Positions 1-64,000 of a stretch of DNA of 64,000 nt are shown here, in pieces; within the stretch, counting starts at the first letter, position 1, and each line of letters begins with the position of its first letter. A program made the position numbers and the translations under genes. The stretch spans positions 1-64,000 of the forward strand of contig JAJZIJ010000001.1 of NCBI GenBank assembly GCA_021810625.1. The letters are read 5' to 3'. Under the pieces are notes generated by a model. It ran no database searches. It worked only from the letters and a program-made list of their open reading frames with translations, and had not been told where the DNA came from. This stretch comes from Acidobacteriota bacterium (GTDB lineage: Bacteria; Acidobacteriota; Terriglobia; Terriglobales; Acidobacteriaceae).

Positions 1-147
1 GTTCTTGGCGTATACGGTCGTGTACGACGGTGTTTGATCTGCATCTGCTGGCAGGCGAGTCGGAAGAGTCCGGAGCGATAGCTGGAGCCGTTGTCGGTGA
101 GCAGAGCGCGGATGCCGATGCCGTGACGAGCGAAGAACTCGACCGCC
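1..147 (-). pseudogene. IS481-type transposase fragment (DDE core, inverted part)
   Basis: Read on the minus strand from about 146 down to 1, this encodes an integrase-core segment starting AVEFFARHG, containing LLTDNGSSYRS with the second catalytic Asp of the DDE triad (TDNG), and running to RRTRPYTPRT at the window edge. That is the usual IS481-family context just before the third catalytic residue. Minus-strand coding for the preceding N-terminal part is absent; instead the sequence switches near 145 to a plus-strand fragment of the same protein type. The gene may continue off the left edge. It is a remnant or rearranged copy, not an intact transposase as seen here. Confidence 0.75.
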
Positions 148-324
148 GAGCGCTTTATCCAGACCGCGCTGCGCGAATGGGCCTACGCAAAGCACTGGAT
201 CGACTCCGAACAACGCGACCAATGCCTCAAGCCCTGGACCGACTACTACAGCCACCAGCGACCTCATGGTAGTCTCTCTTACAAGCCGCCCATCAGCCGC
301 TCCGAAATCGGTACAACCTCTTGA
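145..324 (+). pseudogene. IS481-type transposase C-terminal fragment
   Basis: The plus-strand frame encodes AERFIQTALREWAYAKHW followed by YYSHQRPHGSLSYKPP and a TGA at 322-324. This is the C-terminal end of an IS481-type DDE transposase, beginning exactly at the conserved Ala-Glu that holds the catalytic Glu. No start codon or upstream domain is present in this orientation: the same frame hits a stop at 79-81, and bases 1-147 code on the opposite strand. The two parts meet at about 141-148. The piece is inactive as it stands. Confidence 0.75.
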
Positions 325-348
325 TCATCTACATGAGATTTCTATAGA
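321..348 (+). promoter_or_regulatory. candidate sigma-70 promoter at the IS end
   Basis: TTGATC at 321-326, a 16-nt spacer and TATAGA at 343-348 form a fair sigma-70-like promoter. It would start RNA near 355, only a few bases before the ATG at 361, where no Shine-Dalgarno is visible. The -35 overlaps the transposase stop codon. Confidence 0.4.
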
Positions 349-360
349 TAGAATTAAATC

Positions 361-3210
361 ATGCAAGCATCCCGTCGGCTGCGCGTTGCTACACTCTCAC
401 TCCTTCTCGCTTCGTTCTCAACTTTTTTGTTGGCGCAGCAACCCGCGCCTGCGCCCGCTGTCCATCTCTCCGCAGAGCCACATTTTTTTGATCGCGGCTC
501 GGTTGGCCTGTGGCAGACATTGCAGAAGCTCCACACCCGCGCCAGCCTGCTGATGATTACCGCGCACCCTGACGACGAAGATGGCCCCACGCTCACCTAC
601 GAGAGCCGTCACGATGGCGTTCGCGCCAATCTTCTTTCGCTCACACGCGGCGAGGCGGGCCAGAACGTTCTTTCCTCGGATGGCTGGGATGCGCTCGGCC
701 TGCTGCGCACGGAAGAGATGCTGGCGGCGGATCAGTATTACGGTGTCCATCCTTATTGGTCGCGTGTCGCGGATTTTGGATTCACCAAAACCAAAGCAGA
801 GGCGTTCGACAAGTGGGGCCAGAATCGCGTGCTCTACGATGCGGTTCGCGTTGTTCGGCTGACGCGCCCGCTGGTGGTCATGTCCGTCTTTGCCGACAAT
901 GTTTCTGATGGTCACGGACAGCATCAGGTCGCTGGCTGGCTGGCGCAGAAGGTCTACCAGGCCGCAGGTGATCCCAGCGTGTTCCCCGATCAAATCCGCG
1001 ACGGCCTCTTGCCTTGGTCACCCTTAAAGGTCTACATCCGCGTTCCCTTTGCAAAGATCACAGACCAAGGCGTCTACGATTACGCGACCGGGCATTGGGC
1101 ACCTGCAATTTTTCACAACTACATTGATGGTTCGGATATCCACGGCAAACCCTCCGCCAACGTTGCCATTCCCGTCGGCCAGTATGATCCTTTGATTGGG
1201 CTGTCGTATTTTCAATTGGCGATGCTCGGCCTGGGCCAGCACAGGTCGCAGAATGATGGCATCGGTCTGCCGCTGGCGCAGCCTGATTCTGCTGGGTATC
1301 ACCTGTACGCTTCGCGTGTCGCTACTTCAACGCTCAGTGCGGCACCTGAAGAAAATTTCTTCGGCGGCATAGATGTTTCTCTTCCCGGAATCGCGGCACT
1401 GGCTCCCGCTGCCGAGCAGCCCGCGCTGCGCGCCAAGTTGACGGAGATTGAACATTCCATCCATCAGGCCATTGCGGCCTATTCCGCCGAACATCCAGAA
1501 CACACTGCACCATATCTGGCCTCTGGTCTGCGCTCAACCAATGCGCTGATTGCGGAACTGAATGCCGCGCCCACTACCGATGCCACTGCGCGGAAAAATG
1601 TTCTCTTTGAACTGCGCGTCAAGCAGCGGCAATTTTCTACAGCGCTGGCGCAGGCACTGGGCATCTCCATGCGCGCATTTATGATGCGCGCCTCTGCCCC
1701 GACAAATGCGCCTGCCCCCGTTCGCGGATTTCCCGATACCTTTCGCGCCGCCATCCCCGGCCAGAAATTTGATGTTCAGGCGCATCTCGCCAGCGGCAGT
1801 CCCAGTACCGTGCAGATTGTCGCAATCCATCTTGTCGCCCCGCCGCCCACCGCGCCGCCATCCCCGCCACAGGAGCAATGGCAGATCACCGCAAGCGCGC
1901 AACCAGCAGCTACGCTCGCCAACAACGCAGCCACGGATGCCATTTTTTCCGTCCGAGTGCCGCAGCATCCGCAATTCACGCAGCCCTACTTCCATCGCGC
2001 CAACATCGAGCAACCGTATTACGACATCGACAATCCGCAATACGAAAATCAATCCGCGCAACCTTACCCGCTGCACGCCGTGGCCACGCTCCGCTTTGAT
2101 GGAGTTTCGTTTTCCGTGGAGCAGCCCGTGGAGACCGTGCGCCAGCAACGCGGCCTTGGCCCTGTCTTTGAACCGCTGATTGTTGCGCCTGCCCTCTCCG
2201 TGCAGGTTGCGCCGCGCATCGCCATTCTTCCGCTCACGCAAAAAATTCTGCGCGTCACTGCAACGATCCGCAGCAACGCGCAAGGGCCGGCGACAGGAAA
2301 TCTCTCGCTGCAACTTCCAGCAGGATGGACGGCTGTGCCTGCCTCCGCGAAATTTTCAATGGCAAAAAATGGTGATGTCGCCAGCGTGGACTTTACCGTA
2401 ACGCCGAGCGCCGCAGCATCGAAGACCTACACGCTGCAAGCCATTGCCACGTACAACGGCCAGAGCTACCGCCAGGGATATCGCATGGTTGGATATCCCG
2501 GCCTGCGCCCCTATCCGATCTATCACGCAGCCACCACGCAGGTACATGTCGCGGATGTGCGCGTCGCGCCCGGTCTGCGTGTGGGTTATATTGCTGGCAC
2601 CGGAGATGAAGTTCCCGACGCGCTGCATCAACTTGGCATCACGCCGCAATTGCTTTCCGCCACGGACTTGGCGCAAGAGAATCTCTCCCACTTTGATGCC
2701 ATTGTGCTGGGCATTCGCGCCTATTCCGCGCGCGAGGATTTGAAGACCTACAGCGAACGGCTGCTTCATTACGTGCAGCAGGGCGGCGTGCTGCTCGTGC
2801 AGTACAACACCGCCGATCTGCCATCGGACGCTGCGCCCTATCCGCTGGAACTCGGCAAGAGTCCAGAAAAAGTCATCGACGAAGCCTCTGCGGTGCAGTT
2901 GCTGCATCCACGCGACCCGCTGCTGGCCTGGCCAAACGCAATTACCGCGAAGGATTTTCAAGGCTGGATGGAGGAGCGCGGCCACGGATTTCTCCACTCG
3001 TGGGATGCGCGCTATACGTCGCTGCTGGAGATGCACGATCCCGATCAAGCTCCGCAACAAGGCGGATTGGTCTACACGCGCTACGGAAAAGGAATCTATA
3101 TCTACACGGCGCTGGCGCTGGATCGCCAGATGCCGCAGGGCGTGCAGGGAGCGTACAGAATCTTTGCCAATCTCATCAGCGCCGCCAAAAATCCGGCAAT
3201 GAAAAAATAA
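361..3210 (+). CDS. exported PIG-L family deacetylase-like protein
   Basis: This 949-residue protein begins with a signal peptide (hydrophobic residues 9-25, ending LAQQ). A PIG-L/LmbE-type domain follows, with the zinc-binding AHPDDE motif at residues 68-73 and a later His-rich DGHGQH stretch that fits the third ligand. PIG-L enzymes are zinc-dependent N-deacetylases of GlcNAc-type substrates. The middle is Pro/Ala-rich with beta-sandwich-like segments, and the last ~210 residues (from LRVGYIAGTGDEV) resemble a class I glutamine-amidotransferase-like fold. The length is several times that of a simple LmbE protein, so this is a multidomain periplasmic or secreted form. The substrate is unknown. 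The gene converges on galK with a 16-base gap. Confidence 0.8.
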   Translation: MQASRRLRVATLSLLLASFSTFLLAQQPAPAPAVHLSAEPHFFDRGSVGLWQTLQKLHTRASLLMITAHPDDEDGPTLTYESRHDGVRANLLSLTRGEAGQNVLSSDGWDALGLLRTEEMLAADQYYGVHPYWSRVADFGFTKTKAEAFDKWGQNRVLYDAVRVVRLTRPLVVMSVFADNVSDGHGQHQVAGWLAQKVYQAAGDPSVFPDQIRDGLLPWSPLKVYIRVPFAKITDQGVYDYATGHWAPAIFHNYIDGSDIHGKPSANVAIPVGQYDPLIGLSYFQLAMLGLGQHRSQNDGIGLPLAQPDSAGYHLYASRVATSTLSAAPEENFFGGIDVSLPGIAALAPAAEQPALRAKLTEIEHSIHQAIAAYSAEHPEHTAPYLASGLRSTNALIAELNAAPTTDATARKNVLFELRVKQRQFSTALAQALGISMRAFMMRASAPTNAPAPVRGFPDTFRAAIPGQKFDVQAHLASGSPSTVQIVAIHLVAPPPTAPPSPPQEQWQITASAQPAATLANNAATDAIFSVRVPQHPQFTQPYFHRANIEQPYYDIDNPQYENQSAQPYPLHAVATLRFDGVSFSVEQPVETVRQQRGLGPVFEPLIVAPALSVQVAPRIAILPLTQKILRVTATIRSNAQGPATGNLSLQLPAGWTAVPASAKFSMAKNGDVASVDFTVTPSAAASKTYTLQAIATYNGQSYRQGYRMVGYPGLRPYPIYHAATTQVHVADVRVAPGLRVGYIAGTGDEVPDALHQLGITPQLLSATDLAQENLSHFDAIVLGIRAYSAREDLKTYSERLLHYVQQGGVLLVQYNTADLPSDAAPYPLELGKSPEKVIDEASAVQLLHPRDPLLAWPNAITAKDFQGWMEERGHGFLHSWDARYTSLLEMHDPDQAPQQGGLVYTRYGKGIYIYTALALDRQMPQGVQGAYRIFANLISAAKNPAMKK

Positions 3211-3226
3211 GCAGCGTCTTCGACGA

Positions 3227-4399
3227 TCAGAGGGAGGTCACTTCTCCTGCGCCATTGGAGGCGCGGCCCAGATACATCTCCGCCTGAATGCCGGTGGCTG
3301 CGCGATAGGCCGCCGACACTGTTTCCATAAATACTGGAACACGATCTGCCTCGACAAGGTTCACCGTGCAACCGCCAAATCCAGCTCCGGTAATGCGCGC
3401 GCCATAGCAGCCGGGCTGCTGCATGGCCAGTTCCACCAGAATGTCCGCCTCTTTGCAACTTGCCTGATAGTCCTCGCGCATACTGATGTGCGCTTTGTGC
3501 ATCAACGTTCCAAAGCGAACAAAATCGTGCTGGCGCAGCGCTTCCGCAGCTTCCATCACGCGGCGATTTTCTGAGAGAACATGGCGGCAACGACGCAACA
3601 CGTTCTCCGGCATTTCTTTGGCGTAGGGGAGCATCTCGGCTTCGGTCATGTCTCGCAAGGTACGCGCCTGCGGCAGATGGCGCTGCAAAATCTTCACGCC
3701 CTGCTCCACGTCTGCGCGACGGGAGTTGTAGTCGCCGTCTGCGTTGGAGTGTCGCACCATTGTGTTGCACACCACCAGTCGCACGCTCTCTGGCAATGGG
3801 AGCAGATCGTATTGCAACGTGCGACAGTCCAGCAGCAACGCATGATCCCGCGTTCCGCAACACGAGACAAACTGATCCATGATGCCGCATTGCGCGCCAA
3901 CAAATCCGTTCTCCGCTTTTTGGCACAGCAGCGCAATCTCCGGCTTCGGCAAATCCACCCCGGCGTGGGCAAGAACGGCAATGGCCACTGCGACCTCCAC
4001 CGATGCTGAGGAACTAAGCCCCGCGCCTTGCGGCACGTTGCCGCGCAGGGTCATCGCAAATCCCTTGCAGGTGATACCGCGCTGTTGCAGACTCCACAAC
4101 ACGCCGGTTGGATAGTCGCTCCAATGCCCGCGTGAATGTTCAGGAAGATGCTTCAAATTGAGCGTGACGGATTCCTGAAAATTCTCCGAGTGAATCACCG
4201 CTGCATCTTCTTGTTTTGAACTGTTAGCAGGGCTGATGACGGCAACTGTGTGGAAGTCGAGAGCGGCGGGCATCACAAAGCCTTCGCTGGTATCGGTGTG
4301 TTCCCCGATTAAATTGACCCGGCCCGGAGCCTGAAATGCGCGCCCACGAGAACCGAATCGCTGGAAGTGAATATCTTGTATAGATTTTTCTTGCGACAT
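3227..4399 (-). CDS. galK: galactokinase
   Basis: 390 residues, the usual galactokinase length. It phosphorylates alpha-D-galactose at C1 with ATP in the Leloir pathway, in the cytoplasm. GHMP-kinase signatures are clear: GRVNLIGEHTD at residues 26-36, the ATP loop PQGAGLSSSAS at 123-133, the catalytic Asp in CGIMDQ (about D175), and GARITGAGFGGC near the C-terminus. The ATG at 4399 gives a normal N-terminus. The gene is divergent from the MATE transporter, and no other Leloir gene lies next to it. galK is preferred over other GHMP kinases because of the sugar-signature motif. Confidence 0.93.
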   Translation of the reverse strand: MSQEKSIQDIHFQRFGSRGRAFQAPGRVNLIGEHTDTSEGFVMPAALDFHTVAVISPANSSKQEDAAVIHSENFQESVTLNLKHLPEHSRGHWSDYPTGVLWSLQQRGITCKGFAMTLRGNVPQGAGLSSSASVEVAVAIAVLAHAGVDLPKPEIALLCQKAENGFVGAQCGIMDQFVSCCGTRDHALLLDCRTLQYDLLPLPESVRLVVCNTMVRHSNADGDYNSRRADVEQGVKILQRHLPQARTLRDMTEAEMLPYAKEMPENVLRRCRHVLSENRRVMEAAEALRQHDFVRFGTLMHKAHISMREDYQASCKEADILVELAMQQPGCYGARITGAGFGGCTVNLVEADRVPVFMETVSAAYRAATGIQAEMYLGRASNGAGEVTSL

Positions 4400-4495
4400 T
4401 TGTGTTTATTGTACCGACAGAATGAATCCGTCGGCTATGGCGCGGGAAAATTCTGCGCATCCGATACCATCAGTACAGGAAGGCCACGCCAAAGA

Positions 4496-5899
4496 ATGCC
4501 CTTTACCCATTCCAATTCCACGGTTCTTCGCAAGGAACTGCGCGCGCTCCTGCTGTTGGCCGTGCCTGTTGCGTTGTCGGAGCTGGGATGGATGTCCATG
4601 TCCGTGGTCGATACCGCGATGGTTGGGCGACTCAACGCCGTGGCCATTGGCGCAGTCGGGCTGGGCGGCATTTTGTACTACACCATCGTTCTCTTTGGGT
4701 TTGGGCTGCTGCTTTCGATGGATCCTCTCGTCTCTCAATCCTATGGCGCGGGCGACATCAAGGACTGCCACCACACCTTGCATCAGGGAATTTTTCTCGC
4801 CTTCGCGCTCACCCTTCCGTTGATGGCTCTCACCTACGCGCTGCCGGAGATTCTCCTTCGCTGGGATGTCCGCCCCGTGGTTGTCCTCGCGGCCACGCCC
4901 TTCATTCGCACTCTCTCCTGGAGCACGCTTCCACTGCTGCTCTACGCCTGCCTGCGTCGTTATCTGCAAGCGATGCGCCGCGTGCAGCCGGTTATGATCG
5001 CACTGCTGACAGCCAATCTCGTCAATGCGCTCGGCGACTGGGCACTCATCTACGGACATTTTGGCCTGCGCGCGCATGGCATTGTTGGCGCGGCTTGGTC
5101 TACGCTTTTCTCGCGTATCTATCTGATGGGATATCTGGCGATTTACATCGTCCTCTACGAACGCAAGAGTCACAATGGATTGTTCCAGCATCGTCCGCGT
5201 TTGGATTGGCAGCGCATTGGAAAAATGTTGCGTCTCGGCCTTCCTGCCGCATCGCAGATTCTGCTGGAGATGGGAGCTTTTGCCGCCGCAACAGTCGTTG
5301 CGGGCAAACTGGCTCCAGCGGCGCTGGCCGCGCATCAGATTGCGCTGAACTGCGCCACGCTCACGTATGGAATTCCTCTGGGCATCGGCGCGGCAACCGC
5401 CGTCAGCGTGGGACACGCGCTGGGCAGCAAAGATTCGCAAAGCGCCATTCGCGTCGGCTGGCTTGGCATCGCGCTTGGCGCAGCGTTTATGAGCCTCTCC
5501 GCGCTCACCTTTCTTTTATTTCCCACGCAGATCATGCGTCTCTTTACAACCAACGCCAGCGTCATTGCCATCGGCGGTACCTTGATCGCGATTGCCGCCT
5601 TCTTCCAACTCTTCGATGGTATCCAGACCGTCGCCACCGGAGCTTTGCGCGGCATGGGCGACACCCATAGCTCCATGCTGCTCAACCTGCTCAGCTATTG
5701 GCTGCTGGGATTGCCGCTTGGCTACGCGCTCTGCTTCCACTTCCATCGGGGCGCAGCCGGCATCTGGAGCGGGCTTTCGCTCTCGCTGGTCATTCTGGCC
5801 GCAACGTTGCTCATCGTGTGGAACCGACGCGCCAAGTCCCTCATCACAGCCCTGCCCCTTGTTCCTTCTTCCGCCACCGATGTTCCAATGGCTTGGTAG
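4496..5899 (+). CDS. MATE family multidrug/Na+ efflux transporter
   Basis: A 467-residue polytopic protein in the normal MATE size range, with about twelve hydrophobic segments. MATE proteins export cationic drugs or metabolites in exchange for H+ or Na+. Two MatE-type halves are visible, for example SELGWMSMSVVDTAMVGRL near the start and RLGLPAASQILLEMGAF at the start of the second half. The ATG at 4496 is preferred to an in-frame start at 4367, because the latter lies inside the divergent galK 5' end and would add a non-hydrophobic tail. The gene converges with the next one, only 7 bases away. The substrate cannot be told from sequence. Confidence 0.88.
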   Translation: MPFTHSNSTVLRKELRALLLLAVPVALSELGWMSMSVVDTAMVGRLNAVAIGAVGLGGILYYTIVLFGFGLLLSMDPLVSQSYGAGDIKDCHHTLHQGIFLAFALTLPLMALTYALPEILLRWDVRPVVVLAATPFIRTLSWSTLPLLLYACLRRYLQAMRRVQPVMIALLTANLVNALGDWALIYGHFGLRAHGIVGAAWSTLFSRIYLMGYLAIYIVLYERKSHNGLFQHRPRLDWQRIGKMLRLGLPAASQILLEMGAFAAATVVAGKLAPAALAAHQIALNCATLTYGIPLGIGAATAVSVGHALGSKDSQSAIRVGWLGIALGAAFMSLSALTFLLFPTQIMRLFTTNASVIAIGGTLIAIAAFFQLFDGIQTVATGALRGMGDTHSSMLLNLLSYWLLGLPLGYALCFHFHRGAAGIWSGLSLSLVILAATLLIVWNRRAKSLITALPLVPSSATDVPMAW

Positions 5900-5906
5900 A
5901 TTCCAA

Positions 5907-8477
5907 CTACGGCAACTCCGGCACCACGGGCAACGCAATGACGTTGACTGCCTTCGGATCATCGCGCAATTTGATGTATAGCTCGGCCCCTTCCGGTCGC
6001 GGCACGCGCAACTCCGATCCGGCAAAGCCAATTGGCACGGAGATCGCATGGTGAAACTGCGGATCGGAGGCAACCGCATCCAGCAGAAATAAATCATCGC
6101 CCGATAATGTACAGAGCTGCCCTGCCTCCATTGGGCAACGCACCTGCTGAAGCGTTGGCAGGCGCACCAGATTGGCCAGTGGCTGCCAATCTCCCACCAA
6201 ACCATTCAAATCTACGGGACGAAATTGCAGCGCGCCAAAGGCCGAGGAGCCAAAGCTCTTGGCCGGATATAGATCAGCCAAAACCGTCTGCGCGTCTTGC
6301 AGGGTGAGCGCTCCATTGGTAACGCTCAACATGGTGCTGAAGGAGCCATCGACGGCGGCCACCTCAATACTCTCCGTGCGCGAAAACGACGGCGGTACAA
6401 CCGACTTGAGGAAAAATGAAAGTCGTCCATTCTGCGGCAGATCGTCCCGATTGAACATCTCCATGCTCGTCTGCGCCGCCGACGGAACAGACGACGGCTC
6501 CGTTGGCGGAACCCGTTGCACCGTCTTGCTAATCAACGCCACGCGGGGCCGAGCCGACTGGATGACAATTGGCAAGTCGAGCACGCGACCATCTTTCAGC
6601 GTGACATGCAGTGTCATTGCGCTATCCGGTTGCAGCGCGGCGAGTTTGGCTGTTTCCGCTGCCGCGTTCCCGGCAGACTTTTTGGCAGTTTTCTGAACGA
6701 CACTTTTTTCTGCTGCAACAGGAATCGCCAACTGCAAAACATCCACCTTGCCCTTGTGCGTCAGACCGGATGGAACCAGGTGGATTCCCTGCAACTCCGC
6801 GCCTGTCACCTGATCCAGCAGCGTGCCCTGCAATACGGCGCTGGTATCTCCGCTATGCAAAACAAAACCCTCCAGCGTCGCTGCTTCGGCATAGGCGCGC
6901 AACTGCGTCGTGTCGGGTTTGTCCACGCCATACTGCTGCACAGCCATCGTCATCGGCCCCGGCGTAGCATCCTCCATCGACACCTGAACCTGCAATGTGT
7001 CCGGCTTCACCCGCTTCCAGGTTACGGGCAATGCCTTTTGCTGCGCGTCTTCTATCGTTACCTGCTGCGCGCACGCTGCCACGTTCGAGCGAACATCAAA
7101 CGTATCCTTGCCACCGACAATCAATACATCTGCCGACAGCACATTGCCATGCTCCGTCACTGGCGTCCACCGTGTTGCGCGTGCGCGTTGCAAATGAAAG
7201 GCTGGCCCATGCAGCGCATCGAAGCCCCAAAACCCCTGTAACGCGCCTTGCAGTTGGCCGCTTCCATTCACCTCCGGCCCTGGCTCCAGCAGCGCCAGAT
7301 TCGTCGCGTTCTCTGTGGAGGCATCCAGCACATATCCGCCGCGTTCTGCATCGGGAGTGACCGTCAACTCCACCGGTTCCCCCGTCTTGCGTACAATTTG
7401 CAATTTCATTTCGCGCGCATAGCTGCTGGAGAAAACCAGCGGCGCTCCTTCAACCGGAAGCACCAACTTCGGCGATTGCAGGCAATACACCTGCTCCGCG
7501 TTGACAGCGTGGAGTAGAGGGAACTGCACCGCCTGCACTGCGGGCATTCCCATTACGAGTACGGATTTTGGTTTGCGAAACGACGGCGGGCTGTTCAATT
7601 TCAGACGTATCAAATCCTGGTTCTCCAGCGACAACGCAGGAATGTATTGGTAATCCGCCGTGTGCATGCCACCCAGCAGATGAACCACATCCACAATTGC
7701 GCCCACATAGGGGCTGTACATGCCGCCGCCAGCCGCCGGACTGCTGCTGATCTGATTGAATAAGTCGGAGGTCGTACCCGATGTCAGCGCCGCAACCGTT
7801 GACTGCGTGTTCCCATTGCCTAACACGAGGCCAGTTCTGTTTTTTGTCAGGCAGGTCGGCTGTTCTTCCACGGGCTTGTCGAAGCAAGCGGTGTCGATCT
7901 TTACGTTGAGGCTTCTGGCCAGCAGCTTGGATCGAGCCTCCAGCCGAGCTGGATCTGTAGCGGCAATCTGGCGCACCGCGCTCAGAAAGGTTTCCACGCG
8001 AGAGCGATCCAGGCTGGCCTGATTCAAATCCACAGCGGCGCGAACAAAGACGCCCGGCTCGCTTTCCACTGCGGCGCGCACCGTGCTAAATCCGCCGCCA
8101 GTCTCTGGGGCCAGCAGCAGCAGCACATGCTCGGCGCCCTGCGGAACCGTCACGCGAATGCCTTTGTTGAGTACAGATTTGTTCCACGTCTCCGCCTTGG
8201 TGAACCACTTCACGGGAGGAGGGTTGGTCGGGCCGCGCAGAAACGCCACAATCATCAAATAGCGAATGGACTGCCCTGGAAGCAGTTCCGGGCGCAGCCA
8301 TATCTGATCCTCCGGTTGCAGGTTCGGCACCTCTGCAATCGGCAGCACCACCGCGCCGCGCGTCACATTCACATGAATCTGTGGCCCATCCAGATCGAAG
8401 GCTGAATTGGAATATGCCAGTCCTGTCGCTACAGGCAGAAGAAAGAACAAGAGCCAGATACGTCGTTGCACGCCCAT
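5907..8477 (-). CDS. large exported protein of unknown function
   Basis: 856 residues from the ATG at 8477, which opens a clear signal peptide (MGVQRRIWLLFFLLPVATGLAYS). An upstream in-frame extension is out of frame with the neighbouring gene and non-signal-like, so it was rejected. No catalytic motif is recognised. The protein is rich in beta-type stretches (HVNVTRGAVVLPIAEVP near the N-terminus) with a Lys/Ala-rich linker (TAKKSAGNAAAETAK) about two-thirds along. It has few Cys residues. It starts 2 bases after the stop of the glucosaminidase gene (TGA-GC-ATG) without a visible Shine-Dalgarno, so translation is probably coupled. A cell-envelope role is inferred only from export and from this neighbour. 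Confidence 0.7.
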   Translation of the reverse strand: MGVQRRIWLLFFLLPVATGLAYSNSAFDLDGPQIHVNVTRGAVVLPIAEVPNLQPEDQIWLRPELLPGQSIRYLMIVAFLRGPTNPPPVKWFTKAETWNKSVLNKGIRVTVPQGAEHVLLLLAPETGGGFSTVRAAVESEPGVFVRAAVDLNQASLDRSRVETFLSAVRQIAATDPARLEARSKLLARSLNVKIDTACFDKPVEEQPTCLTKNRTGLVLGNGNTQSTVAALTSGTTSDLFNQISSSPAAGGGMYSPYVGAIVDVVHLLGGMHTADYQYIPALSLENQDLIRLKLNSPPSFRKPKSVLVMGMPAVQAVQFPLLHAVNAEQVYCLQSPKLVLPVEGAPLVFSSSYAREMKLQIVRKTGEPVELTVTPDAERGGYVLDASTENATNLALLEPGPEVNGSGQLQGALQGFWGFDALHGPAFHLQRARATRWTPVTEHGNVLSADVLIVGGKDTFDVRSNVAACAQQVTIEDAQQKALPVTWKRVKPDTLQVQVSMEDATPGPMTMAVQQYGVDKPDTTQLRAYAEAATLEGFVLHSGDTSAVLQGTLLDQVTGAELQGIHLVPSGLTHKGKVDVLQLAIPVAAEKSVVQKTAKKSAGNAAAETAKLAALQPDSAMTLHVTLKDGRVLDLPIVIQSARPRVALISKTVQRVPPTEPSSVPSAAQTSMEMFNRDDLPQNGRLSFFLKSVVPPSFSRTESIEVAAVDGSFSTMLSVTNGALTLQDAQTVLADLYPAKSFGSSAFGALQFRPVDLNGLVGDWQPLANLVRLPTLQQVRCPMEAGQLCTLSGDDLFLLDAVASDPQFHHAISVPIGFAGSELRVPRPEGAELYIKLRDDPKAVNVIALPVVPELP

Positions 8478-8479
8478 GC

Positions 8480-8989
8480 TCACATTGTAGAATTTTTCGG
8501 AAGAGCTATCCCTGCTTTTTCTTCGCTCGGTGGAGCGAACACATCTTTGTGCGCGTCGTAGATCGACAACACCTTGCCTGCGCGTTGCGGATCCGTGGAC
8601 CAACTCTTTGAAACCTCTGTAATAAACTGCTCTCCGTTCGTGGCCTGGAGCGCGGCGGCATAGTGCGAATCCGTGGAACGCAACCGCTCCAACAACTGCA
8701 TCCGCGCTGCAAAACATGCGCCCCAATCTGCAAACCTCGTCCAGTTTGCCTGCACCGTCACCCAGCTTCCATGTAGATACTCCCGCGTGGGCAGAGCCAG
8801 TGTGCCACTTCCCGCGACCGGAGGATGACTTTGCTTTTGACCGAAAAGATTGTTGGCCTGCATCGCCAATTCAGAATGCCCCCAGCCGGATTCCAATGCG
8901 GCCTCGCAGGCGGCAAATTCTGGAAAGATGTGTTTGGCCGCTGCCGCCGCGTTCGATGCGCGCAATAAAAAATCACTCTGTACCGACAT
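8480..8989 (-). CDS. glucosaminidase-domain protein (GH73-like)
   Basis: 169 residues forming a single glucosaminidase/GH73-type domain. The motif ACEAALESGWGHSELA carries the expected catalytic Glu region and is followed by NNLFGQK, as in FlgJ and autolysin glucosaminidases, which cleave the GlcNAc-MurNAc bond of peptidoglycan. Translation starts at ATG 8989 with AGGAG 9 bases upstream. There is no signal peptide or membrane segment, unusual for a wall hydrolase: it may need another export route, act from a phage-like context, or not act on the wall. It is the first gene of a two-gene unit with the exported unknown protein. Confidence 0.78.
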   Translation of the reverse strand: MSVQSDFLLRASNAAAAAKHIFPEFAACEAALESGWGHSELAMQANNLFGQKQSHPPVAGSGTLALPTREYLHGSWVTVQANWTRFADWGACFAARMQLLERLRSTDSHYAAALQATNGEQFITEVSKSWSTDPQRAGKVLSIYDAHKDVFAPPSEEKAGIALPKNSTM

Positions 8990-9122
8990 GAGCCATGACT
9001 CCTTGAATCAGGAAATATAAGGTCTATTTCAAGTATTCAGAAGCCGCAGCAACAACTACGCCACTCCCCGTTGCAACAGAGAGTGGCGCAAAACTTAAGG
9101 AGGGCATGGTTTAGCCATCTGG

Positions 9123-9218
9123 CATTCCCTCAGCGGCTGAAGCCGCGCCTATTTCTCGACAGTTACGGACGGGCTGAAGCCCGTCCCCTTCAAAACAGGG
9201 ATTTGACCAGGGTGTTCC
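9123..9218. repeat. dispersed double-hairpin repeat, copy A
   Basis: Begins CATTCCCTCAG and holds two perfect hairpins with GA loops. The first pairs GCGGCT with AGCCGC (9133-9146) and the second pairs GGACGGGCT with AGCCCGTCC (9167-9186). It ends with CCCTTCAAAAC and a GTTCC tail. A second copy with compensatory stem changes lies at 33450-33546 and a degenerate right end at 27331-27366. It fills most of the gap between metH and the glucosaminidase gene. Confidence 0.8.
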
Positions 9219-9242
9219 CAAGAAAAACGCGGGGCAGGCCAA

Positions 9243-12200
9243 CTACACCACGAAATACTTGGCCTGCGGATGATGCACGATAATCGCGTCCGTGCTCTGC
9301 TCCGGCTCAATGTGATAGCCCTCCGTCAAACGCACGCCAATCGCCTCCTCTGGATGCAGCAGCGAAAATATCTTTGTCTGATCCTCAAGATTCGGACACG
9401 CCGGATAGCCAAAGGAGTAGCGCGAGCCGCGATACTTCTGATGAAAAAGGTCGCGCACATCCGAAGCATCTTCACCGTCAATTCCCAGTTCCATGCGCAT
9501 CCGCTTGTGCATCCATTCGGCCAGCGCCTCCGCCGACTCCACGCTCAGTCCATGCAGATAGAGATACTTGGTAAAGTCGCCGTCATCGAATAATTTTTTC
9601 GTCACTTCGCTGGCACGATCCCCAATCGTCACTACGGAAAATCCAATGACGTCCAAACGGCCCGACGCGACCGGAGAAAAGAAATCGGCGATGCTGAGCA
9701 GCCTGCCTTCGCGCTGACGCGGAAAGGTAATCCGCAGCAATTCGTGTTGACTCTTCGCATCTGTGGCCGCCTCTGGATTGTAGACAATCACATCATTGCC
9801 ATCACTGTTGCATGGAAAATATCCATAGACCGCCTTTGGCTCCAGATAGCCCCCGCTCTTGGCTTCCGTCATTAGCTCCCGCAAAATCGGTCGATATTTT
9901 TCCTCCACCAGCCGCGCATAATCGGTCGCCGAAGCCGTCTTCAACTGCCACTGATTTTTGAACAGCGCAATTTCGTTGATGTAGCCGAATAGATGATCCA
10001 GATCGAAGTCCCGCGCCACGCGCACTCCATAAAAAGGAGGCTGCGGTATCTCAGGAACATCCTGCACAATTGCCGACCGCTGCGTACTTACGGGCTGCTC
10101 CGCCAGCGCTGCTGCCTGCGCCACAGCCTCCTCTTTTTTCTTGAAGACGCGCACCGTGCGGCCATCCTCCAGCCTTTGTTCCCGGACGGTCGCATCCTCC
10201 GCCATTAAATCGCTCATCACATGCAGGCCAGCAAAGGCATCCTCGGCATAAAACACGGATGAGGAATACTCCTTGCGCAGATCGTCTTCCACGTACTTGC
10301 GCGTCAGCGCCGCTCCGCCGCAGATAACCGGAATGCTCATTTTTAGGCGTTGCAAATCCTGCACCACATACTTCATCTCCAGCGTGCTTTTCACCAGCAG
10401 ACCGCTCAAGCCAATTGCATCCGCCTTATGCTGCTGCGCGGCTTGCAGAATCACGTCCGACGGCTGTTTGATGCCAAGATTCACAACCTTATATCCATTG
10501 TTGGAAAGAATAATGTCCACCAGATTTTTTCCAATATCGTGAACATCGCCCTTCACCGTCGCCAGAACGATGGTTCCCTTCTGCGTGCCTTCGACGCGCT
10601 CCATCTTTGGTTCCAGATGCGCGACCGCCGCCTTCATCACCGCTGCCGAATCCAACACCGAGGGAAGCTGCATCTTGCGCGCGCCAAACAATTCTCCCAC
10701 CGTCTTCATGCCGTCTAGTAGAACGGTGTTAATCAACTCCAGCGGAGTGTATTTCGCCAGCGCAACCTCTAAAACCTCAATCAGCGTCTGCTTCGCCTCG
10801 CCCACGCCGATGGTGCGCTCTCCACGAATAATCAACTGCTTCAACTTGTCTTCGGTCGTCAGTGTGGCATCGGCAGACGCATCCTCGCCGCTCGATATGC
10901 CCTTTTGCCCTCCAGCAAAGTGCGCCATGTAGACCTGCAATGGATCGCCGTCGCTGGTATCGCGAAAGATCAGCTTGCGCGCCAGTTCCACTTCCTTCTC
11001 TGGAATTTTGTAGAGCGGATAAATTTTGGAGTAATTGACGATGGCCGCGTCGAGTCCGCGATCCACGGCCTCCTTCAGAAAAACGCTGTTCAGCACGCGC
11101 CGCGAGTACGCCGACAGTCCAAAGGAAATGTTGCTGACACCCAGAATCGTTTTACATTCCGGCAATTCCTGCTTAATGAGGCGCACGGCCTCCAGCGTCT
11201 CCATGCCCGCCGTGCGATAGTCCTCCTGCCCCGTGGAGATGGGTAGCGTTAGCGGATCGAAGATTAAATCCTGCCCACGCAGGCCGTATTTTTCCGTCGC
11301 CAGTTGATAAATTCTTTTCGCCACGGACAGCTTTTTCTCTGCGGTCAGCGCCATGCCATCTTCGTCAATGGTGAGCGCAATGACCGCCGCGCCGTACCGC
11401 CGCGCCATTGGCAGCACACGCGAGGTTCGCTTCTCGCCATCCTCCAGATTGATGGAGTTGATGATGGGCTTGCCGGGTATGCGCTTGAGCGCCTCTTCAA
11501 TCACCTCGGCTTCGGTCGAATCCACCAGAATCGGCGCGGGCACCCGCGTGGCAATTTTTTCCAGGATGGAACACATGTAGGCGTTTTCATCCTCGCCCAC
11601 AATCGCGCAGCAGAGGTCGAGCATCTGCGAGCCTTCCGCGCTCAGCCGCTTGGCCAGCGCAAGAATGCCGTCGTAATCCCCGCCTCGCACCATGTCGCGG
11701 AAGTGCTCCACCCGCGTGGTGGTATTCATCTCCTCGGCCACGATAACGGGCTGCCCATCCACCTCCAATGGAACAGCGGAGTACGCGCTGGCCACAACGC
11801 TCTGCGGCTTTGCGTTGGTCACTGCGGGCTGCACGTCGCGGAGCATCTCCACCACGGTGCGCAGATGCTCCGGCGTAGTGCCGCAGCAGCCGCCGACCAC
11901 GCGCACGCCGTACTCCTCGACAAACTGCTTGTGCGCCTGCGCCAATTCCTCCGGCGTTAATGTGTAATGCGCGTGTCCGCCTACGTTTTGCGGCAGGCCG
12001 GCATTGGGCAGCACGCTGATTGGGCATGTCGCATTCGCGCAGAGAAAACGCACCGCATCGTGCATCTCGCGTGGCCCGGTTGCGCAGTTTAAGCCAATTA
12101 CATCTGGCTGGAAGCACTCCAGCACGGCCAACGCAGCTCCAATCTCGCTGCCCAGCAACATTGTCCCCGTAGCTTCGAGCGTCACCTGCATCTGTACCGG

Positions 12201-12749
12201 CAGACGTTTTCCCGCCACGCGCATCGCGTCTTCGCAGGCTGCCAAAGCAATTTTTGCCTGCAACAAATCCTGACAGGTCTCAATGAGCAGCAGATCAACG
12301 CCGCCCTCAATCAGCGCCTCAATCTGCTCTCGATAGGTCGCCGCCATGTCGTCATAGGAGATGTGTCCCAAGGACGGCAGCTTTGTTGTCGGCCCAATCG
12401 ACCCCGCCACAAAGCGTGGATGATCGGGCGTTGAGAACTGCGCGGCCACTTCTTTGGCCAACCGCGCCGCCGCAAGATTTAGCTCGCGAACCTGATCTTC
12501 CAAATCATATTCGGCCAGCACAATACGCGAGGAGCCAAAGCTGTTGGTCTCCACCACGTCGCAGCCCACCTCAAAAAAACTGGCGTGAATGGCGCGAATA
12601 ACATCGGGGCGGCTTTGCACCAGCAGTTCGTTGCAGCCTTCCTTGCCCCAATAATCATCGACAGAAAGATCATATTTCTGGATGTTGGTGCCCATCGCGC
12701 CGTCATAGACCACGACCCGACGCCGAATTTGTTCGAGGAAGCTGGACAT
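9243..12749 (-). CDS. metH: cobalamin-dependent methionine synthase
   Basis: 1168 residues with the full MetH layout. The homocysteine domain (1-~325) has zinc ligands at C222 (NCATGP) and C288/C289 (GGCCGTTP). It is followed by a pterin/methyl-THF domain (~335-590), a B12-binding module with DVHDIGKN (His737 is the expected cobalt ligand), and a C-terminal AdoMet reactivation domain (~920-1168, with YRGSRYSFGYPACPN). It transfers a methyl group from 5-methyl-THF to homocysteine. The pterin domain opens with VAEEMNTTT where many MetH proteins have GERTN. No riboswitch was recognised in the 103-base upstream gap. The NuoI-like gene lies upstream on the same strand. Confidence 0.96.
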   Translation of the reverse strand: MSSFLEQIRRRVVVYDGAMGTNIQKYDLSVDDYWGKEGCNELLVQSRPDVIRAIHASFFEVGCDVVETNSFGSSRIVLAEYDLEDQVRELNLAAARLAKEVAAQFSTPDHPRFVAGSIGPTTKLPSLGHISYDDMAATYREQIEALIEGGVDLLLIETCQDLLQAKIALAACEDAMRVAGKRLPVQMQVTLEATGTMLLGSEIGAALAVLECFQPDVIGLNCATGPREMHDAVRFLCANATCPISVLPNAGLPQNVGGHAHYTLTPEELAQAHKQFVEEYGVRVVGGCCGTTPEHLRTVVEMLRDVQPAVTNAKPQSVVASAYSAVPLEVDGQPVIVAEEMNTTTRVEHFRDMVRGGDYDGILALAKRLSAEGSQMLDLCCAIVGEDENAYMCSILEKIATRVPAPILVDSTEAEVIEEALKRIPGKPIINSINLEDGEKRTSRVLPMARRYGAAVIALTIDEDGMALTAEKKLSVAKRIYQLATEKYGLRGQDLIFDPLTLPISTGQEDYRTAGMETLEAVRLIKQELPECKTILGVSNISFGLSAYSRRVLNSVFLKEAVDRGLDAAIVNYSKIYPLYKIPEKEVELARKLIFRDTSDGDPLQVYMAHFAGGQKGISSGEDASADATLTTEDKLKQLIIRGERTIGVGEAKQTLIEVLEVALAKYTPLELINTVLLDGMKTVGELFGARKMQLPSVLDSAAVMKAAVAHLEPKMERVEGTQKGTIVLATVKGDVHDIGKNLVDIILSNNGYKVVNLGIKQPSDVILQAAQQHKADAIGLSGLLVKSTLEMKYVVQDLQRLKMSIPVICGGAALTRKYVEDDLRKEYSSSVFYAEDAFAGLHVMSDLMAEDATVREQRLEDGRTVRVFKKKEEAVAQAAALAEQPVSTQRSAIVQDVPEIPQPPFYGVRVARDFDLDHLFGYINEIALFKNQWQLKTASATDYARLVEEKYRPILRELMTEAKSGGYLEPKAVYGYFPCNSDGNDVIVYNPEAATDAKSQHELLRITFPRQREGRLLSIADFFSPVASGRLDVIGFSVVTIGDRASEVTKKLFDDGDFTKYLYLHGLSVESAEALAEWMHKRMRMELGIDGEDASDVRDLFHQKYRGSRYSFGYPACPNLEDQTKIFSLLHPEEAIGVRLTEGYHIEPEQSTDAIIVHHPQAKYFVV

Positions 12750-12852
12750 TTTTCTCTCAGGATTTCAATTGCATGTGCAATTTCAAGCTACAACAAATCG
12801 GGTGGCAATCCTTGCCGGGATCGCCGCCTGTGTTGCCATCCTCGCATTCAGT

Positions 12853-13335
12853 TTATTTTGGGAGCGTCGGAGTGGTCGGCTGGGCCGGCATCGCAGTGAG
12901 CAATTGTTCCTTGCGCATCACTAGGCTGGTCGCGTTCAGCGAGGCCAGTTCAAAGCCGTGACCATGCGTGATGGCGTCCGTCGGACATGCCTCCACGCAA
13001 TACCCACAAAAAATGCAGCGGTTGTAGTCGATGTTATAAACCTTGGCGTAGCGCTCGGCGCTGGAGATGCGCTGCTCGGCTGTATTTTCTGCCGCCTCAA
13101 TATAAATGCAGTTTGCCGGACACGCCGCCGCGCACAGAAAACAGGCTACGCATTTTTCCAGTCCATTTTCGTCGCGTTGCAACACATGCTGGCCGCGAAA
13201 ACGCTCCTCAAACTGCGCGCCATGCATTGGCCCCGGCCCATCCGGGTAATTTTCCACCTGCGTCGGCTCAAACATTTCCTTGAAGGTAATGCTCATCCCC
13301 TTGGCAACGCTCGCAATATCGCGCACAATCGACAT
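12853..13335 (-). CDS. nuoI: NuoI-like 2x[4Fe-4S] ferredoxin subunit
   Basis: 160 residues from ATG 13335 (MSIVRDIASVAKGMSITFKEM). Two complete Cys sets, CVACFLCAAACP and CIFCGYCVEACP, bind two [4Fe-4S] clusters. The order of the set, the spacing of about 40 residues between motifs and the PGPMHGAQFEERFRGQH segment fit complex I subunit I. NuoI carries electrons toward quinone in NADH dehydrogenase. No other nuo gene is in the window, so this may be a second detached copy or serve another complex. An ATG at 13353 (MPYTSG) is a possible longer start but would touch the divergent GT9 start. The C-terminus has a Pro/Thr tail. Confidence 0.82.
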   Translation of the reverse strand: MSIVRDIASVAKGMSITFKEMFEPTQVENYPDGPGPMHGAQFEERFRGQHVLQRDENGLEKCVACFLCAAACPANCIYIEAAENTAEQRISSAERYAKVYNIDYNRCIFCGYCVEACPTDAITHGHGFELASLNATSLVMRKEQLLTAMPAQPTTPTLPK

Positions 13336-13351
13336 ACCTGAAGTATACGGC

Positions 13352-14443
13352 ATGGCACGGAAAAAAATGAAGATCGAGCGCGTCCTCATCTATCGTCTGG
13401 GTAGTCTCGGCGATACGGTTGTCGCGCTTCCCTGCTTCCATCAAATTGCGCAGGCCTTCCCCCACGCCGAGCGGCGTCTGTTGACCAATGTTCCCGTGCA
13501 TGGCAAAGCGCCAGCGGCCTATTCTGTGCTCGAAGGTTCTGGCCTTATCGCCGACAGCGACTCCCTGCGCTATCCCATCGGTACGCGCAATTTTTCTGAA
13601 CTGCTTGCGCTGCGTCGCCAGATTCGCCAGTGGCGTCCGCAGGTGCTGGTCTACCTCACCGCGCGCAGGCGCTGGCAACAGGTCGCGCGCGATGTGGCTT
13701 TTTTTCGATTCTGCGGCATTCCGCGAATCATTGGTGCGCAGGTCTCCCAGGACATGCGCTTCAACCGCGTGGACGCGACCAGCGGCATCTATGAACAAGA
13801 AGCCTTTCGACTGGCGCGAACCCTGCACGCTCTTGGGGAGATTGATATCTCCAACGCCGCCAACTGGAATCTGCGCCTCTCGCCTGCCGAAAATGCTCGC
13901 GCTCAGCAGGAGTTGCTCCCTCTCGGCAACCGTCATTTTTTCGCCTGTAGTATGGGCACAAAAGTTCCGGCCAATGATTGGGGCGGCGATAATTGGCGCG
14001 CGGTTTTGCGCTCACTGGCGCAGCAATATCCTGACCTTGGCTTGGTTCTGATCGGCGCGCCGGAGGAACGGGCCGCCAGCGACCTTGCCGCAACCGAGTG
14101 GCAGGGCCGCTGCATCAATCTCTGCGGCAATCTCACGCCGCGCGAATCCGCCGCTGTGCTGGTGCGCGCGCGGCTCTTTCTAGGCCACAATAGCGGCCCC
14201 ATGCATTTGGCCGCCGCCGTACAAACCCGCTGCGTGGCCGTTTTTGCCGCGCGCGACCGCGAAGGCGTGTGGTTCCCCTGTGGTGTCGGGCATAAAGTTT
14301 TTTACCACCGCACCGACTGCTGGGGCTGCGGTCTGGAAGTCTGCATCAAACAGCGCAAGAAATGTTTAACAGCCATTCAGCCGGAGGCTGTACTCTCCGC
14401 CGTGCAAGCTGTCCTCACCGCTCCATCAGAAGAGTCATTCTGA
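13352..14443 (+). CDS. glycosyltransferase family 9 (heptosyltransferase-like)
   Basis: 363 residues. The N-terminus RVLIYRLGSLGDTVVALP is the typical GT9/ADP-heptose:LPS heptosyltransferase start. The C-terminal half has FLGHNSGPMHLAAAV, the nucleotide-sugar site of the family. Such enzymes add heptose or similar sugars to the LPS core at the inner membrane. The ATG at 13352 is used; ATG 13367 (MKIERV) is an equally plausible start. It is divergent from nuoI with starts only about 16 bases apart. The last codons (ESF, stop) are supplied by a dispersed palindromic repeat, so the original C-terminus may have been replaced. Confidence 0.85.
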   Translation: MARKKMKIERVLIYRLGSLGDTVVALPCFHQIAQAFPHAERRLLTNVPVHGKAPAAYSVLEGSGLIADSDSLRYPIGTRNFSELLALRRQIRQWRPQVLVYLTARRRWQQVARDVAFFRFCGIPRIIGAQVSQDMRFNRVDATSGIYEQEAFRLARTLHALGEIDISNAANWNLRLSPAENARAQQELLPLGNRHFFACSMGTKVPANDWGGDNWRAVLRSLAQQYPDLGLVLIGAPEERAASDLAATEWQGRCINLCGNLTPRESAAVLVRARLFLGHNSGPMHLAAAVQTRCVAVFAARDREGVWFPCGVGHKVFYHRTDCWGCGLEVCIKQRKKCLTAIQPEAVLSAVQAVLTAPSEESF

Positions 14444-14529
14444 GCGAAGCGAAGAATCCAGAGAATACTGGCTGAGAATAATGTGCCAAGATCGTCTGGA
14501 TTCTTCGTCGCGTTGCTCCTCAGAATGAC
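14434..14529. repeat. long palindromic dispersed repeat, copy 1
   Basis: The outer arms GTCATTCTGAG and CTCAGAATGAC are perfectly inverted. The inner arms GAAGAATCCAGA (14451-14462) and TCTGGATTCTTC (14495-14506) also pair perfectly. The full element could fold as one long hairpin. It overlaps the 3' end of the GT9 gene, whose stop codon lies in the left arm. Related copies lie at 45127-45182 and 54969-55041. Confidence 0.8.
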
Positions 14530-14564
14530 AAGCTCACTTTAATGGAAAATCCACAATCGCCACA

Positions 14565-16151
14565 CTACAACCCCAGCTTGCTCCAGATGGCATCAACACG
14601 GGCCTTAGTCGCGGTATCCATCGTGAGCATCTCCGGCCAGGGGCGCGTGAATCCCTCCGCCGCCCACTTGCGCGTCGCGTCGATGCCCATCTTGCTGCCG
14701 TAGCCCGGCTGGCGCGAGGCATGATCCAGTGAATCCATCGGCCCCATCGTGAACTGGATATCGCGCTCCGGGTCAATGTTGTTGGCCACGCGCAGCGTCA
14801 CCTCGCGCAGGTCTTGCACGTCGCAATCCTCATCCACCACCACCACGCACTTGGTAAACATGGCCTGACCCAGCGACCAGATGCCATGCATCACCTTGCG
14901 CGCCTGCCCTGCGTAGCTCTTGCGAATCGAAACGATCATCAGATTGTGAAAGACCGCCTCGACGGGCAGGTTGATGTCCACAATCTCCGGTATTGTCAGC
15001 TTCATCAACGGCAGAAAAATGCGCTCGACGGCCTTGCCCATCCAGGCATCTTCCATCGGCGGTTTGCCCACAATGGTCGAAGCGTAGATGGGATTCTTCC
15101 GGTGCGTGATGCAGGTGATGTGGAAGACAGGGTAGTCATCGGGCAGCGTGTAGAAGCCGGTATGGTCGCCGAATGGCCCCTCCGAGCGCAGCTCATCGGT
15201 GCGCACATAGCCTTCCAGCACAATCTCCGCCGAGGCTGGAACTTCCAGATCGACCGTCTCGCATTTGACGAGTTCGACGGGCTGCTGGCGCAGAAATCCT
15301 GCGATGATGAACTCCTCGACCTCTGGCGGCGCGGGAACAATGGCGGAAAAGGTCATTGCCGGATCGGTGCCAATGGCCACGGCAACTTCGAGACGATCAG
15401 CTTTCGGATTTGTCCACGCCGTTACGTTGGCGTCTACAGGTAAGCTCGCGCCGCCGCCTGTCTCGGCCATACGCGCCACGCGAGCTGCCGCAGCATTTTC
15501 TGGAGTTGCAGCCTCGGCTCCCTGACGCATCCGTTCACGATAATGTTCGGCTGCGACCTTCTGCCTCTGCCAGTGCATTCCCGTGGTCTGGCCGTCGTAG
15601 ACCTGCATTCGATACATGCCAACGTTGCGCTTGCCGCCTCCGCCACTTCCCTTGCCCGGATCGCGGGTAATGACGCAGGGCAGTGTGAGGAAGCGGCCTC
15701 CATCGCCGGGCCAGCATTGCAGGATGGGAAAATCCAGCACGCTGAAGTTCTCCCGCAGGATGACTTCCTTGCACGGCGCGTCTTTGCTGGCGACAACCTT
15801 GGGAAAGAATTTTCCCATCTCGGCCAGCATGGGCAACATGCGAATCTTGTCCAGAAATCCATCCGGTGCGCGGAGGTTCATCAACGCCTGAATTCTGCCG
15901 GAGATTTCATCCAGTGAATTCACATCCAACGCCAGCCGCATTCGCCGCTCGCTGCCAAACTGATTCATCAGCACCCGCGCGCCGGGATAGCCCTTGACCC
16001 GCTCAAACAACAACGCTGGCCCGCCAGATTTTGATACGCGGTCGGTAATCTCGGCGATCTCCAGAATCGGATCAACCTCCTGCTGGATGCGCTTTAATTC
16101 TCCGGATTTTTCCAGTTTCTCGATCCACGCTCTCAGGTCGTCGTAGGCCAC
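14565..16151 (-). CDS. UbiD family decarboxylase
   Basis: 528 residues. UbiD enzymes use prenylated FMN for reversible decarboxylation of aromatic or unsaturated acids, including steps of quinone synthesis. Family signatures seen: NVGMYR at 176-181, TGMHW at 190-194 and EGPFGDHTGFY at 324-334. An Ala-rich stretch at about 210-240, between the prFMN-binding part and the next domain, looks like a lineage insertion. It is the last gene of a minus-strand run (HAD, lytic transglycosylase, membrane protein, UbiD). A role in menaquinone or ubiquinone synthesis is plausible, but the substrate is not shown. No UbiX partner is present in the window. Confidence 0.88.
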   Translation of the reverse strand: MAYDDLRAWIEKLEKSGELKRIQQEVDPILEIAEITDRVSKSGGPALLFERVKGYPGARVLMNQFGSERRMRLALDVNSLDEISGRIQALMNLRAPDGFLDKIRMLPMLAEMGKFFPKVVASKDAPCKEVILRENFSVLDFPILQCWPGDGGRFLTLPCVITRDPGKGSGGGGKRNVGMYRMQVYDGQTTGMHWQRQKVAAEHYRERMRQGAEAATPENAAAARVARMAETGGGASLPVDANVTAWTNPKADRLEVAVAIGTDPAMTFSAIVPAPPEVEEFIIAGFLRQQPVELVKCETVDLEVPASAEIVLEGYVRTDELRSEGPFGDHTGFYTLPDDYPVFHITCITHRKNPIYASTIVGKPPMEDAWMGKAVERIFLPLMKLTIPEIVDINLPVEAVFHNLMIVSIRKSYAGQARKVMHGIWSLGQAMFTKCVVVVDEDCDVQDLREVTLRVANNIDPERDIQFTMGPMDSLDHASRQPGYGSKMGIDATRKWAAEGFTRPWPEMLTMDTATKARVDAIWSKLGL

Positions 16152-16182
16152 GTTGTATTCTCCCTTGTTCCCAGCTTTGCGC

Positions 16183-17238
16183 CTACAGCGCGTTTGCCTG
16201 CTCCAGAGCTTCCTCTTCCGTCCCCGATGATTCGGCTATCTTGCGCAGCGAGACATGTTCCACGCGCGCAAAGAACAGGCCGACAGGAATGACGCTCAGA
16301 AATGTTGACAGGTAGAGAAGAATGCCGCAGGCTGTGGCCGCCTCCGGCCCCACGCCAAGAATGCTAATCATGGCGTGAATCGTAGCCAGTTGCGAGCCTC
16401 CGCCCACCACGGGCAATTGCAACACCGAGCCAAACATGCTGTACATCATCAAAATAATGGTCTGCGCCGGGAAGATAGCGGCCAGCGACGGCACGCGGAA
16501 GGCATGGACAACCTCCACGTAGGCCAGTGCAATCAACCCCCAGGTGGCGAAGGACCAGAACAGCGCCAACAGCAGATCGCCAACACTATGAATGGTATCC
16601 AGACCGTGACTGAAGGCCAGAATTTTTTCCTGTACGTGATGGCCTGCGGTCTTGGAAATCCAGCCAAACATCCGCCCAAAGATCGCCGCCACGCGCTCCC
16701 CGGAGACGCGCGCGGCCACAGCGAGTCCGCCGAGCAGACACGCCGCCAGCATGGCCAGATATCCCGCATGGCGAAAATTCTGACTGTAGGGCAATGCGCG
16801 AACGGAATGACTGAACGTAAGCGTAAAGGCAATGATAGTCGCCGCCGCCAGCAGATCGAAGACACGCTCAACAGCATAAACGGCAATCTGCGAGGTAAAG
16901 CTAATCTGCTGCCGCCGCGCAATTAAATAGGGCCGGACGAACTCCCCCAATCGCCCCAGAATGGCGACGGCGGTAAAGCCGATAAACTGCGATGGGATCA
17001 GAGATGCGGGACTCGCCGGTTTTGTGGGTCGAAGAAAAATGCTCCAGCGAAAGGCGCGTGTGATGTAGGCTGCGTAGATCAACGCAATGGCGATGCCAAT
17101 GCGCGACCAGAGAATGGAGCCGAAGACGCGAGCCAGAATCGACCACTGAAAGCTGCGGAACATGCGAAATTGCAGATAGCCCAGCAGCACCAGAACCAGC
17201 AACACCATCGCCATCAGAAGCCATCGTTTTGCTTTCAT
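16183..17238 (-). CDS. LPG-synthase transmembrane-domain protein (flippase-like)
   Basis: 351 residues with about eight hydrophobic segments and the layout of the lysylphosphatidylglycerol synthase TM/UPF0104 family. Examples are RAFRWSIFLRP near residue 65, IGFTAVAILGRLGEFVRPYLIARR (an 'R-x-GE-x-RP' region) and LPVVGGGSQLATIHAMI. Members include the MprF flippase half and many proteins next to glycolipid genes. No aminoacyltransferase domain is attached. It lies 31 bases upstream of ubiD and 46 bases downstream of the lytic transglycosylase, probably in one transcript. A lipid-flipping role is inferred from family only. Confidence 0.8.
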   Translation of the reverse strand: MKAKRWLLMAMVLLVLVLLGYLQFRMFRSFQWSILARVFGSILWSRIGIAIALIYAAYITRAFRWSIFLRPTKPASPASLIPSQFIGFTAVAILGRLGEFVRPYLIARRQQISFTSQIAVYAVERVFDLLAAATIIAFTLTFSHSVRALPYSQNFRHAGYLAMLAACLLGGLAVAARVSGERVAAIFGRMFGWISKTAGHHVQEKILAFSHGLDTIHSVGDLLLALFWSFATWGLIALAYVEVVHAFRVPSLAAIFPAQTIILMMYSMFGSVLQLPVVGGGSQLATIHAMISILGVGPEAATACGILLYLSTFLSVIPVGLFFARVEHVSLRKIAESSGTEEEALEQANAL

Positions 17239-17284
17239 GCAGGAAGGAACTCTCTCTTACTCGTTGCCCTACTCGATTTCTGAA

Positions 17285-18058
17285 TTACTTCGGGGACGGG
17301 CAACGTGGGAAGGTGCATGGGCCGGCGGCCATCTGCGAATGCGCTGACGTATGGGCAAGCTGCCGCTTGCGCTGGTTAAAATCATGGATCACGCGCGCCA
17401 CATAATGTCGCGTCTCCGCATAGGGAGGGATGCCGTGATAGCGATCCACTGCCTCCGGCCCCGCGTTGTAGGCCGCCAACGCCAGCATGGGATTGTCATG
17501 GTAGCGCGTCAGTAACAGGTCAAGATACGCCGTGCCTCCGGCAACATTTTGTTCGGGGGAGAAGCTGTCCTGCACGCCCAGTCTGGAGGCTGTTTCGGGC
17601 ATCAACTGCATCAGCCCCTGCGCGCCTGTACGGGAAACTGCGCGTGGATTGCCGTTGCTCTCGGCGTGAATCACGCTGGCCAGCAGATCGGCATCAATGT
17701 GATGCGCGGCGGATGCCTGCGTGAGCAGCGCAGGCAGATTGACGGGTTGCGCGGTCGCAGCCTTCTCTTGCGCCGTTGCAGCCGAAAGCGCAGGCTTGAT
17801 CGTCGCGCCGGGAGTTTTTGCATCGGGCATCGCTTCGGAGATTTCCACCTGGCGCACGATATCGCTCGGCGCGACGTCCACATAGCTATCCTCGTTGGAT
17901 GTTAGAAAAAGACGAATTTCGCCGTTGACCGGACGCTGATGATCGCATACGACATCAAACCCGGAGCGCAGCGTAACGCGCTCCGCCGCCGAAGCGGAGA
18001 GGACACACACTCCGATCAGCATAAAAATCAGGAAGCCGCGTTGGAGAAACGATTGCAT
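17285..18058 (-). CDS. lytic transglycosylase (SLT family)
   Basis: 257 residues with an N-terminal signal peptide (hydrophobic 8-22, SASAAE cleavage region). Residues ~105-235 form an SLT/goose-lysozyme-like domain. ASVIHAESNGNPRAVS carries the catalytic Glu (E133), followed by GAQGLMQLMPETA and NVAGGTAYLDLLL, then LALAAYNAGPEAVDRY, all standard for the MltC/Slt70 group. It cleaves peptidoglycan to 1,6-anhydroMurNAc ends in the periplasm. Residues ~25-75 hold a short region like the DUF often preceding SLT in this phylum. It lies 22 bases downstream of the HAD gene. Confidence 0.88.
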   Translation of the reverse strand: MQSFLQRGFLIFMLIGVCVLSASAAERVTLRSGFDVVCDHQRPVNGEIRLFLTSNEDSYVDVAPSDIVRQVEISEAMPDAKTPGATIKPALSAATAQEKAATAQPVNLPALLTQASAAHHIDADLLASVIHAESNGNPRAVSRTGAQGLMQLMPETASRLGVQDSFSPEQNVAGGTAYLDLLLTRYHDNPMLALAAYNAGPEAVDRYHGIPPYAETRHYVARVIHDFNQRKRQLAHTSAHSQMAAGPCTFPRCPSPK

Positions 18059-18080
18059 TCAGGCTAAGAAATCTCTGTGG

Positions 18081-18998
18081 TCAATCTACCACGAAAACGG
18101 GCTTGGCTCTGCGTGAAAAACTCCCGTCCAACGCGGCCTCTATGACTTGCGCCGCGCCATCTTCCTCATTGCTGGCTGCAATTCGCCAACCGTTCGCTGC
18201 TGCCAGCGTATGCATCTCCGGCGCAGCATTGGACATCAGCACCGGACATCCGCTCCAGGCCAGCATGTCGGCATCATTCATGTTGTCTCCCAACGCCAGC
18301 ACTTGCGCGGAGGAAATCCCTTGCGCCGTCGCCACGCGCTCCAGCGCCCGACCTTTGGAACACGCCGCAGACAGCAGATCAACAATGCAGAGATCGCGTA
18401 TCGCATACTCCGTGCGATGAATCGAAATGGCGGCGCGCAGATTCCGCGCCTCTGGCACATCGGAATCCAGCACGGCGAGAGCCGCCGTCATCCGCTCCAG
18501 CGTGCCGCAAAGCATCCCTTGCACGGGAGCCTCGCCCGCTGCAAACGCCGCTTCCAGTGGAGTTACCGTGGCAATCTCATGCACATTCGACTCCACCCAT
18601 TTCGCAATGCTGCGGTGCAGCGTGGTCAGTCGCTCCACCACCATCGCGCCAGGGCCGGTGCGGTCAAAGGTAAAGAGCATGGCATCGCGAAACTCCGCCA
18701 AGTGGTCGCACAATTGCCGCGCTGCTTCGACAGGCATCCGATGGCGCTCGATCAACGTCCCTTCCATCGTGCGCGTGACTGCGCCGTTGGAGGTAATCAG
18801 CACCGTATCCGCGCGCAAACCTGCGTTCGCCAGCACCTGCGCGGTAAAGCTCTGGCGGCGTCCGGTGGCAAAGACCAGAAACACCCCTGCCCGCTCAGCG
18901 GCGCGCAACGCAGCCACGGTTCGCGCGTTCAACTGGCCGTTGGGAGCAAGCAAGGTGCCATCCAGGTCGGCGGCGATCAGGCGGATCGGATCGGACAT
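18081..18998 (-). CDS. Cof-type HAD hydrolase
   Basis: 305 residues from ATG 18998 (MSDPIRLIAADLDGTLL). The start gives DxD at D11/D13; an upstream in-frame extension of 24 residues has no family similarity and was rejected. Motif IV is VLALGDNMNDADMLAWSG near the C-terminus, with the Lys of motif III in the SKGRALERVA region. The large C2 cap places it in the Cof/YbiV group of phosphosugar or flavin-nucleotide phosphatases. The substrate is unknown. It is the first gene of the four-gene minus-strand run and is divergent from the alanyl-tRNA editing fragment. Confidence 0.87.
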   Translation of the reverse strand: MSDPIRLIAADLDGTLLAPNGQLNARTVAALRAAERAGVFLVFATGRRQSFTAQVLANAGLRADTVLITSNGAVTRTMEGTLIERHRMPVEAARQLCDHLAEFRDAMLFTFDRTGPGAMVVERLTTLHRSIAKWVESNVHEIATVTPLEAAFAAGEAPVQGMLCGTLERMTAALAVLDSDVPEARNLRAAISIHRTEYAIRDLCIVDLLSAACSKGRALERVATAQGISSAQVLALGDNMNDADMLAWSGCPVLMSNAAPEMHTLAAANGWRIAASNEEDGAAQVIEAALDGSFSRRAKPVFVVD

Positions 18999-19068
18999 AC
19001 TTTGAGTGTAAGCGGAGAACGTACTACGCTGAAGAGGTGGCCGCAATCTTCCACTTGAAAATACATCC

Positions 19069-19404
19069 ATGACCGAATGCCTCTACAAGATCGACCCGCT
19101 GCTGACGCGCTTTGATGCCGTCGTCACCGATATTCAGGAATTTTCCCACGCCAATGGCCAAACGTTCTGGCGCATGACGCTGAATCGCACGGCTTTTACT
19201 CCCACATGCGCCGCGCCACAGGGCGATGTTTCTTCGACAAGAGGCCGCCTCATCGCCACCGCGCGCAGTGGCGCGGAGCTGACCGCAGAGATCATCCATA
19301 TTGAGGAAGATACTGCCGGACAAGTCTGGCACCACACTGTCAAACCTTTGCAAGTGGGAACAATAGTTCGCGGCGAGGTGGATACGCCAAGCCCCCGCGC
19401 ATAA
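19069..19404 (+). CDS. truncated alanyl-tRNA editing protein (N-terminal part only)
   Basis: 111 residues. The pattern TRFDAVVTDI, then MTLNRTAFTPT, then a weak VGTIVRGEVD end matches the N-terminal beta-barrel domain of AlaX/AlaRS-editing proteins (usual text LDRTAFYPTSGGQ). Here the Gly-rich stretch is degraded to CAAPQGD. The zinc/editing domain with HxxxH, normally starting right after RGEVDW, is absent, and the frame stops after SPRA. No continuation was found in other frames downstream. It is probably a decaying gene or a repurposed RNA-binding remnant. The full enzyme would clear Ser-tRNA(Ala). Confidence 0.6.
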   Translation: MTECLYKIDPLLTRFDAVVTDIQEFSHANGQTFWRMTLNRTAFTPTCAAPQGDVSSTRGRLIATARSGAELTAEIIHIEEDTAGQVWHHTVKPLQVGTIVRGEVDTPSPRA

Positions 19405-19493
19405 ATCCATTCCACTGTGGACTGCAAGCAAAAAAAAATCTCTTGCATTAAAAATTTTCGGCATTCCCTCCCGGTACACTGATTAAGGAATCT

Positions 19494-20477
19494 ATGCGAA
19501 TTCTCACGCTGTTCACGCTCGCGACTTCCCTGCTGGCTACATCTTTGGCCTGTGCGCAAAACCAACAAATCCTCGCAAGCAACAGCAGCACGATGGAAGC
19601 TGTTGTCCCGTCCACGACCGCCATCCTGCCGCCGTCAAGCGCATCAACTCCCGCTCTCACGTCCACTCCCGCAGCCGCGCAGCAAAACGCGCAGGTCATC
19701 TGCGGCATCACGCATCTGGTGCGCTGCATTCAAGACCTCGGCGAAGACGATAAAGGAATCTTCACCAGCCCGCTGCATGTAAAAGCAACCGATGCCTACT
19801 GGCTGGCACCGATGGGCGCGGCCACAGGGCTGGCCCTTGCCTACGATGCCGATGCGCAGCAGCTTCTCGGTGTCGATACCAGCCGTATCAACACGGCGAA
19901 CAATATCTCGATCATGGGAGAATTCTTTGTAGCGGGCGGCGAGAGCGCAGGCATTTACTTTGCCGGTCTGGCGTGGAAAAACTCCAAGCTGGCCGAGACA
20001 GGCCGTCTGGCGGCAGAGACCATCATTGATTCTGGCACCGTCACGCTGGGCCTGAAGCTGGCAACCAATCGCCAGCGCCCCTACAACGGAACAGGGAATG
20101 GGCCTTTCTGGACTAACCCACGGTCTGGCTGGACGTGGGACTCCTCCTTTCCTTCTGGTCATGCCACGGCCAGCATGTCTATTGCGCGTGTGGTCGCAGG
20201 CGAATATCCGCACTGGTACGTGATTGCGCCCGCTTACGCATTTGCGGAAACTGTCAGCATCTGCCGGGTGCTGGGCCGGGATCATTTCCCCTCGGATGTG
20301 CTGGTTGGCCAGACCATCGGCTTCCTCGTTGGTAATTATGTTCTCAACCATCGCGCCTTGTATCGCCCCGGAAAGAAGGGCGCAATGGCGCGAATGATGA
20401 ACAGCGTCACGCCCATCGTCGATCCATCCACGCAGACAATGGGCGCAGTCATCTCCATCCCTGTGGGTCGCCAGTAG
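19494..20477 (+). CDS. PAP2 family phosphatase, exported
   Basis: 327 residues with a signal peptide (hydrophobic 4-20), then a Ser/Thr/Pro-rich segment. The three PAP2 motifs are complete: KLATNRQRP (K188-P196, KX6RP), PSGH at 220-223, and RVLGRDHFPSD (R258, H264, D268). Such enzymes dephosphorylate lipid phosphates such as undecaprenyl pyrophosphate or phosphatidic acid. The domain lies in the periplasm or membrane, and the substrate is not determined. The gene converges with the kelch gene through a shared hairpin terminator. Confidence 0.87.
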   Translation: MRILTLFTLATSLLATSLACAQNQQILASNSSTMEAVVPSTTAILPPSSASTPALTSTPAAAQQNAQVICGITHLVRCIQDLGEDDKGIFTSPLHVKATDAYWLAPMGAATGLALAYDADAQQLLGVDTSRINTANNISIMGEFFVAGGESAGIYFAGLAWKNSKLAETGRLAAETIIDSGTVTLGLKLATNRQRPYNGTGNGPFWTNPRSGWTWDSSFPSGHATASMSIARVVAGEYPHWYVIAPAYAFAETVSICRVLGRDHFPSDVLVGQTIGFLVGNYVLNHRALYRPGKKGAMARMMNSVTPIVDPSTQTMGAVISIPVGRQ

Positions 20478-20487
20478 CGGGATAACA

Positions 20488-20515
20488 CCTTGGGGTCTGC
20501 TCCTAAGACCCCAGG
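20488..20515. terminator. bidirectional hairpin terminator
   Basis: TGGGGTCT (20491-20498) pairs with AGACCCCA (20506-20513) across a short loop, with a further C-G pair outside. It lies between the convergent PAP2 and kelch stops. There is no clear T run on either side, so the strength is uncertain. Confidence 0.5.
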
Positions 20516-20523
20516 ACAATTAC

Positions 20524-22029
20524 CTATGGCTGGTAGCGCCAGAGATCATTGAGATCGCCACTCGTGTTGGTCGAACCGGTTCCATCCCCACCAAAGAGCC
20601 AGAGGTTGCCACTGCTATCCATCCAACTTACTGCGCCAGATCGCGCTCCAGGAGTGTTCGTGGCAGCGGCGACACCCAGCGTGCCGTAAACACCGGAGTT
20701 AGAATTCACATTCGTACTCGCCGCATTGCTACCGCTCATCCATGTCCACATCTTACTTGTGAGATTGAACTTCCAGAGGTCGTTAAGGTTGCCCTCCCTT
20801 CCGGTCGAATCAAAACCGTAGCCTCCAAAAAGCCAGAAGTTGCCACTGCTATCCATCCAACTCATTGCGCCTCCTCGGCCTCCGGGAATATTGCTTGGAG
20901 CGGCAGTGCCCTCCGTCCCGTACACACCAGAATGGCCACTGCCTGTTGCGCCCACCGTGCTGCTGCCGCTCATCCAAGCCCACATCTTGCTTGTGAGATT
21001 GAACTCCCAGAGGTCGTTGAGCTGTCCCTGCGTTCCGGTCGAATCAAAACCAGTTCCTCCAAAGAGCCAGAGGTTGCCGCTGCCGTCCGTCCAAGTGACA
21101 GAACCAGATCGACCTCCTGGAACATTGCTGGCAGCAGGAGTGCCCAGCGCGCCGTAAACACCGGGTTGACCACCAAACTGACTCGGCACTGTGTTGCTGC
21201 CACTCATCCAAGTCCACTCTTTGGTCTGGGGGTTGAATTCCCATAGGTCGTTAAGCTGGCCTATCGTTCCGGTCAAATCCGCGCCAGTCCCACCAAAGAG
21301 CCAGAGGTTGCCACTGTTGTCTGTCCAGCTTGCGGAATATATCCGAACTCCGGGAATATTGCTGGAATTGGGAATACCCTGTGTGCCGTAGAAACGCGTT
21401 GCATTCACCGCAGTGCTACTACCGTTTACCCAGGTCCAGGTCTTGGCGGCTGAGTTGAACTCCCAGAGATCGTTGAGATAGCTGTTCGCTCCGATTGAAT
21501 CATAACCTTGGCCTCCAAAGAGCCAGAAATTGCCGCTGAGATCTCTCCAACTGACGGATCCGTACCGTGCTCCCGGAATGTTCGTGGTAGAAGGGACACC
21601 GAGCGTCCCGTAGACACCGACTGCATTTGCCGTGTTACTCCCGCCCACCCACATCCAAGTATTTGTGGCTGGGTTGAACTCCCAGAGATCGTTGAGGGAT
21701 ATCGTCGTTCCGGTCGACATGTTAATGACTGTACCGCCCAAAAGCCAGAAGTTGCCGCTGTTGTCCGTCCAACTGACGGCGGCACCTCGTGCTCCCGGAA
21801 CGTTCGTGGTGGAGGGAGTGTTTTGCGTACCATAGACACCCGGTGCGCTCGGCGTATTGCTGCCGCCCATCCATGTCCATTTTCCTTGGGCTGCACCGGA
21901 GGAATTTGATGTGCTGCTCGCGCTCCCGCCACAGGCAGTGAGAAGAATCGGAATAAAGAGAGCAAAGATCGCGGATAGGCTCAGCAGCACGCGCAGCAGC
22001 ACTTTGGAGGAACGATGCGAGATAGGCAT
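20524..22029 (-). CDS. kelch-repeat lipoprotein
   Basis: 501 residues. The N-terminus has a signal peptide with lipobox LLTACGG, predicting lipidation and membrane anchoring. About 450 residues form six near-identical units of roughly 75 residues, each with GVYGT, PGxR, SWxDxSGNxWLFGG and NDLWEFN (the last as NDLWRYQP). This is a kelch-type beta-propeller, six blades if each unit is one blade. Kelch lipoproteins are usually ligand-binding or surface proteins; no catalytic residue is claimed. AAAGG lies 9 bases before the ATG. The tandem DNA repeats make this locus prone to unit-number change. Confidence 0.85.
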   Translation of the reverse strand: MPISHRSSKVLLRVLLSLSAIFALFIPILLTACGGSASSTSNSSGAAQGKWTWMGGSNTPSAPGVYGTQNTPSTTNVPGARGAAVSWTDNSGNFWLLGGTVINMSTGTTISLNDLWEFNPATNTWMWVGGSNTANAVGVYGTLGVPSTTNIPGARYGSVSWRDLSGNFWLFGGQGYDSIGANSYLNDLWEFNSAAKTWTWVNGSSTAVNATRFYGTQGIPNSSNIPGVRIYSASWTDNSGNLWLFGGTGADLTGTIGQLNDLWEFNPQTKEWTWMSGSNTVPSQFGGQPGVYGALGTPAASNVPGGRSGSVTWTDGSGNLWLFGGTGFDSTGTQGQLNDLWEFNLTSKMWAWMSGSSTVGATGSGHSGVYGTEGTAAPSNIPGGRGGAMSWMDSSGNFWLFGGYGFDSTGREGNLNDLWKFNLTSKMWTWMSGSNAASTNVNSNSGVYGTLGVAAATNTPGARSGAVSWMDSSGNLWLFGGDGTGSTNTSGDLNDLWRYQP

Positions 22030-22126
22030 CTATGCACCTTTCAGATACTTGGGAGTAAAGACGGATTTATTGTACCCTTCCCCCCTCGAATTTATGTCAA
22101 CAATAATTTTTAGAAATGCAAGGTGC

Positions 22127-22152
22127 CCTCGGTCTCGATTTTGAAACCGAGG
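22127..22152 (-). terminator. hairpin after xylulokinase
   Basis: CCTCGGT (22127-22133) pairs with ACCGAGG (22146-22152). The hairpin lies 30 bases past the stop codon of the minus-strand xylulokinase gene. The T run that follows on that strand is weak and displaced. Confidence 0.4.
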
Positions 22153-22182
22153 ATACAGCACACTCCCACAGGAACGTCATTT

Positions 22183-23661
22183 CTACCGCAGACTCCGCAG
22201 CGCGGGATAGATTTTTCTGTACGCCGCATAGCCCTGCTCATACACTGCGCGCGCAGCGGCCTGCGGCTCCCGATGCTCAGCCACATGGAGAGCCATCTCG
22301 CAGGCTGCATCAACATCCTTCCACGCGCCTGCGCCCACGCCCGCCAGCAGCGCTGCGCCAAACGCGCCGCCCTCCTCGGCAGTCAGAATCTCGACGGGAT
22401 GGCCATAAATATCAGCCTGCATCTGTCGCCAGAGCGCGCTGCGCGCGCCACCGCCGCCCAGCCGCACTCGGCCATGCACTGGAATTCCCAACTCCGCAAA
22501 GAGCGTGAATGTATCGCGCAAGCTGTAGGTCACGCCCTCCAGCACCGCCCGCGTCAGATGCGCTTGTCCATGCGCCGCCGTCAGGCCGACAAAGGCCGCG
22601 CGCGCCTCCGGGTCAAGATGCGGCGCGCGCTCACCCATCAGATACGGTGCCCAGAAAAGTCCATCACTGCCTGCTGGAATCTGCGCCGCAAGCTGGCTGA
22701 GCGCGTCATACGAAGTGCCGGGACGAAATGTATCGCGATACCAGCGCAACGACAGCCCTGCCGCCTGCGTCACGCCCATCACATGCCAGCGGCCCGGCAC
22801 GGCATGGCAGAAGGTGTGCAGCCGTCCGTCGGGATCATGCACTGGACGATCCGTTGCGGCAAAGACCACGCCGGAGGTGCCAATGGTCGCGCTCACCGAT
22901 CCGGGCTTCAGAATCCCCATGCCCACGGCACCTGCGCCCTGATCGCCCGCGCCAGCCACAATCGGCGTACCTGCCAGCAGCCCGGTTCGCGCTGCTGCCT
23001 CCGCGCTAATCCTGGCGCAGATTTCCGGGGATTCAAATAATTCCGGCAGCCAGGTCAGCGGAACTCCAGCCGCCTGCGCGACCTCCTTCGACCAGCGGCG
23101 ATGCGCCACATCCAGCAGCAATGTGCCAGAGGCCTCCTGCACATCCATCGCGTAGGTTCCGCTCAAACAAAAGCGCACATAATCCTTGGGACAGAGCAAA
23201 TGCGCCACGCGGGCAAAGATCTCCGGCTCGTTATCGCGCACCCACAGCAACTTGGTGAGAGTGAAATTCGGTAGAGCGGGATTGCAGGTCAACTCGATCA
23301 ACCGCGCGCGGCCCAGCGTTTGATGCAGCCAGTCGCATTGCGGCGCGCTGCGCGTATCGCACCAGATCAGCGCGGGCCGCAACACTGCGCCCGCTGCATC
23401 CAGCAGCACCGCGCCGTGCATCTGCCCGGTCAATCCCACGCAGGCAATCGCGCTGGCTGGCTGGCCGCTGGCCGCGAGCACAGCGCGGATGGATTCCTGC
23501 GCGGCGCGATCCCAGTCGGCTGGGTCTTGTTCCGCCCAGCCAGTGGAGATGGAGCGAAAGGGCGCATGTTCGCTGGCTGTGGAGGCAATCACCTTTCCCG
23601 TTGCATCCACCAAAACCGCGCGCGTGCCGCCCGTGCCAATATCCATTCCAAGAAAGAACAA
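22183..23661 (-). CDS. xylB: xylulokinase
   Basis: 492 residues of the FGGY carbohydrate kinase family. It phosphorylates D-xylulose to xylulose 5-phosphate. Motifs: GMDIGTGGTRAVLVD near residue 5, VGLTGQMHGAVLLD near 80 (the xylulokinase MHG signature), WCDTRS, and GAGDQGAGAVGMG about mid-protein. The TTG at 23661 is the preferred start, with GAAGGGGG 8 bases upstream and FFLGMDIGTG immediately after it. A GTG at 23698-23700 would add 13 unrelated residues. It is divergent from lolC. No xylose isomerase is in the window, so use of xylose or xylulose cannot be judged locally. Confidence 0.88.
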   Translation of the reverse strand: MFFLGMDIGTGGTRAVLVDATGKVIASTASEHAPFRSISTGWAEQDPADWDRAAQESIRAVLAASGQPASAIACVGLTGQMHGAVLLDAAGAVLRPALIWCDTRSAPQCDWLHQTLGRARLIELTCNPALPNFTLTKLLWVRDNEPEIFARVAHLLCPKDYVRFCLSGTYAMDVQEASGTLLLDVAHRRWSKEVAQAAGVPLTWLPELFESPEICARISAEAAARTGLLAGTPIVAGAGDQGAGAVGMGILKPGSVSATIGTSGVVFAATDRPVHDPDGRLHTFCHAVPGRWHVMGVTQAAGLSLRWYRDTFRPGTSYDALSQLAAQIPAGSDGLFWAPYLMGERAPHLDPEARAAFVGLTAAHGQAHLTRAVLEGVTYSLRDTFTLFAELGIPVHGRVRLGGGGARSALWRQMQADIYGHPVEILTAEEGGAFGAALLAGVGAGAWKDVDAACEMALHVAEHREPQAAARAVYEQGYAAYRKIYPALRSLR

Positions 23662-23787
23662 GCTGTTTCCCCCTTCAGAAATATCCTGTACCAAATCCAC
23701 TGTAGAGTAGCCTGGCAGATATTGATATTGAAAGTCAGCAGGAGAAATGCTCTAGGATGGTGCAATAGGAAGAAGATTCCTCCCACC

Positions 23788-25041
23788 ATGCGCTTTGAAC
23801 TCTTTATCGCACGACGTTATCTCCGCGCCAAGCGTCGGCAGGCGGTCGTCGGCATCATTACCGGAATCTCCGTTCTCGGCGTGGCTGCGGGCGTGGCCGC
23901 GCTCATTCTCGCGCTGGCCATCACAAATGGAATGCGCCGCGACCTGCAAGATCGACTGCTCGGCTCCACCGCGCATGTCGAGCTGATGCGCGTGGCCAGC
24001 GACGGCATCGACCACTGGCGCAGCCTGACCGAACGTCTGCGGAGCCTCCCGCACGTCACCGCCGCCGCGCCGGGACTCTATGGGCAAGTGTTGATCTCGC
24101 GTGGCGCGCGCTCTGGCGGCGCGCTCATCAAAGGCATCCTGCCCGATCAGGAGCGTACCGTCAGCGACCTGCTGCAATCGGTCAACGAGGGTAGCGCAAT
24201 GGCGCTCGCTCCCGTTTCCACCAGCGCTTCCACTGCCCCTAATGCCGCAATGCCGCCCGTTGTCATTGGCTCTGACCTTGCGGATTCCATCGGCGCCAAC
24301 GTGGGCGATGCCGTGCTGGTCACCAGCCCGCAGGGTGAACTCACTCCCTTCGGCTTGGTGCCCAAATATGAGAGATTTCAGGTTGTCGGCATTTTCCACT
24401 CCGGCTTCTATCAGTACGATTCCTCCTATGCGCTGGCGCGTCTGGCCGATGTGCAGCGTCTCTTTGGCGAGCCGGATTTGGTCTCCGTCATCAGCTTCAA
24501 GGTGGACGATCTCTACCACGCCGACCGCATCGGGCGCAGCATTGAGGCTGCTGCGGGCAAGGGATTTCTAACCACCAACTGGATGGAACAAAACCGCGAA
24601 CTCTTCCGCGCCCTGCGCCTGGAGCAGATGGTCACCTTCATCGTGATTGGCCTGATTGTCTGCGTGGCCGCGTTGAACATTCTGATCGCGCTCACCATGA
24701 TGGTGATGGAGAAGACCCGCGACATTGCCGTGTTGATGTCCTTCGGCGTGCGCGCCGATCAGGTGCGGCGCATCTTTCTTTGCCAGGGAATGCTCATCAG
24801 CGTGATTGGAACCGCGCTGGGCCTCGTCGTCGGGTACACGCTGGCCTGGGCAGGCGGGCATTACCGCTTCATCCATCTCTCGGCGGAGGTCTACTCCATC
24901 GACTATCTGCCCTTCGCCCCGCGCTGGATCGACGGCGTGATCGTCTCTGCCGTCTCGCTGGGAATTTCGCTGCTGGCCACACTGTACCCTTCCGCCTCCG
25001 CAGCAAAAATCCTTCCCGCCGAAGCGCTGCGGTATGAGTAG
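23788..25041 (+). CDS. lolC: LolC/LolE-type ABC transporter permease
   Basis: 417 residues from ATG 23788 (MRFELFIARRYLRAKRRQAVVGII). Layout: one N-terminal transmembrane segment (ISVLGVAAGVAALILALAI), a large periplasmic MacB-type domain, and three C-terminal segments including MVTFIVIGLIVCVAALNILIAL followed by the coupling region EKTRDIAVLMSFG. LolC/E releases outer-membrane lipoproteins from the inner membrane together with the ATPase LolD. The probable lolD is 2.6 kb downstream, beyond an inserted two-gene cassette. In most genomes the two are adjacent. Earlier in-frame starts overlap the xylulokinase gene and are not family-like. Confidence 0.88.
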   Translation: MRFELFIARRYLRAKRRQAVVGIITGISVLGVAAGVAALILALAITNGMRRDLQDRLLGSTAHVELMRVASDGIDHWRSLTERLRSLPHVTAAAPGLYGQVLISRGARSGGALIKGILPDQERTVSDLLQSVNEGSAMALAPVSTSASTAPNAAMPPVVIGSDLADSIGANVGDAVLVTSPQGELTPFGLVPKYERFQVVGIFHSGFYQYDSSYALARLADVQRLFGEPDLVSVISFKVDDLYHADRIGRSIEAAAGKGFLTTNWMEQNRELFRALRLEQMVTFIVIGLIVCVAALNILIALTMMVMEKTRDIAVLMSFGVRADQVRRIFLCQGMLISVIGTALGLVVGYTLAWAGGHYRFIHLSAEVYSIDYLPFAPRWIDGVIVSAVSLGISLLATLYPSASAAKILPAEALRYE

Positions 25042-25143
25042 GGGAAAAATTAACTGTAGATTTGCTCATCTAAAATTACCGAGATTACACCAAAAGGGCC
25101 GCCTTAACATATACTTTTTTGTGAACACAGAACATTTATTGAA

Positions 25144-26640
25144 ATGCTAACGAGACTACACATCAAGGGCTTCAAGAATCTTGTCGATGTCGACATTCGC
25201 TTTGGCCCTTTCACTTGCATCGCTGGTGCAAATGGTGTCGGTAAATCAAATCTTTTTGATGCCATAGCATTTCTGAGCGCCTTAAGTGAAAAACCTCTGA
25301 TTGATGCCGCTCTCAGCGTGCGAGACGAGGGGGGGAAAACAGGTGACATACGAAACCTATTCCATCGCGTGGCAGACAATTTCGACGAAGAAATGTCCTT
25401 TGAAGCGGAGATGATCATTCCTGAGCACGGGTTTGATGACTTGGGACAACCTGCGGAAGCCACGAGCACATTTCTTAAATATTTCTTAGCACTTCGGTAT
25501 CGACAAGACGAGGGGCAGCGTGCAGTAGGCGGACTCGAAATAATCGAGGAAAAGTTAACACACATCAAGCAACGCGAAGCCAAAAAACAGATACCCTTCA
25601 CCAAGTCAACAGTATGGAAAAATTCTGTGATTTATGGAAAGCGTGGAACGCCGTTCATATCTACTGAAGGAGATACCCTAGGAAGTAGAACCATTAAAAT
25701 CCATCAAGATGGAACGAGCGGGCGTACACGCGCTGTTCTTGCTAAAACTCTACCCCGGACTGTAATTTCTGCGACGAACGCTGCGGAAACACCAACCGCA
25801 ACTTTGGTACGCAGAGAAATGCAGTCTTGGAGACTTCTACAACTGGAACCAAGTTCTCTTCGTGCCCCAGACCCATTTACTTCACCCACGAGACTAGGGA
25901 GTGACGGATCGAATTTAGCTGCGACTCTGTATCGAATGGGAAGAATCAAGGATGCTGATGCCCCAGCATCAAATAGTTCTCGTGGCAATTCTGTATACGC
26001 TAAAGTTGCCAATCGTTTAGCCGAGCTAATCGATGATGTTCGAGAATTACGCATTGACCGTGACGAAAATCGTGAACTACTCACATTATTTGTGTCTGGC
26101 AAAGATGGGACAGCTCACCCAGCGCGTGCGTTGTCGGATGGCACGCTGCGTTTTCTTGCCCTTGCGGTTCTTGAACTCGACCCTGATTCGCAAGGGGTGT
26201 TATGTTTGGAGGAACCTGAAAATGGGATTCATCCAAAGCGCATTCCGTTCATTTTAAATTTATTGCGCGATATATCAGTAAACACGGATGAAGAAGTTGG
26301 AGCCGACAATCCGCTACGCCAGGTAATCATCAACACGCACTCACCAGAAGTCGTGAAGCAAGTCCAGGACAACAGTTTATTGATTGCAGAGCTTAAACAG
26401 GTTTCAAACTCCAATAAGTCGTACAGTGTGCTATCTTTTTCATGCTTGCCGGATACATGGCGCGCTGACATTCCAGAAGCTGAAATAGTGCAGCGTGGTC
26501 GCGTATTGGAATACTTGAATCCTACTCCGGGCGCTAATGAGGCCACGGAACAATCAACCTCGCCTACAAGCAAACCCGTTCGCCTCGTTAAGGATCGCAA
26601 GGACATGCAGCTTCCTTTTCCTTTTTCTAACAATGAGTAA
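25144..26640 (+). CDS. AAA family ATPase (AAA_15/21, OLD-like), putative defence ATPase
   Basis: 498 residues. Walker A is GANGVGKS at residues 28-35 and the signature is LSDGTLRFLAL at 330-340. Walker B is VLCLEEPENGIHP at 352-364, and the switch His lies in NTHSPEVV (397-404). This is the SMC/ABC-like ATPase type found in OLD, PARIS AriA and related defence systems. The C-terminus has no fused Toprim domain. The stop codon overlaps the next gene's start by 8 bases, so the two proteins are coupled. Codon choice and AT richness differ from the flanking GC-rich lol genes, suggesting recent transfer. An anti-phage role is inferred from this context, not shown. Confidence 0.8.
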   Translation: MLTRLHIKGFKNLVDVDIRFGPFTCIAGANGVGKSNLFDAIAFLSALSEKPLIDAALSVRDEGGKTGDIRNLFHRVADNFDEEMSFEAEMIIPEHGFDDLGQPAEATSTFLKYFLALRYRQDEGQRAVGGLEIIEEKLTHIKQREAKKQIPFTKSTVWKNSVIYGKRGTPFISTEGDTLGSRTIKIHQDGTSGRTRAVLAKTLPRTVISATNAAETPTATLVRREMQSWRLLQLEPSSLRAPDPFTSPTRLGSDGSNLAATLYRMGRIKDADAPASNSSRGNSVYAKVANRLAELIDDVRELRIDRDENRELLTLFVSGKDGTAHPARALSDGTLRFLALAVLELDPDSQGVLCLEEPENGIHPKRIPFILNLLRDISVNTDEEVGADNPLRQVIINTHSPEVVKQVQDNSLLIAELKQVSNSNKSYSVLSFSCLPDTWRADIPEAEIVQRGRVLEYLNPTPGANEATEQSTSPTSKPVRLVKDRKDMQLPFPFSNNE

Positions 26641-27265
26641 CCTTCAATACACGTTAGTGACAGATGGGAGTTCCGATAGGGCGCTGATGCCCATTATCGA
26701 CTGGAGCATCAGGTTGCAGGGACACCCCTATGTGATCCAATCGGCTTGGGCTGACTTCGGCCCATTTCGCGTGAAGCCTCGTAGCCTTACTGAAAAATTA
26801 TCTTTGGCGGTAGAACTGTACCCTTGTAATTTATTGTTTGTACATCGGGACTGCGAAACATCCTCAGTAGCTGCCCGACAACAAGAAATCAGTAACGCTG
26901 TATTGAGCGCCTTTCCAAAGGAAAAGGATAGGCCAGTCGTTTGTGTTGTTCCTCAGCGAATGACAGAGGCATGGCTTTTGTTGGATGAAGATGTTATTCG
27001 CCAAGCGTCAGGAAATCCCCGCGGCAGGTCTCCTCTTTCCATTCCAAAATTAAAAGACTTGGAAAAACTTCCCGATCCAAAAGATAAGTTATTTTCACTA
27101 TTAAAAACGGCCTCGGAGCTACAGGGCCGGAGACTGCGCAACCTGAATGTCCATCGCATGGTACACAGAGTCTCTGAATTAATTGATGATTTCTCCCCAC
27201 TCAAAAATCTACCCGCCTTTAGTGAATTTGAAAAACAACTCGTAGGCGCGCTAAAGTCTCTATAG
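26633..27265 (+). CDS. Toprim/DUF4276-like partner protein
   Basis: 210 residues from ATG 26633, inside the AAA stop region (ATGAGTAA overlap). Conserved-looking motifs are DGSSDRA (11-17), LLFVHRDCE (67-75) and RMTEAWLLLDED (109-120). These sit where Toprim-like proteins carry an acidic N-terminal residue and a DxD-type pair. The pattern resembles DUF4276-type proteins that accompany AAA ATPases. A nuclease or RNA/DNA-cleaving effector role is plausible, with the ATPase as sensor. Similarity is judged by eye, so the family name is tentative. It is AT-richer than the flanking genes, like its partner. Confidence 0.6.
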   Translation: MSNLQYTLVTDGSSDRALMPIIDWSIRLQGHPYVIQSAWADFGPFRVKPRSLTEKLSLAVELYPCNLLFVHRDCETSSVAARQQEISNAVLSAFPKEKDRPVVCVVPQRMTEAWLLLDEDVIRQASGNPRGRSPLSIPKLKDLEKLPDPKDKLFSLLKTASELQGRRLRNLNVHRMVHRVSELIDDFSPLKNLPAFSEFEKQLVGALKSL

Positions 27266-27620
27266 CTTTGGGACAACACGCTTTTTGCGACGATTTATGG
27301 AATCTCTGCACATATCCCTATTTCGAGGCAACCTGCCTTCAAAATGCCGACTTGTGCAAGGTTTCCTTAGCAACCCCCTGCATGGGCACTCTTTGTGGCG
27401 ACGGCGACATTGGTGGAGGAGCAGGTTGTCTCTCCCAAATTAAAACACCTGTCCCGTTTTGCGCTGCATCCCCCGCAATCATCCGCAAAGACACTTTCTT
27501 TGGTTCAACAGTTCTATGATAGGTATAGGACATGGGTTGGGGTTGGGTATGCAGACACCATCGAGCCGCGAGCTTCGCACCGCTTTCGCAACAGGCGAAA
27601 GCGCGGGAAATGTTGCGTTA
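27266..27620. other. intergenic region with a decayed repeat end
   Basis: This 355-base gap between the Toprim-like gene and lolD contains no convincing gene. At 27331-27366 the sequence CCTTCAAAATGCCGACTTGT matches the right end of the double-hairpin repeat at 33450-33546 (CTTCAAAACGCTGACTTGT), so a degenerate copy marks this cassette edge. A possible longer lolD start at ATG 27549 lies inside the gap. No direct repeats or integrase were recognised. Confidence 0.5.
27331..27366. repeat. degenerate right end of the double-hairpin repeat (copy C)
   Basis: The stretch TGCCTTCAAAATGCCGACTT through CAAGGTTTCC aligns with the right end of copies A and B with roughly 75 percent identity by eye. 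The two hairpins of the full element are missing. Confidence 0.55.
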
Positions 27621-28325
27621 ATGGAAGACCCCCAGGAACCTGTATTGCTGCGCGTGGAAAATCTGCACAAGGAGTATCGCACTGGCTCCGACGCGCTCGT
27701 TCTTTTTGAAAATCTGAATCTTACCGTGCATGCCGGAGAGATGGTTGCCATCGTCGGCGAATCCGGCTCCGGAAAAAGCACGCTGCTGCATATTCTGGCG
27801 GCCCTTGATACGCCCACCAGTGGTCACGTATACTGCGCCTCAACTTGCATCGGGAAGCTGAGTTCCAAAGAAGCAGCGATTTTTCGCAATCGAGAAATCG
27901 GCTACGTATGGCAATTTCACTATTTGCTGCCGGAGTTTACCGCACTGGAGAATGCAGCCATGCCGCTGCTTGCACGCGACGAACCCCGCGCCTCCGCCCT
28001 GGCCAAAGCTGAAGTATGGCTGCGGCAGGTCGGGCTACAGAATCGAATGCACCACCGCGCCGGAGAACTTTCCGGCGGCGAACAGCAACGTGTCTCGCTG
28101 GCGCGGGCGTTGGTCACGCAACCCCGTCTGCTGCTGGCGGATGAACCCACTGGCAATCTCGACAACCGAACGGCTGCGGCGGTCTTTGTGCAGATGGAAG
28201 AACTGCATCGGACGCATCGGCTCACCTCCATCATCGTTACCCACAACGTCGAATTCGCGCAGCGTTGTGGCCGTATGTTCCGGCTGCATGAGGGCCGGTT
28301 AGAGGAGTGTCAGAGAACGATGTAG
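27621..28325 (+). CDS. lolD: ABC transporter ATP-binding protein, LolD-like
   Basis: 234 residues from ATG 27621. Walker A is GESGSGKST at residues 46-54, the signature is LSGGEQQRVSLARAL, and Walker B is LLLADEPTGN; the family's usual VTHN segment follows. The size and the DEPTGNLD variant fit the MacB/LolD/FtsE group. It should pair with the LolC/E permease upstream for lipoprotein release at the inner membrane. The in-frame ATG at 27549 is a possible longer start without a family match. clpC starts about 80 bases after its stop codon. Confidence 0.85.
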   Translation: MEDPQEPVLLRVENLHKEYRTGSDALVLFENLNLTVHAGEMVAIVGESGSGKSTLLHILAALDTPTSGHVYCASTCIGKLSSKEAAIFRNREIGYVWQFHYLLPEFTALENAAMPLLARDEPRASALAKAEVWLRQVGLQNRMHHRAGELSGGEQQRVSLARALVTQPRLLLADEPTGNLDNRTAAAVFVQMEELHRTHRLTSIIVTHNVEFAQRCGRMFRLHEGRLEECQRTM

Positions 28326-28402
28326 GGCTGCCTGCATCATTTCCTGACGCTGAGGAGTCTAATAGTTCGAACCGGGCCTTTGGGTGCCCACAAGGGGGAA
28401 GT

Positions 28403-30859
28403 ATGTTCGAACGATATACAGAAAAAGCGCGGCGCGTGATCTTTTTCGCGCGCTATGAGGCCAGCCAGTTCGGTTCGCCCTACATTGAAACGGAACACCT
28501 CCTGCTCGGTTTGCTGCGCGAAGATAAGGCCCTGAGCAACCGCTTCCTGCGCTCCCATGCCTCGGTGGAATCCATTCGCAAGCAGATTGAAAGTCATACC
28601 ACGATTCGCGAAAAAGTCTCCACTTCAGTCGATCTGCCACTCTCCAATGAATGTAAGCGCGTGCTGGCCTATGCTGCGGAAGAGGCTGAGCGACTCTCCA
28701 ATAAACACATCGGCACCGAGCATCTTCTGTTGGGCCTGCTGCGCGAAGAAAAATGCTTTGCTGCGGAGATTCTGCAGGAGCGCGGCCTGCGCCTCTCCAC
28801 AGTGCGCGAGGAACTGGCCCGCACCACGCAGGAGCGCGCCCCCCAGACGCAGCGCAATCGCGAGACCAGCACACTGGCCGAGTTCTCCCGCGACTTGACG
28901 CAATCGGCAATGGACAATCAACTCGACCCGCTTGTGGGACGCGATCAGGAACTGGAGCGCGTCATCCAGATTCTCTGCCGCCGCACAAAAAATAATCCTG
29001 TGCTGATTGGCGAACCCGGCGTGGGAAAAACCGCCATCGTCGAGGGCTTGGCGCAGAAGATTGCCGATGGAGACGTGCCCACATTTTTGGCCGACAAGCG
29101 CGTGCTTGGACTTGATCTTTCTCTGATCGTTGCTGGAACAAAATATCGCGGCCAGTTTGAAGAACGACTCAAGACCATCATGAAAGAGTTGATGGAAAAT
29201 CAGAACTGCATTGTCTTCATCGACGAGCTGCACACGCTGGTCGGAGCTGGCTCTGCGGAAGGCTCTCTGGACGCAGCCAACATTCTCAAGCCTGCGCTTT
29301 CACGCGGAGAAATCCAGTGCATCGGAGCCACCACGCCTGCGGAATATCGCAAGTCCATCGAAAAAGATCGCTCGCTGGAGCGGCGCTTCCAGGCCGTCAA
29401 AGTGCCGCCGCCCAATGAAGAAGATGCCATCAAGATCATCATGGGCATCAAGGATCGCTACGAAAAATTTCATGCGGTCAGCTATACCGACGATTCGATT
29501 CTTTTTTCCGTCAGCCACTCGAATCGCTACATCCCAGATCGTTTTTTGCCGGACAAGGCCATCGACTTGATCGACGAGGCAGGCGCGCGCGTCAAGCTGC
29601 GTCAGACTTCCCTGCCCGAAGAGATCACCGAGGTGCAAAAGCGCATCAAGTTCATCGTGCATCGCATGGAGAACGCCATCGCGAATCACGAATTTGAAAA
29701 GGCTCGCTTCTACTCCGATGAAGAGCGCAAGGAACGCGAGAACCTGCGTGCTCTGCGCGACAAATATCATCTTGACGATTCCACTGCGGGCATCGTGACG
29801 CGCGCGGATATTGAAGATGTCGTCAGCCGCTGGACTGGCGTGCCCGTCACCTCCATCAAGGAAGAAGAAACGCAAAAGCTGCTGCGCGTGGAAGAAGAAC
29901 TGCACAAGCGCATCATCTCGCAGGAGAAAGCCATTTCTGCTCTCTCGCGGGCCATTCGCCGCTCGCGGGCCGGACTTAAATCCCCGGCGCGACCCATCGG
30001 CTCGTTTCTCTTTCTCGGCCCCACGGGTGTTGGGAAAACCGAAATGGCGCGCACGCTGGCGCACTTCCTCTTCGGCAGCGAGAAGGCGCTGATCCGCTTC
30101 GACATGTCGGAGTTTATGGAGAAGCATTCGGTATCCAAGCTCATCGGCTCGCCTCCGGGCTATGTGGGATATGAGGAGGGTGGTCAGTTGACCGAGCGCG
30201 TCAAGCGTTCTCCGTATTCCATCGTGCTGCTGGATGAAATCGAAAAGGCGCACCCGGATGTCTTCAACATCCTGCTGCAAGTTTTTGAGGACGGACAGTT
30301 GACCGATGGGCTGGGCAACACGGTTGACTTCAAAAATACGATCCTCATTATGACCTCGAACATTGGAGCGCGTCATTTGCAAAAGCGGCAGGGTCTGGGC
30401 TTCCAGTCCGACCGCGATGACATGGTTGCGGACAAGGTTGAGGAACTCGTCAAGAGCGAAGTTAAACGCACCTTCAACCCGGAGTTCCTAAATCGCCTCG
30501 ATGAAATCATCATCTTCCAGGCGCTCTCTGATAGCGACCTGATCCAGATTCTCGAACTGCTGGTGCAGCAGTTAAACACGAACCTGGCCCAGAAAGCGAT
30601 CACACTCTCCGTCACCGAAGAAGCGAAGAAGTGGATTCTGGAGCGCACAATGGTGGATCGCACCTACGGCGCGCGTCCGTTGCGCCGCGCGCTACAACGT
30701 TACGTGGAAGACCCACTTTCCGAGGCGTTGATTGCGGGCCATATCGTGGATCGACCTTCGTTTCTGGAGGTCTATCTGGACAACAATCAACTCTTCTATC
30801 GCCCGATTCTCAAAGAGGGCGAAGAGCGAACCGATGGAGTTCTGCTTTTCAGTAATTGA
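28403..30859 (+). CDS. clpC: Clp protease ATP-binding subunit ClpC
   Basis: 818 residues from ATG 28403, preceded by AAGGGGGAAG. It has two Clp-N repeats (residues ~5-150), a first AAA module with GEPGVGKT (203-210) and [14 protein letters not shown], a middle region with a UvrB/C-like coiled motif ([10 protein letters not shown]), and a second AAA module with GPTGVGKT (539-546). The ClpC class is indicated by [15 protein letters not shown] at the start. It unfolds substrates for ClpP. An in-frame extension starting at 28307 overlaps lolD and is rejected. It overlaps the acyltransferase gene by one base (TGATG). Confidence 0.95.
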
Positions 30860-31776
30860 TGCGCCAGAGATTCGAGTATGCCGTTACGTGGTGTCTGATC
30901 CGTGCGATGGGGCTGCCGCCGCGCTCCGTTGCGCGGCGCATTGGGGCAGCCATCGGCGCAATGGCATATTGGAGCCTGCCGCGACTTCGCAAGGTTGGAC
31001 TCCGCAATCTTCATCTCGCCTTCCCTGAAAAATCTCTGTCGGAGCGCCAGCGCATCCTGCGCGGCATGTATCGCTCCCTGGGCTGGCAACTGGCGGAGTT
31101 TTGCCGGATGTCTCGCTACACTCTCAATCAAGCCAGCCAGTGTATCCGCTATGAAGGTCTGGAAAATTATCTTGCGGCGCAGCAACGCGGGCGCGGCGTG
31201 CTGGTGTTGACCGGACATTTAGGCGCGTGGGAATTGAGCAGCTTCTATCACTCGCTGGCTGGCCATCCCATGAGCATGGTCATCCGCCGTCTCGACAATC
31301 CCTTCGTGGATGCGCTGGTCAATCGCATTCGCTGCCTGCATGGCAATCGAGTGCTGCACAAAGATGATTTTGCGCGCGGCTTGATTGCCGCCATGCGCGC
31401 TGGCGAAACCGTCGGCATTTTGATGGACACCAATATGACACCGCCGCAGGGGGTCTTCGTTGATTTCTTCGGACACGCCGCCTGTACTGGCTCCGGCATG
31501 GCGCGCATCGCACTGCGCACCGGGGCTGCCGTGGTTCCAGGCTTTTTGCTGTGGCATCCTGACGAACAGAAATACGTGCTGCATTTTCTTCCTGCGCTGG
31601 AACTGGTGAGCACCGACAACGACGAAGCCGACGCGCAAGCTAATACGCAAATCTTCACCCGCGTTCTCGAAGAGACCATCCGGCGCTATCCTGAACAGTG
31701 GCTCTGGGTGCATCGCCGCTGGAAGACACGGCCAGCAGGGGAAGCGCCGCTGTACCCGCAACGTGAAAAACAATGA
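30859..31776 (+). CDS. lipid A biosynthesis lauroyl acyltransferase-like (LpxL family)
   Basis: 305 residues. It overlaps the clpC stop as TGATG. The family H-x4-E motif is HLGAWE at H120-E125, and the C-terminal [10 protein letters not shown] is the standard LpxL/LpxM ending. A basic N-terminal segment with one hydrophobic stretch gives membrane association. It would transfer a secondary acyl chain to a Kdo2-lipid A precursor. The acyl length cannot be told. lpxD overlaps its stop (ATGA), so lipid A genes sit directly after clpC in one transcript. Confidence 0.88.
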
Positions 31777-32789
31777 CGCTCTCATTGCAACAACTCGCGG
31801 CTGCACTCGACGCGCAATACACAATGCCGGAGAATCTCTCACGCAGCCTGCTGATTGCGCGCGTGTCCAGCATCCCGTCGGCGGACGCGCAATGCCTCGT
31901 TTTTGTGGAGACGGCAGCATCGCTGGCTGAAGCGTTGGCTTCCGCTGCTGGCGCGATCCTGCTGACACCCAAACTGGCAGAGACGATTCTCCATGAGACG
32001 CCGCCGCTGCTCTGCGTTCCGCAGCCGCGTCTGGCCTTTGCCCGCGCAGCAACTCTCCTGCGGCCCAAAGAGGCGGCAACGGGCATCCATTCCACGGCCA
32101 TTCTTGGCGAGAGCGTGCAATTGGGCGCGCATGTCTCCATCGGCGCGTATGCCGTTCTGGGGGACGATGTTTGCATCGGCAACCACACGCAGATTGCCGC
32201 CGGGGTTATCCTCGGCAATGGCGTGCAGATCGGCGCAGACTGCCACATCCATCCGAGAGTGGTGATCTATGCTGGAACGAAAATCGCGGATCGCGTCATT
32301 CTCCACGCCGGATGCGTTCTCGGCGCCGATGGGTTCGGCTATGTTCGCGACGCAGAGACCGGAGCGTACACGCAGTTTCCACAGCAAGGCACGCTGGTTA
32401 TTGAAGAGGATGTGGAGATCGGCGCGAACACAACCATCGACCGGGGCGCGCTGGAAGAGACGCGCATTGCGCGCGGTGCCAAGCTCGACAATCTTGTTCA
32501 CATCGGCCACAACGTTCGCGTGGGTCGTAACGTTGTCATGGCCTCGCAGACGGGCATCTCCGGCAGTAGTACGGTGGGCGATGGCGCAATTCTTGGCGGG
32601 CAGGTAGGCGTTGGCGAACATGCCGAGATTGGCCCGCAGGTGGTTCTTGGCGGCGGCGCAGGCGTGCTTAGCCAGAAGAAACTGCGCGGGCCGGGCCTCG
32701 TCTTCTGGGGACGACCGGCGCAACCGCTCCGCGCCTATCTCAAGGGTCTGGCTGCCGTGGCGCGGCTCGCGCGTAGATCGAAAGAGTAG
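31773..32789 (+). CDS. lpxD: UDP-3-O-(3-hydroxyacyl)glucosamine N-acyltransferase
   Basis: 338 residues, standard LpxD length. The N-terminal uridine-binding domain (1-~100) is followed by left-handed beta-helix hexapeptide repeats from about 105 to 290. The predicted catalytic His is H246 in [20 protein letters not shown] and the C-terminal alpha-helical segment complete the family pattern. It attaches the N-linked hydroxyacyl chain in lipid A synthesis. It overlaps the upstream acyltransferase by 4 bases. lpxA and lpxB are not in the window. Confidence 0.95.
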
Positions 32790-32801
32790 GAGCCAGCAGA
32801 A

Positions 32802-33467
32802 ATGGCCATCATTGTGGTCGGCGGGCACACGCGCAACATCGGCAAGACATCCGTCGTTGCCGGAATCATCGCCGCGCTCCCGCAGTACAACTGGACAGCC
32901 TTCAAGATCACGCAGTTCGGCCACGGTATTTGCTCGGCCAATGCTGAGCCGTGTGATTGTGAAACCGATGCCCACACCATCGCCGTGACCGAGGAACGCA
33001 ACGCCGCCAGCGGAACCGATAGCGCCCGCTTTTTACGGGCTGGCGCGGCGCGTTCCTTCTGGGTACGGACGCGACAGGGGCAGCTCGCCGAGGCGATGCC
33101 GCGCATTCGCAAAGAATTGGATCATTCCGAAAACGCCATTCTCGAATCGAACAGCATCCTGCGCTTTTTGCAGCCTGATCTCTATCTAACGGTGCTGAAC
33201 GTTTCTGTTGCTGACTTCAAACCGTCGGCGCAGTATTTTCTAGATCGCGCCGATGCTGTGCTGCTCGCATCTTCTCCAGAGCGCGCAACTCCGGCGTGGC
33301 CGCAGGCGCTGCTGCGTATCGTCAAAGAGAAGCCCCACTTCCCTGTCGCGCCGCCGTCCTTCATGTCGTCAGAATTGGAAAGGTTTCTCGCGCTGCGCCT
33401 GTCGCTGCTGCGCCAGGAAAACTCTTCGCAATCCCTTATTGCGAAGCCACATTCCCTCAGAGGCTGA
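32802..33467 (+). CDS. P-loop NTPase, MobB/BioD-like fold, unknown role
   Basis: 221 residues. Walker A is GGHTRNIGKTS at residues 7-17, preceded by IIVV, the pattern of MobB and dethiobiotin synthetase-like P-loop proteins. C-rich EPCDCETDAHT (residues ~48-58) may bind a metal or cofactor. The gene lies 12 bases after lpxD but has no clear lipid A role. The C-terminal residues after LRQENSSQSLIAKPHSLRG, and the stop, come from the dispersed double-hairpin repeat, so the original C-terminus is probably replaced. MobB is only one possibility. Confidence 0.6.
   Translation: MAIIVVGGHTRNIGKTSVVAGIIAALPQYNWTAFKITQFGHGICSANAEPCDCETDAHTIAVTEERNAASGTDSARFLRAGAARSFWVRTRQGQLAEAMPRIRKELDHSENAILESNSILRFLQPDLYLTVLNVSVADFKPSAQYFLDRADAVLLASSPERATPAWPQALLRIVKEKPHFPVAPPSFMSSELERFLALRLSLLRQENSSQSLIAKPHSLRG
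33424..33446. terminator. 9-bp hairpin at the P-loop gene end
   Basis: CTTCGCAAT (33424-33432) pairs with ATTGCGAAG (33438-33446) across a CCCTT loop. It overlaps the last codons of the P-loop gene, and no T run follows. It may act with the adjacent repeat as a bidirectional end. Confidence 0.45.
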
Positions 33468-33546
33468 AGCCTCGCGTTGATTTTTCTACATGTACGGCGG
33501 GACTAAAGTCCCACCCCTTCAAAACGCTGACTTGTTCAGAGATTCC
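33450..33546. repeat. dispersed double-hairpin repeat, copy B
   Basis: The first hairpin is GAGGCT/AGCCTC (33460-33473). The second is built on GGGACT/AGTCCC (33499-33512) with outer GG/CC pairs. Copy A has GCGGCT/AGCCGC and GGACGGGCT/AGCCCGTCC. Three aligned pairs differ between copies but stay complementary, and one position is mismatched. The repeat ends 1 base before the crcB stop and supplies the P-loop gene stop. Confidence 0.8.
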
Positions 33547-33547
33547 G

Positions 33548-33964
33548 CTAGACAGCGGGAGTCATAAACTTGCTTACCAGCATGGCTCCGGCCACCACGG
33601 CTAGCATTCCCAGCACGTTGCTGGCAAAGATGTTCAACAGCGCCATCTCCCAGCGGCCTTCGCGGATAAGCGCGTAGCTCTCCCAGGTAAAGCTGGAGAA
33701 GGTGGTGTAGCCACCACAAAAACCCACGGCAACCACCAGTCGCCAATTGGAATCGACGGGCAAATGATCTCGCGCCCACATGAAGAAAGCACCCAGGATA
33801 AAGCTGCCGGTCAGGTTAATCAGCAGCGTGCCCAGCGGGAAATCAATCGGAACAACGCGCCCGACAAAGCGCGCAACGCCGTAGCGAAGATTGGCTCCCA
33901 GCACCGCGCCCAGAGCCACATAGAGCGAACCCTTCAGCAAACCCGCGCTCCTCTCCTGTCGCAA
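33548..33964 (-). CDS. crcB: fluoride exporter CrcB/Fluc
   Basis: 138 residues with four hydrophobic segments. Family motifs: GANLRYGVAR near the start, NLTGSFILG, and GFCGGYTTFSSF in the third segment. Fluc proteins are dimeric fluoride channels that protect against fluoride. The start at 33964 is used; a TTG further in (LLKGSLYV) with AGGAG upstream is an alternative. It is 18 bases downstream of a lipoprotein gene, in the same transcript, so a fluoride riboswitch directly upstream is not possible and none was seen. Confidence 0.9.
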   Translation of the reverse strand: MRQERSAGLLKGSLYVALGAVLGANLRYGVARFVGRVVPIDFPLGTLLINLTGSFILGAFFMWARDHLPVDSNWRLVVAVGFCGGYTTFSSFTWESYALIREGRWEMALLNIFASNVLGMLAVVAGAMLVSKFMTPAV

Positions 33965-33982
33965 CCCACCGACGTGTCGAGG

Positions 33983-35512
33983 CTAATCCGCCGCGTTGGT
34001 GATCGCATCCATATAGGCCACGTCATAGGCCGTACCCTGCACCGTCACGTTTCCATTGTAGAGTTCCGAGCCAGCCGAATACGTGGTGGAGAAGGTCGTG
34101 ATATTGGCGTTCGTCGTGGCATAAATGTGCAACTGGCCGCCATAGGCAGTGTACACCTTGTGCCATAGCGTGATGGCGCACAGCCCGGTCAGATCACCAT
34201 ACCAAGGTTCCACCAGCACCGAGTTGTTGGTCAGATTGAACATGGTCAGGCAGCCACTCACCAGATTGGTCGCGGTGCGAAATCCTTCCTGGCAGGTCTG
34301 CGAGCCAATCCACAAGGTATTGTCATCCGCAAACAGCATTTTGGTATGCGTGCCATCAGAGATGGGGTACTTCGCCGTCACCTGCATCGTGCCCAAATTG
34401 AGGATGCTCAGAAATCCTTCCAGCAATCCTGCCTGCGGCCCCGATGTCAGCACCTGCTGTCCAGAGACATACAGAATTCCATTGCCATAGAGCGCCATCG
34501 TGGCGCCACCGGGCACAGGGATTCTTGCCGATTCTGTGGGAGGGGTCTGCGTTGGCAAAGCCGGCGCGGGATAGGTGCTGCCCGGAAAGTTATAGATGTT
34601 CAGCACTCCCGTGCTCAGAAAACTGACACTGGCCGTCGCCTGGCCCGTTACAGGGTCAATGGCAGCATTGCCACACTCCGGCCCGCAATTCATCACCCAT
34701 GCCGTCGTGCCATCGGAGGAAAAAATGGCATTGAGTGGCCGATCAAACTGAATGGGATTGCCATTTTTATCCAGTACCGGAACAACGCAGTACACCGGAG
34801 TCGCAATGGGCTGGCAATCCACCGGACTCACCGCCGAGGGCCAATTGGCCTCGTTGGGAAAGGTGGGAACCGGCGCAATCGTTCCATTGGGTTGTTGCAA
34901 GTGGATCACGCGATAGGCATAGTTGCTGTTCTGCACATACGCCATTGCGACCGAGCCACTGGGATTTACCGCCACGCGATATACATTCGGAAGATTCAGA
35001 TTGACCGTAACGCCCGCAACACGATCAATCACCGTCAGGTATTGCAGGGGCTGGTTGGCAGCAAAACCATAGTCGCCATCTTCCGTGACATACACAGCGC
35101 CGGGAGGCAGGTCCTTGGTCAGTCCTGGAATGCGCCCGGATTGCGCCTCTGTGGAGTAATTGATCGCGGCCAAGCTGCCATCCCCATAGCCATAGACGTA
35201 CCCGGACTGCTGCTCCGGGTAGTTCAGAATGATGCTGGGGAGCGCGCCGCCATAGCCGCTGACCATGAAGTCTGGAATGGTTCCGTTTTCTGCATTGCGA
35301 ATATCGTAGCGGGCATCCACGATCTGCAATTGCCCCGCCGTAAAGGGAGTCGGATTTTGTATCGCCACCAGCACTCGTTGCAAAATTGTGCTGGGCGGAA
35401 ACGGACGACCTGCGAAAAATGACCTCACGCCCAGGCAGCCAACGACGGAGAGGCCAACGATGGCAACCGATAGCGCCACGGCCACTCGAACCAACACACC
35501 ACGATTCATCAA
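33983..35512 (-). CDS. lipoprotein with beta-propeller-like sequence
   Basis: 509 residues. The N-terminus is a signal peptide with lipobox SVVGCLG. The rest has repeated strand-turn patterns such as GYVYGYGDGSLAAINYST and GILYVSGQQVL, suggesting a YVTN/NHL-like propeller. No enzyme motif is recognised. It is probably anchored to the inner or outer membrane and may bind a ligand or protein. It sits directly upstream of crcB, but no functional link is evident. The protein is rich in Asn, Thr and Gly and has scattered Cys. Confidence 0.7.
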   Translation of the reverse strand: MMNRGVLVRVAVALSVAIVGLSVVGCLGVRSFFAGRPFPPSTILQRVLVAIQNPTPFTAGQLQIVDARYDIRNAENGTIPDFMVSGYGGALPSIILNYPEQQSGYVYGYGDGSLAAINYSTEAQSGRIPGLTKDLPPGAVYVTEDGDYGFAANQPLQYLTVIDRVAGVTVNLNLPNVYRVAVNPSGSVAMAYVQNSNYAYRVIHLQQPNGTIAPVPTFPNEANWPSAVSPVDCQPIATPVYCVVPVLDKNGNPIQFDRPLNAIFSSDGTTAWVMNCGPECGNAAIDPVTGQATASVSFLSTGVLNIYNFPGSTYPAPALPTQTPPTESARIPVPGGATMALYGNGILYVSGQQVLTSGPQAGLLEGFLSILNLGTMQVTAKYPISDGTHTKMLFADDNTLWIGSQTCQEGFRTATNLVSGCLTMFNLTNNSVLVEPWYGDLTGLCAITLWHKVYTAYGGQLHIYATTNANITTFSTTYSAGSELYNGNVTVQGTAYDVAYMDAITNAAD

Positions 35513-35638
35513 ATCTCCATGCTCCTCATACCCAGGGCATTCCGTACAGATCAGGTGGAAAATCTGAGTATATCAAACGGAACCGACGCTGGCGCTCGAC
35601 GGCAACTCCCGATAGGATAAGCGCACGGATTCTCCATT

Positions 35639-37591
35639 ATGCCTTCGCAACTTCAGAACTTATTTTCCAACCGCACCATCCTATGCGACGGCGCGATGGG
35701 CACCACGTTATACGCCCGCGGCGTGTTCATCAACCGCTGTTATGACGAGTTGAATCTGTCGCAGCCGCAACTCGTCCGCTCCATTCACGAAGAGTATTTA
35801 CAGGCCGGGGCGGAGGTCATCGAGACCAATACCTTTGGCGCAAATTCTTTTCGCCTGAGCCGTCACGGACTCCAGGATCAGACCCATGCCATCAATGTAG
35901 CCGGGGCCAAACTGGCTCGTGAGGCGGCGCAACAGATCAGCGAAAAACAGGCAACTCGCATTCTCGTTGCTGGTTCCGTTGGCCCGCTCGGCGTGCAACT
36001 GGAGCCATTGGGCACGATTTCCTTGAGCGCGGCCCGCGCCGCCTTTGCGGAACAAATACGCGCTCTGGCCGAGGGCGGCGTTGATCTGCTGATGGTCGAA
36101 ACCATGACGGCATTGCAGGAAGTGCATCAGGCAATTCTGGCGGCGCGTGACGTTGCTCCGCACCTGCCCGTGTTTGCTATGGTCACGGTGGACGAGGAAG
36201 GTAATGGTCTGGACGGATCGTCCCCGGAGACAGCGGCGACGCGGCTGACCGAATGGGGTGCCGATGCCATCGGCTGCAATTGCAGCACCACCCCCGCTGC
36301 GGTGCTTACGACCATTGAGCGAATGCGCGCCGTCACTTCCCTGCCGCTGGCCGCCATGCCGAATGCAGGAATGCCGCGCGCTGTCGAAGGCCGTAACATC
36401 TATCTCTGCTCCCCCGAATACATGGCCAGCTATGCGCGAAAATTTGTGCAGGCTGGCGTACAGTTTGTTGGCGGATGCTGCGGCACCACCCCCAATCACA
36501 TCCGCGCCATGCGATCTGCCCTGCGCGCCATCGAAGCCCGCGAATCCGGTTCCGTGCGCTCCGTCGTTGCGACCACGGCGGCGACATCCGTGGAACCGCC
36601 TCCGTTTGCAAAACGCTCCAGCCTGTCTGCTCGTCTGGCGGCAAAGGAATTTGTTGCGCTGGTGGAGATCGTGCCCCCACGCGGCATTGACTGCACGCGG
36701 GAGTTGGAAGCCGCGCGCATGTTGGCGCAAAACGGCATTCATGCCATTAACGTGCCGGATTCCCCCCGCGCCTCCGCCCGGCTAAGCGCCTTGAGCCTCT
36801 GCCTGCAAATACAGCAACAGGCGGCGGTGGAAACACTGCTCCACTACACTTGCCGCGACCGCAATGTGCTTAGCATTCAGTCCGATCTGCTGGGCGCGGC
36901 CTCTCTGGGCCTGCACAACATTCTCTGCCTGACTGGCGATCCGCCCAAGCTGGGCAATTATCCCGATGCCACAGCGGTCTTTGATGTCGATGCCATCGGG
37001 CTGGTCAACATTGTCCGTGGCCTGAATCATGGACTCGACATTGGAAACAATTCCATTGGCGCATCGACGGGATTTACCATCGGCGTAGCCGCCAACCCTG
37101 GCGTGCCCGATCTGGACAGTGAGGTTCGCCGCTTCGCCAGTAAAGTGGAAGCGGGCGCAGAGTACGCCGTCACGCAGCCTGTCTTCGACCTGCAATTGCT
37201 GGAAACATTTTTGAAGCGGGTCGAACAATTTCACACCCCCATTATTGCCGGCATTTGGCCGCTCACCAGCCTGCGCAACGCCGAGTTTATGCGCAACGAC
37301 CTGCGCGTCAGCGTTCCCGATGCGATTCTGTCGCGGATGCAGCGCGCCGAAACTCCAGAGCAAGCGCGGGCCGAGGGTGTCTGCATCGCGCAGGAGATGC
37401 TGGGCGTTGCGCGCGGCATGGTTCAGGGAGTTCAGGTCAGCGCGCCCGCAGGTCGATATGTAGCTGCGGTCGAAATTCTACAATCCATCCTCAACCCGGC
37501 GGACGCGCGTCCAGATATATCGACCATCGGAGGAGATACGCTCACAACCGATACTGCACCCCAGAAGGAGGCAAAAATTGGCCAGCTTTGA
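35639..37591 (+). CDS. bifunctional homocysteine S-methyltransferase / methylenetetrahydrofolate reductase
   Basis: 650 residues, a YitJ-type fusion. Residues 1-~310 are a zinc homocysteine methyltransferase with CDGAMGTT near the start, C213 (in GCNCSTT) and C280/C281 (GGCCGTTP). Residues ~335-645 are a MetF-type MTHFR, with VEIVPPRGIDC at its start, then TGDPPKLGNYPDATAVFD and the FAD-binding-type segments. It would reduce 5,10-methylene-THF and remethylate homocysteine, feeding MetH elsewhere in the window. xseB starts inside its 3' end. No SAM riboswitch was recognised in the 126-base upstream gap. Confidence 0.9.
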   Translation: MPSQLQNLFSNRTILCDGAMGTTLYARGVFINRCYDELNLSQPQLVRSIHEEYLQAGAEVIETNTFGANSFRLSRHGLQDQTHAINVAGAKLAREAAQQISEKQATRILVAGSVGPLGVQLEPLGTISLSAARAAFAEQIRALAEGGVDLLMVETMTALQEVHQAILAARDVAPHLPVFAMVTVDEEGNGLDGSSPETAATRLTEWGADAIGCNCSTTPAAVLTTIERMRAVTSLPLAAMPNAGMPRAVEGRNIYLCSPEYMASYARKFVQAGVQFVGGCCGTTPNHIRAMRSALRAIEARESGSVRSVVATTAATSVEPPPFAKRSSLSARLAAKEFVALVEIVPPRGIDCTRELEAARMLAQNGIHAINVPDSPRASARLSALSLCLQIQQQAAVETLLHYTCRDRNVLSIQSDLLGAASLGLHNILCLTGDPPKLGNYPDATAVFDVDAIGLVNIVRGLNHGLDIGNNSIGASTGFTIGVAANPGVPDLDSEVRRFASKVEAGAEYAVTQPVFDLQLLETFLKRVEQFHTPIIAGIWPLTSLRNAEFMRNDLRVSVPDAILSRMQRAETPEQARAEGVCIAQEMLGVARGMVQGVQVSAPAGRYVAAVEILQSILNPADARPDISTIGGDTLTTDTAPQKEAKIGQL

Positions 37592-37799
37592 AGAGTCTCT
37601 GAAACAGTTGGAAGCCATCATCGGCAAACTGGAAAAAGGCGACCTGCCGCTGGAGGAGTCCGTGCGCCTGTTCGAGGATGGCATCCGCCTGTCGAATGCG
37701 TGCAAAGCAGACATTGAATCCGCCGAAGGCAAGGTGCAAATTCTGCTGAAGAAAAAAGATGGCAGCATGAAGGCCGAGGCATTTCCAAAAGAAGAATAA
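37578..37799 (+). CDS. xseB: exodeoxyribonuclease VII small subunit
   Basis: 73 residues. It starts at TTG 37578, only 6 bases after a perfect AGAAGGAGG, and overlaps the previous stop by 14 bases. FEESLKQLEAIIGKLEKGDLPLEES is the XseB signature, followed by a short coiled-coil (LFEDGIRLSNACK). XseB wraps the catalytic subunit XseA, which is not in the window. The pairing with the homocysteine methyltransferase fusion looks accidental. A strong hairpin follows the gene. Confidence 0.9.
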   Translation: MASFEESLKQLEAIIGKLEKGDLPLEESVRLFEDGIRLSNACKADIESAEGKVQILLKKKDGSMKAEAFPKEE

Positions 37800-37826
37800 A
37801 GGCCGATGCGCGCAGGAAAGCCCAAA

Positions 37827-37865
37827 ACGGACACAGCCAGGAGTCAAACTCCTGGCTGTGTCCGT
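37827..37865 (-). terminator. 18-bp hairpin terminator
   Basis: ACGGACACAGCCAGGAGT (37827-37844) pairs perfectly with the complementary arm at 37848-37865 across a CAA loop. On the minus strand, TTTTGGGCTTT follows the hairpin, so it fits termination of the TPR gene. On the plus strand it can also end xseB, though with no T run. Confidence 0.75.
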
Positions 37866-37892
37866 TGAAGCGCCGATTGAAACTTTACATCT

Positions 37893-39227
37893 CTAGTGAG
37901 TCGTGTGGTGATGCGTCGGATGCGGCTTCGTCACTGGCGAAGGCGCCCCGTCTTTCATGATAATCATCGGCGGAGATTGCGTATAGGAATCGAAGGTCGC
38001 AATGTAGTCGACACTCGAATCCACTCTTGGCAGTTTCCGCAAGGGCTGCTTCATGTTGATCGTGAAGTCGGCTTTTCTGGATTGCTGAGCATCGTCGGAG
38101 ACCGCCAGTTGAACCTGGTTTGGGGTTGCTGAGATCACGATGCCCGGAACCCTGGTGGTGACACCCTTGACGGTTGCCCAAACTTTTCCAGCATCGTCCG
38201 GCTTGCCGTTGGCAAGAATGAACTCCTTATCCGCCAAGGCAAGCGTGCTTAAATTTGGCGTGCTGGCGACGGTTTGCGCAGCCAGTTCCTGCGGCGACGG
38301 CGGTGGCGGAGCTGGCTGAATGGTAAAACCAACAACTGGATCCAGCGCTGCCCTGGCCTGCGCCTGCACCAAGTCAAATCCATCCAGGCCACCGTGGTAC
38401 TTCTTATACCAATACTCGGCGGCTTTCTGTAGCTGGCTGTGGAATGGCTCCGGCGCGTACACCGCCGCGCGCGCCAAGTACCAGATGGCGTTGATCAAAT
38501 CCTGCGGTGTTTCCTGCAGGTAGGCATTGCCCAGAAGGTAGGTGTCCTGCAACCCTCCCCCCTGCGTGGTTTGCGCGATGGACATCGACTTCAGCTCCAA
38601 GTGGAAGTTCTGAATGGCCTTGGCGTAGTCCTTTTTGTTCAGATAGGCAGCGGCGATTGCGCCATAAAAAATCGGTGTAACCGAGGCTTTGAATTTGTAG
38701 AAGCTTTTTGCATCCGTGTCCGAAGCCGCAGTGTTGGATACGCCGACACCACCAAAACTTCCGGTGCTCGTATTGGGAATCGTGGCCTTGAGTCCCTGTT
38801 CTCCGTACCGCGCGGCCCGGTCATAGAGCGGCTGCGCATCCGCAGGATTCGCCTTCTGCGCGGCCTGAGTGCGCAACAGATAAGCGCTCAGCGCAAGGGC
38901 GCGCAAATTATTGGGATCAATCTGAATCAGCCGCTTGGCCGTGCTCAGCATTTTATCCATGTTGCCGGTCTGCTGATATGCGCCCATCAGTCGCTGCAAT
39001 ACGTCCACCTTCACGACGCTCTGCGGATAACTTTGCAAAAATTGTTCCATCGCAGATTCCTGCGCCTGGGGCGTGGATTGACTGACAGCCGAGGTGTAAG
39101 CGTTGTACTCTGCCGGATCCCTGATGGTAATTGTTGACTGCCCGGAGTTTTGTGCCAAGGCAACAAAGGCTGTGCCCATTGCGATGATGGCAGCCGCCAG
39201 CATCGATGCGTATAAAAACTTCTTCAT
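37893..39227 (-). CDS. exported TPR-type protein
   Basis: 444 residues from ATG 39227 (MKKFLYASMLAAAIIAMGTAF), with GAGGAG 7-8 bases upstream and a signal peptide. A longer in-frame start at 39257 is rejected. Residues ~50-160 contain tetratricopeptide-like helices (AMEQFLQSYPQSVVKVDVLQR and LIQIDPNNLRALALSAYLL). The rest continues with alpha-helical segments, then a beta-rich C-terminal domain, and ends in a His-rich tail (PTHHHTTH). It is probably periplasmic; the partner proteins are unknown. Confidence 0.7.
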   Translation of the reverse strand: MKKFLYASMLAAAIIAMGTAFVALAQNSGQSTITIRDPAEYNAYTSAVSQSTPQAQESAMEQFLQSYPQSVVKVDVLQRLMGAYQQTGNMDKMLSTAKRLIQIDPNNLRALALSAYLLRTQAAQKANPADAQPLYDRAARYGEQGLKATIPNTSTGSFGGVGVSNTAASDTDAKSFYKFKASVTPIFYGAIAAAYLNKKDYAKAIQNFHLELKSMSIAQTTQGGGLQDTYLLGNAYLQETPQDLINAIWYLARAAVYAPEPFHSQLQKAAEYWYKKYHGGLDGFDLVQAQARAALDPVVGFTIQPAPPPPSPQELAAQTVASTPNLSTLALADKEFILANGKPDDAGKVWATVKGVTTRVPGIVISATPNQVQLAVSDDAQQSRKADFTINMKQPLRKLPRVDSSVDYIATFDSYTQSPPMIIMKDGAPSPVTKPHPTHHHTTH

Positions 39228-39265
39228 TTCATCACTCCTCACGAATGAGTGTACCAATCAGGATC

Positions 39266-39293
39266 GTTATACATCTGCAGTTGTAGATTGTAA
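39266..39293 (-). promoter_or_regulatory. candidate promoter of the TPR gene
   Basis: On the minus strand, TTACAA (39293-39288), a 16-base spacer and TATAAC (39271-39266) form a sigma-70-like promoter. It lies about 40 bases before the ATG at 39227. Confidence 0.4.
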
Positions 39294-39508
39294 TGCGTCC
39301 ACACCGAAGCCATATTTCGGAAAGCGCGTACCGAGAAAAATCTCAAGCAGAAAATCTCAACAAATATGCCGATACTGCGGATTATAAAAACAATTTTATT
39401 ACTCTGGCAAGGAAGATCGAAACCAAACCCTGGAAATCCCAAGTGTATAGTCAAATACCCCGTCCCACGTCTTGGCCCCCGGACGCAAGAAGATTATAGT
39501 CAAAGTCC

Positions 39509-40228
39509 ATGCAGATTCCTGACCAGCAGATCATCGTTATCACTGGGGCCAGTCGCGGAATTGGCGCGGCCATCGCGTTGCGGCTGGCCAAGTCTGGCGC
39601 TCATCTTGTGCTCACAGGTCGAGACCGAGCCAAGCTGCAAAGCGTGGCCGATTCGATCCTCTCCGCAGGCGGCACGGCGGAGGCTCATCTCTGCGATCTG
39701 CGCGATCCAGGCCAAATCGAGTCTCTGGCAAAAACCGTCCTCAGCCGACGTGGACGCTGCGATGTGCTTATCAACAATGCGGGTCTGGGCCGATTCGGAG
39801 AACCGCTGCACAGCTTGGCCCCCGGCGAGTGGGATCGCATTCTTGAAACGAATCTGCGCGCTCCCTACCTGCTGGTTCGCGCCTTCGCTCCCGCCATGAT
39901 CGCAGCGGGTGGAGGCCACATCATCAACATTTCCTCCCTTGCAGGCAGAAATCCCTTGCCCAATGCAGCCGCGTATGCCGCCTCCAAATGGGGCCTCAAC
40001 GGCCTCATGTATTCTGTGGCGGAGGAGTTGCGCCCGCACAAGATTCGCGTCTCGCTTATCGCTCCCGGCAGCACGCAAACGGAGTTTGCTGGCGGCCTGA
40101 GCGCGAAGAAATCTCCGCTCGGCGCGCTGGCTCCCGACGATGTGGCCCATGTGGTGGAGATGTTGCTCACCCAGGCCGACGCTTCTTTCGTCAGCGAAGT
40201 TCTCATCCGCCCGACACTGAAAAGTTGA
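39509..40228 (+). CDS. short-chain dehydrogenase/reductase
   Basis: 239 residues, classical SDR size. The cofactor motif TGASRGIG is at residues 12-19, NNAG at about 89-92, and the catalytic Y156-x3-K160 in YAASK, with Ser in NISSLAG before it. TGRDR after the second strand suggests NADP rather than NAD. The substrate is unknown; similar proteins act on sugars, fatty-acid intermediates or alcohols. The gene is alone on its strand, between the TPR gene and the smc promoter region. Confidence 0.87.
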   Translation: MQIPDQQIIVITGASRGIGAAIALRLAKSGAHLVLTGRDRAKLQSVADSILSAGGTAEAHLCDLRDPGQIESLAKTVLSRRGRCDVLINNAGLGRFGEPLHSLAPGEWDRILETNLRAPYLLVRAFAPAMIAAGGGHIINISSLAGRNPLPNAAAYAASKWGLNGLMYSVAEELRPHKIRVSLIAPGSTQTEFAGGLSAKKSPLGALAPDDVAHVVEMLLTQADASFVSEVLIRPTLKS

Positions 40229-40294
40229 CCTTCGTGGAAGTGCCGAGAGCAATAACCCACCGATAATTGCCCTACATCTAGGGTTTTGTACCTC

Positions 40295-40303
40295 TTATCC
40301 ACA
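40295..40303 (+). promoter_or_regulatory. DnaA-box-like site (TTATCCACA)
   Basis: The 9-base sequence TTATCCACA equals the consensus DnaA box. It lies 20 bases before the -35 of a candidate smc promoter. No cluster of further boxes was found, so this is a regulatory candidate rather than an origin. Confidence 0.45.
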
Positions 40304-40322
40304 AGATATAGCGCTCTGGTTG

Positions 40323-40351
40323 TTGACCCTGACCTCCAAGGCGGCTACATT
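40323..40351 (+). promoter_or_regulatory. candidate smc promoter
   Basis: TTGACC (40323-40328), exactly 17 bases, then TACATT (40346-40351). RNA would start near 40358, about 50 bases before the smc TTG. Confidence 0.5.
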
Positions 40352-40410
40352 GGAGCCAAGTTCGCCCTTCGCGGGCCACGCGGAATCGGCAGTGGAAAGG
40401 AGTCTCCCGC

Positions 40411-43400
40411 TTGCTGCAACTTAAGAAAATTCACCTTCTCGGCTTCAAATCTTTTTGCGACCGCACGGAGGTCGCCCTCGAAGGCAACAGCGCGCATGGT
40501 CTGACGGTCATTGTCGGCCCCAACGGCTGCGGCAAGTCAAACATCTCCGACGCGGTGAGTTGGGTACTTGGCGAGCAATCGGCCAAGAGCCTGCGCGGGG
40601 TCAAGATGGAAGATGTCATCTTTGCCGGTACCCGCGAGCGCAAGCCGACGGGCATGGCGGAGGTGGCGCTGACCTTCATCGACCCAGAGGTCTATGAAGC
40701 AGAGGCCAGCGACGCGGCGGATGGGCCGGAGATCGCTCCAGGCGGCCCTGCTGAAAGTGAGTTGGAAGATTGGGACGAATCTGCCGCGCGCGCAATAGCC
40801 GCGCAGGAGACCGAGGACGCCGTCGCCGAGTTGCAACCCGGCCAGATTCTCGACGAAGAAAGTGACAGCATCTCTCCAGACGCCACGCCCGCAGAGGCCG
40901 GCCAGACAGACATCAGCAATGCTTCCGTCGTTTTGAAGATTCGCCGCCGCAAGTTTCAGCGCGCGCCCGCCCGTCGGGGAGAGATTGTCATCACGCGCCG
41001 ACTCTTCCGCTCTGGCAACAGCGAGTATCTGCTGAATGGCAAGCTCTGCCGCCTGCGCGATATTCAAGACATTTTTATGGGCACGGGCCTGGGGCCAGAT
41101 TCCTACGCCATTATTGAGCAGGAGCGCGTTGGCCAGTTGCTCAGCAGCAAGCCGCACGACCGCCGCGCCATTATCGAAGAAGCCGCAGGCATCACGCGCT
41201 TCAAAACAAAAAAGCGGCTGGCGGAGTTGCGTCTGGAGCAGGCCAGGCAGAACCTTGCCCGTGTCAACGATATTTTTGATGAAGTCACGCGCCAGATGAA
41301 CTCCCTGAAACGCCAGGCAGCCAAGGCCGAGCGCTACGCCGCGCTGCGGCAGGATTTGCAGCAGCGTCTGCGCGTGGTGATCGCCACGCGCCTGACCGCA
41401 ATGGACGCGGAATCCGCAGCGCTGACGGTGGAACTGGCCGCGCTCACCGCCCGCGTGGAGGAGTTGAGCGCCAGCATCGACACGTTGGATCATCAGCAAA
41501 CCGAGGCCGTGGCCCAGGGCTACGCGCTGGAAAATCAGGCTCGCGAGGCTTCGTCCCGCGCCAACGCCGCCACCGTGGAACTGGAGCGGGCGCTGACGCA
41601 GTTGCAATCGAATGAAGAACGCGCCACGGAGTTGGTCATCCGCCTGAAAGCGGCGCAGGCTGAACTGGAAGAGGCGCGCAAGCAGTTGTCCGAGCTTGCC
41701 AGCGAACGCAGCCAGCATCTGGCCTTTCGCGCTCAGGCGCAGGAGGCCGTTGATGGCTCGCGCCACGCCATGCAGAGCCGTCAAACCGCAGCGCAGCAGG
41801 CCACAAGCAATCTTTCCAACGCGGAGCAAGACATTGAAAATCTTCGCCGCCAGATGCTGCACTGGATGAATCAGGCCAATCAGGTTCGTCAGCAGATTCT
41901 CCAGGGAGAAACCAGTCTGGAAGGCTTGCAGCGCGAGGCCGACCGCCTGAGCGCGGAGCATCAGAGCGTGCTGGCCGATCAGGAGCGTCTCGGCATGGAG
42001 CGCGGCCAGGTCTCTTTAACCTTTGGCAACGCCACGGAATTGCTGCGCCAGATTGAATCGGAACTGGCCGCGCTGCGCTCAACGCTGGAGGAAAAACGCG
42101 CCGAAGAAACTGCGGCTCGCCACAGCGTCGATCAACTCCGCGCCGAACATGCCACACTGCTGGGCCGCCGCAATTCGCTCGAAGCTCTCATCCAGGGCCA
42201 CAGCTATTCGACAGACACCGTGCGCAAGCTGCTGCGCGCCACCACGCTCGAAGGCGGGATGGCTCCTGTCGGCATTCTGGCGGATTTTCTTGAAGTCTCC
42301 GATCAATATGAAACGGTCGTCGATGAATTTCTCCGCGAGGAGCTGAATTACATTGTCGTCAAAAGCTGGGATGCCGCGCAGGAAGGAATGCGCGTGCTCA
42401 AAGCCGATGTCGATGGCCGCGCCACGTTTCTGGTTCATCCTGATGACTCGCAGGCGAAGTTCTCCTTTGCTCCGGGCGAGTACGCGCCGCTGACCACGCC
42501 GCGCGAGGGAGTCATCCGACTCAAAGACTGCATCCGGGTTCTGGATGGATTTGGCAAATCCCTGGAAGTGATTCTGCCCAAGCTGCGCGATGGCTACGTT
42601 GCTCCTGACGCGGAATTGGCGCGAACGCTGGCATTGGAAAATCCCGAAGCATTTTTTCTCGCGCCCAACGGGGAATGCTTCCACAACGTCACCGTCACTG
42701 GCGGCAAGCCCAGCGTGGAAGGGCCACTGGCGCTGAAGCGTGAGTTGCGCGATGCCCAGCAAACCTTGGCGCTGACCGAGGAGAAACTCGCCAAGGCGGA
42801 GATGCACGCCGCAGCGTCCACCCATGCCGTCGTCGAGCTGGGACAACAGATTGAAGCGCAGTCCATTGCTCGTCGTCAGATGGAACAGGAATCAGCCAAC
42901 ACCGGCGCGGCTTTGCGACAACTGGAGGCCGAGACAGCGCGACTCGAACGGCGAATGCAGGATTGCGCCTTGCAGTCCGAGCGCAACAAGCAGGCGCAAA
43001 CAGAAAAATCGGAATGGATTGCCCAGCGCCGCGAAGAGATCGCGCGCATGGAAGCCGGACACGCTGACGCAGAACAGAAATTGACCGAGGCGCAGGCTTC
43101 CATCGAAGCGCTGCGCGGCGCGAGGGAAATCGCGCAGACGGAACTCTCTGAGGCTGCGGCGCATCTGGCCGGATTAGAAGAGCGCCATCGCGGTGCTGCT
43201 GCCGCCGCCGAGCGGCTGGAGCGCATGTACGCCGACCTGGAGCAGCGCGTCCGTCAACTGGAGCAGCAACTGGCTGCCGGAGAGGCCGAGCGCATCCAGA
43301 GAATGCAGGAGAGTGCGCGACTGGAGCAGCGTCGCGTCGAACTGGAAAGCACACGCGAAACCGCCCGCCAGCAGGCTGCCGCGCTCTCTCAGCAAACGGC

Positions 43401-44331
43401 GCAACTCCGCCAGCAGGCTGCGGAATTGGAGCATCAATTGCGCCTGTTACGCTCCGATGCGGACACGCAGCGCGACCTGCGCAGCAACGTGGCGACCCGC
43501 GCTGCGCGACTCTCCTCCGACCTGGCGCATCAGGAAGAGACCTGTTTACAGGAATTGGGCGTGGCCGCAGAGGAACTCCGAGCGGATGAATCGTTTGCGC
43601 GCTTGGAGGCCGAGCCTCTGGCGGCAGAAGACGAAGCCTGCCGCAGCTTGAAGCAAAAGCTGGAGGCGATGGGGCCAGTCAACATGATGGCTCTCGAAGA
43701 GTATCAGGAGGCGGCGCAGCGGCATGAATTTCTGGAGACGCAACGCAAAGACCTGCTTGACTCCATCGACAACACGCAGAACAGCATCCGCGAGATCGAG
43801 GGCGTTACGCGCATCAAATTCGAGGAGGCTTTTGCGCGCATCAACGAAAACTTCAGCGTGACTTTTTCGCATCTCTTCAGCGGCGGGCAGGCATTCATGC
43901 GCCTTACCGACGAGGAGAACACGGCAGAGAGCGGCATCGACATTGTCGCCTCGCCGCCGGGCAAGAAGCTGCAAAACGTTCTGCTGCTCTCCGGCGGAGA
44001 AAAGGCGTTGACAGCGTTATCGCTGCTGATTGGCATCTTCCAATACCAGCCCAGCCCCTTCTGCCTGCTGGATGAAGTTGATTCCCCGCTCGACGAAACC
44101 AACGTGGGCCGTCTGGCAACGATGCTGAAGGGACTCAGCGATAAGACGCACTTCATCGTCATCACGCACAGCAGGCGCATGATGCAGGCGGCGGAATCCA
44201 TCTTCGGCGTCACCATGCAGGAGCCGGGCGTGTCAAAGGTGGTCTCCGTGCGCTTGGGCGGCGAACGCGGAAATGAGCGCGGCGGTAGCGCCGAACAAAA
44301 AGCCGAGCGGCGCGAACTCGCCAGCGCGTAG
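40411..44331 (+). CDS. smc: chromosome segregation protein SMC
   Basis: 1306 residues against roughly 1180 for usual SMCs. Start is TTG 40411 with AAAGGAG 8 bases upstream. Walker A is GPNGCGKSN (36-44), and the C-terminal signature LLSGGEKALTALSLLIG precedes Walker B CLLDEVDSPLDE. Residues ~280-1150 hold two long coiled-coils around a hinge. An extra acidic, low-complexity stretch lies inside the head at about 92-188, between TFIDPE and EIVITRRLFRSG, where usual SMCs have roughly 15 residues. It binds DNA with ScpA/ScpB to organise the chromosome. The insertion sits near the nucleotide site. No scp genes are near. Confidence 0.95.
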   Translation: MLQLKKIHLLGFKSFCDRTEVALEGNSAHGLTVIVGPNGCGKSNISDAVSWVLGEQSAKSLRGVKMEDVIFAGTRERKPTGMAEVALTFIDPEVYEAEASDAADGPEIAPGGPAESELEDWDESAARAIAAQETEDAVAELQPGQILDEESDSISPDATPAEAGQTDISNASVVLKIRRRKFQRAPARRGEIVITRRLFRSGNSEYLLNGKLCRLRDIQDIFMGTGLGPDSYAIIEQERVGQLLSSKPHDRRAIIEEAAGITRFKTKKRLAELRLEQARQNLARVNDIFDEVTRQMNSLKRQAAKAERYAALRQDLQQRLRVVIATRLTAMDAESAALTVELAALTARVEELSASIDTLDHQQTEAVAQGYALENQAREASSRANAATVELERALTQLQSNEERATELVIRLKAAQAELEEARKQLSELASERSQHLAFRAQAQEAVDGSRHAMQSRQTAAQQATSNLSNAEQDIENLRRQMLHWMNQANQVRQQILQGETSLEGLQREADRLSAEHQSVLADQERLGMERGQVSLTFGNATELLRQIESELAALRSTLEEKRAEETAARHSVDQLRAEHATLLGRRNSLEALIQGHSYSTDTVRKLLRATTLEGGMAPVGILADFLEVSDQYETVVDEFLREELNYIVVKSWDAAQEGMRVLKADVDGRATFLVHPDDSQAKFSFAPGEYAPLTTPREGVIRLKDCIRVLDGFGKSLEVILPKLRDGYVAPDAELARTLALENPEAFFLAPNGECFHNVTVTGGKPSVEGPLALKRELRDAQQTLALTEEKLAKAEMHAAASTHAVVELGQQIEAQSIARRQMEQESANTGAALRQLEAETARLERRMQDCALQSERNKQAQTEKSEWIAQRREEIARMEAGHADAEQKLTEAQASIEALRGAREIAQTELSEAAAHLAGLEERHRGAAAAAERLERMYADLEQRVRQLEQQLAAGEAERIQRMQESARLEQRRVELESTRETARQQAAALSQQTAQLRQQAAELEHQLRLLRSDADTQRDLRSNVATRAARLSSDLAHQEETCLQELGVAAEELRADESFARLEAEPLAAEDEACRSLKQKLEAMGPVNMMALEEYQEAAQRHEFLETQRKDLLDSIDNTQNSIREIEGVTRIKFEEAFARINENFSVTFSHLFSGGQAFMRLTDEENTAESGIDIVASPPGKKLQNVLLLSGGEKALTALSLLIGIFQYQPSPFCLLDEVDSPLDETNVGRLATMLKGLSDKTHFIVITHSRRMMQAAESIFGVTMQEPGVSKVVSVRLGGERGNERGGSAEQKAERRELASA

Positions 44332-44514
44332 AAGATTTTTAGCTTGCAATCCCCTCCCCCACCCCGGTTAGCTTGGCTACGGATCATCTCTGACCTGACC
44401 AGAAACCCAGATAACTTGTGGCTTGGCGCTCGCATCCTAACTCATTGAGTCGTCATATCCTTCCCGATTGTTGGCGAGAAGCTCCAGACGGCGCCTTTTT
44501 CCAGGAGGATTGCA

Positions 44515-45099
44515 ATGAAACGCATGGTCATGATGATTGGAATGGTTCTTAGTTTGGCGCTGCCGACGTTGGCGCAAAACAATGGAGAAGTCGGGGCCTA
44601 TGGCGACTACTCTCGTTTGGGTTCTGGTAATTCGGCAACCAGTTATGTGGGCATAGGCGGGAGGGTTGGAGTTAATGTTACCTCCGCTGTAGTGCTGGAA
44701 GCAGAGATGAATTACGACTTCGCCCGTAATGTCACTTCGACGAACAGCAATGGAGGCAGTACATCCTTCGCCGAGACCAGCGTGCGCCCACTCACTGGAC
44801 TTTTTGGCCCGAAGTTTCAGGTGGGCGGGGCGAGGACATTTCGCGCCTTCATAACAGGGAAAGCGGGCTTCATCAATTTCGGCACAAGCAGCAGCGGAGG
44901 GGTTTCTGGAACCACATTCACTAATTCTGTGACTGGCGTTGGAGGATCGGGTACGTACCTCGCGTTCTACCCCGGCGGCGGAGTGGAGGGATTCCTTGGG
45001 CCTGTAGGATTGCGCCTGGATGCAGGAGACGAAATCTACATGGACAACGGAGTCCATAATAATCTGAGAGTTACTTTCGGCCCAACCATCCGCTTTTAA
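44515..45099 (+). CDS. outer-membrane beta-barrel protein
   Basis: 194 residues with a signal peptide (MKRMVMMIGMVLSLALPTLAQ) and AGGAGG upstream of the ATG. Alternating strands with aromatic and Gly residues (GAYGDYSRLGSGN, YVGIGGRVGVNV, RVTFGPTIRF) and a terminal Phe fit an OmpA/OmpW-like 8-stranded barrel. The function is unknown: it may be structural or adhesive. It lies after smc but is not obviously tied to it. A short duplication of GCTTTTAAGCG flanks its stop codon, and a dispersed repeat follows. Confidence 0.8.
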   Translation: MKRMVMMIGMVLSLALPTLAQNNGEVGAYGDYSRLGSGNSATSYVGIGGRVGVNVTSAVVLEAEMNYDFARNVTSTNSNGGSTSFAETSVRPLTGLFGPKFQVGGARTFRAFITGKAGFINFGTSSSGGVSGTTFTNSVTGVGGSGTYLAFYPGGGVEGFLGPVGLRLDAGDEIYMDNGVHNNLRVTFGPTIRF

Positions 45100-45126
45100 G
45101 CGCCATCTGCTTTTAAGCGGCGGAGG

Positions 45127-45182
45127 GAAGAATCCAGAAGACACCTGTCTTGTCGATGCGGTCAGTATCGTCTGGATTTTTC
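45127..45182. repeat. palindromic dispersed repeat, copy 3 (short)
   Basis: GAAGAATCCAGA (45127-45138) is inverted to TCTGGATTTTTC (45171-45182) with one mismatch. The outer GTCATTCTGAG arms of the copy at 14434-14529 are absent. Confidence 0.7.
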
Positions 45183-45352
45183 CCTTACGCCCGCCACGGT
45201 GGGCCTCGGATTTCTCCGGCATCAAAAAGAGACTTGGGATAAAATGCGCGTCGTCCAATTGCCCAGCCACTTCCGTTGACAAACCGTCTACCGCATCTCA
45301 CAATCAAGATTCGCTCCGTATTGACTCCCCTGAATTGTGAGGCGCACTTTCT

Positions 45353-46249
45353 TTGCCGGCAACACTCCTGACAACGGACTTTGATAGCCTGCAACTGCAC
45401 GCGCGCGGTAAGGTGCGCGATCTGTATTCGGTCGGCAACGACCTGCTGTTTGTCGCCACGGATCGCATCTCCGCCTTCGATTTTGTGCTGGCCACGGGCA
45501 TCCCCGACAAAGGGAAAATTCTGACGCAAATCTCCCTTTTCTGGTTTCAATTTCTGACCGATCTCGTTCCCAACCATCTGATTACCGCCGATGTTGCCAG
45601 CTATCCGCAGCCTTTGCAACAATATGCAGACGCGCTCCGTGGTCGCTCCATGTTGGTGCAGCGCGCGCAGATGTTTCCCGTCGAGTGTGTGGCGCGTGGC
45701 TATCTCTCCGGCTCCGGCTGGAAGGAATACCAGGCTACGGGCAAGGTCTGCGGCATCGCGCTTCCCGCTGGCCTAAAAGAGTCCGACCGGCTGCCAGAGC
45801 CAATCTTTACTCCGGCATCAAAGAGCGCCGATGGCGAGCATGACATCAACATTTCCTTTGAGGAAATGGCTGCGCGGATTGGCCACGCCGATGCCGCAAC
45901 GTTGCGCGATTTAACTCTGGAAATCTATCGCCGCGCTGCCGCCCACGCCGAGCGTTGCGGCATGATTCTGGCCGACACAAAATTTGAATTTGGCCGTACC
46001 GCCCACGGCATCATTCTGGCCGATGAAGTGCTGACCCCGGACTCTTCTCGTTATTGGCAAAAAGATACTTATTTGCCCGGCGGCCCGCAGATTTCCTTCG
46101 ACAAACAATTCGTTCGGGATTATCTTGAGAAGATTCGGTGGAACAAGCAGGCTCCGGCTCCGACTCTGCCGGAGGAGGTTGTGGCGCAGACACGCGAGAA
46201 ATATCTGGAGGCCTTCCGGCGCATTACCGGCCAGCAGGCATTGGAGTAA
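45353..46249 (+). CDS. purC: SAICAR synthase (phosphoribosylaminoimidazole-succinocarboxamide synthase)
   Basis: 298 residues, the larger PurC form. It couples CAIR with Asp in purine synthesis. Start is TTG 45353, since an in-frame stop lies at 45338 and no ATG fits; GAGG is about 10 bases upstream. Motifs: GKVRDLYSVGNDLLFVATDRISAFDF near the start (SAICAR signature), ECVARGYLSGSGWKEYQ, and DTKFEFGRT toward the end. It lies 7 bases from cvpA, a common purine-operon companion in other bacteria. Confidence 0.95.
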   Translation: MPATLLTTDFDSLQLHARGKVRDLYSVGNDLLFVATDRISAFDFVLATGIPDKGKILTQISLFWFQFLTDLVPNHLITADVASYPQPLQQYADALRGRSMLVQRAQMFPVECVARGYLSGSGWKEYQATGKVCGIALPAGLKESDRLPEPIFTPASKSADGEHDINISFEEMAARIGHADAATLRDLTLEIYRRAAAHAERCGMILADTKFEFGRTAHGIILADEVLTPDSSRYWQKDTYLPGGPQISFDKQFVRDYLEKIRWNKQAPAPTLPEEVVAQTREKYLEAFRRITGQQALE

Positions 46250-46256
46250 GACCAGC

Positions 46257-46805
46257 ATGACACTTGTGGACATTGCCATTATTGTGATCCTGGTGCTTTC
46301 GACGCTGGCGGCCATTGCGCAGGGGTTGATACGCGAACTGTCTTCGCTGGCTGGATTGGTGCTGGGCCTGGTGCTGGCCTCGTGGAATTATGCGCGACTG
46401 GCCGCTCCGCTGGGGCGCTGGATTCACTCTTCGGGCATTGCCGACGCGCTGGCATTTTTGTCGATCGCCCTGGGGATCATGCTGGTTGCGGGAGTGATCG
46501 GGAACCTGCTGCAGAAGACCGCGCAGGGGATAGGGTTGGGATGGCTGGACAGAATCCTTGGCGCGGGCTTTGGTTTTGTACGCGGGTGCGTGCTGGTCAT
46601 GGTGGCCATGCTCGCCATTGCCGCTTTTCGCCCCGGCGCGCCGTGGATGCAGGGGTCGCGTCTGGCTCCATATTTTCTACCGGGAGTCAGGATTCTTTCA
46701 GTCCAGGCTCCGGCAACGTTGAAAGAAAAAGTTGTGACGGGGATCACTTTTTTGCAGCATCCGAAGGTCTTCGTGGATACAATAGAACCTGTCTCCACTC
46801 AATGA
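46257..46805 (+). CDS. cvpA: CvpA family membrane protein
   Basis: 182 residues from ATG 46257 (MTLVDIAIIVILVLSTLAAIAQGLIRELSSLAGLVLG). It has four hydrophobic segments with the CvpA domain pattern (GLIRELSSLAG and WLDRILGAGFGFVRG). It resembles the colicin V production protein of E. coli, whose exact role is unclear. It follows purC by 7 bases. A Fis-type gene follows after 44 bases. Confidence 0.85.
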   Translation: MTLVDIAIIVILVLSTLAAIAQGLIRELSSLAGLVLGLVLASWNYARLAAPLGRWIHSSGIADALAFLSIALGIMLVAGVIGNLLQKTAQGIGLGWLDRILGAGFGFVRGCVLVMVAMLAIAAFRPGAPWMQGSRLAPYFLPGVRILSVQAPATLKEKVVTGITFLQHPKVFVDTIEPVSTQ

Positions 46806-46848
46806 TTCCCCGTCGTAGGAGTCCCACAAAAAGCAGCATCAGCTTAAT

Positions 46849-47151
46849 ATGCACGATGAGGTCAGCGTGAAACGCGAACTTGATAGCTTGGTTGTTCAGA
46901 TGTACGCCAGCAGCATTACCTACGAAGAGGCTGTCCACGAATTTCGACGGCGCTATATCCAGGAAGTGCTGGCCCATCACAAAGGGAACCAGTGCAAGGC
47001 CGCGCGCGAACTGGGTGTGCATCGCAACACGCTCAGCCGAATGATGACCGAACTCAAGCTCGACCCCTCCCAGATAAAGCTGGGGCTGAAGCGACCCACC
47101 CGCAGCGAATCAGCTACGCTTCATACCATGCAAGTGGTACGCTCAAAGTAG
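46849..47151 (+). CDS. Fis-type helix-turn-helix protein
   Basis: 100 residues. The C-terminal part KGNQCKAARELGVHRNTLSRMMTEL is a Fis-like HTH_8 helix-turn-helix, and the N-terminal part forms helical segments (FRRRYIQEVL). It may act as a stand-alone regulator for neighbouring genes. It is likely co-transcribed with cvpA and leads into the secretin gene 20 bases after. Nucleoid Fis itself is a gamma-proteobacterial protein, so the symbol is withheld. Confidence 0.75.
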   Translation: MHDEVSVKRELDSLVVQMYASSITYEEAVHEFRRRYIQEVLAHHKGNQCKAARELGVHRNTLSRMMTELKLDPSQIKLGLKRPTRSESATLHTMQVVRSK

Positions 47152-47170
47152 TCCAGTTCTGCGGGAGAAG

Positions 47171-49210
47171 ATGGTTGCAAGCCGTCTTTGCAGAATCCCA
47201 ACGCTGGATGCAAAAGCAAACGCCGTGCGCTCTGTCCTCCATGTAAGAAGAACCTTCGGAAGCAATGTTGCCGCAGGTTGCAGCAAAGTCCTTGCGCTGG
47301 CGCTGTGTTATGCGCTGCTCTGTGGCGCAACGCAGCCGCTACTTCTGGCACAAACGCCGCAGGCTCCGGTCGCGCCAGAAGCGCCGGTTGCTCCACCGAT
47401 GATTGGTGCCCCGCTCGCCAAACCCACCAAGTCCACCAAAGCCGAGACTCCAGCATCTCCCAAGCAACAGAAAAAAGCGGAGAAACTCTTTGCCAAAGGC
47501 ACGGCTGCGCTCAAAAAAGGCGACTCGGTTCATGCGCTGCTCTGGCTCGCGCAGGCGCACCAGTTGGTTCCAGACAACATGGGATATCTGGCCAACTATG
47601 AGTTGGCCAAGCAGCAAAGAGTGACCAAGCTGTTGCAGAAAGCCAAACAGCAGCAGAGTTCCGGAGCACAGGCCGCCGCTTTGAAGACGTTGCATCTGGC
47701 CCAGTCCATCGATCCAGACAGCCCTTTTGTACGCGAACACCTTCTGGCCACAAGCCAGGCCATGAGCGCGCAGCCTGCGGCCACCATCCATCTGAATCCG
47801 ATGCCGCAATTGAGTAGCGGCATCATTCATCTCAATGCCGCTACCGCCAAGCAGAGCTTCCATTTCCGCGCCAACATGCATGACCTGATCCAGCGCGTCT
47901 ACAAGGCATACGGCATCACAACGCTGCTGGACGAATCCGTCCCCAACACCAGCGTGCGCATCGACATGGACAATATGTCCTTTGCCGCCGCCTCCACGTC
48001 CATTCAACTGGTAACCAAGACCTTCATCGTGCCCCTGGATCCGCATCGCGTACTGGTGGCAAAAGATACGATCCAGAATCGTAAAGACTTTGAGCGGCTG
48101 CTGGTGGAAACCATCTATCTGCCCGGCTTGGACACCAAACAGATGACGGATGCGATGAATCTGGTCAGGAATCTCTTCAGCGTGAAGCAGGTCGCTTCCA
48201 GTCCGGCAAACAGCACAATGACGATTCGCGCAACGGAGCCAATTCTGCGCGCCATCAATCTGACACTATCCGGCCTCTACGCAGGCAAGCCGGAGGTACT
48301 CCTGGACGTGCGCGTCTACCAGGTCAACGACACGCGCGCGCTGGTGCTTGGCCCGCAATTTCCGCAGACATTTACTCTTTTCAACGTTCCATCCCAGATT
48401 GAAAGCCTCATTGGACAGTTTGGCCTTAACTCTAGCAACTTTGCAGCCATCGCCGCGATCCTGGTCGTCTCTGGACTCGCCAGCAATTCCGTTCTCAGCC
48501 AGCCCTTTGCCATGTTCGGCAATGGAATCACGCTCACTGGTCTCACTGTCAGTCCCGTAGACATAAATGCGTCCCTGAATACATCCACCGCCAAGCAACT
48601 CGATCACATACAACTGAGAACAGGAAACATGAAACCCGCCACGTTCCTCCTTGGCTCCCGCTATCCCATTACCACGGGAAGCATGTCCTCCGGCTTCGGC
48701 CCAACGGCAGGTGGCATCCCCGGAATGGCCGGTGGCGCGGGCATGGGTGGGTTTGCGGGACTTGGCGCAAACTCGGCGGCTGGCGGCGGAATGGGCGCGT
48801 TGGCATTCGCTCCACAAATACAATATGAGAATCTCGGTCTCACCGTGAAGGCCACGCCCCAGATATACCGGGATCGCCGGGTTCTCCTGAAATTAGAAGT
48901 AAAAATTGAAGCGCTTGCGGGAACTTCCATCAACGGGGTTCCCACGCTGACCAACCAATCCTTTACCTCCGACATCAATCTCAGTGATGGAAATAGCGCT
49001 TTATTGGCCAGCAGCATGACCCGATCTGATTCCAATTCCATCTCTGGCATTCCCGGTCTGAGCGAACTGCCCGGCATGTCCTGGACAGCCGTCAGCTCTC
49101 CCCAGGTAACGATTGGAGATCTGGTGTTGGTGGTCACGCCGCACATTGTTAACGCCGGCCCCAGTGCCGAGGCATCTTCCATGCTTCTCGTGCCTGCAAA
49201 CGAAAAATAA
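47171..49210 (+). CDS. secretin-like outer-membrane channel protein
   Basis: 679 residues. A late signal-like segment (LALALCYALLCG) precedes a Pro/Ala-rich stretch. Residues ~100-195 hold TPR-like helices (FAKGTAALKKGDSVHALLWL). An N-domain like STN/N0 follows (FHFRANMHDLIQRVYKAYGI), then N1/N2-type repeats, and finally a secretin domain with IQYENLGLTVKATPQIY and PGLSELPG. GspD/PilQ-like multimeric channels of type II secretion, type IV pili or related systems share this layout. No pilMNOP or gsp genes sit nearby, so its system is not known. A strong hairpin follows. Confidence 0.8.
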   Translation: MVASRLCRIPTLDAKANAVRSVLHVRRTFGSNVAAGCSKVLALALCYALLCGATQPLLLAQTPQAPVAPEAPVAPPMIGAPLAKPTKSTKAETPASPKQQKKAEKLFAKGTAALKKGDSVHALLWLAQAHQLVPDNMGYLANYELAKQQRVTKLLQKAKQQQSSGAQAAALKTLHLAQSIDPDSPFVREHLLATSQAMSAQPAATIHLNPMPQLSSGIIHLNAATAKQSFHFRANMHDLIQRVYKAYGITTLLDESVPNTSVRIDMDNMSFAAASTSIQLVTKTFIVPLDPHRVLVAKDTIQNRKDFERLLVETIYLPGLDTKQMTDAMNLVRNLFSVKQVASSPANSTMTIRATEPILRAINLTLSGLYAGKPEVLLDVRVYQVNDTRALVLGPQFPQTFTLFNVPSQIESLIGQFGLNSSNFAAIAAILVVSGLASNSVLSQPFAMFGNGITLTGLTVSPVDINASLNTSTAKQLDHIQLRTGNMKPATFLLGSRYPITTGSMSSGFGPTAGGIPGMAGGAGMGGFAGLGANSAAGGGMGALAFAPQIQYENLGLTVKATPQIYRDRRVLLKLEVKIEALAGTSINGVPTLTNQSFTSDINLSDGNSALLASSMTRSDSNSISGIPGLSELPGMSWTAVSSPQVTIGDLVLVVTPHIVNAGPSAEASSMLLVPANEK

Positions 49211-49240
49211 CGGCAAGCGACATGTCGCGATATATGGAAA

Positions 49241-49273
49241 AAACGGGATGGGGTCTATGACCCCATCCCGTTT
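49241..49273. terminator. bidirectional 15-bp hairpin terminator
   Basis: AAACGGGATGGGGTC (49241-49255) pairs perfectly with GACCCCATCCCGTTT (49259-49273) across TAT. It lies between the convergent secretin and thioredoxin-fold genes. The arms themselves end in T or A runs, as intrinsic terminators do. Confidence 0.8.
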
Positions 49274-49301
49274 GTGTTTGCCAAGCTGCGGCCTGCTGCG
49301 A

Positions 49302-50387
49302 TTACGGCTTTTGTGTGGCCGACTTGCCCTGTGCCGCCGACGAAGTTGCCGAAGCCAGCGTCTGTTTGCCGGATTGCGCTGCCGCGAAGGAAACAAGCTG
49401 CTTCAGCGTGTCGTAGGGAACAGCATTGAGCGGAACCGGACGACCATTGATGAACAGCATCGGGGTCTGGTTTACCTCAATAGATTCGCCGAGTTGTACG
49501 GAGGCCGCGACTGCGGCTTTCGTGGATGGGGCGGCGACGCATTTCTTCATGGCGGCAGCATCCGCTCCGGCCTTCGTGGCAGCATCCTTCAGCGCCTGAT
49601 CCGCGCCCGTCGGCGTCAAATTCGCCTGGGTGTCGAACACAGCCTCCATATACTTGAAGAATGCATCATTGCCCTTGAGTTGCGCGACGCAGACTCCATA
49701 TTCGGCTGCTTTCTCGGCTTCAGGATGAATCTGGGCCAACGGAAAGTTCGCATACACGATGCGGGCATTGGGGAAATCCTTTGCCAGGTGATCCATCGTT
49801 GCTTGCCCTTCCTTGCAGTGGGGGCATTGCAAATCGGAGAACTCAACCAGCATGAGGTTCTTTGACGAAGCTCCCCGATAAGGGCCGGTTGCTCCCGCTT
49901 CCAGCTTTGCGCGCACGGAAGCAAAAGGATCGGCACCAAAAGATATGACCTGCCCACCGGCAACAGCATGTTGACCATCTGGAGTGACAAAAAAGACAGT
50001 CTGCCCAGCCTGACTACTGGTACCCTTCTCGCCAACAAATATGGTCACGCGAACCACGCCCGGAGCATCGGTTTTCTGGATGCCCTCGACCTGCCAAGTG
50101 CGATTGGGGTCATATCCCCAAAGCTGATGCAGGAAGGTGTTCACGGTTTTCACCGTGGGGGAGGTGGCGGTAAAGTTCTTCGGATCAGGCGGAGGAAAAC
50201 TGATCGGCTTGGGTGCCGGGGGATGTCCCATAGTGGAGAGCTGGAGAGGTGGCTGTTTCTGGGGGGAAGCGCCTGCATGTGCGGGAGCTGCGGGAGCGCT
50301 TGCGGCAGGAGGGGCGGACTGCCCATACGCCAAAACAGCCAAGCCAAACCCGGCCACTGCGATTATCTGTAACACTTTTACCTTCAT
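49302..50387 (-). CDS. exported DsbA/DsbG-like thioredoxin-fold protein
   Basis: 361 residues with a signal peptide (VKVLQIIAVAGFGLAVLAYG). A Pro/Ala-rich linker leads to a DSBA-like domain: EFSDLQCPHCKEGQ carries CPHC, followed by the thioredoxin-fold TPMLFINGRPVPL cis-Pro region. It should catalyse periplasmic disulfide formation or reduction. The first ~150 residues form an extra N-terminal domain, also seen in DsbG-type homologues. The reductase partner is not in the window. nadE lies immediately downstream, 17 bases away. Confidence 0.82.
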   Translation of the reverse strand: MKVKVLQIIAVAGFGLAVLAYGQSAPPAASAPAAPAHAGASPQKQPPLQLSTMGHPPAPKPISFPPPDPKNFTATSPTVKTVNTFLHQLWGYDPNRTWQVEGIQKTDAPGVVRVTIFVGEKGTSSQAGQTVFFVTPDGQHAVAGGQVISFGADPFASVRAKLEAGATGPYRGASSKNLMLVEFSDLQCPHCKEGQATMDHLAKDFPNARIVYANFPLAQIHPEAEKAAEYGVCVAQLKGNDAFFKYMEAVFDTQANLTPTGADQALKDAATKAGADAAAMKKCVAAPSTKAAVAASVQLGESIEVNQTPMLFINGRPVPLNAVPYDTLKQLVSFAAAQSGKQTLASATSSAAQGKSATQKP

Positions 50388-50404
50388 TTAGTTATCCTCG
50401 TTTC

Positions 50405-52054
50405 TTAAACTTGAACTTTTACTGCGATAGGGAGCCTTCGTCCACTCCCAAATGATTTCTCCGTTACCTTCAAAACCGGAGCTGCCTGCTGACGCTTGTA
50501 CTCACTTCGTTCCACTAATTGCAAGACCTTGCGAACGTCATCTGGCTCCTGCTTCTGTGCATCTGCGATTACATCCGTCCCCTGGGCGCGTTCGACATAC
50601 GCTTCCAGAACCGGATCCAGCATCTCGTAGGGGGGAAGCGAGTCCGTATCTTTCTGATCGGGCCGCAACTCCGCCGAAGGTGCCTTGGTGAGTGTGCTTA
50701 GGGGAATGATCTCACAATCCCGGTTGACATGATAGCTGAGTCGATACACGACTGTCTTTAGAACGTCGCCAATCACGGCTAGCGCCCCCACCATGTCTCC
50801 ATACAGGGTACAGTATCCCACAGACATCTCAGATTTGTTGCCTGTCGTCAGCACCAACGCCGAAAGCCTATTGGAAAGCGCCATCAATAGAGTACCGCGA
50901 ATCCGCGATTGCAGGTTCTCTTCTGTCGTGTCCGGTTGCCGACCCTGCAATATGGGAGCCAGCGCGGACAAATGCGCATGAAAGATACCCTGAATGGGGA
51001 TCAACTCAAACTGGATGCCTAGATTTTTAGCAAGCTGGCGAGCATCATCAATGGATCCTTGCGAGGAATACTCGCTGGGCATGCCCACGCCCATCACGTT
51101 CTCCTTGCCCAGAGCCTCGGTGGCAATGGTGGCCACCAGCGCTGAATCAATGCCACCGCTGAGTCCAACAATCGCCTTGGAAAATCCACATTTGCGCACA
51201 TAATCCCGCGTCCCCAGCACCAGAGCATCGTAGACGGCAACATCTTCATTCGACTCTTTTTCCGGGCGAATCTCCCCGGTCAGCGCCTTGGTATCGACCA
51301 ACACCATGTCTTCCTTGAAGGAGGCTCCCCGCGCAATGCAGCGGCCATCGGGAGCCAGCGCCAGACTGGTTCCATCAAAGATCAGGCTGTCATTGCCGCC
51401 CACCTGATTGACCATGACCACGGGAACCTGATACCGCCGCGCAATGGCTGCAAGCATCTTCATGCGAAGTTCGCGCTTGTTGCGATAGTAGGGCGAGGCG
51501 GAGATATTGATGACCAGCGAAGCGCCCTGCTGCATCAGTTGCTCTATCGGATCGACACTGTACAGGCGATGGGGCCAGAAATTCTTATCGTTCCAGGCAT
51601 CCTCGCAGATGGTCACTGCCATCGGCTCGCCAGCGAAATTGTAAAGAGTTTGCGACTCCGCCGACGCAAAATAGCGCTGCTCGTCAAAAACGTCGTAGTA
51701 GGGTAGCAGTCGCTTCGACTGGGTAAATGCGATGCGCCCCTGTTGCAGCAGGACGGCGGAGTTCATCATGCGCTTGCCTGTGGAAGGATGGGCTGGCGTG
51801 ATACATCCGCAAAGAATGGCGATATCGCGCCCGGCGGTCATGGCCGCAACCTCATCCAGCGCCTCCTGGCTGCGGGCCAGAAAGGCGGGACGCTCCAGCA
51901 TATCCGCCGGAGGATACCCGCAGATCGCCATCTCAGGAAAAACAACCAGACGCACGCCCTGATCGGCGGCGGCCTCTGTAAATTGGGCAATCTTGCTCAG
52001 ATTGCCGAGAAAGTCGCCAACGGTTGGATTGATTTGCGCGAGAGCGAGAATCAC
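50405..52054 (-). CDS. nadE: glutamine-dependent NAD+ synthase
   Basis: 549 residues. The nitrilase-type glutaminase domain (1-~270) has catalytic Glu E41 in VVFPEMAICGYPP, a Lys-containing GKRLLPYYDVFDE-like segment, and Cys in VTICEDAW. The synthetase domain has LSGGIDSALVA (P-loop of the ATP pyrophosphatase). It makes NAD from nicotinic acid adenine dinucleotide with glutamine nitrogen. The GTG at 52054 fits the family start (VILALAQINPTVGDF). A longer in-frame ATG at 52132 is rejected as unrelated. It is 17 bases from the DsbA-like gene downstream. Confidence 0.93.
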   Translation of the reverse strand: MILALAQINPTVGDFLGNLSKIAQFTEAAADQGVRLVVFPEMAICGYPPADMLERPAFLARSQEALDEVAAMTAGRDIAILCGCITPAHPSTGKRMMNSAVLLQQGRIAFTQSKRLLPYYDVFDEQRYFASAESQTLYNFAGEPMAVTICEDAWNDKNFWPHRLYSVDPIEQLMQQGASLVINISASPYYRNKRELRMKMLAAIARRYQVPVVMVNQVGGNDSLIFDGTSLALAPDGRCIARGASFKEDMVLVDTKALTGEIRPEKESNEDVAVYDALVLGTRDYVRKCGFSKAIVGLSGGIDSALVATIATEALGKENVMGVGMPSEYSSQGSIDDARQLAKNLGIQFELIPIQGIFHAHLSALAPILQGRQPDTTEENLQSRIRGTLLMALSNRLSALVLTTGNKSEMSVGYCTLYGDMVGALAVIGDVLKTVVYRLSYHVNRDCEIIPLSTLTKAPSAELRPDQKDTDSLPPYEMLDPVLEAYVERAQGTDVIADAQKQEPDDVRKVLQLVERSEYKRQQAAPVLKVTEKSFGSGRRLPIAVKVQV

Positions 52055-52144
52055 AACTCTCAGTGTATCGACTTGCTCTTGCAGGTGACAACCGCGAGTC
52101 GCATGAGGAGGACGCGACTCCAGCCCGTCCATAGGTTCTTCAAT

Positions 52145-53653
52145 CTAATTTCCCGTGCCGCTGAGAACCACGCCGAAGGTGCGGGTGATGATCTTCAAAT
52201 CCAGCCAGAGGCTCCAGTTGTTGACGTAGGCGGTATCCAGGGAAATGTAGTTGTCGAAGGAGGGATCCTGGCGCGCATATATCTGCCAGAGGCCGGTGAT
52301 TCCCGGCAAAACATTCAGTCTCCGCAGGTGAGGAAGCTCGTATTGGCACACCTCGCCAGCAAGCGGAGGACGCGGCCCCACGATGCTCATATCCCCCATC
52401 AGGACGTTGAAGAACTGAGGCATCTCGTCCAGAGAGTATTTCCGCAGAAACTGTCCGATGCGCGTCACGCGGGGGTCGTGGCTAATCTTAAAGAGAACGC
52501 CATCGCGTTCGTTCATATGGCGCAATGCTTCTTTGCGGGCCTCCGCATCCATGACCATCGTGCGGAATTTGAGACACTTGAAGATTCTTCCCTTGCGTCC
52601 GACACGCTCGGAGGGATATAGCACAGGGCCTTCTGAATCCAAACGAACCGCCAGCGCGATCCCCAGTAATAACGGGGCGAGCAGGATCAGAGCCACAGAG
52701 GACACGGCAATATCCAACAGGCGCTTTACCATCAGGCCAACGACAGGAATCTGTCTGCGATGCAGCGGCAGGGTGGGAAACTGCCCCACGTACTCCACAG
52801 GAACGTTCCAGGCAACGCCATCATACATGTCTGGGATGACACGAACATCCGCGCCGCTTTCGGCAGCTTCAGCCAGCAGTTGCTGCATCAATCCGCGCTC
52901 ACACGGCCCGGCGACGAAGATATCGTCAATGAAGTGCTGGCGCACCAGGCGTCCAATCTCCGACGTATCGCCAAGAACCCCTTCGACCCCGTTGTGGCCA
53001 TCGCTTTCTGTGCGCACAAAACCCTTGCAGATAAATCCAAGTCGGCGCACCCGCTGCAAATGATTTTGTACGGCAACCGCCGCAGTTCCCGTGCCGACAA
53101 TCAATACGTTCCGGGTATTAATCCCGCGCTCGAAGCGCTTGTAAGCGAGGTACCGCCAGATGCCGCGACGCAAAGCGAGAAGAAAAGCAGAGATAAGAAT
53201 GGTGGTTGTTACGACGGCGCGAGAAACCGTATCCTGCCGGGCAAGATAGAGCGCTCCGGCCAGGATCAGGCCTGCCGTCAGGCAGGCTTCCAAAGAAAGG
53301 CGCTGCTCCCGCAACCCGCTCCGGCTCAACAAGGCATCGTAGAGTCCACGCGAGCGATTCACCAGCAGCAAGACAAGCGTAAACCCTGCGATGTAAAGAA
53401 AAAATACGTTCGGCGTGTTGTATTGCAGCGCGGAGTGACGCAGAAGGCTCCCCTGCATCCCTTTACGAAGCACAATGGCCAACATGGCGGCCATCACGAC
53501 GGTCGCGCAATCGATGAGCATCCAGATGGCGCAAACCGTAGCGTCGGATGCCGACTTTCGCGCACCCATCACGCCAGTTGATCGGGCGGCAGATGCCTCG
53601 CCGCGTTGAGCCGTCTTCGCTACAAGCCAATGATTAAAATCTGTGGATGCCAT
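52145..53653 (-). CDS. polyprenyl glycosylphosphotransferase (exopolysaccharide initiation, WcaJ/WbaP-like)
   Basis: 502 residues from ATG 53653 (MASTDFN), with AGGGAAG upstream. Layout: four N-terminal transmembrane segments, a central nucleotide-binding-like domain (CoA_binding_3 type, TRNVLIVGTGTAAVAV), a further hydrophobic helix (LLDIAVSSVALILLAPLL), then the bacterial sugar transferase domain with KCLKFRTMVMD, SLDEMPQFFNVLMGDMSIVGPRPP and GITGLWQI. It transfers a sugar phosphate from UDP-sugar to undecaprenyl phosphate, starting a polysaccharide repeat. No other polysaccharide genes are next to it. Confidence 0.9.
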   Translation of the reverse strand: MASTDFNHWLVAKTAQRGEASAARSTGVMGARKSASDATVCAIWMLIDCATVVMAAMLAIVLRKGMQGSLLRHSALQYNTPNVFFLYIAGFTLVLLLVNRSRGLYDALLSRSGLREQRLSLEACLTAGLILAGALYLARQDTVSRAVVTTTILISAFLLALRRGIWRYLAYKRFERGINTRNVLIVGTGTAAVAVQNHLQRVRRLGFICKGFVRTESDGHNGVEGVLGDTSEIGRLVRQHFIDDIFVAGPCERGLMQQLLAEAAESGADVRVIPDMYDGVAWNVPVEYVGQFPTLPLHRRQIPVVGLMVKRLLDIAVSSVALILLAPLLLGIALAVRLDSEGPVLYPSERVGRKGRIFKCLKFRTMVMDAEARKEALRHMNERDGVLFKISHDPRVTRIGQFLRKYSLDEMPQFFNVLMGDMSIVGPRPPLAGEVCQYELPHLRRLNVLPGITGLWQIYARQDPSFDNYISLDTAYVNNWSLWLDLKIITRTFGVVLSGTGN

Positions 53654-54057
53654 TTCATGTCTTCCCTGCTTACGCTGTCGTTTGAAAGCAAACCAAACAA
53701 AAGACATACGAAGCGCACAAAAAAATCCTGCCGGACAGTGTCATCGTTCCGCCTTGGGAGACATCCGAGCAAATCGCTTTAATATCTGCAACTTGCCTCA
53801 CTTTCCAACAAGGCTCGGATCACAGCGCCCATCGTCCGATTCTTACGGTTCGCGGCAGTTCTGGTTTGGGAAAACAAACATGTCGCCATTGAACGACGTA
53901 TGCTTGCAAAGCTCCTCTGCTCGTGCCCCTTGATAATACGCACAATTGTCGCCTTTCGGCAACAATTATTTTAGTGAGCATTAGGATTCTCGCTGGCAGG
54001 CAGCATCCCATGAAAAAAGTCGGCACAAAAACGTTTCAGAATGTTGGGCGTGAAGAA
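53654..54057. other. intergenic region between mlaF-like and glycosylphosphotransferase genes
   Basis: About 400 bases without a convincing gene. A hairpin, AATTGTCGCC/GGCAACAATT with one mismatch (53944-53967) followed by ATTTTAG, could end the mlaF-like transcript or another unit. The remainder shows no clear promoter, repeat or RNA gene. Confidence 0.5.
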
Positions 54058-54864
54058 TCAGAGCTTTCCCGGGCTGGACGCGGCTGGAACCCCTACTGGA
54101 ATCCCCACTTGATCCATCTCCAGAAAATGCTGCAACGCTGGGTCTGTACTCTGCCGCATCTGCTCCAGGGTTCCAAAGAACCTGGCCTTGGACTCGTGGA
54201 GAAAAAGCACCCGGTCGGCCAATGTCTCGGCAAAGCGCATGTCGTGCGTCACCACCACGCTGGTCAACTTCAACTGCCGCTTCACTTTCTGGAGCAAATT
54301 TGCCAAAAGATGCGCCATGACCGGATCGACCATCGTCGTGGGTTCGTCGTAGAGAATGGCCTCCGGCTGGGCAGCCAGCGCCCGCGCAATGGCCACCGAG
54401 CGCCGCATCCCCGTCGACAGGTCGGCGGGGAGCAACGCGGACATCTCCGTCACGCCCACCATCGCCAGCAGACCGCGCACGACCTGCTCAATTTGATCCT
54501 CCAGCAAGTCTCCGCGCTCACGCAGGGGGAAGGCGACATTCTCGGCCACGCTCATGGAATCAAAGAGCGCGCCATTCTGAAAGACCATCGTCACCTTGCG
54601 CCGCACTGACTGCAATTGCTCTTCGGTGAAGTTGGTGATGTCCTCTCCATCCACAAGGATTTTCCCGGAATCCGGCTTCAGAAATCCCATGATTTGCTGC
54701 AACGCCACGGATTTCCCCACGCCGCTGCGACCAATGATGCACAGCGTCTCTCCGGGGAGAACATGGAAGCTAACGTTATCGAGTACGCACATATCCCCAA
54801 ACGCCTTCGAGACATTCTCGAAGGCAATGTAGGGGGCAGCGTCAGCGTAAATGCGCGTGTTCAT
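54058..54864 (-). CDS. ABC transporter ATP-binding protein, MlaF-like
   Basis: 268 residues. Walker A is GRSGVGKS (45-52), Walker B is AILYDEPTTMVDP, and the switch His is in VVVTHDMR. The signature is LSTGMRRSVAIARALA, where most ABC ATPases have LSGG. The MlaF family transports phospholipids between outer and inner membrane with MlaE and MlaD, neither of which is next to it here. It is solitary on its strand. Ttg2A/MlaF is favoured over an amino-acid type because of FQNGALFDSMSVAENVAFPLRE, typical for the group. Confidence 0.82.
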   Translation of the reverse strand: MNTRIYADAAPYIAFENVSKAFGDMCVLDNVSFHVLPGETLCIIGRSGVGKSVALQQIMGFLKPDSGKILVDGEDITNFTEEQLQSVRRKVTMVFQNGALFDSMSVAENVAFPLRERGDLLEDQIEQVVRGLLAMVGVTEMSALLPADLSTGMRRSVAIARALAAQPEAILYDEPTTMVDPVMAHLLANLLQKVKRQLKLTSVVVTHDMRFAETLADRVLFLHESKARFFGTLEQMRQSTDPALQHFLEMDQVGIPVGVPAASSPGKL

Positions 54865-54968
54865 CCTGTCTATGAAGATACCGGAGGAACGGAGGATTGG
54901 GAGATTTTCGTCTGGGAACCAGAGATCGAGAGACTCAGGTTGGAATGTTCAAATGCACACAGCGAAGC

Positions 54969-55041
54969 GTCATTTTGAGCAAAGCGAAGAATCCAGCGAA
55001 TCATGGCTGCATCGACGAAGCGAGTCCCCTCTGGATTCTTC
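54969..55041. repeat. palindromic dispersed repeat, copy 2
   Basis: GTCATTTTGAG at the left is followed by GCGAAGAATCCAG, and the inverse CTGGATTCTTC ends it at 55041. The right outer arm of the copy at 14434-14529 is lost. It sits just before the his promoter. Confidence 0.75.
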
Positions 55042-55059
55042 ACTCCATCCTCAAACATT

Positions 55060-55087
55060 TTGACATTCTTATGACTTTTGATATCCT
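55060..55087 (+). promoter_or_regulatory. candidate his operon promoter
   Basis: A perfect TTGACA (55060-55065), a 16-base spacer and TATCCT (55082-55087). Transcription would begin at about 55094, the A of the leader-peptide ATG, so the mRNA could be leaderless at its 5' end. Confidence 0.55.
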
Positions 55088-55093
55088 TTCGGT

Positions 55094-55177
55094 ATGCAGC
55101 TTCACGGACATCACCGTCATCCCCATCATCATGCCTTGGCGGGCGTGTCAGCGAAGCTTTCTGAGCCGAATTCCTAA
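55094..55177 (+). CDS. hisL: His operon leader peptide
   Basis: A 27-residue open frame ATG 55094 to TAA 55175-55177. Residues 4-13 read HGHHRHPHHH, with seven His codons in ten. This is the hallmark of a histidine attenuation leader: ribosome stalling at the His codons when charged tRNA-His is scarce favours readthrough. The peptide is too short for common gene calling. No good Shine-Dalgarno precedes it, and the candidate promoter places the RNA 5' end at the ATG itself. hisI starts 96 bases after the leader stop. Confidence 0.8.
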   Translation: MQLHGHHRHPHHHALAGVSAKLSEPNS

Positions 55178-55204
55178 GCATCACCAAGATTCAGCAAATC
55201 AGAC

Positions 55205-55238
55205 AGCCCGCAGATGCGCTCAGCATCCGCGGGCTTTT
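55205..55238 (+). terminator. his attenuator hairpin
   Basis: AGCCCGC (55205-55211) pairs with GCGGGCT (55229-55235). After an A-C mismatch, GATGC pairs with GCATC, with a GCTCA loop and TTTT at 55235-55238. A competing antiterminator could form between CTGAGC (55161-55166, inside the leader frame) and GCTCAG (55218-55223). It stands between the His-rich leader and hisI, as expected for an attenuator. Confidence 0.75.
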
Positions 55239-55273
55239 CCTTGCCCGTCTACACTACAAAGAGAGAAAACAGC

Positions 55274-55660
55274 ATGACAACAGCAACATCCACGGAAATT
55301 AAGCTCGACTTCAGCAAACTCGATGGCCTGCTCCCCGGCATTGTGCAGGATGCGGCCACCGGCGCGGTTCTCATGGTCGGCTTTCTAAATGAAGAGAGCT
55401 ACCAGAAAACATTGGCCTCCGGCTTCGTCACCTTTTGGAGCCGCACCCGCAACAAGCTCTGGATGAAGGGCGAGACCAGCGGCAATCGTCTGCGCATCGT
55501 CGAAACCCTTACCGATTGCGATACAGACACGCTGCTCTTCCGCGTCGTCGTCGAAGGCGACGGCCTTGTTTGCCACGAAGGCACGGTAAGCTGCTTCACA
55601 AAGCCGATTGCGCTTGCGCCCACAGCCAACACCACGTCCACCAACAAGGGGAAACAATAA
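55274..55660 (+). CDS. hisI: phosphoribosyl-AMP cyclohydrolase
   Basis: 128 residues from ATG 55274 with GAGAG upstream. The metal site [10 protein letters not shown] and [12 protein letters not shown] carries the Cys and His ligands. It opens the purine ring of phosphoribosyl-AMP in histidine synthesis. It is the stand-alone HisI, without the HisE pyrophosphohydrolase domain fused in many bacteria. First structural gene of the operon. Stop and hisG start overlap as TAATG. Confidence 0.93.
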
Positions 55661-56544
55661 TGAGTACGCCAAATAATAAACTCCGCCTGGGCATCCCCAA
55701 AGGCAGCTTGCAGGACGCGACCATTGCTCTGTTTGAGCGCGCAGGCTGGCGCATCTTTGTCAGCAGCCGCTCCTATTTTCCTGGCATCGACGACACGGAA
55801 ATTGAGTGCATGTTAATCCGCGCACAGGAGATGTCGCGGTACGTCGCGCACGGCGCGCTCGATGTTGGACTCACCGGTAATGACTGGGTGGTGGAAAATG
55901 GACTCGACGTGGCTAGCGTCACGAGTCTCACCTACTCCAAACAGAGCCGCCAGAAGGTGAAATGGGTACTGGCCGTGCCGGAGGATTCTCCCTACCAGCG
56001 CGCCGAAGACCTGGACGGCAAGATCATCGCGACGGAACTGGTCGAAGCAACGAAAAAATACTTCGCCAGCAAAAAAGTCTCCGTCAAAGTGGAGTTTAGT
56101 TGGGGCGCGACCGAAGTGAAGCCGCCGATGCTGGCTGACGCAATTGTCGAAGTCACCGAGACGGGCAGTTCGCTGCGCGCCAATCGCCTGCGCATCATCG
56201 ACACGTTGATGGAGAGCGAGACGCAGTTGATCGCCAATCGCGCCGCCTACGCCGATGGATGGAAGAAGCAGAAGATCGACAACATCGCGATGATGCTGCA
56301 AGGCGCGATTGCCGCGCAGGGTCAGGTGGGAATGATGATGAATGCGCGCAAGGCCGATCTGCCTGCGGTTCTGACGGTGCTGCCTGCGCTCAACTCTCCA
56401 ACAATTTCCACGCTGAGCGATCCGGCGTGGGTGGCGTTGAACACCATCCTCGACGAACGCGCAGTGCGCGATGTGATTCCAAAACTGAAGGCAGCAGGCG
56501 CTACCGGTATTGTGGAATATCCACTCAGCAAAATTGTGCTGTAG
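55660..56544 (+). CDS. hisG: ATP phosphoribosyltransferase, long form
   Basis: 294 residues, the long HisG with a C-terminal regulatory ACT-like domain (from about residue 220). The N-terminal PRPP-type loop is [13 protein letters not shown], and [11 protein letters not shown] starts the protein. It catalyses the first, histidine-feedback-inhibited step. Long HisG does not need HisZ, which is absent here. It overlaps hisI by one base. Confidence 0.95.
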
Positions 56545-56589
56545 AAAAATAAGCAGCATTGTTTCGCAATTTAAGGAACAGCAAAGGCC

Positions 56590-57894
56590 ATGAAGACCCT
56601 CGCCACCTTCGGACGCTCCGCAAAACGCGCAGAAGCATTGCTGCGCCAACTCGAAGAGCGCTCCTCCGTTGCGACCACGCAGCTTGAACCAGCCGTGCGC
56701 CGCATTCTGCTTGCGGTTCGCCGCAGCGGGGATGCTGGCCTGCGTCGTTATGCCAGCAAGCTCGACGGCCTTGCAGCGGAGACTCCACTGCGCGTCAGCC
56801 GCGAGGAGATGGCGGCGGCGTGGCGCGAAACTCCGAAAGAACTGCGGCAGTCCCTGCAAATTGCGGCGAAGAACATTCGCCGCTTCGCGCAATGGCAGAT
56901 GCCGAAGAATTGGACGCGAAAGGCGGAAGCTGGTCTGCAACTCGGCCAGCGCTGCCTGCCCTTGGCTTCGGTCGGCTGCTATGTTCCGGGCGGTCGCTAT
57001 CCGTTGCCTTCCACCTTATTGATGATCGTTCTCCCCGCGCAGGTGGCGGGCGTGGGGCGCATCGTCGTTGTCTCGCCGCGTCCCGTAAAAGAAACTCTCG
57101 CCGCCGCGCACTTGGCTGGCGTTACCGAGTTCTATCGCATTGGCGGCGCGCAGGCCGTGGCAGCTTTGGCCTACGGCACGCCGAGTATTCCTCGCGTTGA
57201 CAAAATTGTCGGCCCCGGAAATCTCTACGTGACCACGGCAAAAAAACTGGTCGCGTTCGATTGCGGCATCGACATGCTCGCCGGGCCAACGGAAATCGTA
57301 GTCGCCAGCGAGAATGGCGATTCAGCATTCATTGCCTCCGATCTTGTCGCGCAGGCTGAGCACGATCCCAACGCTCTGGCCGTTTTCGTCACCAGCAATG
57401 CAGCGCTTGCCAGGGCCGTCGATCTGCAAGTGCAAAAACAAGCTGTCGGCAATGCAATTGCTCAGCAATCTCTCAAAAAAAATGGATACATCCTTATCAC
57501 GGCATCGCCAAAAGATACCGCGACAGTTACAAATCGCCTCGCGCCGGAACACCTCTCGATTGATCGTGAGAGCGATCTGCAATGGGTGCGCCATGCAGGC
57601 TCCATCTTCATTGGAGCGGACACGCCGCAGAGTATGGGAGATTACATCTCCGGGCCGAATCATGTTTTACCCACGGGCCGCATCGCGCGCACTCGCGCCG
57701 GACTCAGCGTGTATGACTTTCTGCGCGTTGTGACCACGCAGAGCTACACGGCCAAGGGACTCGGAATCTTGGGGCCGCACGCCATTCGCATTGCGGAGGC
57801 TGAAGGTCTGCGTGGCCATGCGGCATCCGTGCGCGCGCGGTTGCAGACTGCAAAAGCATCATCCAGAAAGCGCAAGGAGGCCACAGCATCGTGA
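56590..57894 (+). CDS. hisD: histidinol dehydrogenase
   Basis: 434 residues, usual length. Motifs: GGRYPLPSTLLM (substrate region), GPTEIVVASENGD, LAPEHLSIDRE (zinc site His region) and SGPNHVLPTGRIAR. It converts histidinol to histidine with two NAD+. A 45-base gap precedes it, and its stop overlaps hisC (GTGA). The hisC Shine-Dalgarno AAGGAGG lies inside its last codons. Confidence 0.95.
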   Translation: MKTLATFGRSAKRAEALLRQLEERSSVATTQLEPAVRRILLAVRRSGDAGLRRYASKLDGLAAETPLRVSREEMAAAWRETPKELRQSLQIAAKNIRRFAQWQMPKNWTRKAEAGLQLGQRCLPLASVGCYVPGGRYPLPSTLLMIVLPAQVAGVGRIVVVSPRPVKETLAAAHLAGVTEFYRIGGAQAVAALAYGTPSIPRVDKIVGPGNLYVTTAKKLVAFDCGIDMLAGPTEIVVASENGDSAFIASDLVAQAEHDPNALAVFVTSNAALARAVDLQVQKQAVGNAIAQQSLKKNGYILITASPKDTATVTNRLAPEHLSIDRESDLQWVRHAGSIFIGADTPQSMGDYISGPNHVLPTGRIARTRAGLSVYDFLRVVTTQSYTAKGLGILGPHAIRIAEAEGLRGHAASVRARLQTAKASSRKRKEATAS

Positions 57895-58982
57895 CTTTAT
57901 CTGCAAGCACCACGCTGCGCCCACGCAGTGCCGTGGAACGAATGAGCGAATATCATCCGCCGCTGGCTGGACGCGATGGCCTGCGTCTGGACTTCAACGA
58001 GAACACGCTCGCTCCTTCGCCACGAGTGGCCGCCGTGCTCCAGCGCATCAGCGCCGAGGGGCTTACAAAATATCCAGAGCGAGAGCCGTCCGAGCGCATC
58101 GCCGCCGCGCACTTTGGACTTGCGGCCAACGCCGTGTTGCTGACCAACGGCGTGGATGAAGCCCTGCATCTGGTCTGCGAAACGTATCTGGAGCCGGAGG
58201 ACGAGGTCATCGTTGTCACTCCCACCTTCTCCATGTACGCGCTTTACGCGGAGGCAACCGGAGCGAAGGTGCGATCCATTCAATCCGACGCGACCTTGCA
58301 GTTCCCTGCCGCGCGCGTGCTGGAAGCGATTCGTCCGAACACGCGGCTCATTATGATCGCGTCGCCCAACAACCCCACCGGGGCCATTGTCGGCAACGAT
58401 GTGCTGTTGGAAATTGCGGCCAAAACACCGCAGGCTGCGCTTCTGGTCGATGAGGCCTACTACCACTTCCACGGCGAGTCTGTTCTTTCTGCAACCGCCA
58501 CGGTTACAAATCTTTTTGTGGCGCGCACCTTCTCCAAAGCTTACGGGCTGGCGGGGCTGCGTATTGGCCTGCTTGCCGGACATCCCGATGCCATGAAGTT
58601 TGTTCGCAAGGTCAGCTCGCCTTACAACGTCAACAGCGTGGCGCTGGAGTGCCTGCCAGAGGCGCTGGCAGATGAAGCCTACATTGACTGGTACGCGGAG
58701 CAGGTGCGCGAATCCCGCGAGGAGCTTGCATCTGCGTTGGAGCAACTCCATGTTCCCTACTGGCCAAGCCACGCGAATTTTATTTTGATGAAGATTGGCG
58801 CGGCGTACGCTGCCGTTGTGGAGGGAATGCGTCGACGCGGCATTTTAATCCGCGACCGCAGCAAAGACCCCGGCTGTGATGGCTGCGTGCGCATCACCGT
58901 CGGGCCACGCGAACATACCCAACGCGGCATCGCCGCATTGCAAGAGACATTGAAGGAGTTGCAATGGCAACCGGAAAAATAA
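57891..58982 (+). CDS. hisC: histidinol-phosphate aminotransferase
   Basis: 363 residues, beginning at GTG 57891 with AAGGAGG about 10 bases upstream. It is a class I/II PLP aminotransferase: [15 protein letters not shown] holds the Schiff-base Lys, [10 protein letters not shown] the Asn, and [14 protein letters not shown] the early phosphate-binding segment. It makes histidinol phosphate. hisB starts 19 bases before its stop. Confidence 0.94.
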
Positions 58983-59572
58983 AATCTCGAACGGCAACGC
59001 TGGATCGCAATACGACCGAGACAAAAATTAAGTTGCGCCTTGCCATCGAAGGCCAGGGGCGCTATACGATCCAGACGGGCATTCGCTTCTTCGATCACAT
59101 GCTGGAGCTATTCACGCGCCACGGCGGATTTGATCTCACCTTGCAATGCAAGGGCGATCTGGATGTCGATCAACATCACACCGTCGAAGACGTAGGCATT
59201 GCGCTCGGCGAGGCATTCGATCAGGCGCTTGGCGATAAAAAAGGCATTCTTCGCGCCGGATATTTTTTGATGCCAATGGATGAAACCCTCGCGATCGCCG
59301 CCATCGATCTGAGCGGGCGCACGGCCTGCGTCGTCGATGCCAAGGTGCGCGTGCGTCTGGTTGGCGACCTGCAAACGGAGTTGCTGTACGACTTTTTTGA
59401 AGGCTTCGCGCGTGGAGCACGCGCCAATGTCCACCTGAAGGTTCTGTATGGCCGTTCCAATCACCATAAGATTGAGGCCGTCTTCAAGGCCTTTGCGCGC
59501 GCGCTGCGCTTTGCCTGCTCCCGCGACCAGCAATTGCGCGACATGCTGCCCAGCACCAAGGGACTTCTATGA
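58964..59572 (+). CDS. hisB: imidazoleglycerol-phosphate dehydratase
   Basis: 202 residues, monofunctional. The Mn site motifs [12 protein letters not shown] and [16 protein letters not shown] are present. There is no histidinol-phosphatase domain fused, unlike E. coli HisB, and no separate hisN occurs in the operon. It overlaps hisC by 19 bases and hisH by 4. Confidence 0.95.
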
Positions 59573-60168
59573 TCGCTGTTGTCGATTATCGCGCAGGCAA
59601 TCTCACCTCCGTCTGCAAGGCGCTGCGCGCGCTGGGATGCGAGCCGCTGGTGACTGCCGATCCTGACGCTTTGCGCACGGCAGAAAAAATTATTCTTCCC
59701 GGCGTCGGCCACTTTGCCGCAACGGAGAGGCTCTTTCAATCCGGGCTGGCCGCAGCCATTCAGCAGCGCGTTGCCGAAGGCGCGCTCTTCCTGGGTATCT
59801 GCGTTGGCTTGCAGTGGATTTTTAGCGGAAGCACAGAGGCTCCCACGGTTCCAGGACTGAATGTTTTCCCAGAACAATGCGAGCGCTTTCCTGATTCCGT
59901 GAAATGTCCGCATGTGGGATGGAATTCTCTCGATGTCATTCGTCCCTCGCGGCTGCTGCGCGGGCTGGCTCCCGCGACACATGTGTATTTCACGCATTCC
60001 TACCGCGCTCCCACGATACATGCAACCGTGGCGGTTACAAATTATGCTGGAGAGTTTTCCTCTGTCGTCGAAGATAAAAACTGGATGGCCGTTCAGTTTC
60101 ATCCAGAAAAATCTGGCGCTGCCGGACTGAAAATTTTGCAGAACTTTTTGGAGTTGCCCGCATGTTGA
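59569..60168 (+). CDS. hisH: imidazole glycerol phosphate synthase subunit HisH
   Basis: 199 residues. It is a class I glutamine amidotransferase, with GICVGLQW carrying the Cys nucleophile and FHPEKS carrying the His-Glu pair. It supplies ammonia to HisF. It overlaps hisB (ATGA) and hisF (7 bases), a tight translational coupling expected for the HisHF complex. Confidence 0.95.
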
Positions 60169-60950
60169 CGCGAAGAATCATCGCATGTCTCGATGTAACA
60201 GCAGGGCGCGTGGTAAAAGGAGTGCAGTTTGTCGGTCTGCGTGATGCGGGTGATCCGGCAGAACTGGCCGAGCGCCATGTGCAGGGCGGCGCGGACGAAA
60301 TTGTTTTTCTCGACATCACGGCCACGCACGAAGGCCGCGATACGTTACTGAATGCCGTACAACGAACAGCCGAGCGCATCTTTGTTCCGCTCACTGTCGG
60401 CGGCGGCATTCGCGCACTAGAGGATGCAGCGCGAGTTTTTGATGCGGGGGCCGACAAGATCAGCCTGAACTCCGCGGCTATTACGCAGCCGAAATTGATC
60501 GAAGAAATCGGCGCTCGTTTTGGAGCGCAGGCCGTCGTCGTGGCCATTGATGCGCGTCGCGCCCTGCCCAATCAAACGGAGCGCGTTGCTTCCGAATTGG
60601 CTGAGGTCTACATCAACGGCGGACGCAAAGCCACAGGAAAGCGCGTGCTGGATTGGGCGAGAGAAGCCGAGCAACGAGGCGGCGGAGAGATTCTGCTCAC
60701 GTCAATGGACGCGGATGGAACGCGCAATGGATTCGATTGCGAACTGACCGCTGCCGTCAGCCAGGCCGTGCAGATTCCAGTCATCGCCTCTGGAGGCGCG
60801 GGCACTGTCAATCATTTTGTCGATGTATTTACGCGGGGCCATGCAGACGCGGCGCTTGCGGCCAGTATCTTCCATTACGGAATGATGGATGCGCGCGCGC
60901 TCAAAGAACAACTCGCAGCGCGTGGACTCTCCATGCGTCTGCCCTGTTGA
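60162..60950 (+). CDS. hisF: imidazole glycerol phosphate synthase subunit HisF
   Basis: 262 residues, TIM-barrel. [18 protein letters not shown] holds the N-terminal catalytic Asp, and [12 protein letters not shown] the second Asp. Two phosphate sites (VGGGIR and ASGGAGT) show the duplicated half-barrel. It makes IGP and AICAR using HisH-derived ammonia. A 42-base gap leads to hisA. Confidence 0.96.
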
Positions 60951-60992
60951 AACAAACATAAAAAATATCAACGCGAGGATGAAGAAACCGAG

Positions 60993-61703
60993 ATGCTGCT
61001 TCCTGCCATTGATTTAATGGGCGGCCAGATTGTGCAACTGGTGCAAGGCGAGCGACTGGCGCTGCAATTTGACGACTTTGAATACTGGATCGAACGTTTT
61101 GCGGCATACAAGCTGGTGCAGCTTATCGACCTCGATGCCGCCAAGCGACAAGGCGACAATCGCGCCTTGATCGAACGCATTCTGCAACGGCTTCCCTGTC
61201 AGGTGGGCGGCGGCATTCGCTCTGTCGCCGATGCTCGCGCCCTGCTGGATATGGGGGCGGTGCGCGTCATCTTTGGCTCGTCTCTTTTTACCGCGCCAGA
61301 AACATCGAACGCCGCCACCGCTTCTCCGCAGGATTGCGTGCGCATGGATTTTGCAAAAAATCTTGCGGAGGAGATCGGTAGAGAACGTCTGGCCTTCAGT
61401 GTCGATACCAAGGGCGGCACCGTTGCCGTTCGCGGCTGGCAACAGAACATTGCCCTGCGCCCGGAACAGGCGATGGAAATCCTGGAGCCGTACTGCGCGG
61501 CCTTCCTCTACACACACGTCGATACCGAGGGTTTAATGCAGGGCTTTCCTTACGAAATCGCAGCGCAATTGCGCGCGCTTACCCAACGGCAGTTGATCGT
61601 GGCTGGAGGCATCCGCGAACGCAGCGAGATCGACGCTCTGGACGCTATCGGCGTGGATGCCGTAGCGGGCATGGCTGTTTACACTGGCCTTCTCGCGACA
61701 TAA
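60993..61703 (+). CDS. hisA: phosphoribosylformimino-AICAR-P isomerase
   Basis: 236 residues. LPAIDLMGGQIVQLVQG starts the barrel, VGGGIRSVADAR and AGGIRERSEIDAL form the phosphate sites, and HVDTEG has the expected Asp. A loop near FTAPETSNAATASPQD is longer than in usual HisA. It isomerises ProFAR to PRFAR. It is the last his gene; hisE was not found in the operon. Confidence 0.93.
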   Translation: MLLPAIDLMGGQIVQLVQGERLALQFDDFEYWIERFAAYKLVQLIDLDAAKRQGDNRALIERILQRLPCQVGGGIRSVADARALLDMGAVRVIFGSSLFTAPETSNAATASPQDCVRMDFAKNLAEEIGRERLAFSVDTKGGTVAVRGWQQNIALRPEQAMEILEPYCAAFLYTHVDTEGLMQGFPYEIAAQLRALTQRQLIVAGGIRERSEIDALDAIGVDAVAGMAVYTGLLAT

Positions 61704-61719
61704 AAATAAAGAAGACGCG

Positions 61720-62757
61720 CTATGATCCTGCCAACGGTTCGGCGTGTGGCGGGTCAGATGGAAGCGTTCCTGCTTGTGGCGCATCGACCGCATCCGCTTG
61801 TGAAATTATCGGCGCGCCCAGCCCTTCCTTGCGCGTGCGCAGATCGTAATAACAGAGCGTGGTTGCAATGCCGATAAAGGAGATCGTCCACGCGCCAAAG
61901 AGCAGATTGACGGCTGAGGCAACGGCATTCAAAAGCGGGAACATGGCCAGATGCCTTCCGGGATACATCGCCATCAGGCGAAGGGGCAGAACAATCATCG
62001 CGCTGACCACAGCAAACACCATCACCAACGCATACGTGGCGTAGATGCGACTCCGGCTCTTGGCAGAAAGCGCGATGGAACGCCGAACGGCATCGGACGC
62101 TGGCATGTTTTCCGCAAGACACGCTGGGATCGAGATGGCGTAGCGCGCAATAATCCAGAAGAGCGCCAGCACGTACACACCCAGCAATATGGCAACCACC
62201 GGAACCAGCACCAGCGCATATCCCATCCAACCCGATGCGTGCAGCGATTCTCCGATCACGTTCTGCAAGAGAACACCTACGGCGACTCCGATCCCACCTA
62301 AAATCAAACCGAAGAGCACGGTATATCCAAAGACCCGTGTCGCCACCTGCAACGAAACGCCAATCAAGCGACCAATCCGCTCCAGCGCCAGACTACAGGC
62401 ATCGCCTACAAGGATCGTTCGGTCTTCGACCCACGCCGTGACCGCATAAAAGAACGCGCCCTGTACCACCTGCATCACCAAATACGTCAGCAACGTTGCC
62501 AGCAGGCAAACACCGACGAAGAACACAATCTGTAGCGGCGGCATTCCCATGCCAGCCTGCCGTTGCAGCAACGCGCTGGAAGAAGTGATGGCTCCGGTAG
62601 CCACAAGCTGCACCGCAGCCGCAATCAGCATTAACCCAAACACAAGGCTGGGGCGCTCACGATACATCGCAAAGGTGCGCTGCAATAATCCCGACGGAGC
62701 GAGCGGCCCGTAAGGATTGGCATCGGATGTTGCCTTGGGGATTTCTTCATTGGTCAT
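61720..62757 (-). CDS. multi-pass membrane protein (GPDP-membrane-domain-like)
   Basis: 345 residues from ATG 62757 (MTNEEIPKATSDANPYGPLAP). Six or so hydrophobic segments follow a soluble N-terminal 45 residues, in a pattern like the glycerophosphoryl diester phosphodiesterase membrane domain. PACLAENMPASDAVRRSIALS is the usual cytosolic loop. There is no catalytic domain. Upstream in-frame extension is rejected because the ATG here follows normal spacing from the M13 gene's divergent start. Role unknown. It converges with hisA with a 16-base gap. Confidence 0.72.
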   Translation of the reverse strand: MTNEEIPKATSDANPYGPLAPSGLLQRTFAMYRERPSLVFGLMLIAAAVQLVATGAITSSSALLQRQAGMGMPPLQIVFFVGVCLLATLLTYLVMQVVQGAFFYAVTAWVEDRTILVGDACSLALERIGRLIGVSLQVATRVFGYTVLFGLILGGIGVAVGVLLQNVIGESLHASGWMGYALVLVPVVAILLGVYVLALFWIIARYAISIPACLAENMPASDAVRRSIALSAKSRSRIYATYALVMVFAVVSAMIVLPLRLMAMYPGRHLAMFPLLNAVASAVNLLFGAWTISFIGIATTLCYYDLRTRKEGLGAPIISQADAVDAPQAGTLPSDPPHAEPLAGS

Positions 62758-62956
62758 AAATAGTGTGGGTGAAACACAAAGTGCCCGTGCGCGGAGAATA
62801 CCACAGCGGCCCTGTCGAAGACACTGAAAAATCCAGAACCACCAATTGCGGTATGAGTTCTGCATCGGTTGACGCGGACGCATCCCCACTGGTCTGATAC
62901 AAATACGCGGCCCAGCCTGGGCGTGCAACAACTGAATCGCAATCAAGGAAGGCCAC

Positions 62957-64000
62957 ATGAAGTTTTTTTTCGGCAAGCCATCGACATTGTTTTTCCTCCT
63001 GCTCCCAGCGCTTCTCTGCCTGACGACGATTGCTATCGGTCAATCCAGCGGCAATCAAACATCCAGCGCGGCGACCGCTCCTGCAAAGGAACAAACTTTT
63101 TCTCCCATCCACGGATTCGACCGCAGCATCATGGATACCTCGGCGAATCCTTGCGAGGATTTCTATCAATACGCCTGCGGAAACTTCTCAAAGAAATATC
63201 CTATTCCCGGCGATATGCCGATCTACGATCAATTTGAAAATCTACAGGAGTACAACACTCAACTGCTGCATGGAATTCTGGAGCAGGCGGCGCAGCCGAA
63301 ACCCACGCGCACCGCCAACGAACAAAAGATCGGCGACTACTACGCCAGTTGCATGGATACCGCTGCCATCAACGCAGACGGATTGAAACCGCTGCAACCG
63401 GAACTGGATCGCATTGACGCGCTACGAAACAAGAGTGACCTCTCCGCCCTGATCGCGCAGGATCAAAAAATCGGAGTGAATGCCTTCTTTTCGCTTACCT
63501 CGCAGCAGGATTTTCAGGATGCCACCAAGGAAATCGCCGTCGTAGATCAGGATGGCCTGGGGCTGCCAGAAAAAGATTATTACCTACGTACAGACCCAAA
63601 GAGCGTGCAAATTCAGCAGGAGTATGTACAGCACATGGCGAACCTGCTGCATCTTTATGGTCAGCCGATGGATCAAGCCCAGCGCAACGCAAAAGACATC
63701 ATGGTCATGGAAACCGCAATGGCCAAGGTCTCTATGGGCAACGTGGAACGCCGCGATCCGAGCAATGTCTATCACATGGAAACCGTCGCCGCGCTCGCGG
63801 CCAGTTCGCCTCTCTTTGCGTGGAAGGAAATTTTCCAGGATGTACAGGCTCCCGCGTTTGATTCTCTAAATGTTGCGAGTCCAGGTTTTTTCACGGCGCT
63901 GAGCGGCATCGTGCAACAAACAGACATGGCTGTCATCAAGAATTATCTGCGCGTGCATCTGCTCGACTCGTTCTCCTCGCGGCTACCCACGGCCTTCGAT
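62957..64000 (+). CDS. M13 family metallopeptidase, partial (C-terminus beyond window)
   Basis: 348 codons are visible from ATG 62957, preceded by AAGGAAGG. A signal peptide (KPSTLFFLLLPALLCLTTIAIG) leads to the M13 N-terminal pattern GFDRSIMDTSANPCEDFYQYACG, typical of neprilysin-like peptidases. The HExxH and downstream zinc motifs lie beyond the right edge, so activity cannot be checked. It would act in the periplasm on small peptides. The frame is open to position 64000. Confidence 0.88.
   Translation, partial: MKFFFGKPSTLFFLLLPALLCLTTIAIGQSSGNQTSSAATAPAKEQTFSPIHGFDRSIMDTSANPCEDFYQYACGNFSKKYPIPGDMPIYDQFENLQEYNTQLLHGILEQAAQPKPTRTANEQKIGDYYASCMDTAAINADGLKPLQPELDRIDALRNKSDLSALIAQDQKIGVNAFFSLTSQQDFQDATKEIAVVDQDGLGLPEKDYYLRTDPKSVQIQQEYVQHMANLLHLYGQPMDQAQRNAKDIMVMETAMAKVSMGNVERRDPSNVYHMETVAALAASSPLFAWKEIFQDVQAPAFDSLNVASPGFFTALSGIVQQTDMAVIKNYLRVHLLDSFSSRLPTAFD

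Follow-up and report, generated by a model that had tools for sequence, protein, structure and literature searches.

The classical attenuator of histidine biosynthesis is the enterobacterial hisL leader (Rfam RF00514), which has seven His codons, ribosome stalling and a mutually exclusive antiterminator and terminator ahead of the his operon. Outside the Proteobacteria, his RNA attenuators have been predicted in Firmicutes, namely in the Bacillus cereus group, Peptostreptococcaceae and Erysipelotrichales (PMC9413887), and his leader peptides have been predicted for hisZ/hisS* leaders (PMC2965389). A comparative survey from 2005 found no conserved RNA structure upstream of actinobacterial histidine operons (PMC1262725). 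Leaderless attenuator leader peptides have been mapped in Streptomyces lividans for leuL, trpL, ilvL and metL (PMC8079986).

Here, we analyzed a region upstream of hisI in a stretch of 64,000 nucleotides of DNA from a member of the Acidobacteriaceae, in the phylum Acidobacteriota (the window). It holds a short frame rich in His codons, a terminator before the first gene of the operon and an antiterminator that competes for the 5' arm of that terminator. Judged by comparison across relatives, the element is almost certainly a ribosome-mediated transcription attenuator of the his operon. It shares with enterobacterial hisL the seven His codons, the place before the operon, the two mutually exclusive structures and, presumably, ribosome stalling. 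In contrast to hisL, the operon begins with hisI, the His codons are interrupted, the antiterminator strand (segment 2) lies inside the frame, there is no Shine-Dalgarno sequence and the predicted start is near-leaderless. The RF00514 model gave the top bit score and the best E-value of 4227 Rfam models here, with a full-length alignment, but its 20.6 bits in the window fall short of the gathering threshold of 49. By analogy, the element would work like the enteric his attenuator while standing outside the Rfam His_leader family, and it may have arisen independently of its proteobacterial counterpart.

The S. lividans leaders likewise combine a leader peptide on a leaderless mRNA with downstream hairpin structures (PMC8079986), although they concern other amino acids in another phylum. 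The predicted, not proven, Firmicutes leaders also have His codons with a terminator and an antiterminator outside the Proteobacteria, but they belong to different lineages, have different sequences and, in the available parts of the sources, are not reported to have a near-leaderless start. A search of the open literature (subscription papers lay outside its scope) found no his attenuator, and no such combination of features, described for Acidobacteriota. An earlier note on this DNA had known of no case in the phylum, which agrees with our search. Its view that his attenuation is classically shown in enterics proved too narrow given the Firmicutes predictions, and the contrast is narrowed further by the leaderless attenuator peptides already mapped in S. 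lividans. We read the element as a his attenuator whose leader very probably has a near-leaderless start, in a phylum whose attenuators were largely unannotated.

Leader frame, his operon and promoter

All features described below are on the forward strand unless stated otherwise. The leader frame (55094-55177) has 27 codons followed by TAA and translates as MQLHGHHRHPHHHALAGVSAKLSEPNS, with His at residues 4, 6, 7, 9, 11, 12 and 13 (codons across 55103-55132). The 27-codon frame with seven His in residues 4-13 upstream of hisI, as first noticed, was thus confirmed. The hisI gene (55274-55660; phosphoribosyl-AMP cyclohydrolase, NCBIfam NF000768 above cut-off) is the first of the operon, and the remaining genes occupy 55660-61703, with hisG starting at 55660, hisD at 56590, hisC at 57891, hisB at 58964, hisH at 59569, hisF at 60162 and hisA at 60993. 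The operon downstream of the leader, hisI-G-D-C-B-H-F-A, is complete. Since the upstream neighbor, an ABC-transporter ATPase gene (54058-54864, minus strand), is divergent, the leader hairpin is not the terminator of that gene. In a GTDB contig scan, the closest named relatives were the Acidobacteriaceae Terriglobus roseus, Granulicella and Terracidiphilus gabretensis, and the plasmid collection searched gave no match.

The promoter at 55060-55087 consists of a -35 TTGACA (55060-55065) and an extended -10, TGA-TATCCT, with its hexamer at 55082-55087. TTGACA-16-TATCCT with the extended -10 TG was the only sigma-70-like site in 54860-55400. Six bases separate the -10 from the ATG, and therefore the predicted +1 (55094) is the A of the ATG. 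Across 59 leaders, TTGACA (at least 5 of 6 bases) was found 43 to 34 nt before the start codon in 48, where about 3 were expected, and its spacing to the leader start peaks at -39/-38. The start codons in this count were picked blind to the promoter, because choosing them by the promoter would make the spacing circular. The -10 ends 6-12 nt before the leader ATG in most leaders, which gives a predicted 5' UTR of 0 nt in this species and of about 0-5 nt in the others. The -10 hexamers of the relatives are often weak; the promoter in the window is a consensus match. No Shine-Dalgarno sequence is seen before the leader frame, where there is no space for one, unlike before hisI, and the median Shine-Dalgarno energies are +0.3 kcal/mol for the leader and -5.9 kcal/mol for hisI. 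In Acidobacteria, about 13% of genes have been estimated to be leaderless (PMC3160421).

Taken together, the promoter spacing and the Shine-Dalgarno energies suggest that a near-leaderless start of the leader is likely, with an RNA 5' end that is predicted. Another possible explanation, to which we give a low probability, is that the same attenuator operates with a leader that is translated by re-initiation or from a longer 5' UTR, transcribed from a start far upstream. A promoter scan carries little weight, as shuffled sequences are expected to hold 0.4 such sites per 541 nt, and in most relatives the -10 ends 8-11 nt before the ATG, leaving a UTR of a few nucleotides. However, the recurrent TTGACA and the missing Shine-Dalgarno signal count against this explanation. 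The spacing of -38/-39 also recurs in most leaders of the other classes of the phylum, including those before hisG and hisD, and conservation with the congener ends immediately 5' of the -35. The suggestion that the leader is translated from a leaderless mRNA therefore gains from the conserved distance between promoter and ATG and the lack of a Shine-Dalgarno sequence. Since most relatives have a predicted UTR of a few nucleotides (about 1-5), the start is more safely called "leaderless or near-leaderless" than strictly leaderless.

A REP/MITE-like repeat (54967-55050, core TTTTGAGCAAAGCGAAGAATC) ends just 5' of the his -35. Its core has 16 copies in the genome, allowing up to 2 mismatches, and one other copy in this contig, at 14438. 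The repeat at 54967-55050 is missing from the corresponding place in the congener.

Terminator and antiterminator

The leader transcript (55094-55276) folds better than 200 of 200 shuffled sequences (z -3.9). An intrinsic terminator spans 55205-55238 and is made of a hairpin of segments 3 and 4 (55205-55235; -22.5 kcal/mol), followed by TTTTCC, with the U-tract at 55235-55238. The antiterminator strand, segment 2 (55140-55165), lies within the leader frame, where its core, CGTGTCAGCG, codes part of G-V-S-A. Segment 3 (55199-55222) can pair either with segment 2, giving the antiterminator, or with segment 4, giving the terminator. The pairing of segments 2 and 3 has an energy of -28.3 kcal/mol, which none of 200 shuffles equaled. 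In the minimum free energy fold, without a stalled ribosome, segment 1 (55098-55119), which covers the early His codons, pairs with 55137-55158 in a 1:2 hairpin (55098-55158).

An alignment of 44 leaders of the family showed that both alternative structures are conserved. The family antiterminator is an 11-bp helix, CGTGTCRGCGG/CCGCTGACGCG, usually located 8 nt past the last His codon; the window has one A-A mismatch in this register. In the antiterminator, 87.6% of alignment cells are paired, versus 28-45% when the strands are slid against each other, and 7 of the 11 pairs have changes on both sides. The terminator is 92.7% paired, with double changes in 24 cells. Column 173, in segment 3, is U or C and is matched by its partner in segment 2 and by its partner in segment 4, each A or G; this double matching is the mark of two exclusive helices. 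True partners of segments 2 and 3 average -25.1 kcal/mol, compared to -21.15 (sd 0.39) for permuted partners, a difference reached in 0 of 20,000 permutations. The permutation and shuffle controls leave the relatedness of the sequences in, which inflates them, yet the effect is large. Both the GC-rich hairpin with TTTT and the possible antiterminator pairing of the earlier note were borne out, the former as 55205-55235 and the latter as 55140-55165 with 55199-55222. The check that it proposed, an alignment of the regions upstream of hisI in relatives, showed that His codons, hairpin and antiterminator are retained and co-vary.

The U-tract is short in the window (UUUUCC), which could fit a hairpin that controls translation of hisI by masking its start, or one that answers to a different kind of sensor, for example a T-box or a repressor that binds DNA. 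We consider these very unlikely. The hairpin ends 38 nt before the hisI start and leaves the ribosome binding site of hisI uncovered, most relatives have good U-tracts (UUUUUGUUU or similar), and no Rfam family, T-box included, reaches its gathering score in the window.

The attenuator reading was then considered in thermodynamic models of the 44 family leaders, in which the footprint of a ribosome was masked and the transcript ending at segment 3 was folded. With the ribosome on the first or the middle His codon, the antiterminator was the best structure in all 44 leaders, whereas with the ribosome at the stop codon it was retained in 43%. A ribosome at the last His codon overlaps part of segment 2, and the antiterminator was again found in 43%. 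In ribosome-free folds of the transcript up to the end of segment 3, about 59% of the relatives already favor the antiterminator. For the window, the modeled antiterminator has 19 pairs when the ribosome is stalled at the middle His codon and 0 when it is at the stop. At least 10 pairs form upon stalling in 95% of the real leaders versus 51% of shuffled controls, and therefore the contrast between stall and stop is partly plain geometry. The switch is thus thermodynamically feasible in these models.

Most likely, this RNA switch turns the his genes on when histidine is short. Transcription would start at or within a few nucleotides of the leader ATG, and the His-rich peptide would most likely be initiated, without a Shine-Dalgarno sequence, on an RNA that is leaderless or nearly so. 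With little charged tRNA-His, the ribosome would stall on the His codons at 55103-55132, keeping segment 1 unpaired and leaving segment 2 free to capture segment 3. The terminator would then not form, and RNA polymerase would continue into hisI-G-D-C-B-H-F-A. With ample histidine, the ribosome would reach the stop codon and segment 2 would be masked or would pair again with segment 1, so that the 3:4 hairpin and the U-tract could end transcription before hisI.

A natural variant of the switch is seen in the congener (L002, minus strand, within 1826-1985), where a 12-bp tandem duplication, AGCCCGCAGATT, leaves the terminator with its 5' arm present twice.

Conservation and distribution of the leader

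The His-rich frame was found upstream of hisI in all 30 loci of the first set, which comprised the window plus 29 relatives (most of them from the same family, others from the order and class), about 130-230 nt before the hisI match. Terriglobus roseus, Granulicella rosea and Terracidiphilus gabretensis, which are cultured relatives, all have the element. In a second set of loci, it was present at every Acidobacteriaceae hisI with sufficient upstream sequence and at several Vicinamibacterales-like and Bryobacteraceae loci. It was missing from a few loci of Acidobacteriota that do not belong to the family (L062, L078 and L095) and from all 43 hisI loci of Bacteroidota or other phyla. A terminator follows the leader in nearly all loci.

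A covariance model built on the 44 leaders picked out a single strong match in the genome of the window (99 bits), followed at 20 bits by the same hairpin on the opposite strand. Among 198 genomes sampled evenly across the phylum, the model matched all 21 Acidobacteriaceae, 15 of them outside the training set, with E-values of 7e-17 or better and each time beside hisI. Weak matches outside the family (E above about 1e-4) mostly corresponded to terminator hairpins alone and were left out of the count. In 20 loci, including the one in the window, Rfam gave no match at gathering thresholds. The covariance model is ready for annotation, where it is useful because none of the members tested is recovered by Rfam 15.

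Of 40 loci taken from other families in the phylum, 12 had a His-rich leader and a terminator before hisI, hisG or hisD, while the scan gave no leader in the other 28. The leader precedes whichever his gene is first in the operon. This placement bears on the explanation that the frame codes for a small peptide with a function, such as a His-rich metal binder, and is followed by an ordinary terminator. Metal-binding peptides typically have dense His runs as well, and the peptide sequence is kept: every substitution between the window and the congener is synonymous, both in the His run (CAC>CAT, CGT>CGC and CCC>CCT) and at CTT>CTA. The core of segment 2 and the spacer are identical between the two. 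However, a peptide with a function of its own would hardly follow the leading his gene, be it hisI, hisG or hisD. The antiterminator helix codes V-S-A in Acidobacteriaceae and other residues elsewhere, and therefore its conservation is best explained by the RNA rather than the peptide. The residues after the His run differ by class (VSA versus NGPAG) and track the RNA sequence complementary to the terminator arm, with which segment 2 co-varies. This leaves the functional peptide with a very slight probability. A chance His-rich frame before an unrelated terminator has nothing beyond the weak U-tract in its favor and can be dismissed, since the arrangement is kept with covariation in dozens of genera and at least seven His are expected in a given 10-codon stretch with a probability of about 3e-10 (assuming 2.25% His).

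As for the ribosome-mediated attenuator, we lean towards the view that it is an old trait in Acidobacteriota, present in several classes before whichever his gene comes first, with a sensor peptide that is started without a Shine-Dalgarno sequence on an mRNA that is leaderless or nearly so. If true, the start of translation would be coupled to the 5'-most nucleotides of the nascent RNA and not to a ribosome binding site. No leader peptide with a terminator was found upstream of leuA, trpE or ilvB in 85 loci of relatives (L218-L302), in a scan of the 600 nt upstream that considered only ATG starts and would overlook leaders of operons with a different first gene. Without a Leu, Trp or Ile/Val leader in that scan, attenuation by leader peptides may be special to his here.

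Two further observations concern single loci. In L179, L197, L212 and L214, from other families of the phylum, the leader stands before hisD or hisG where that gene opens the operon, and in most of them TTGACA lies at -38/-39 relative to the start of the leader. A contig labeled as a Cyanobacteria MAG (L055) has hisI with a Vicinamibacteria-like leader (NGPA motif), which probably reflects a mislabeled genome, or else a transfer.
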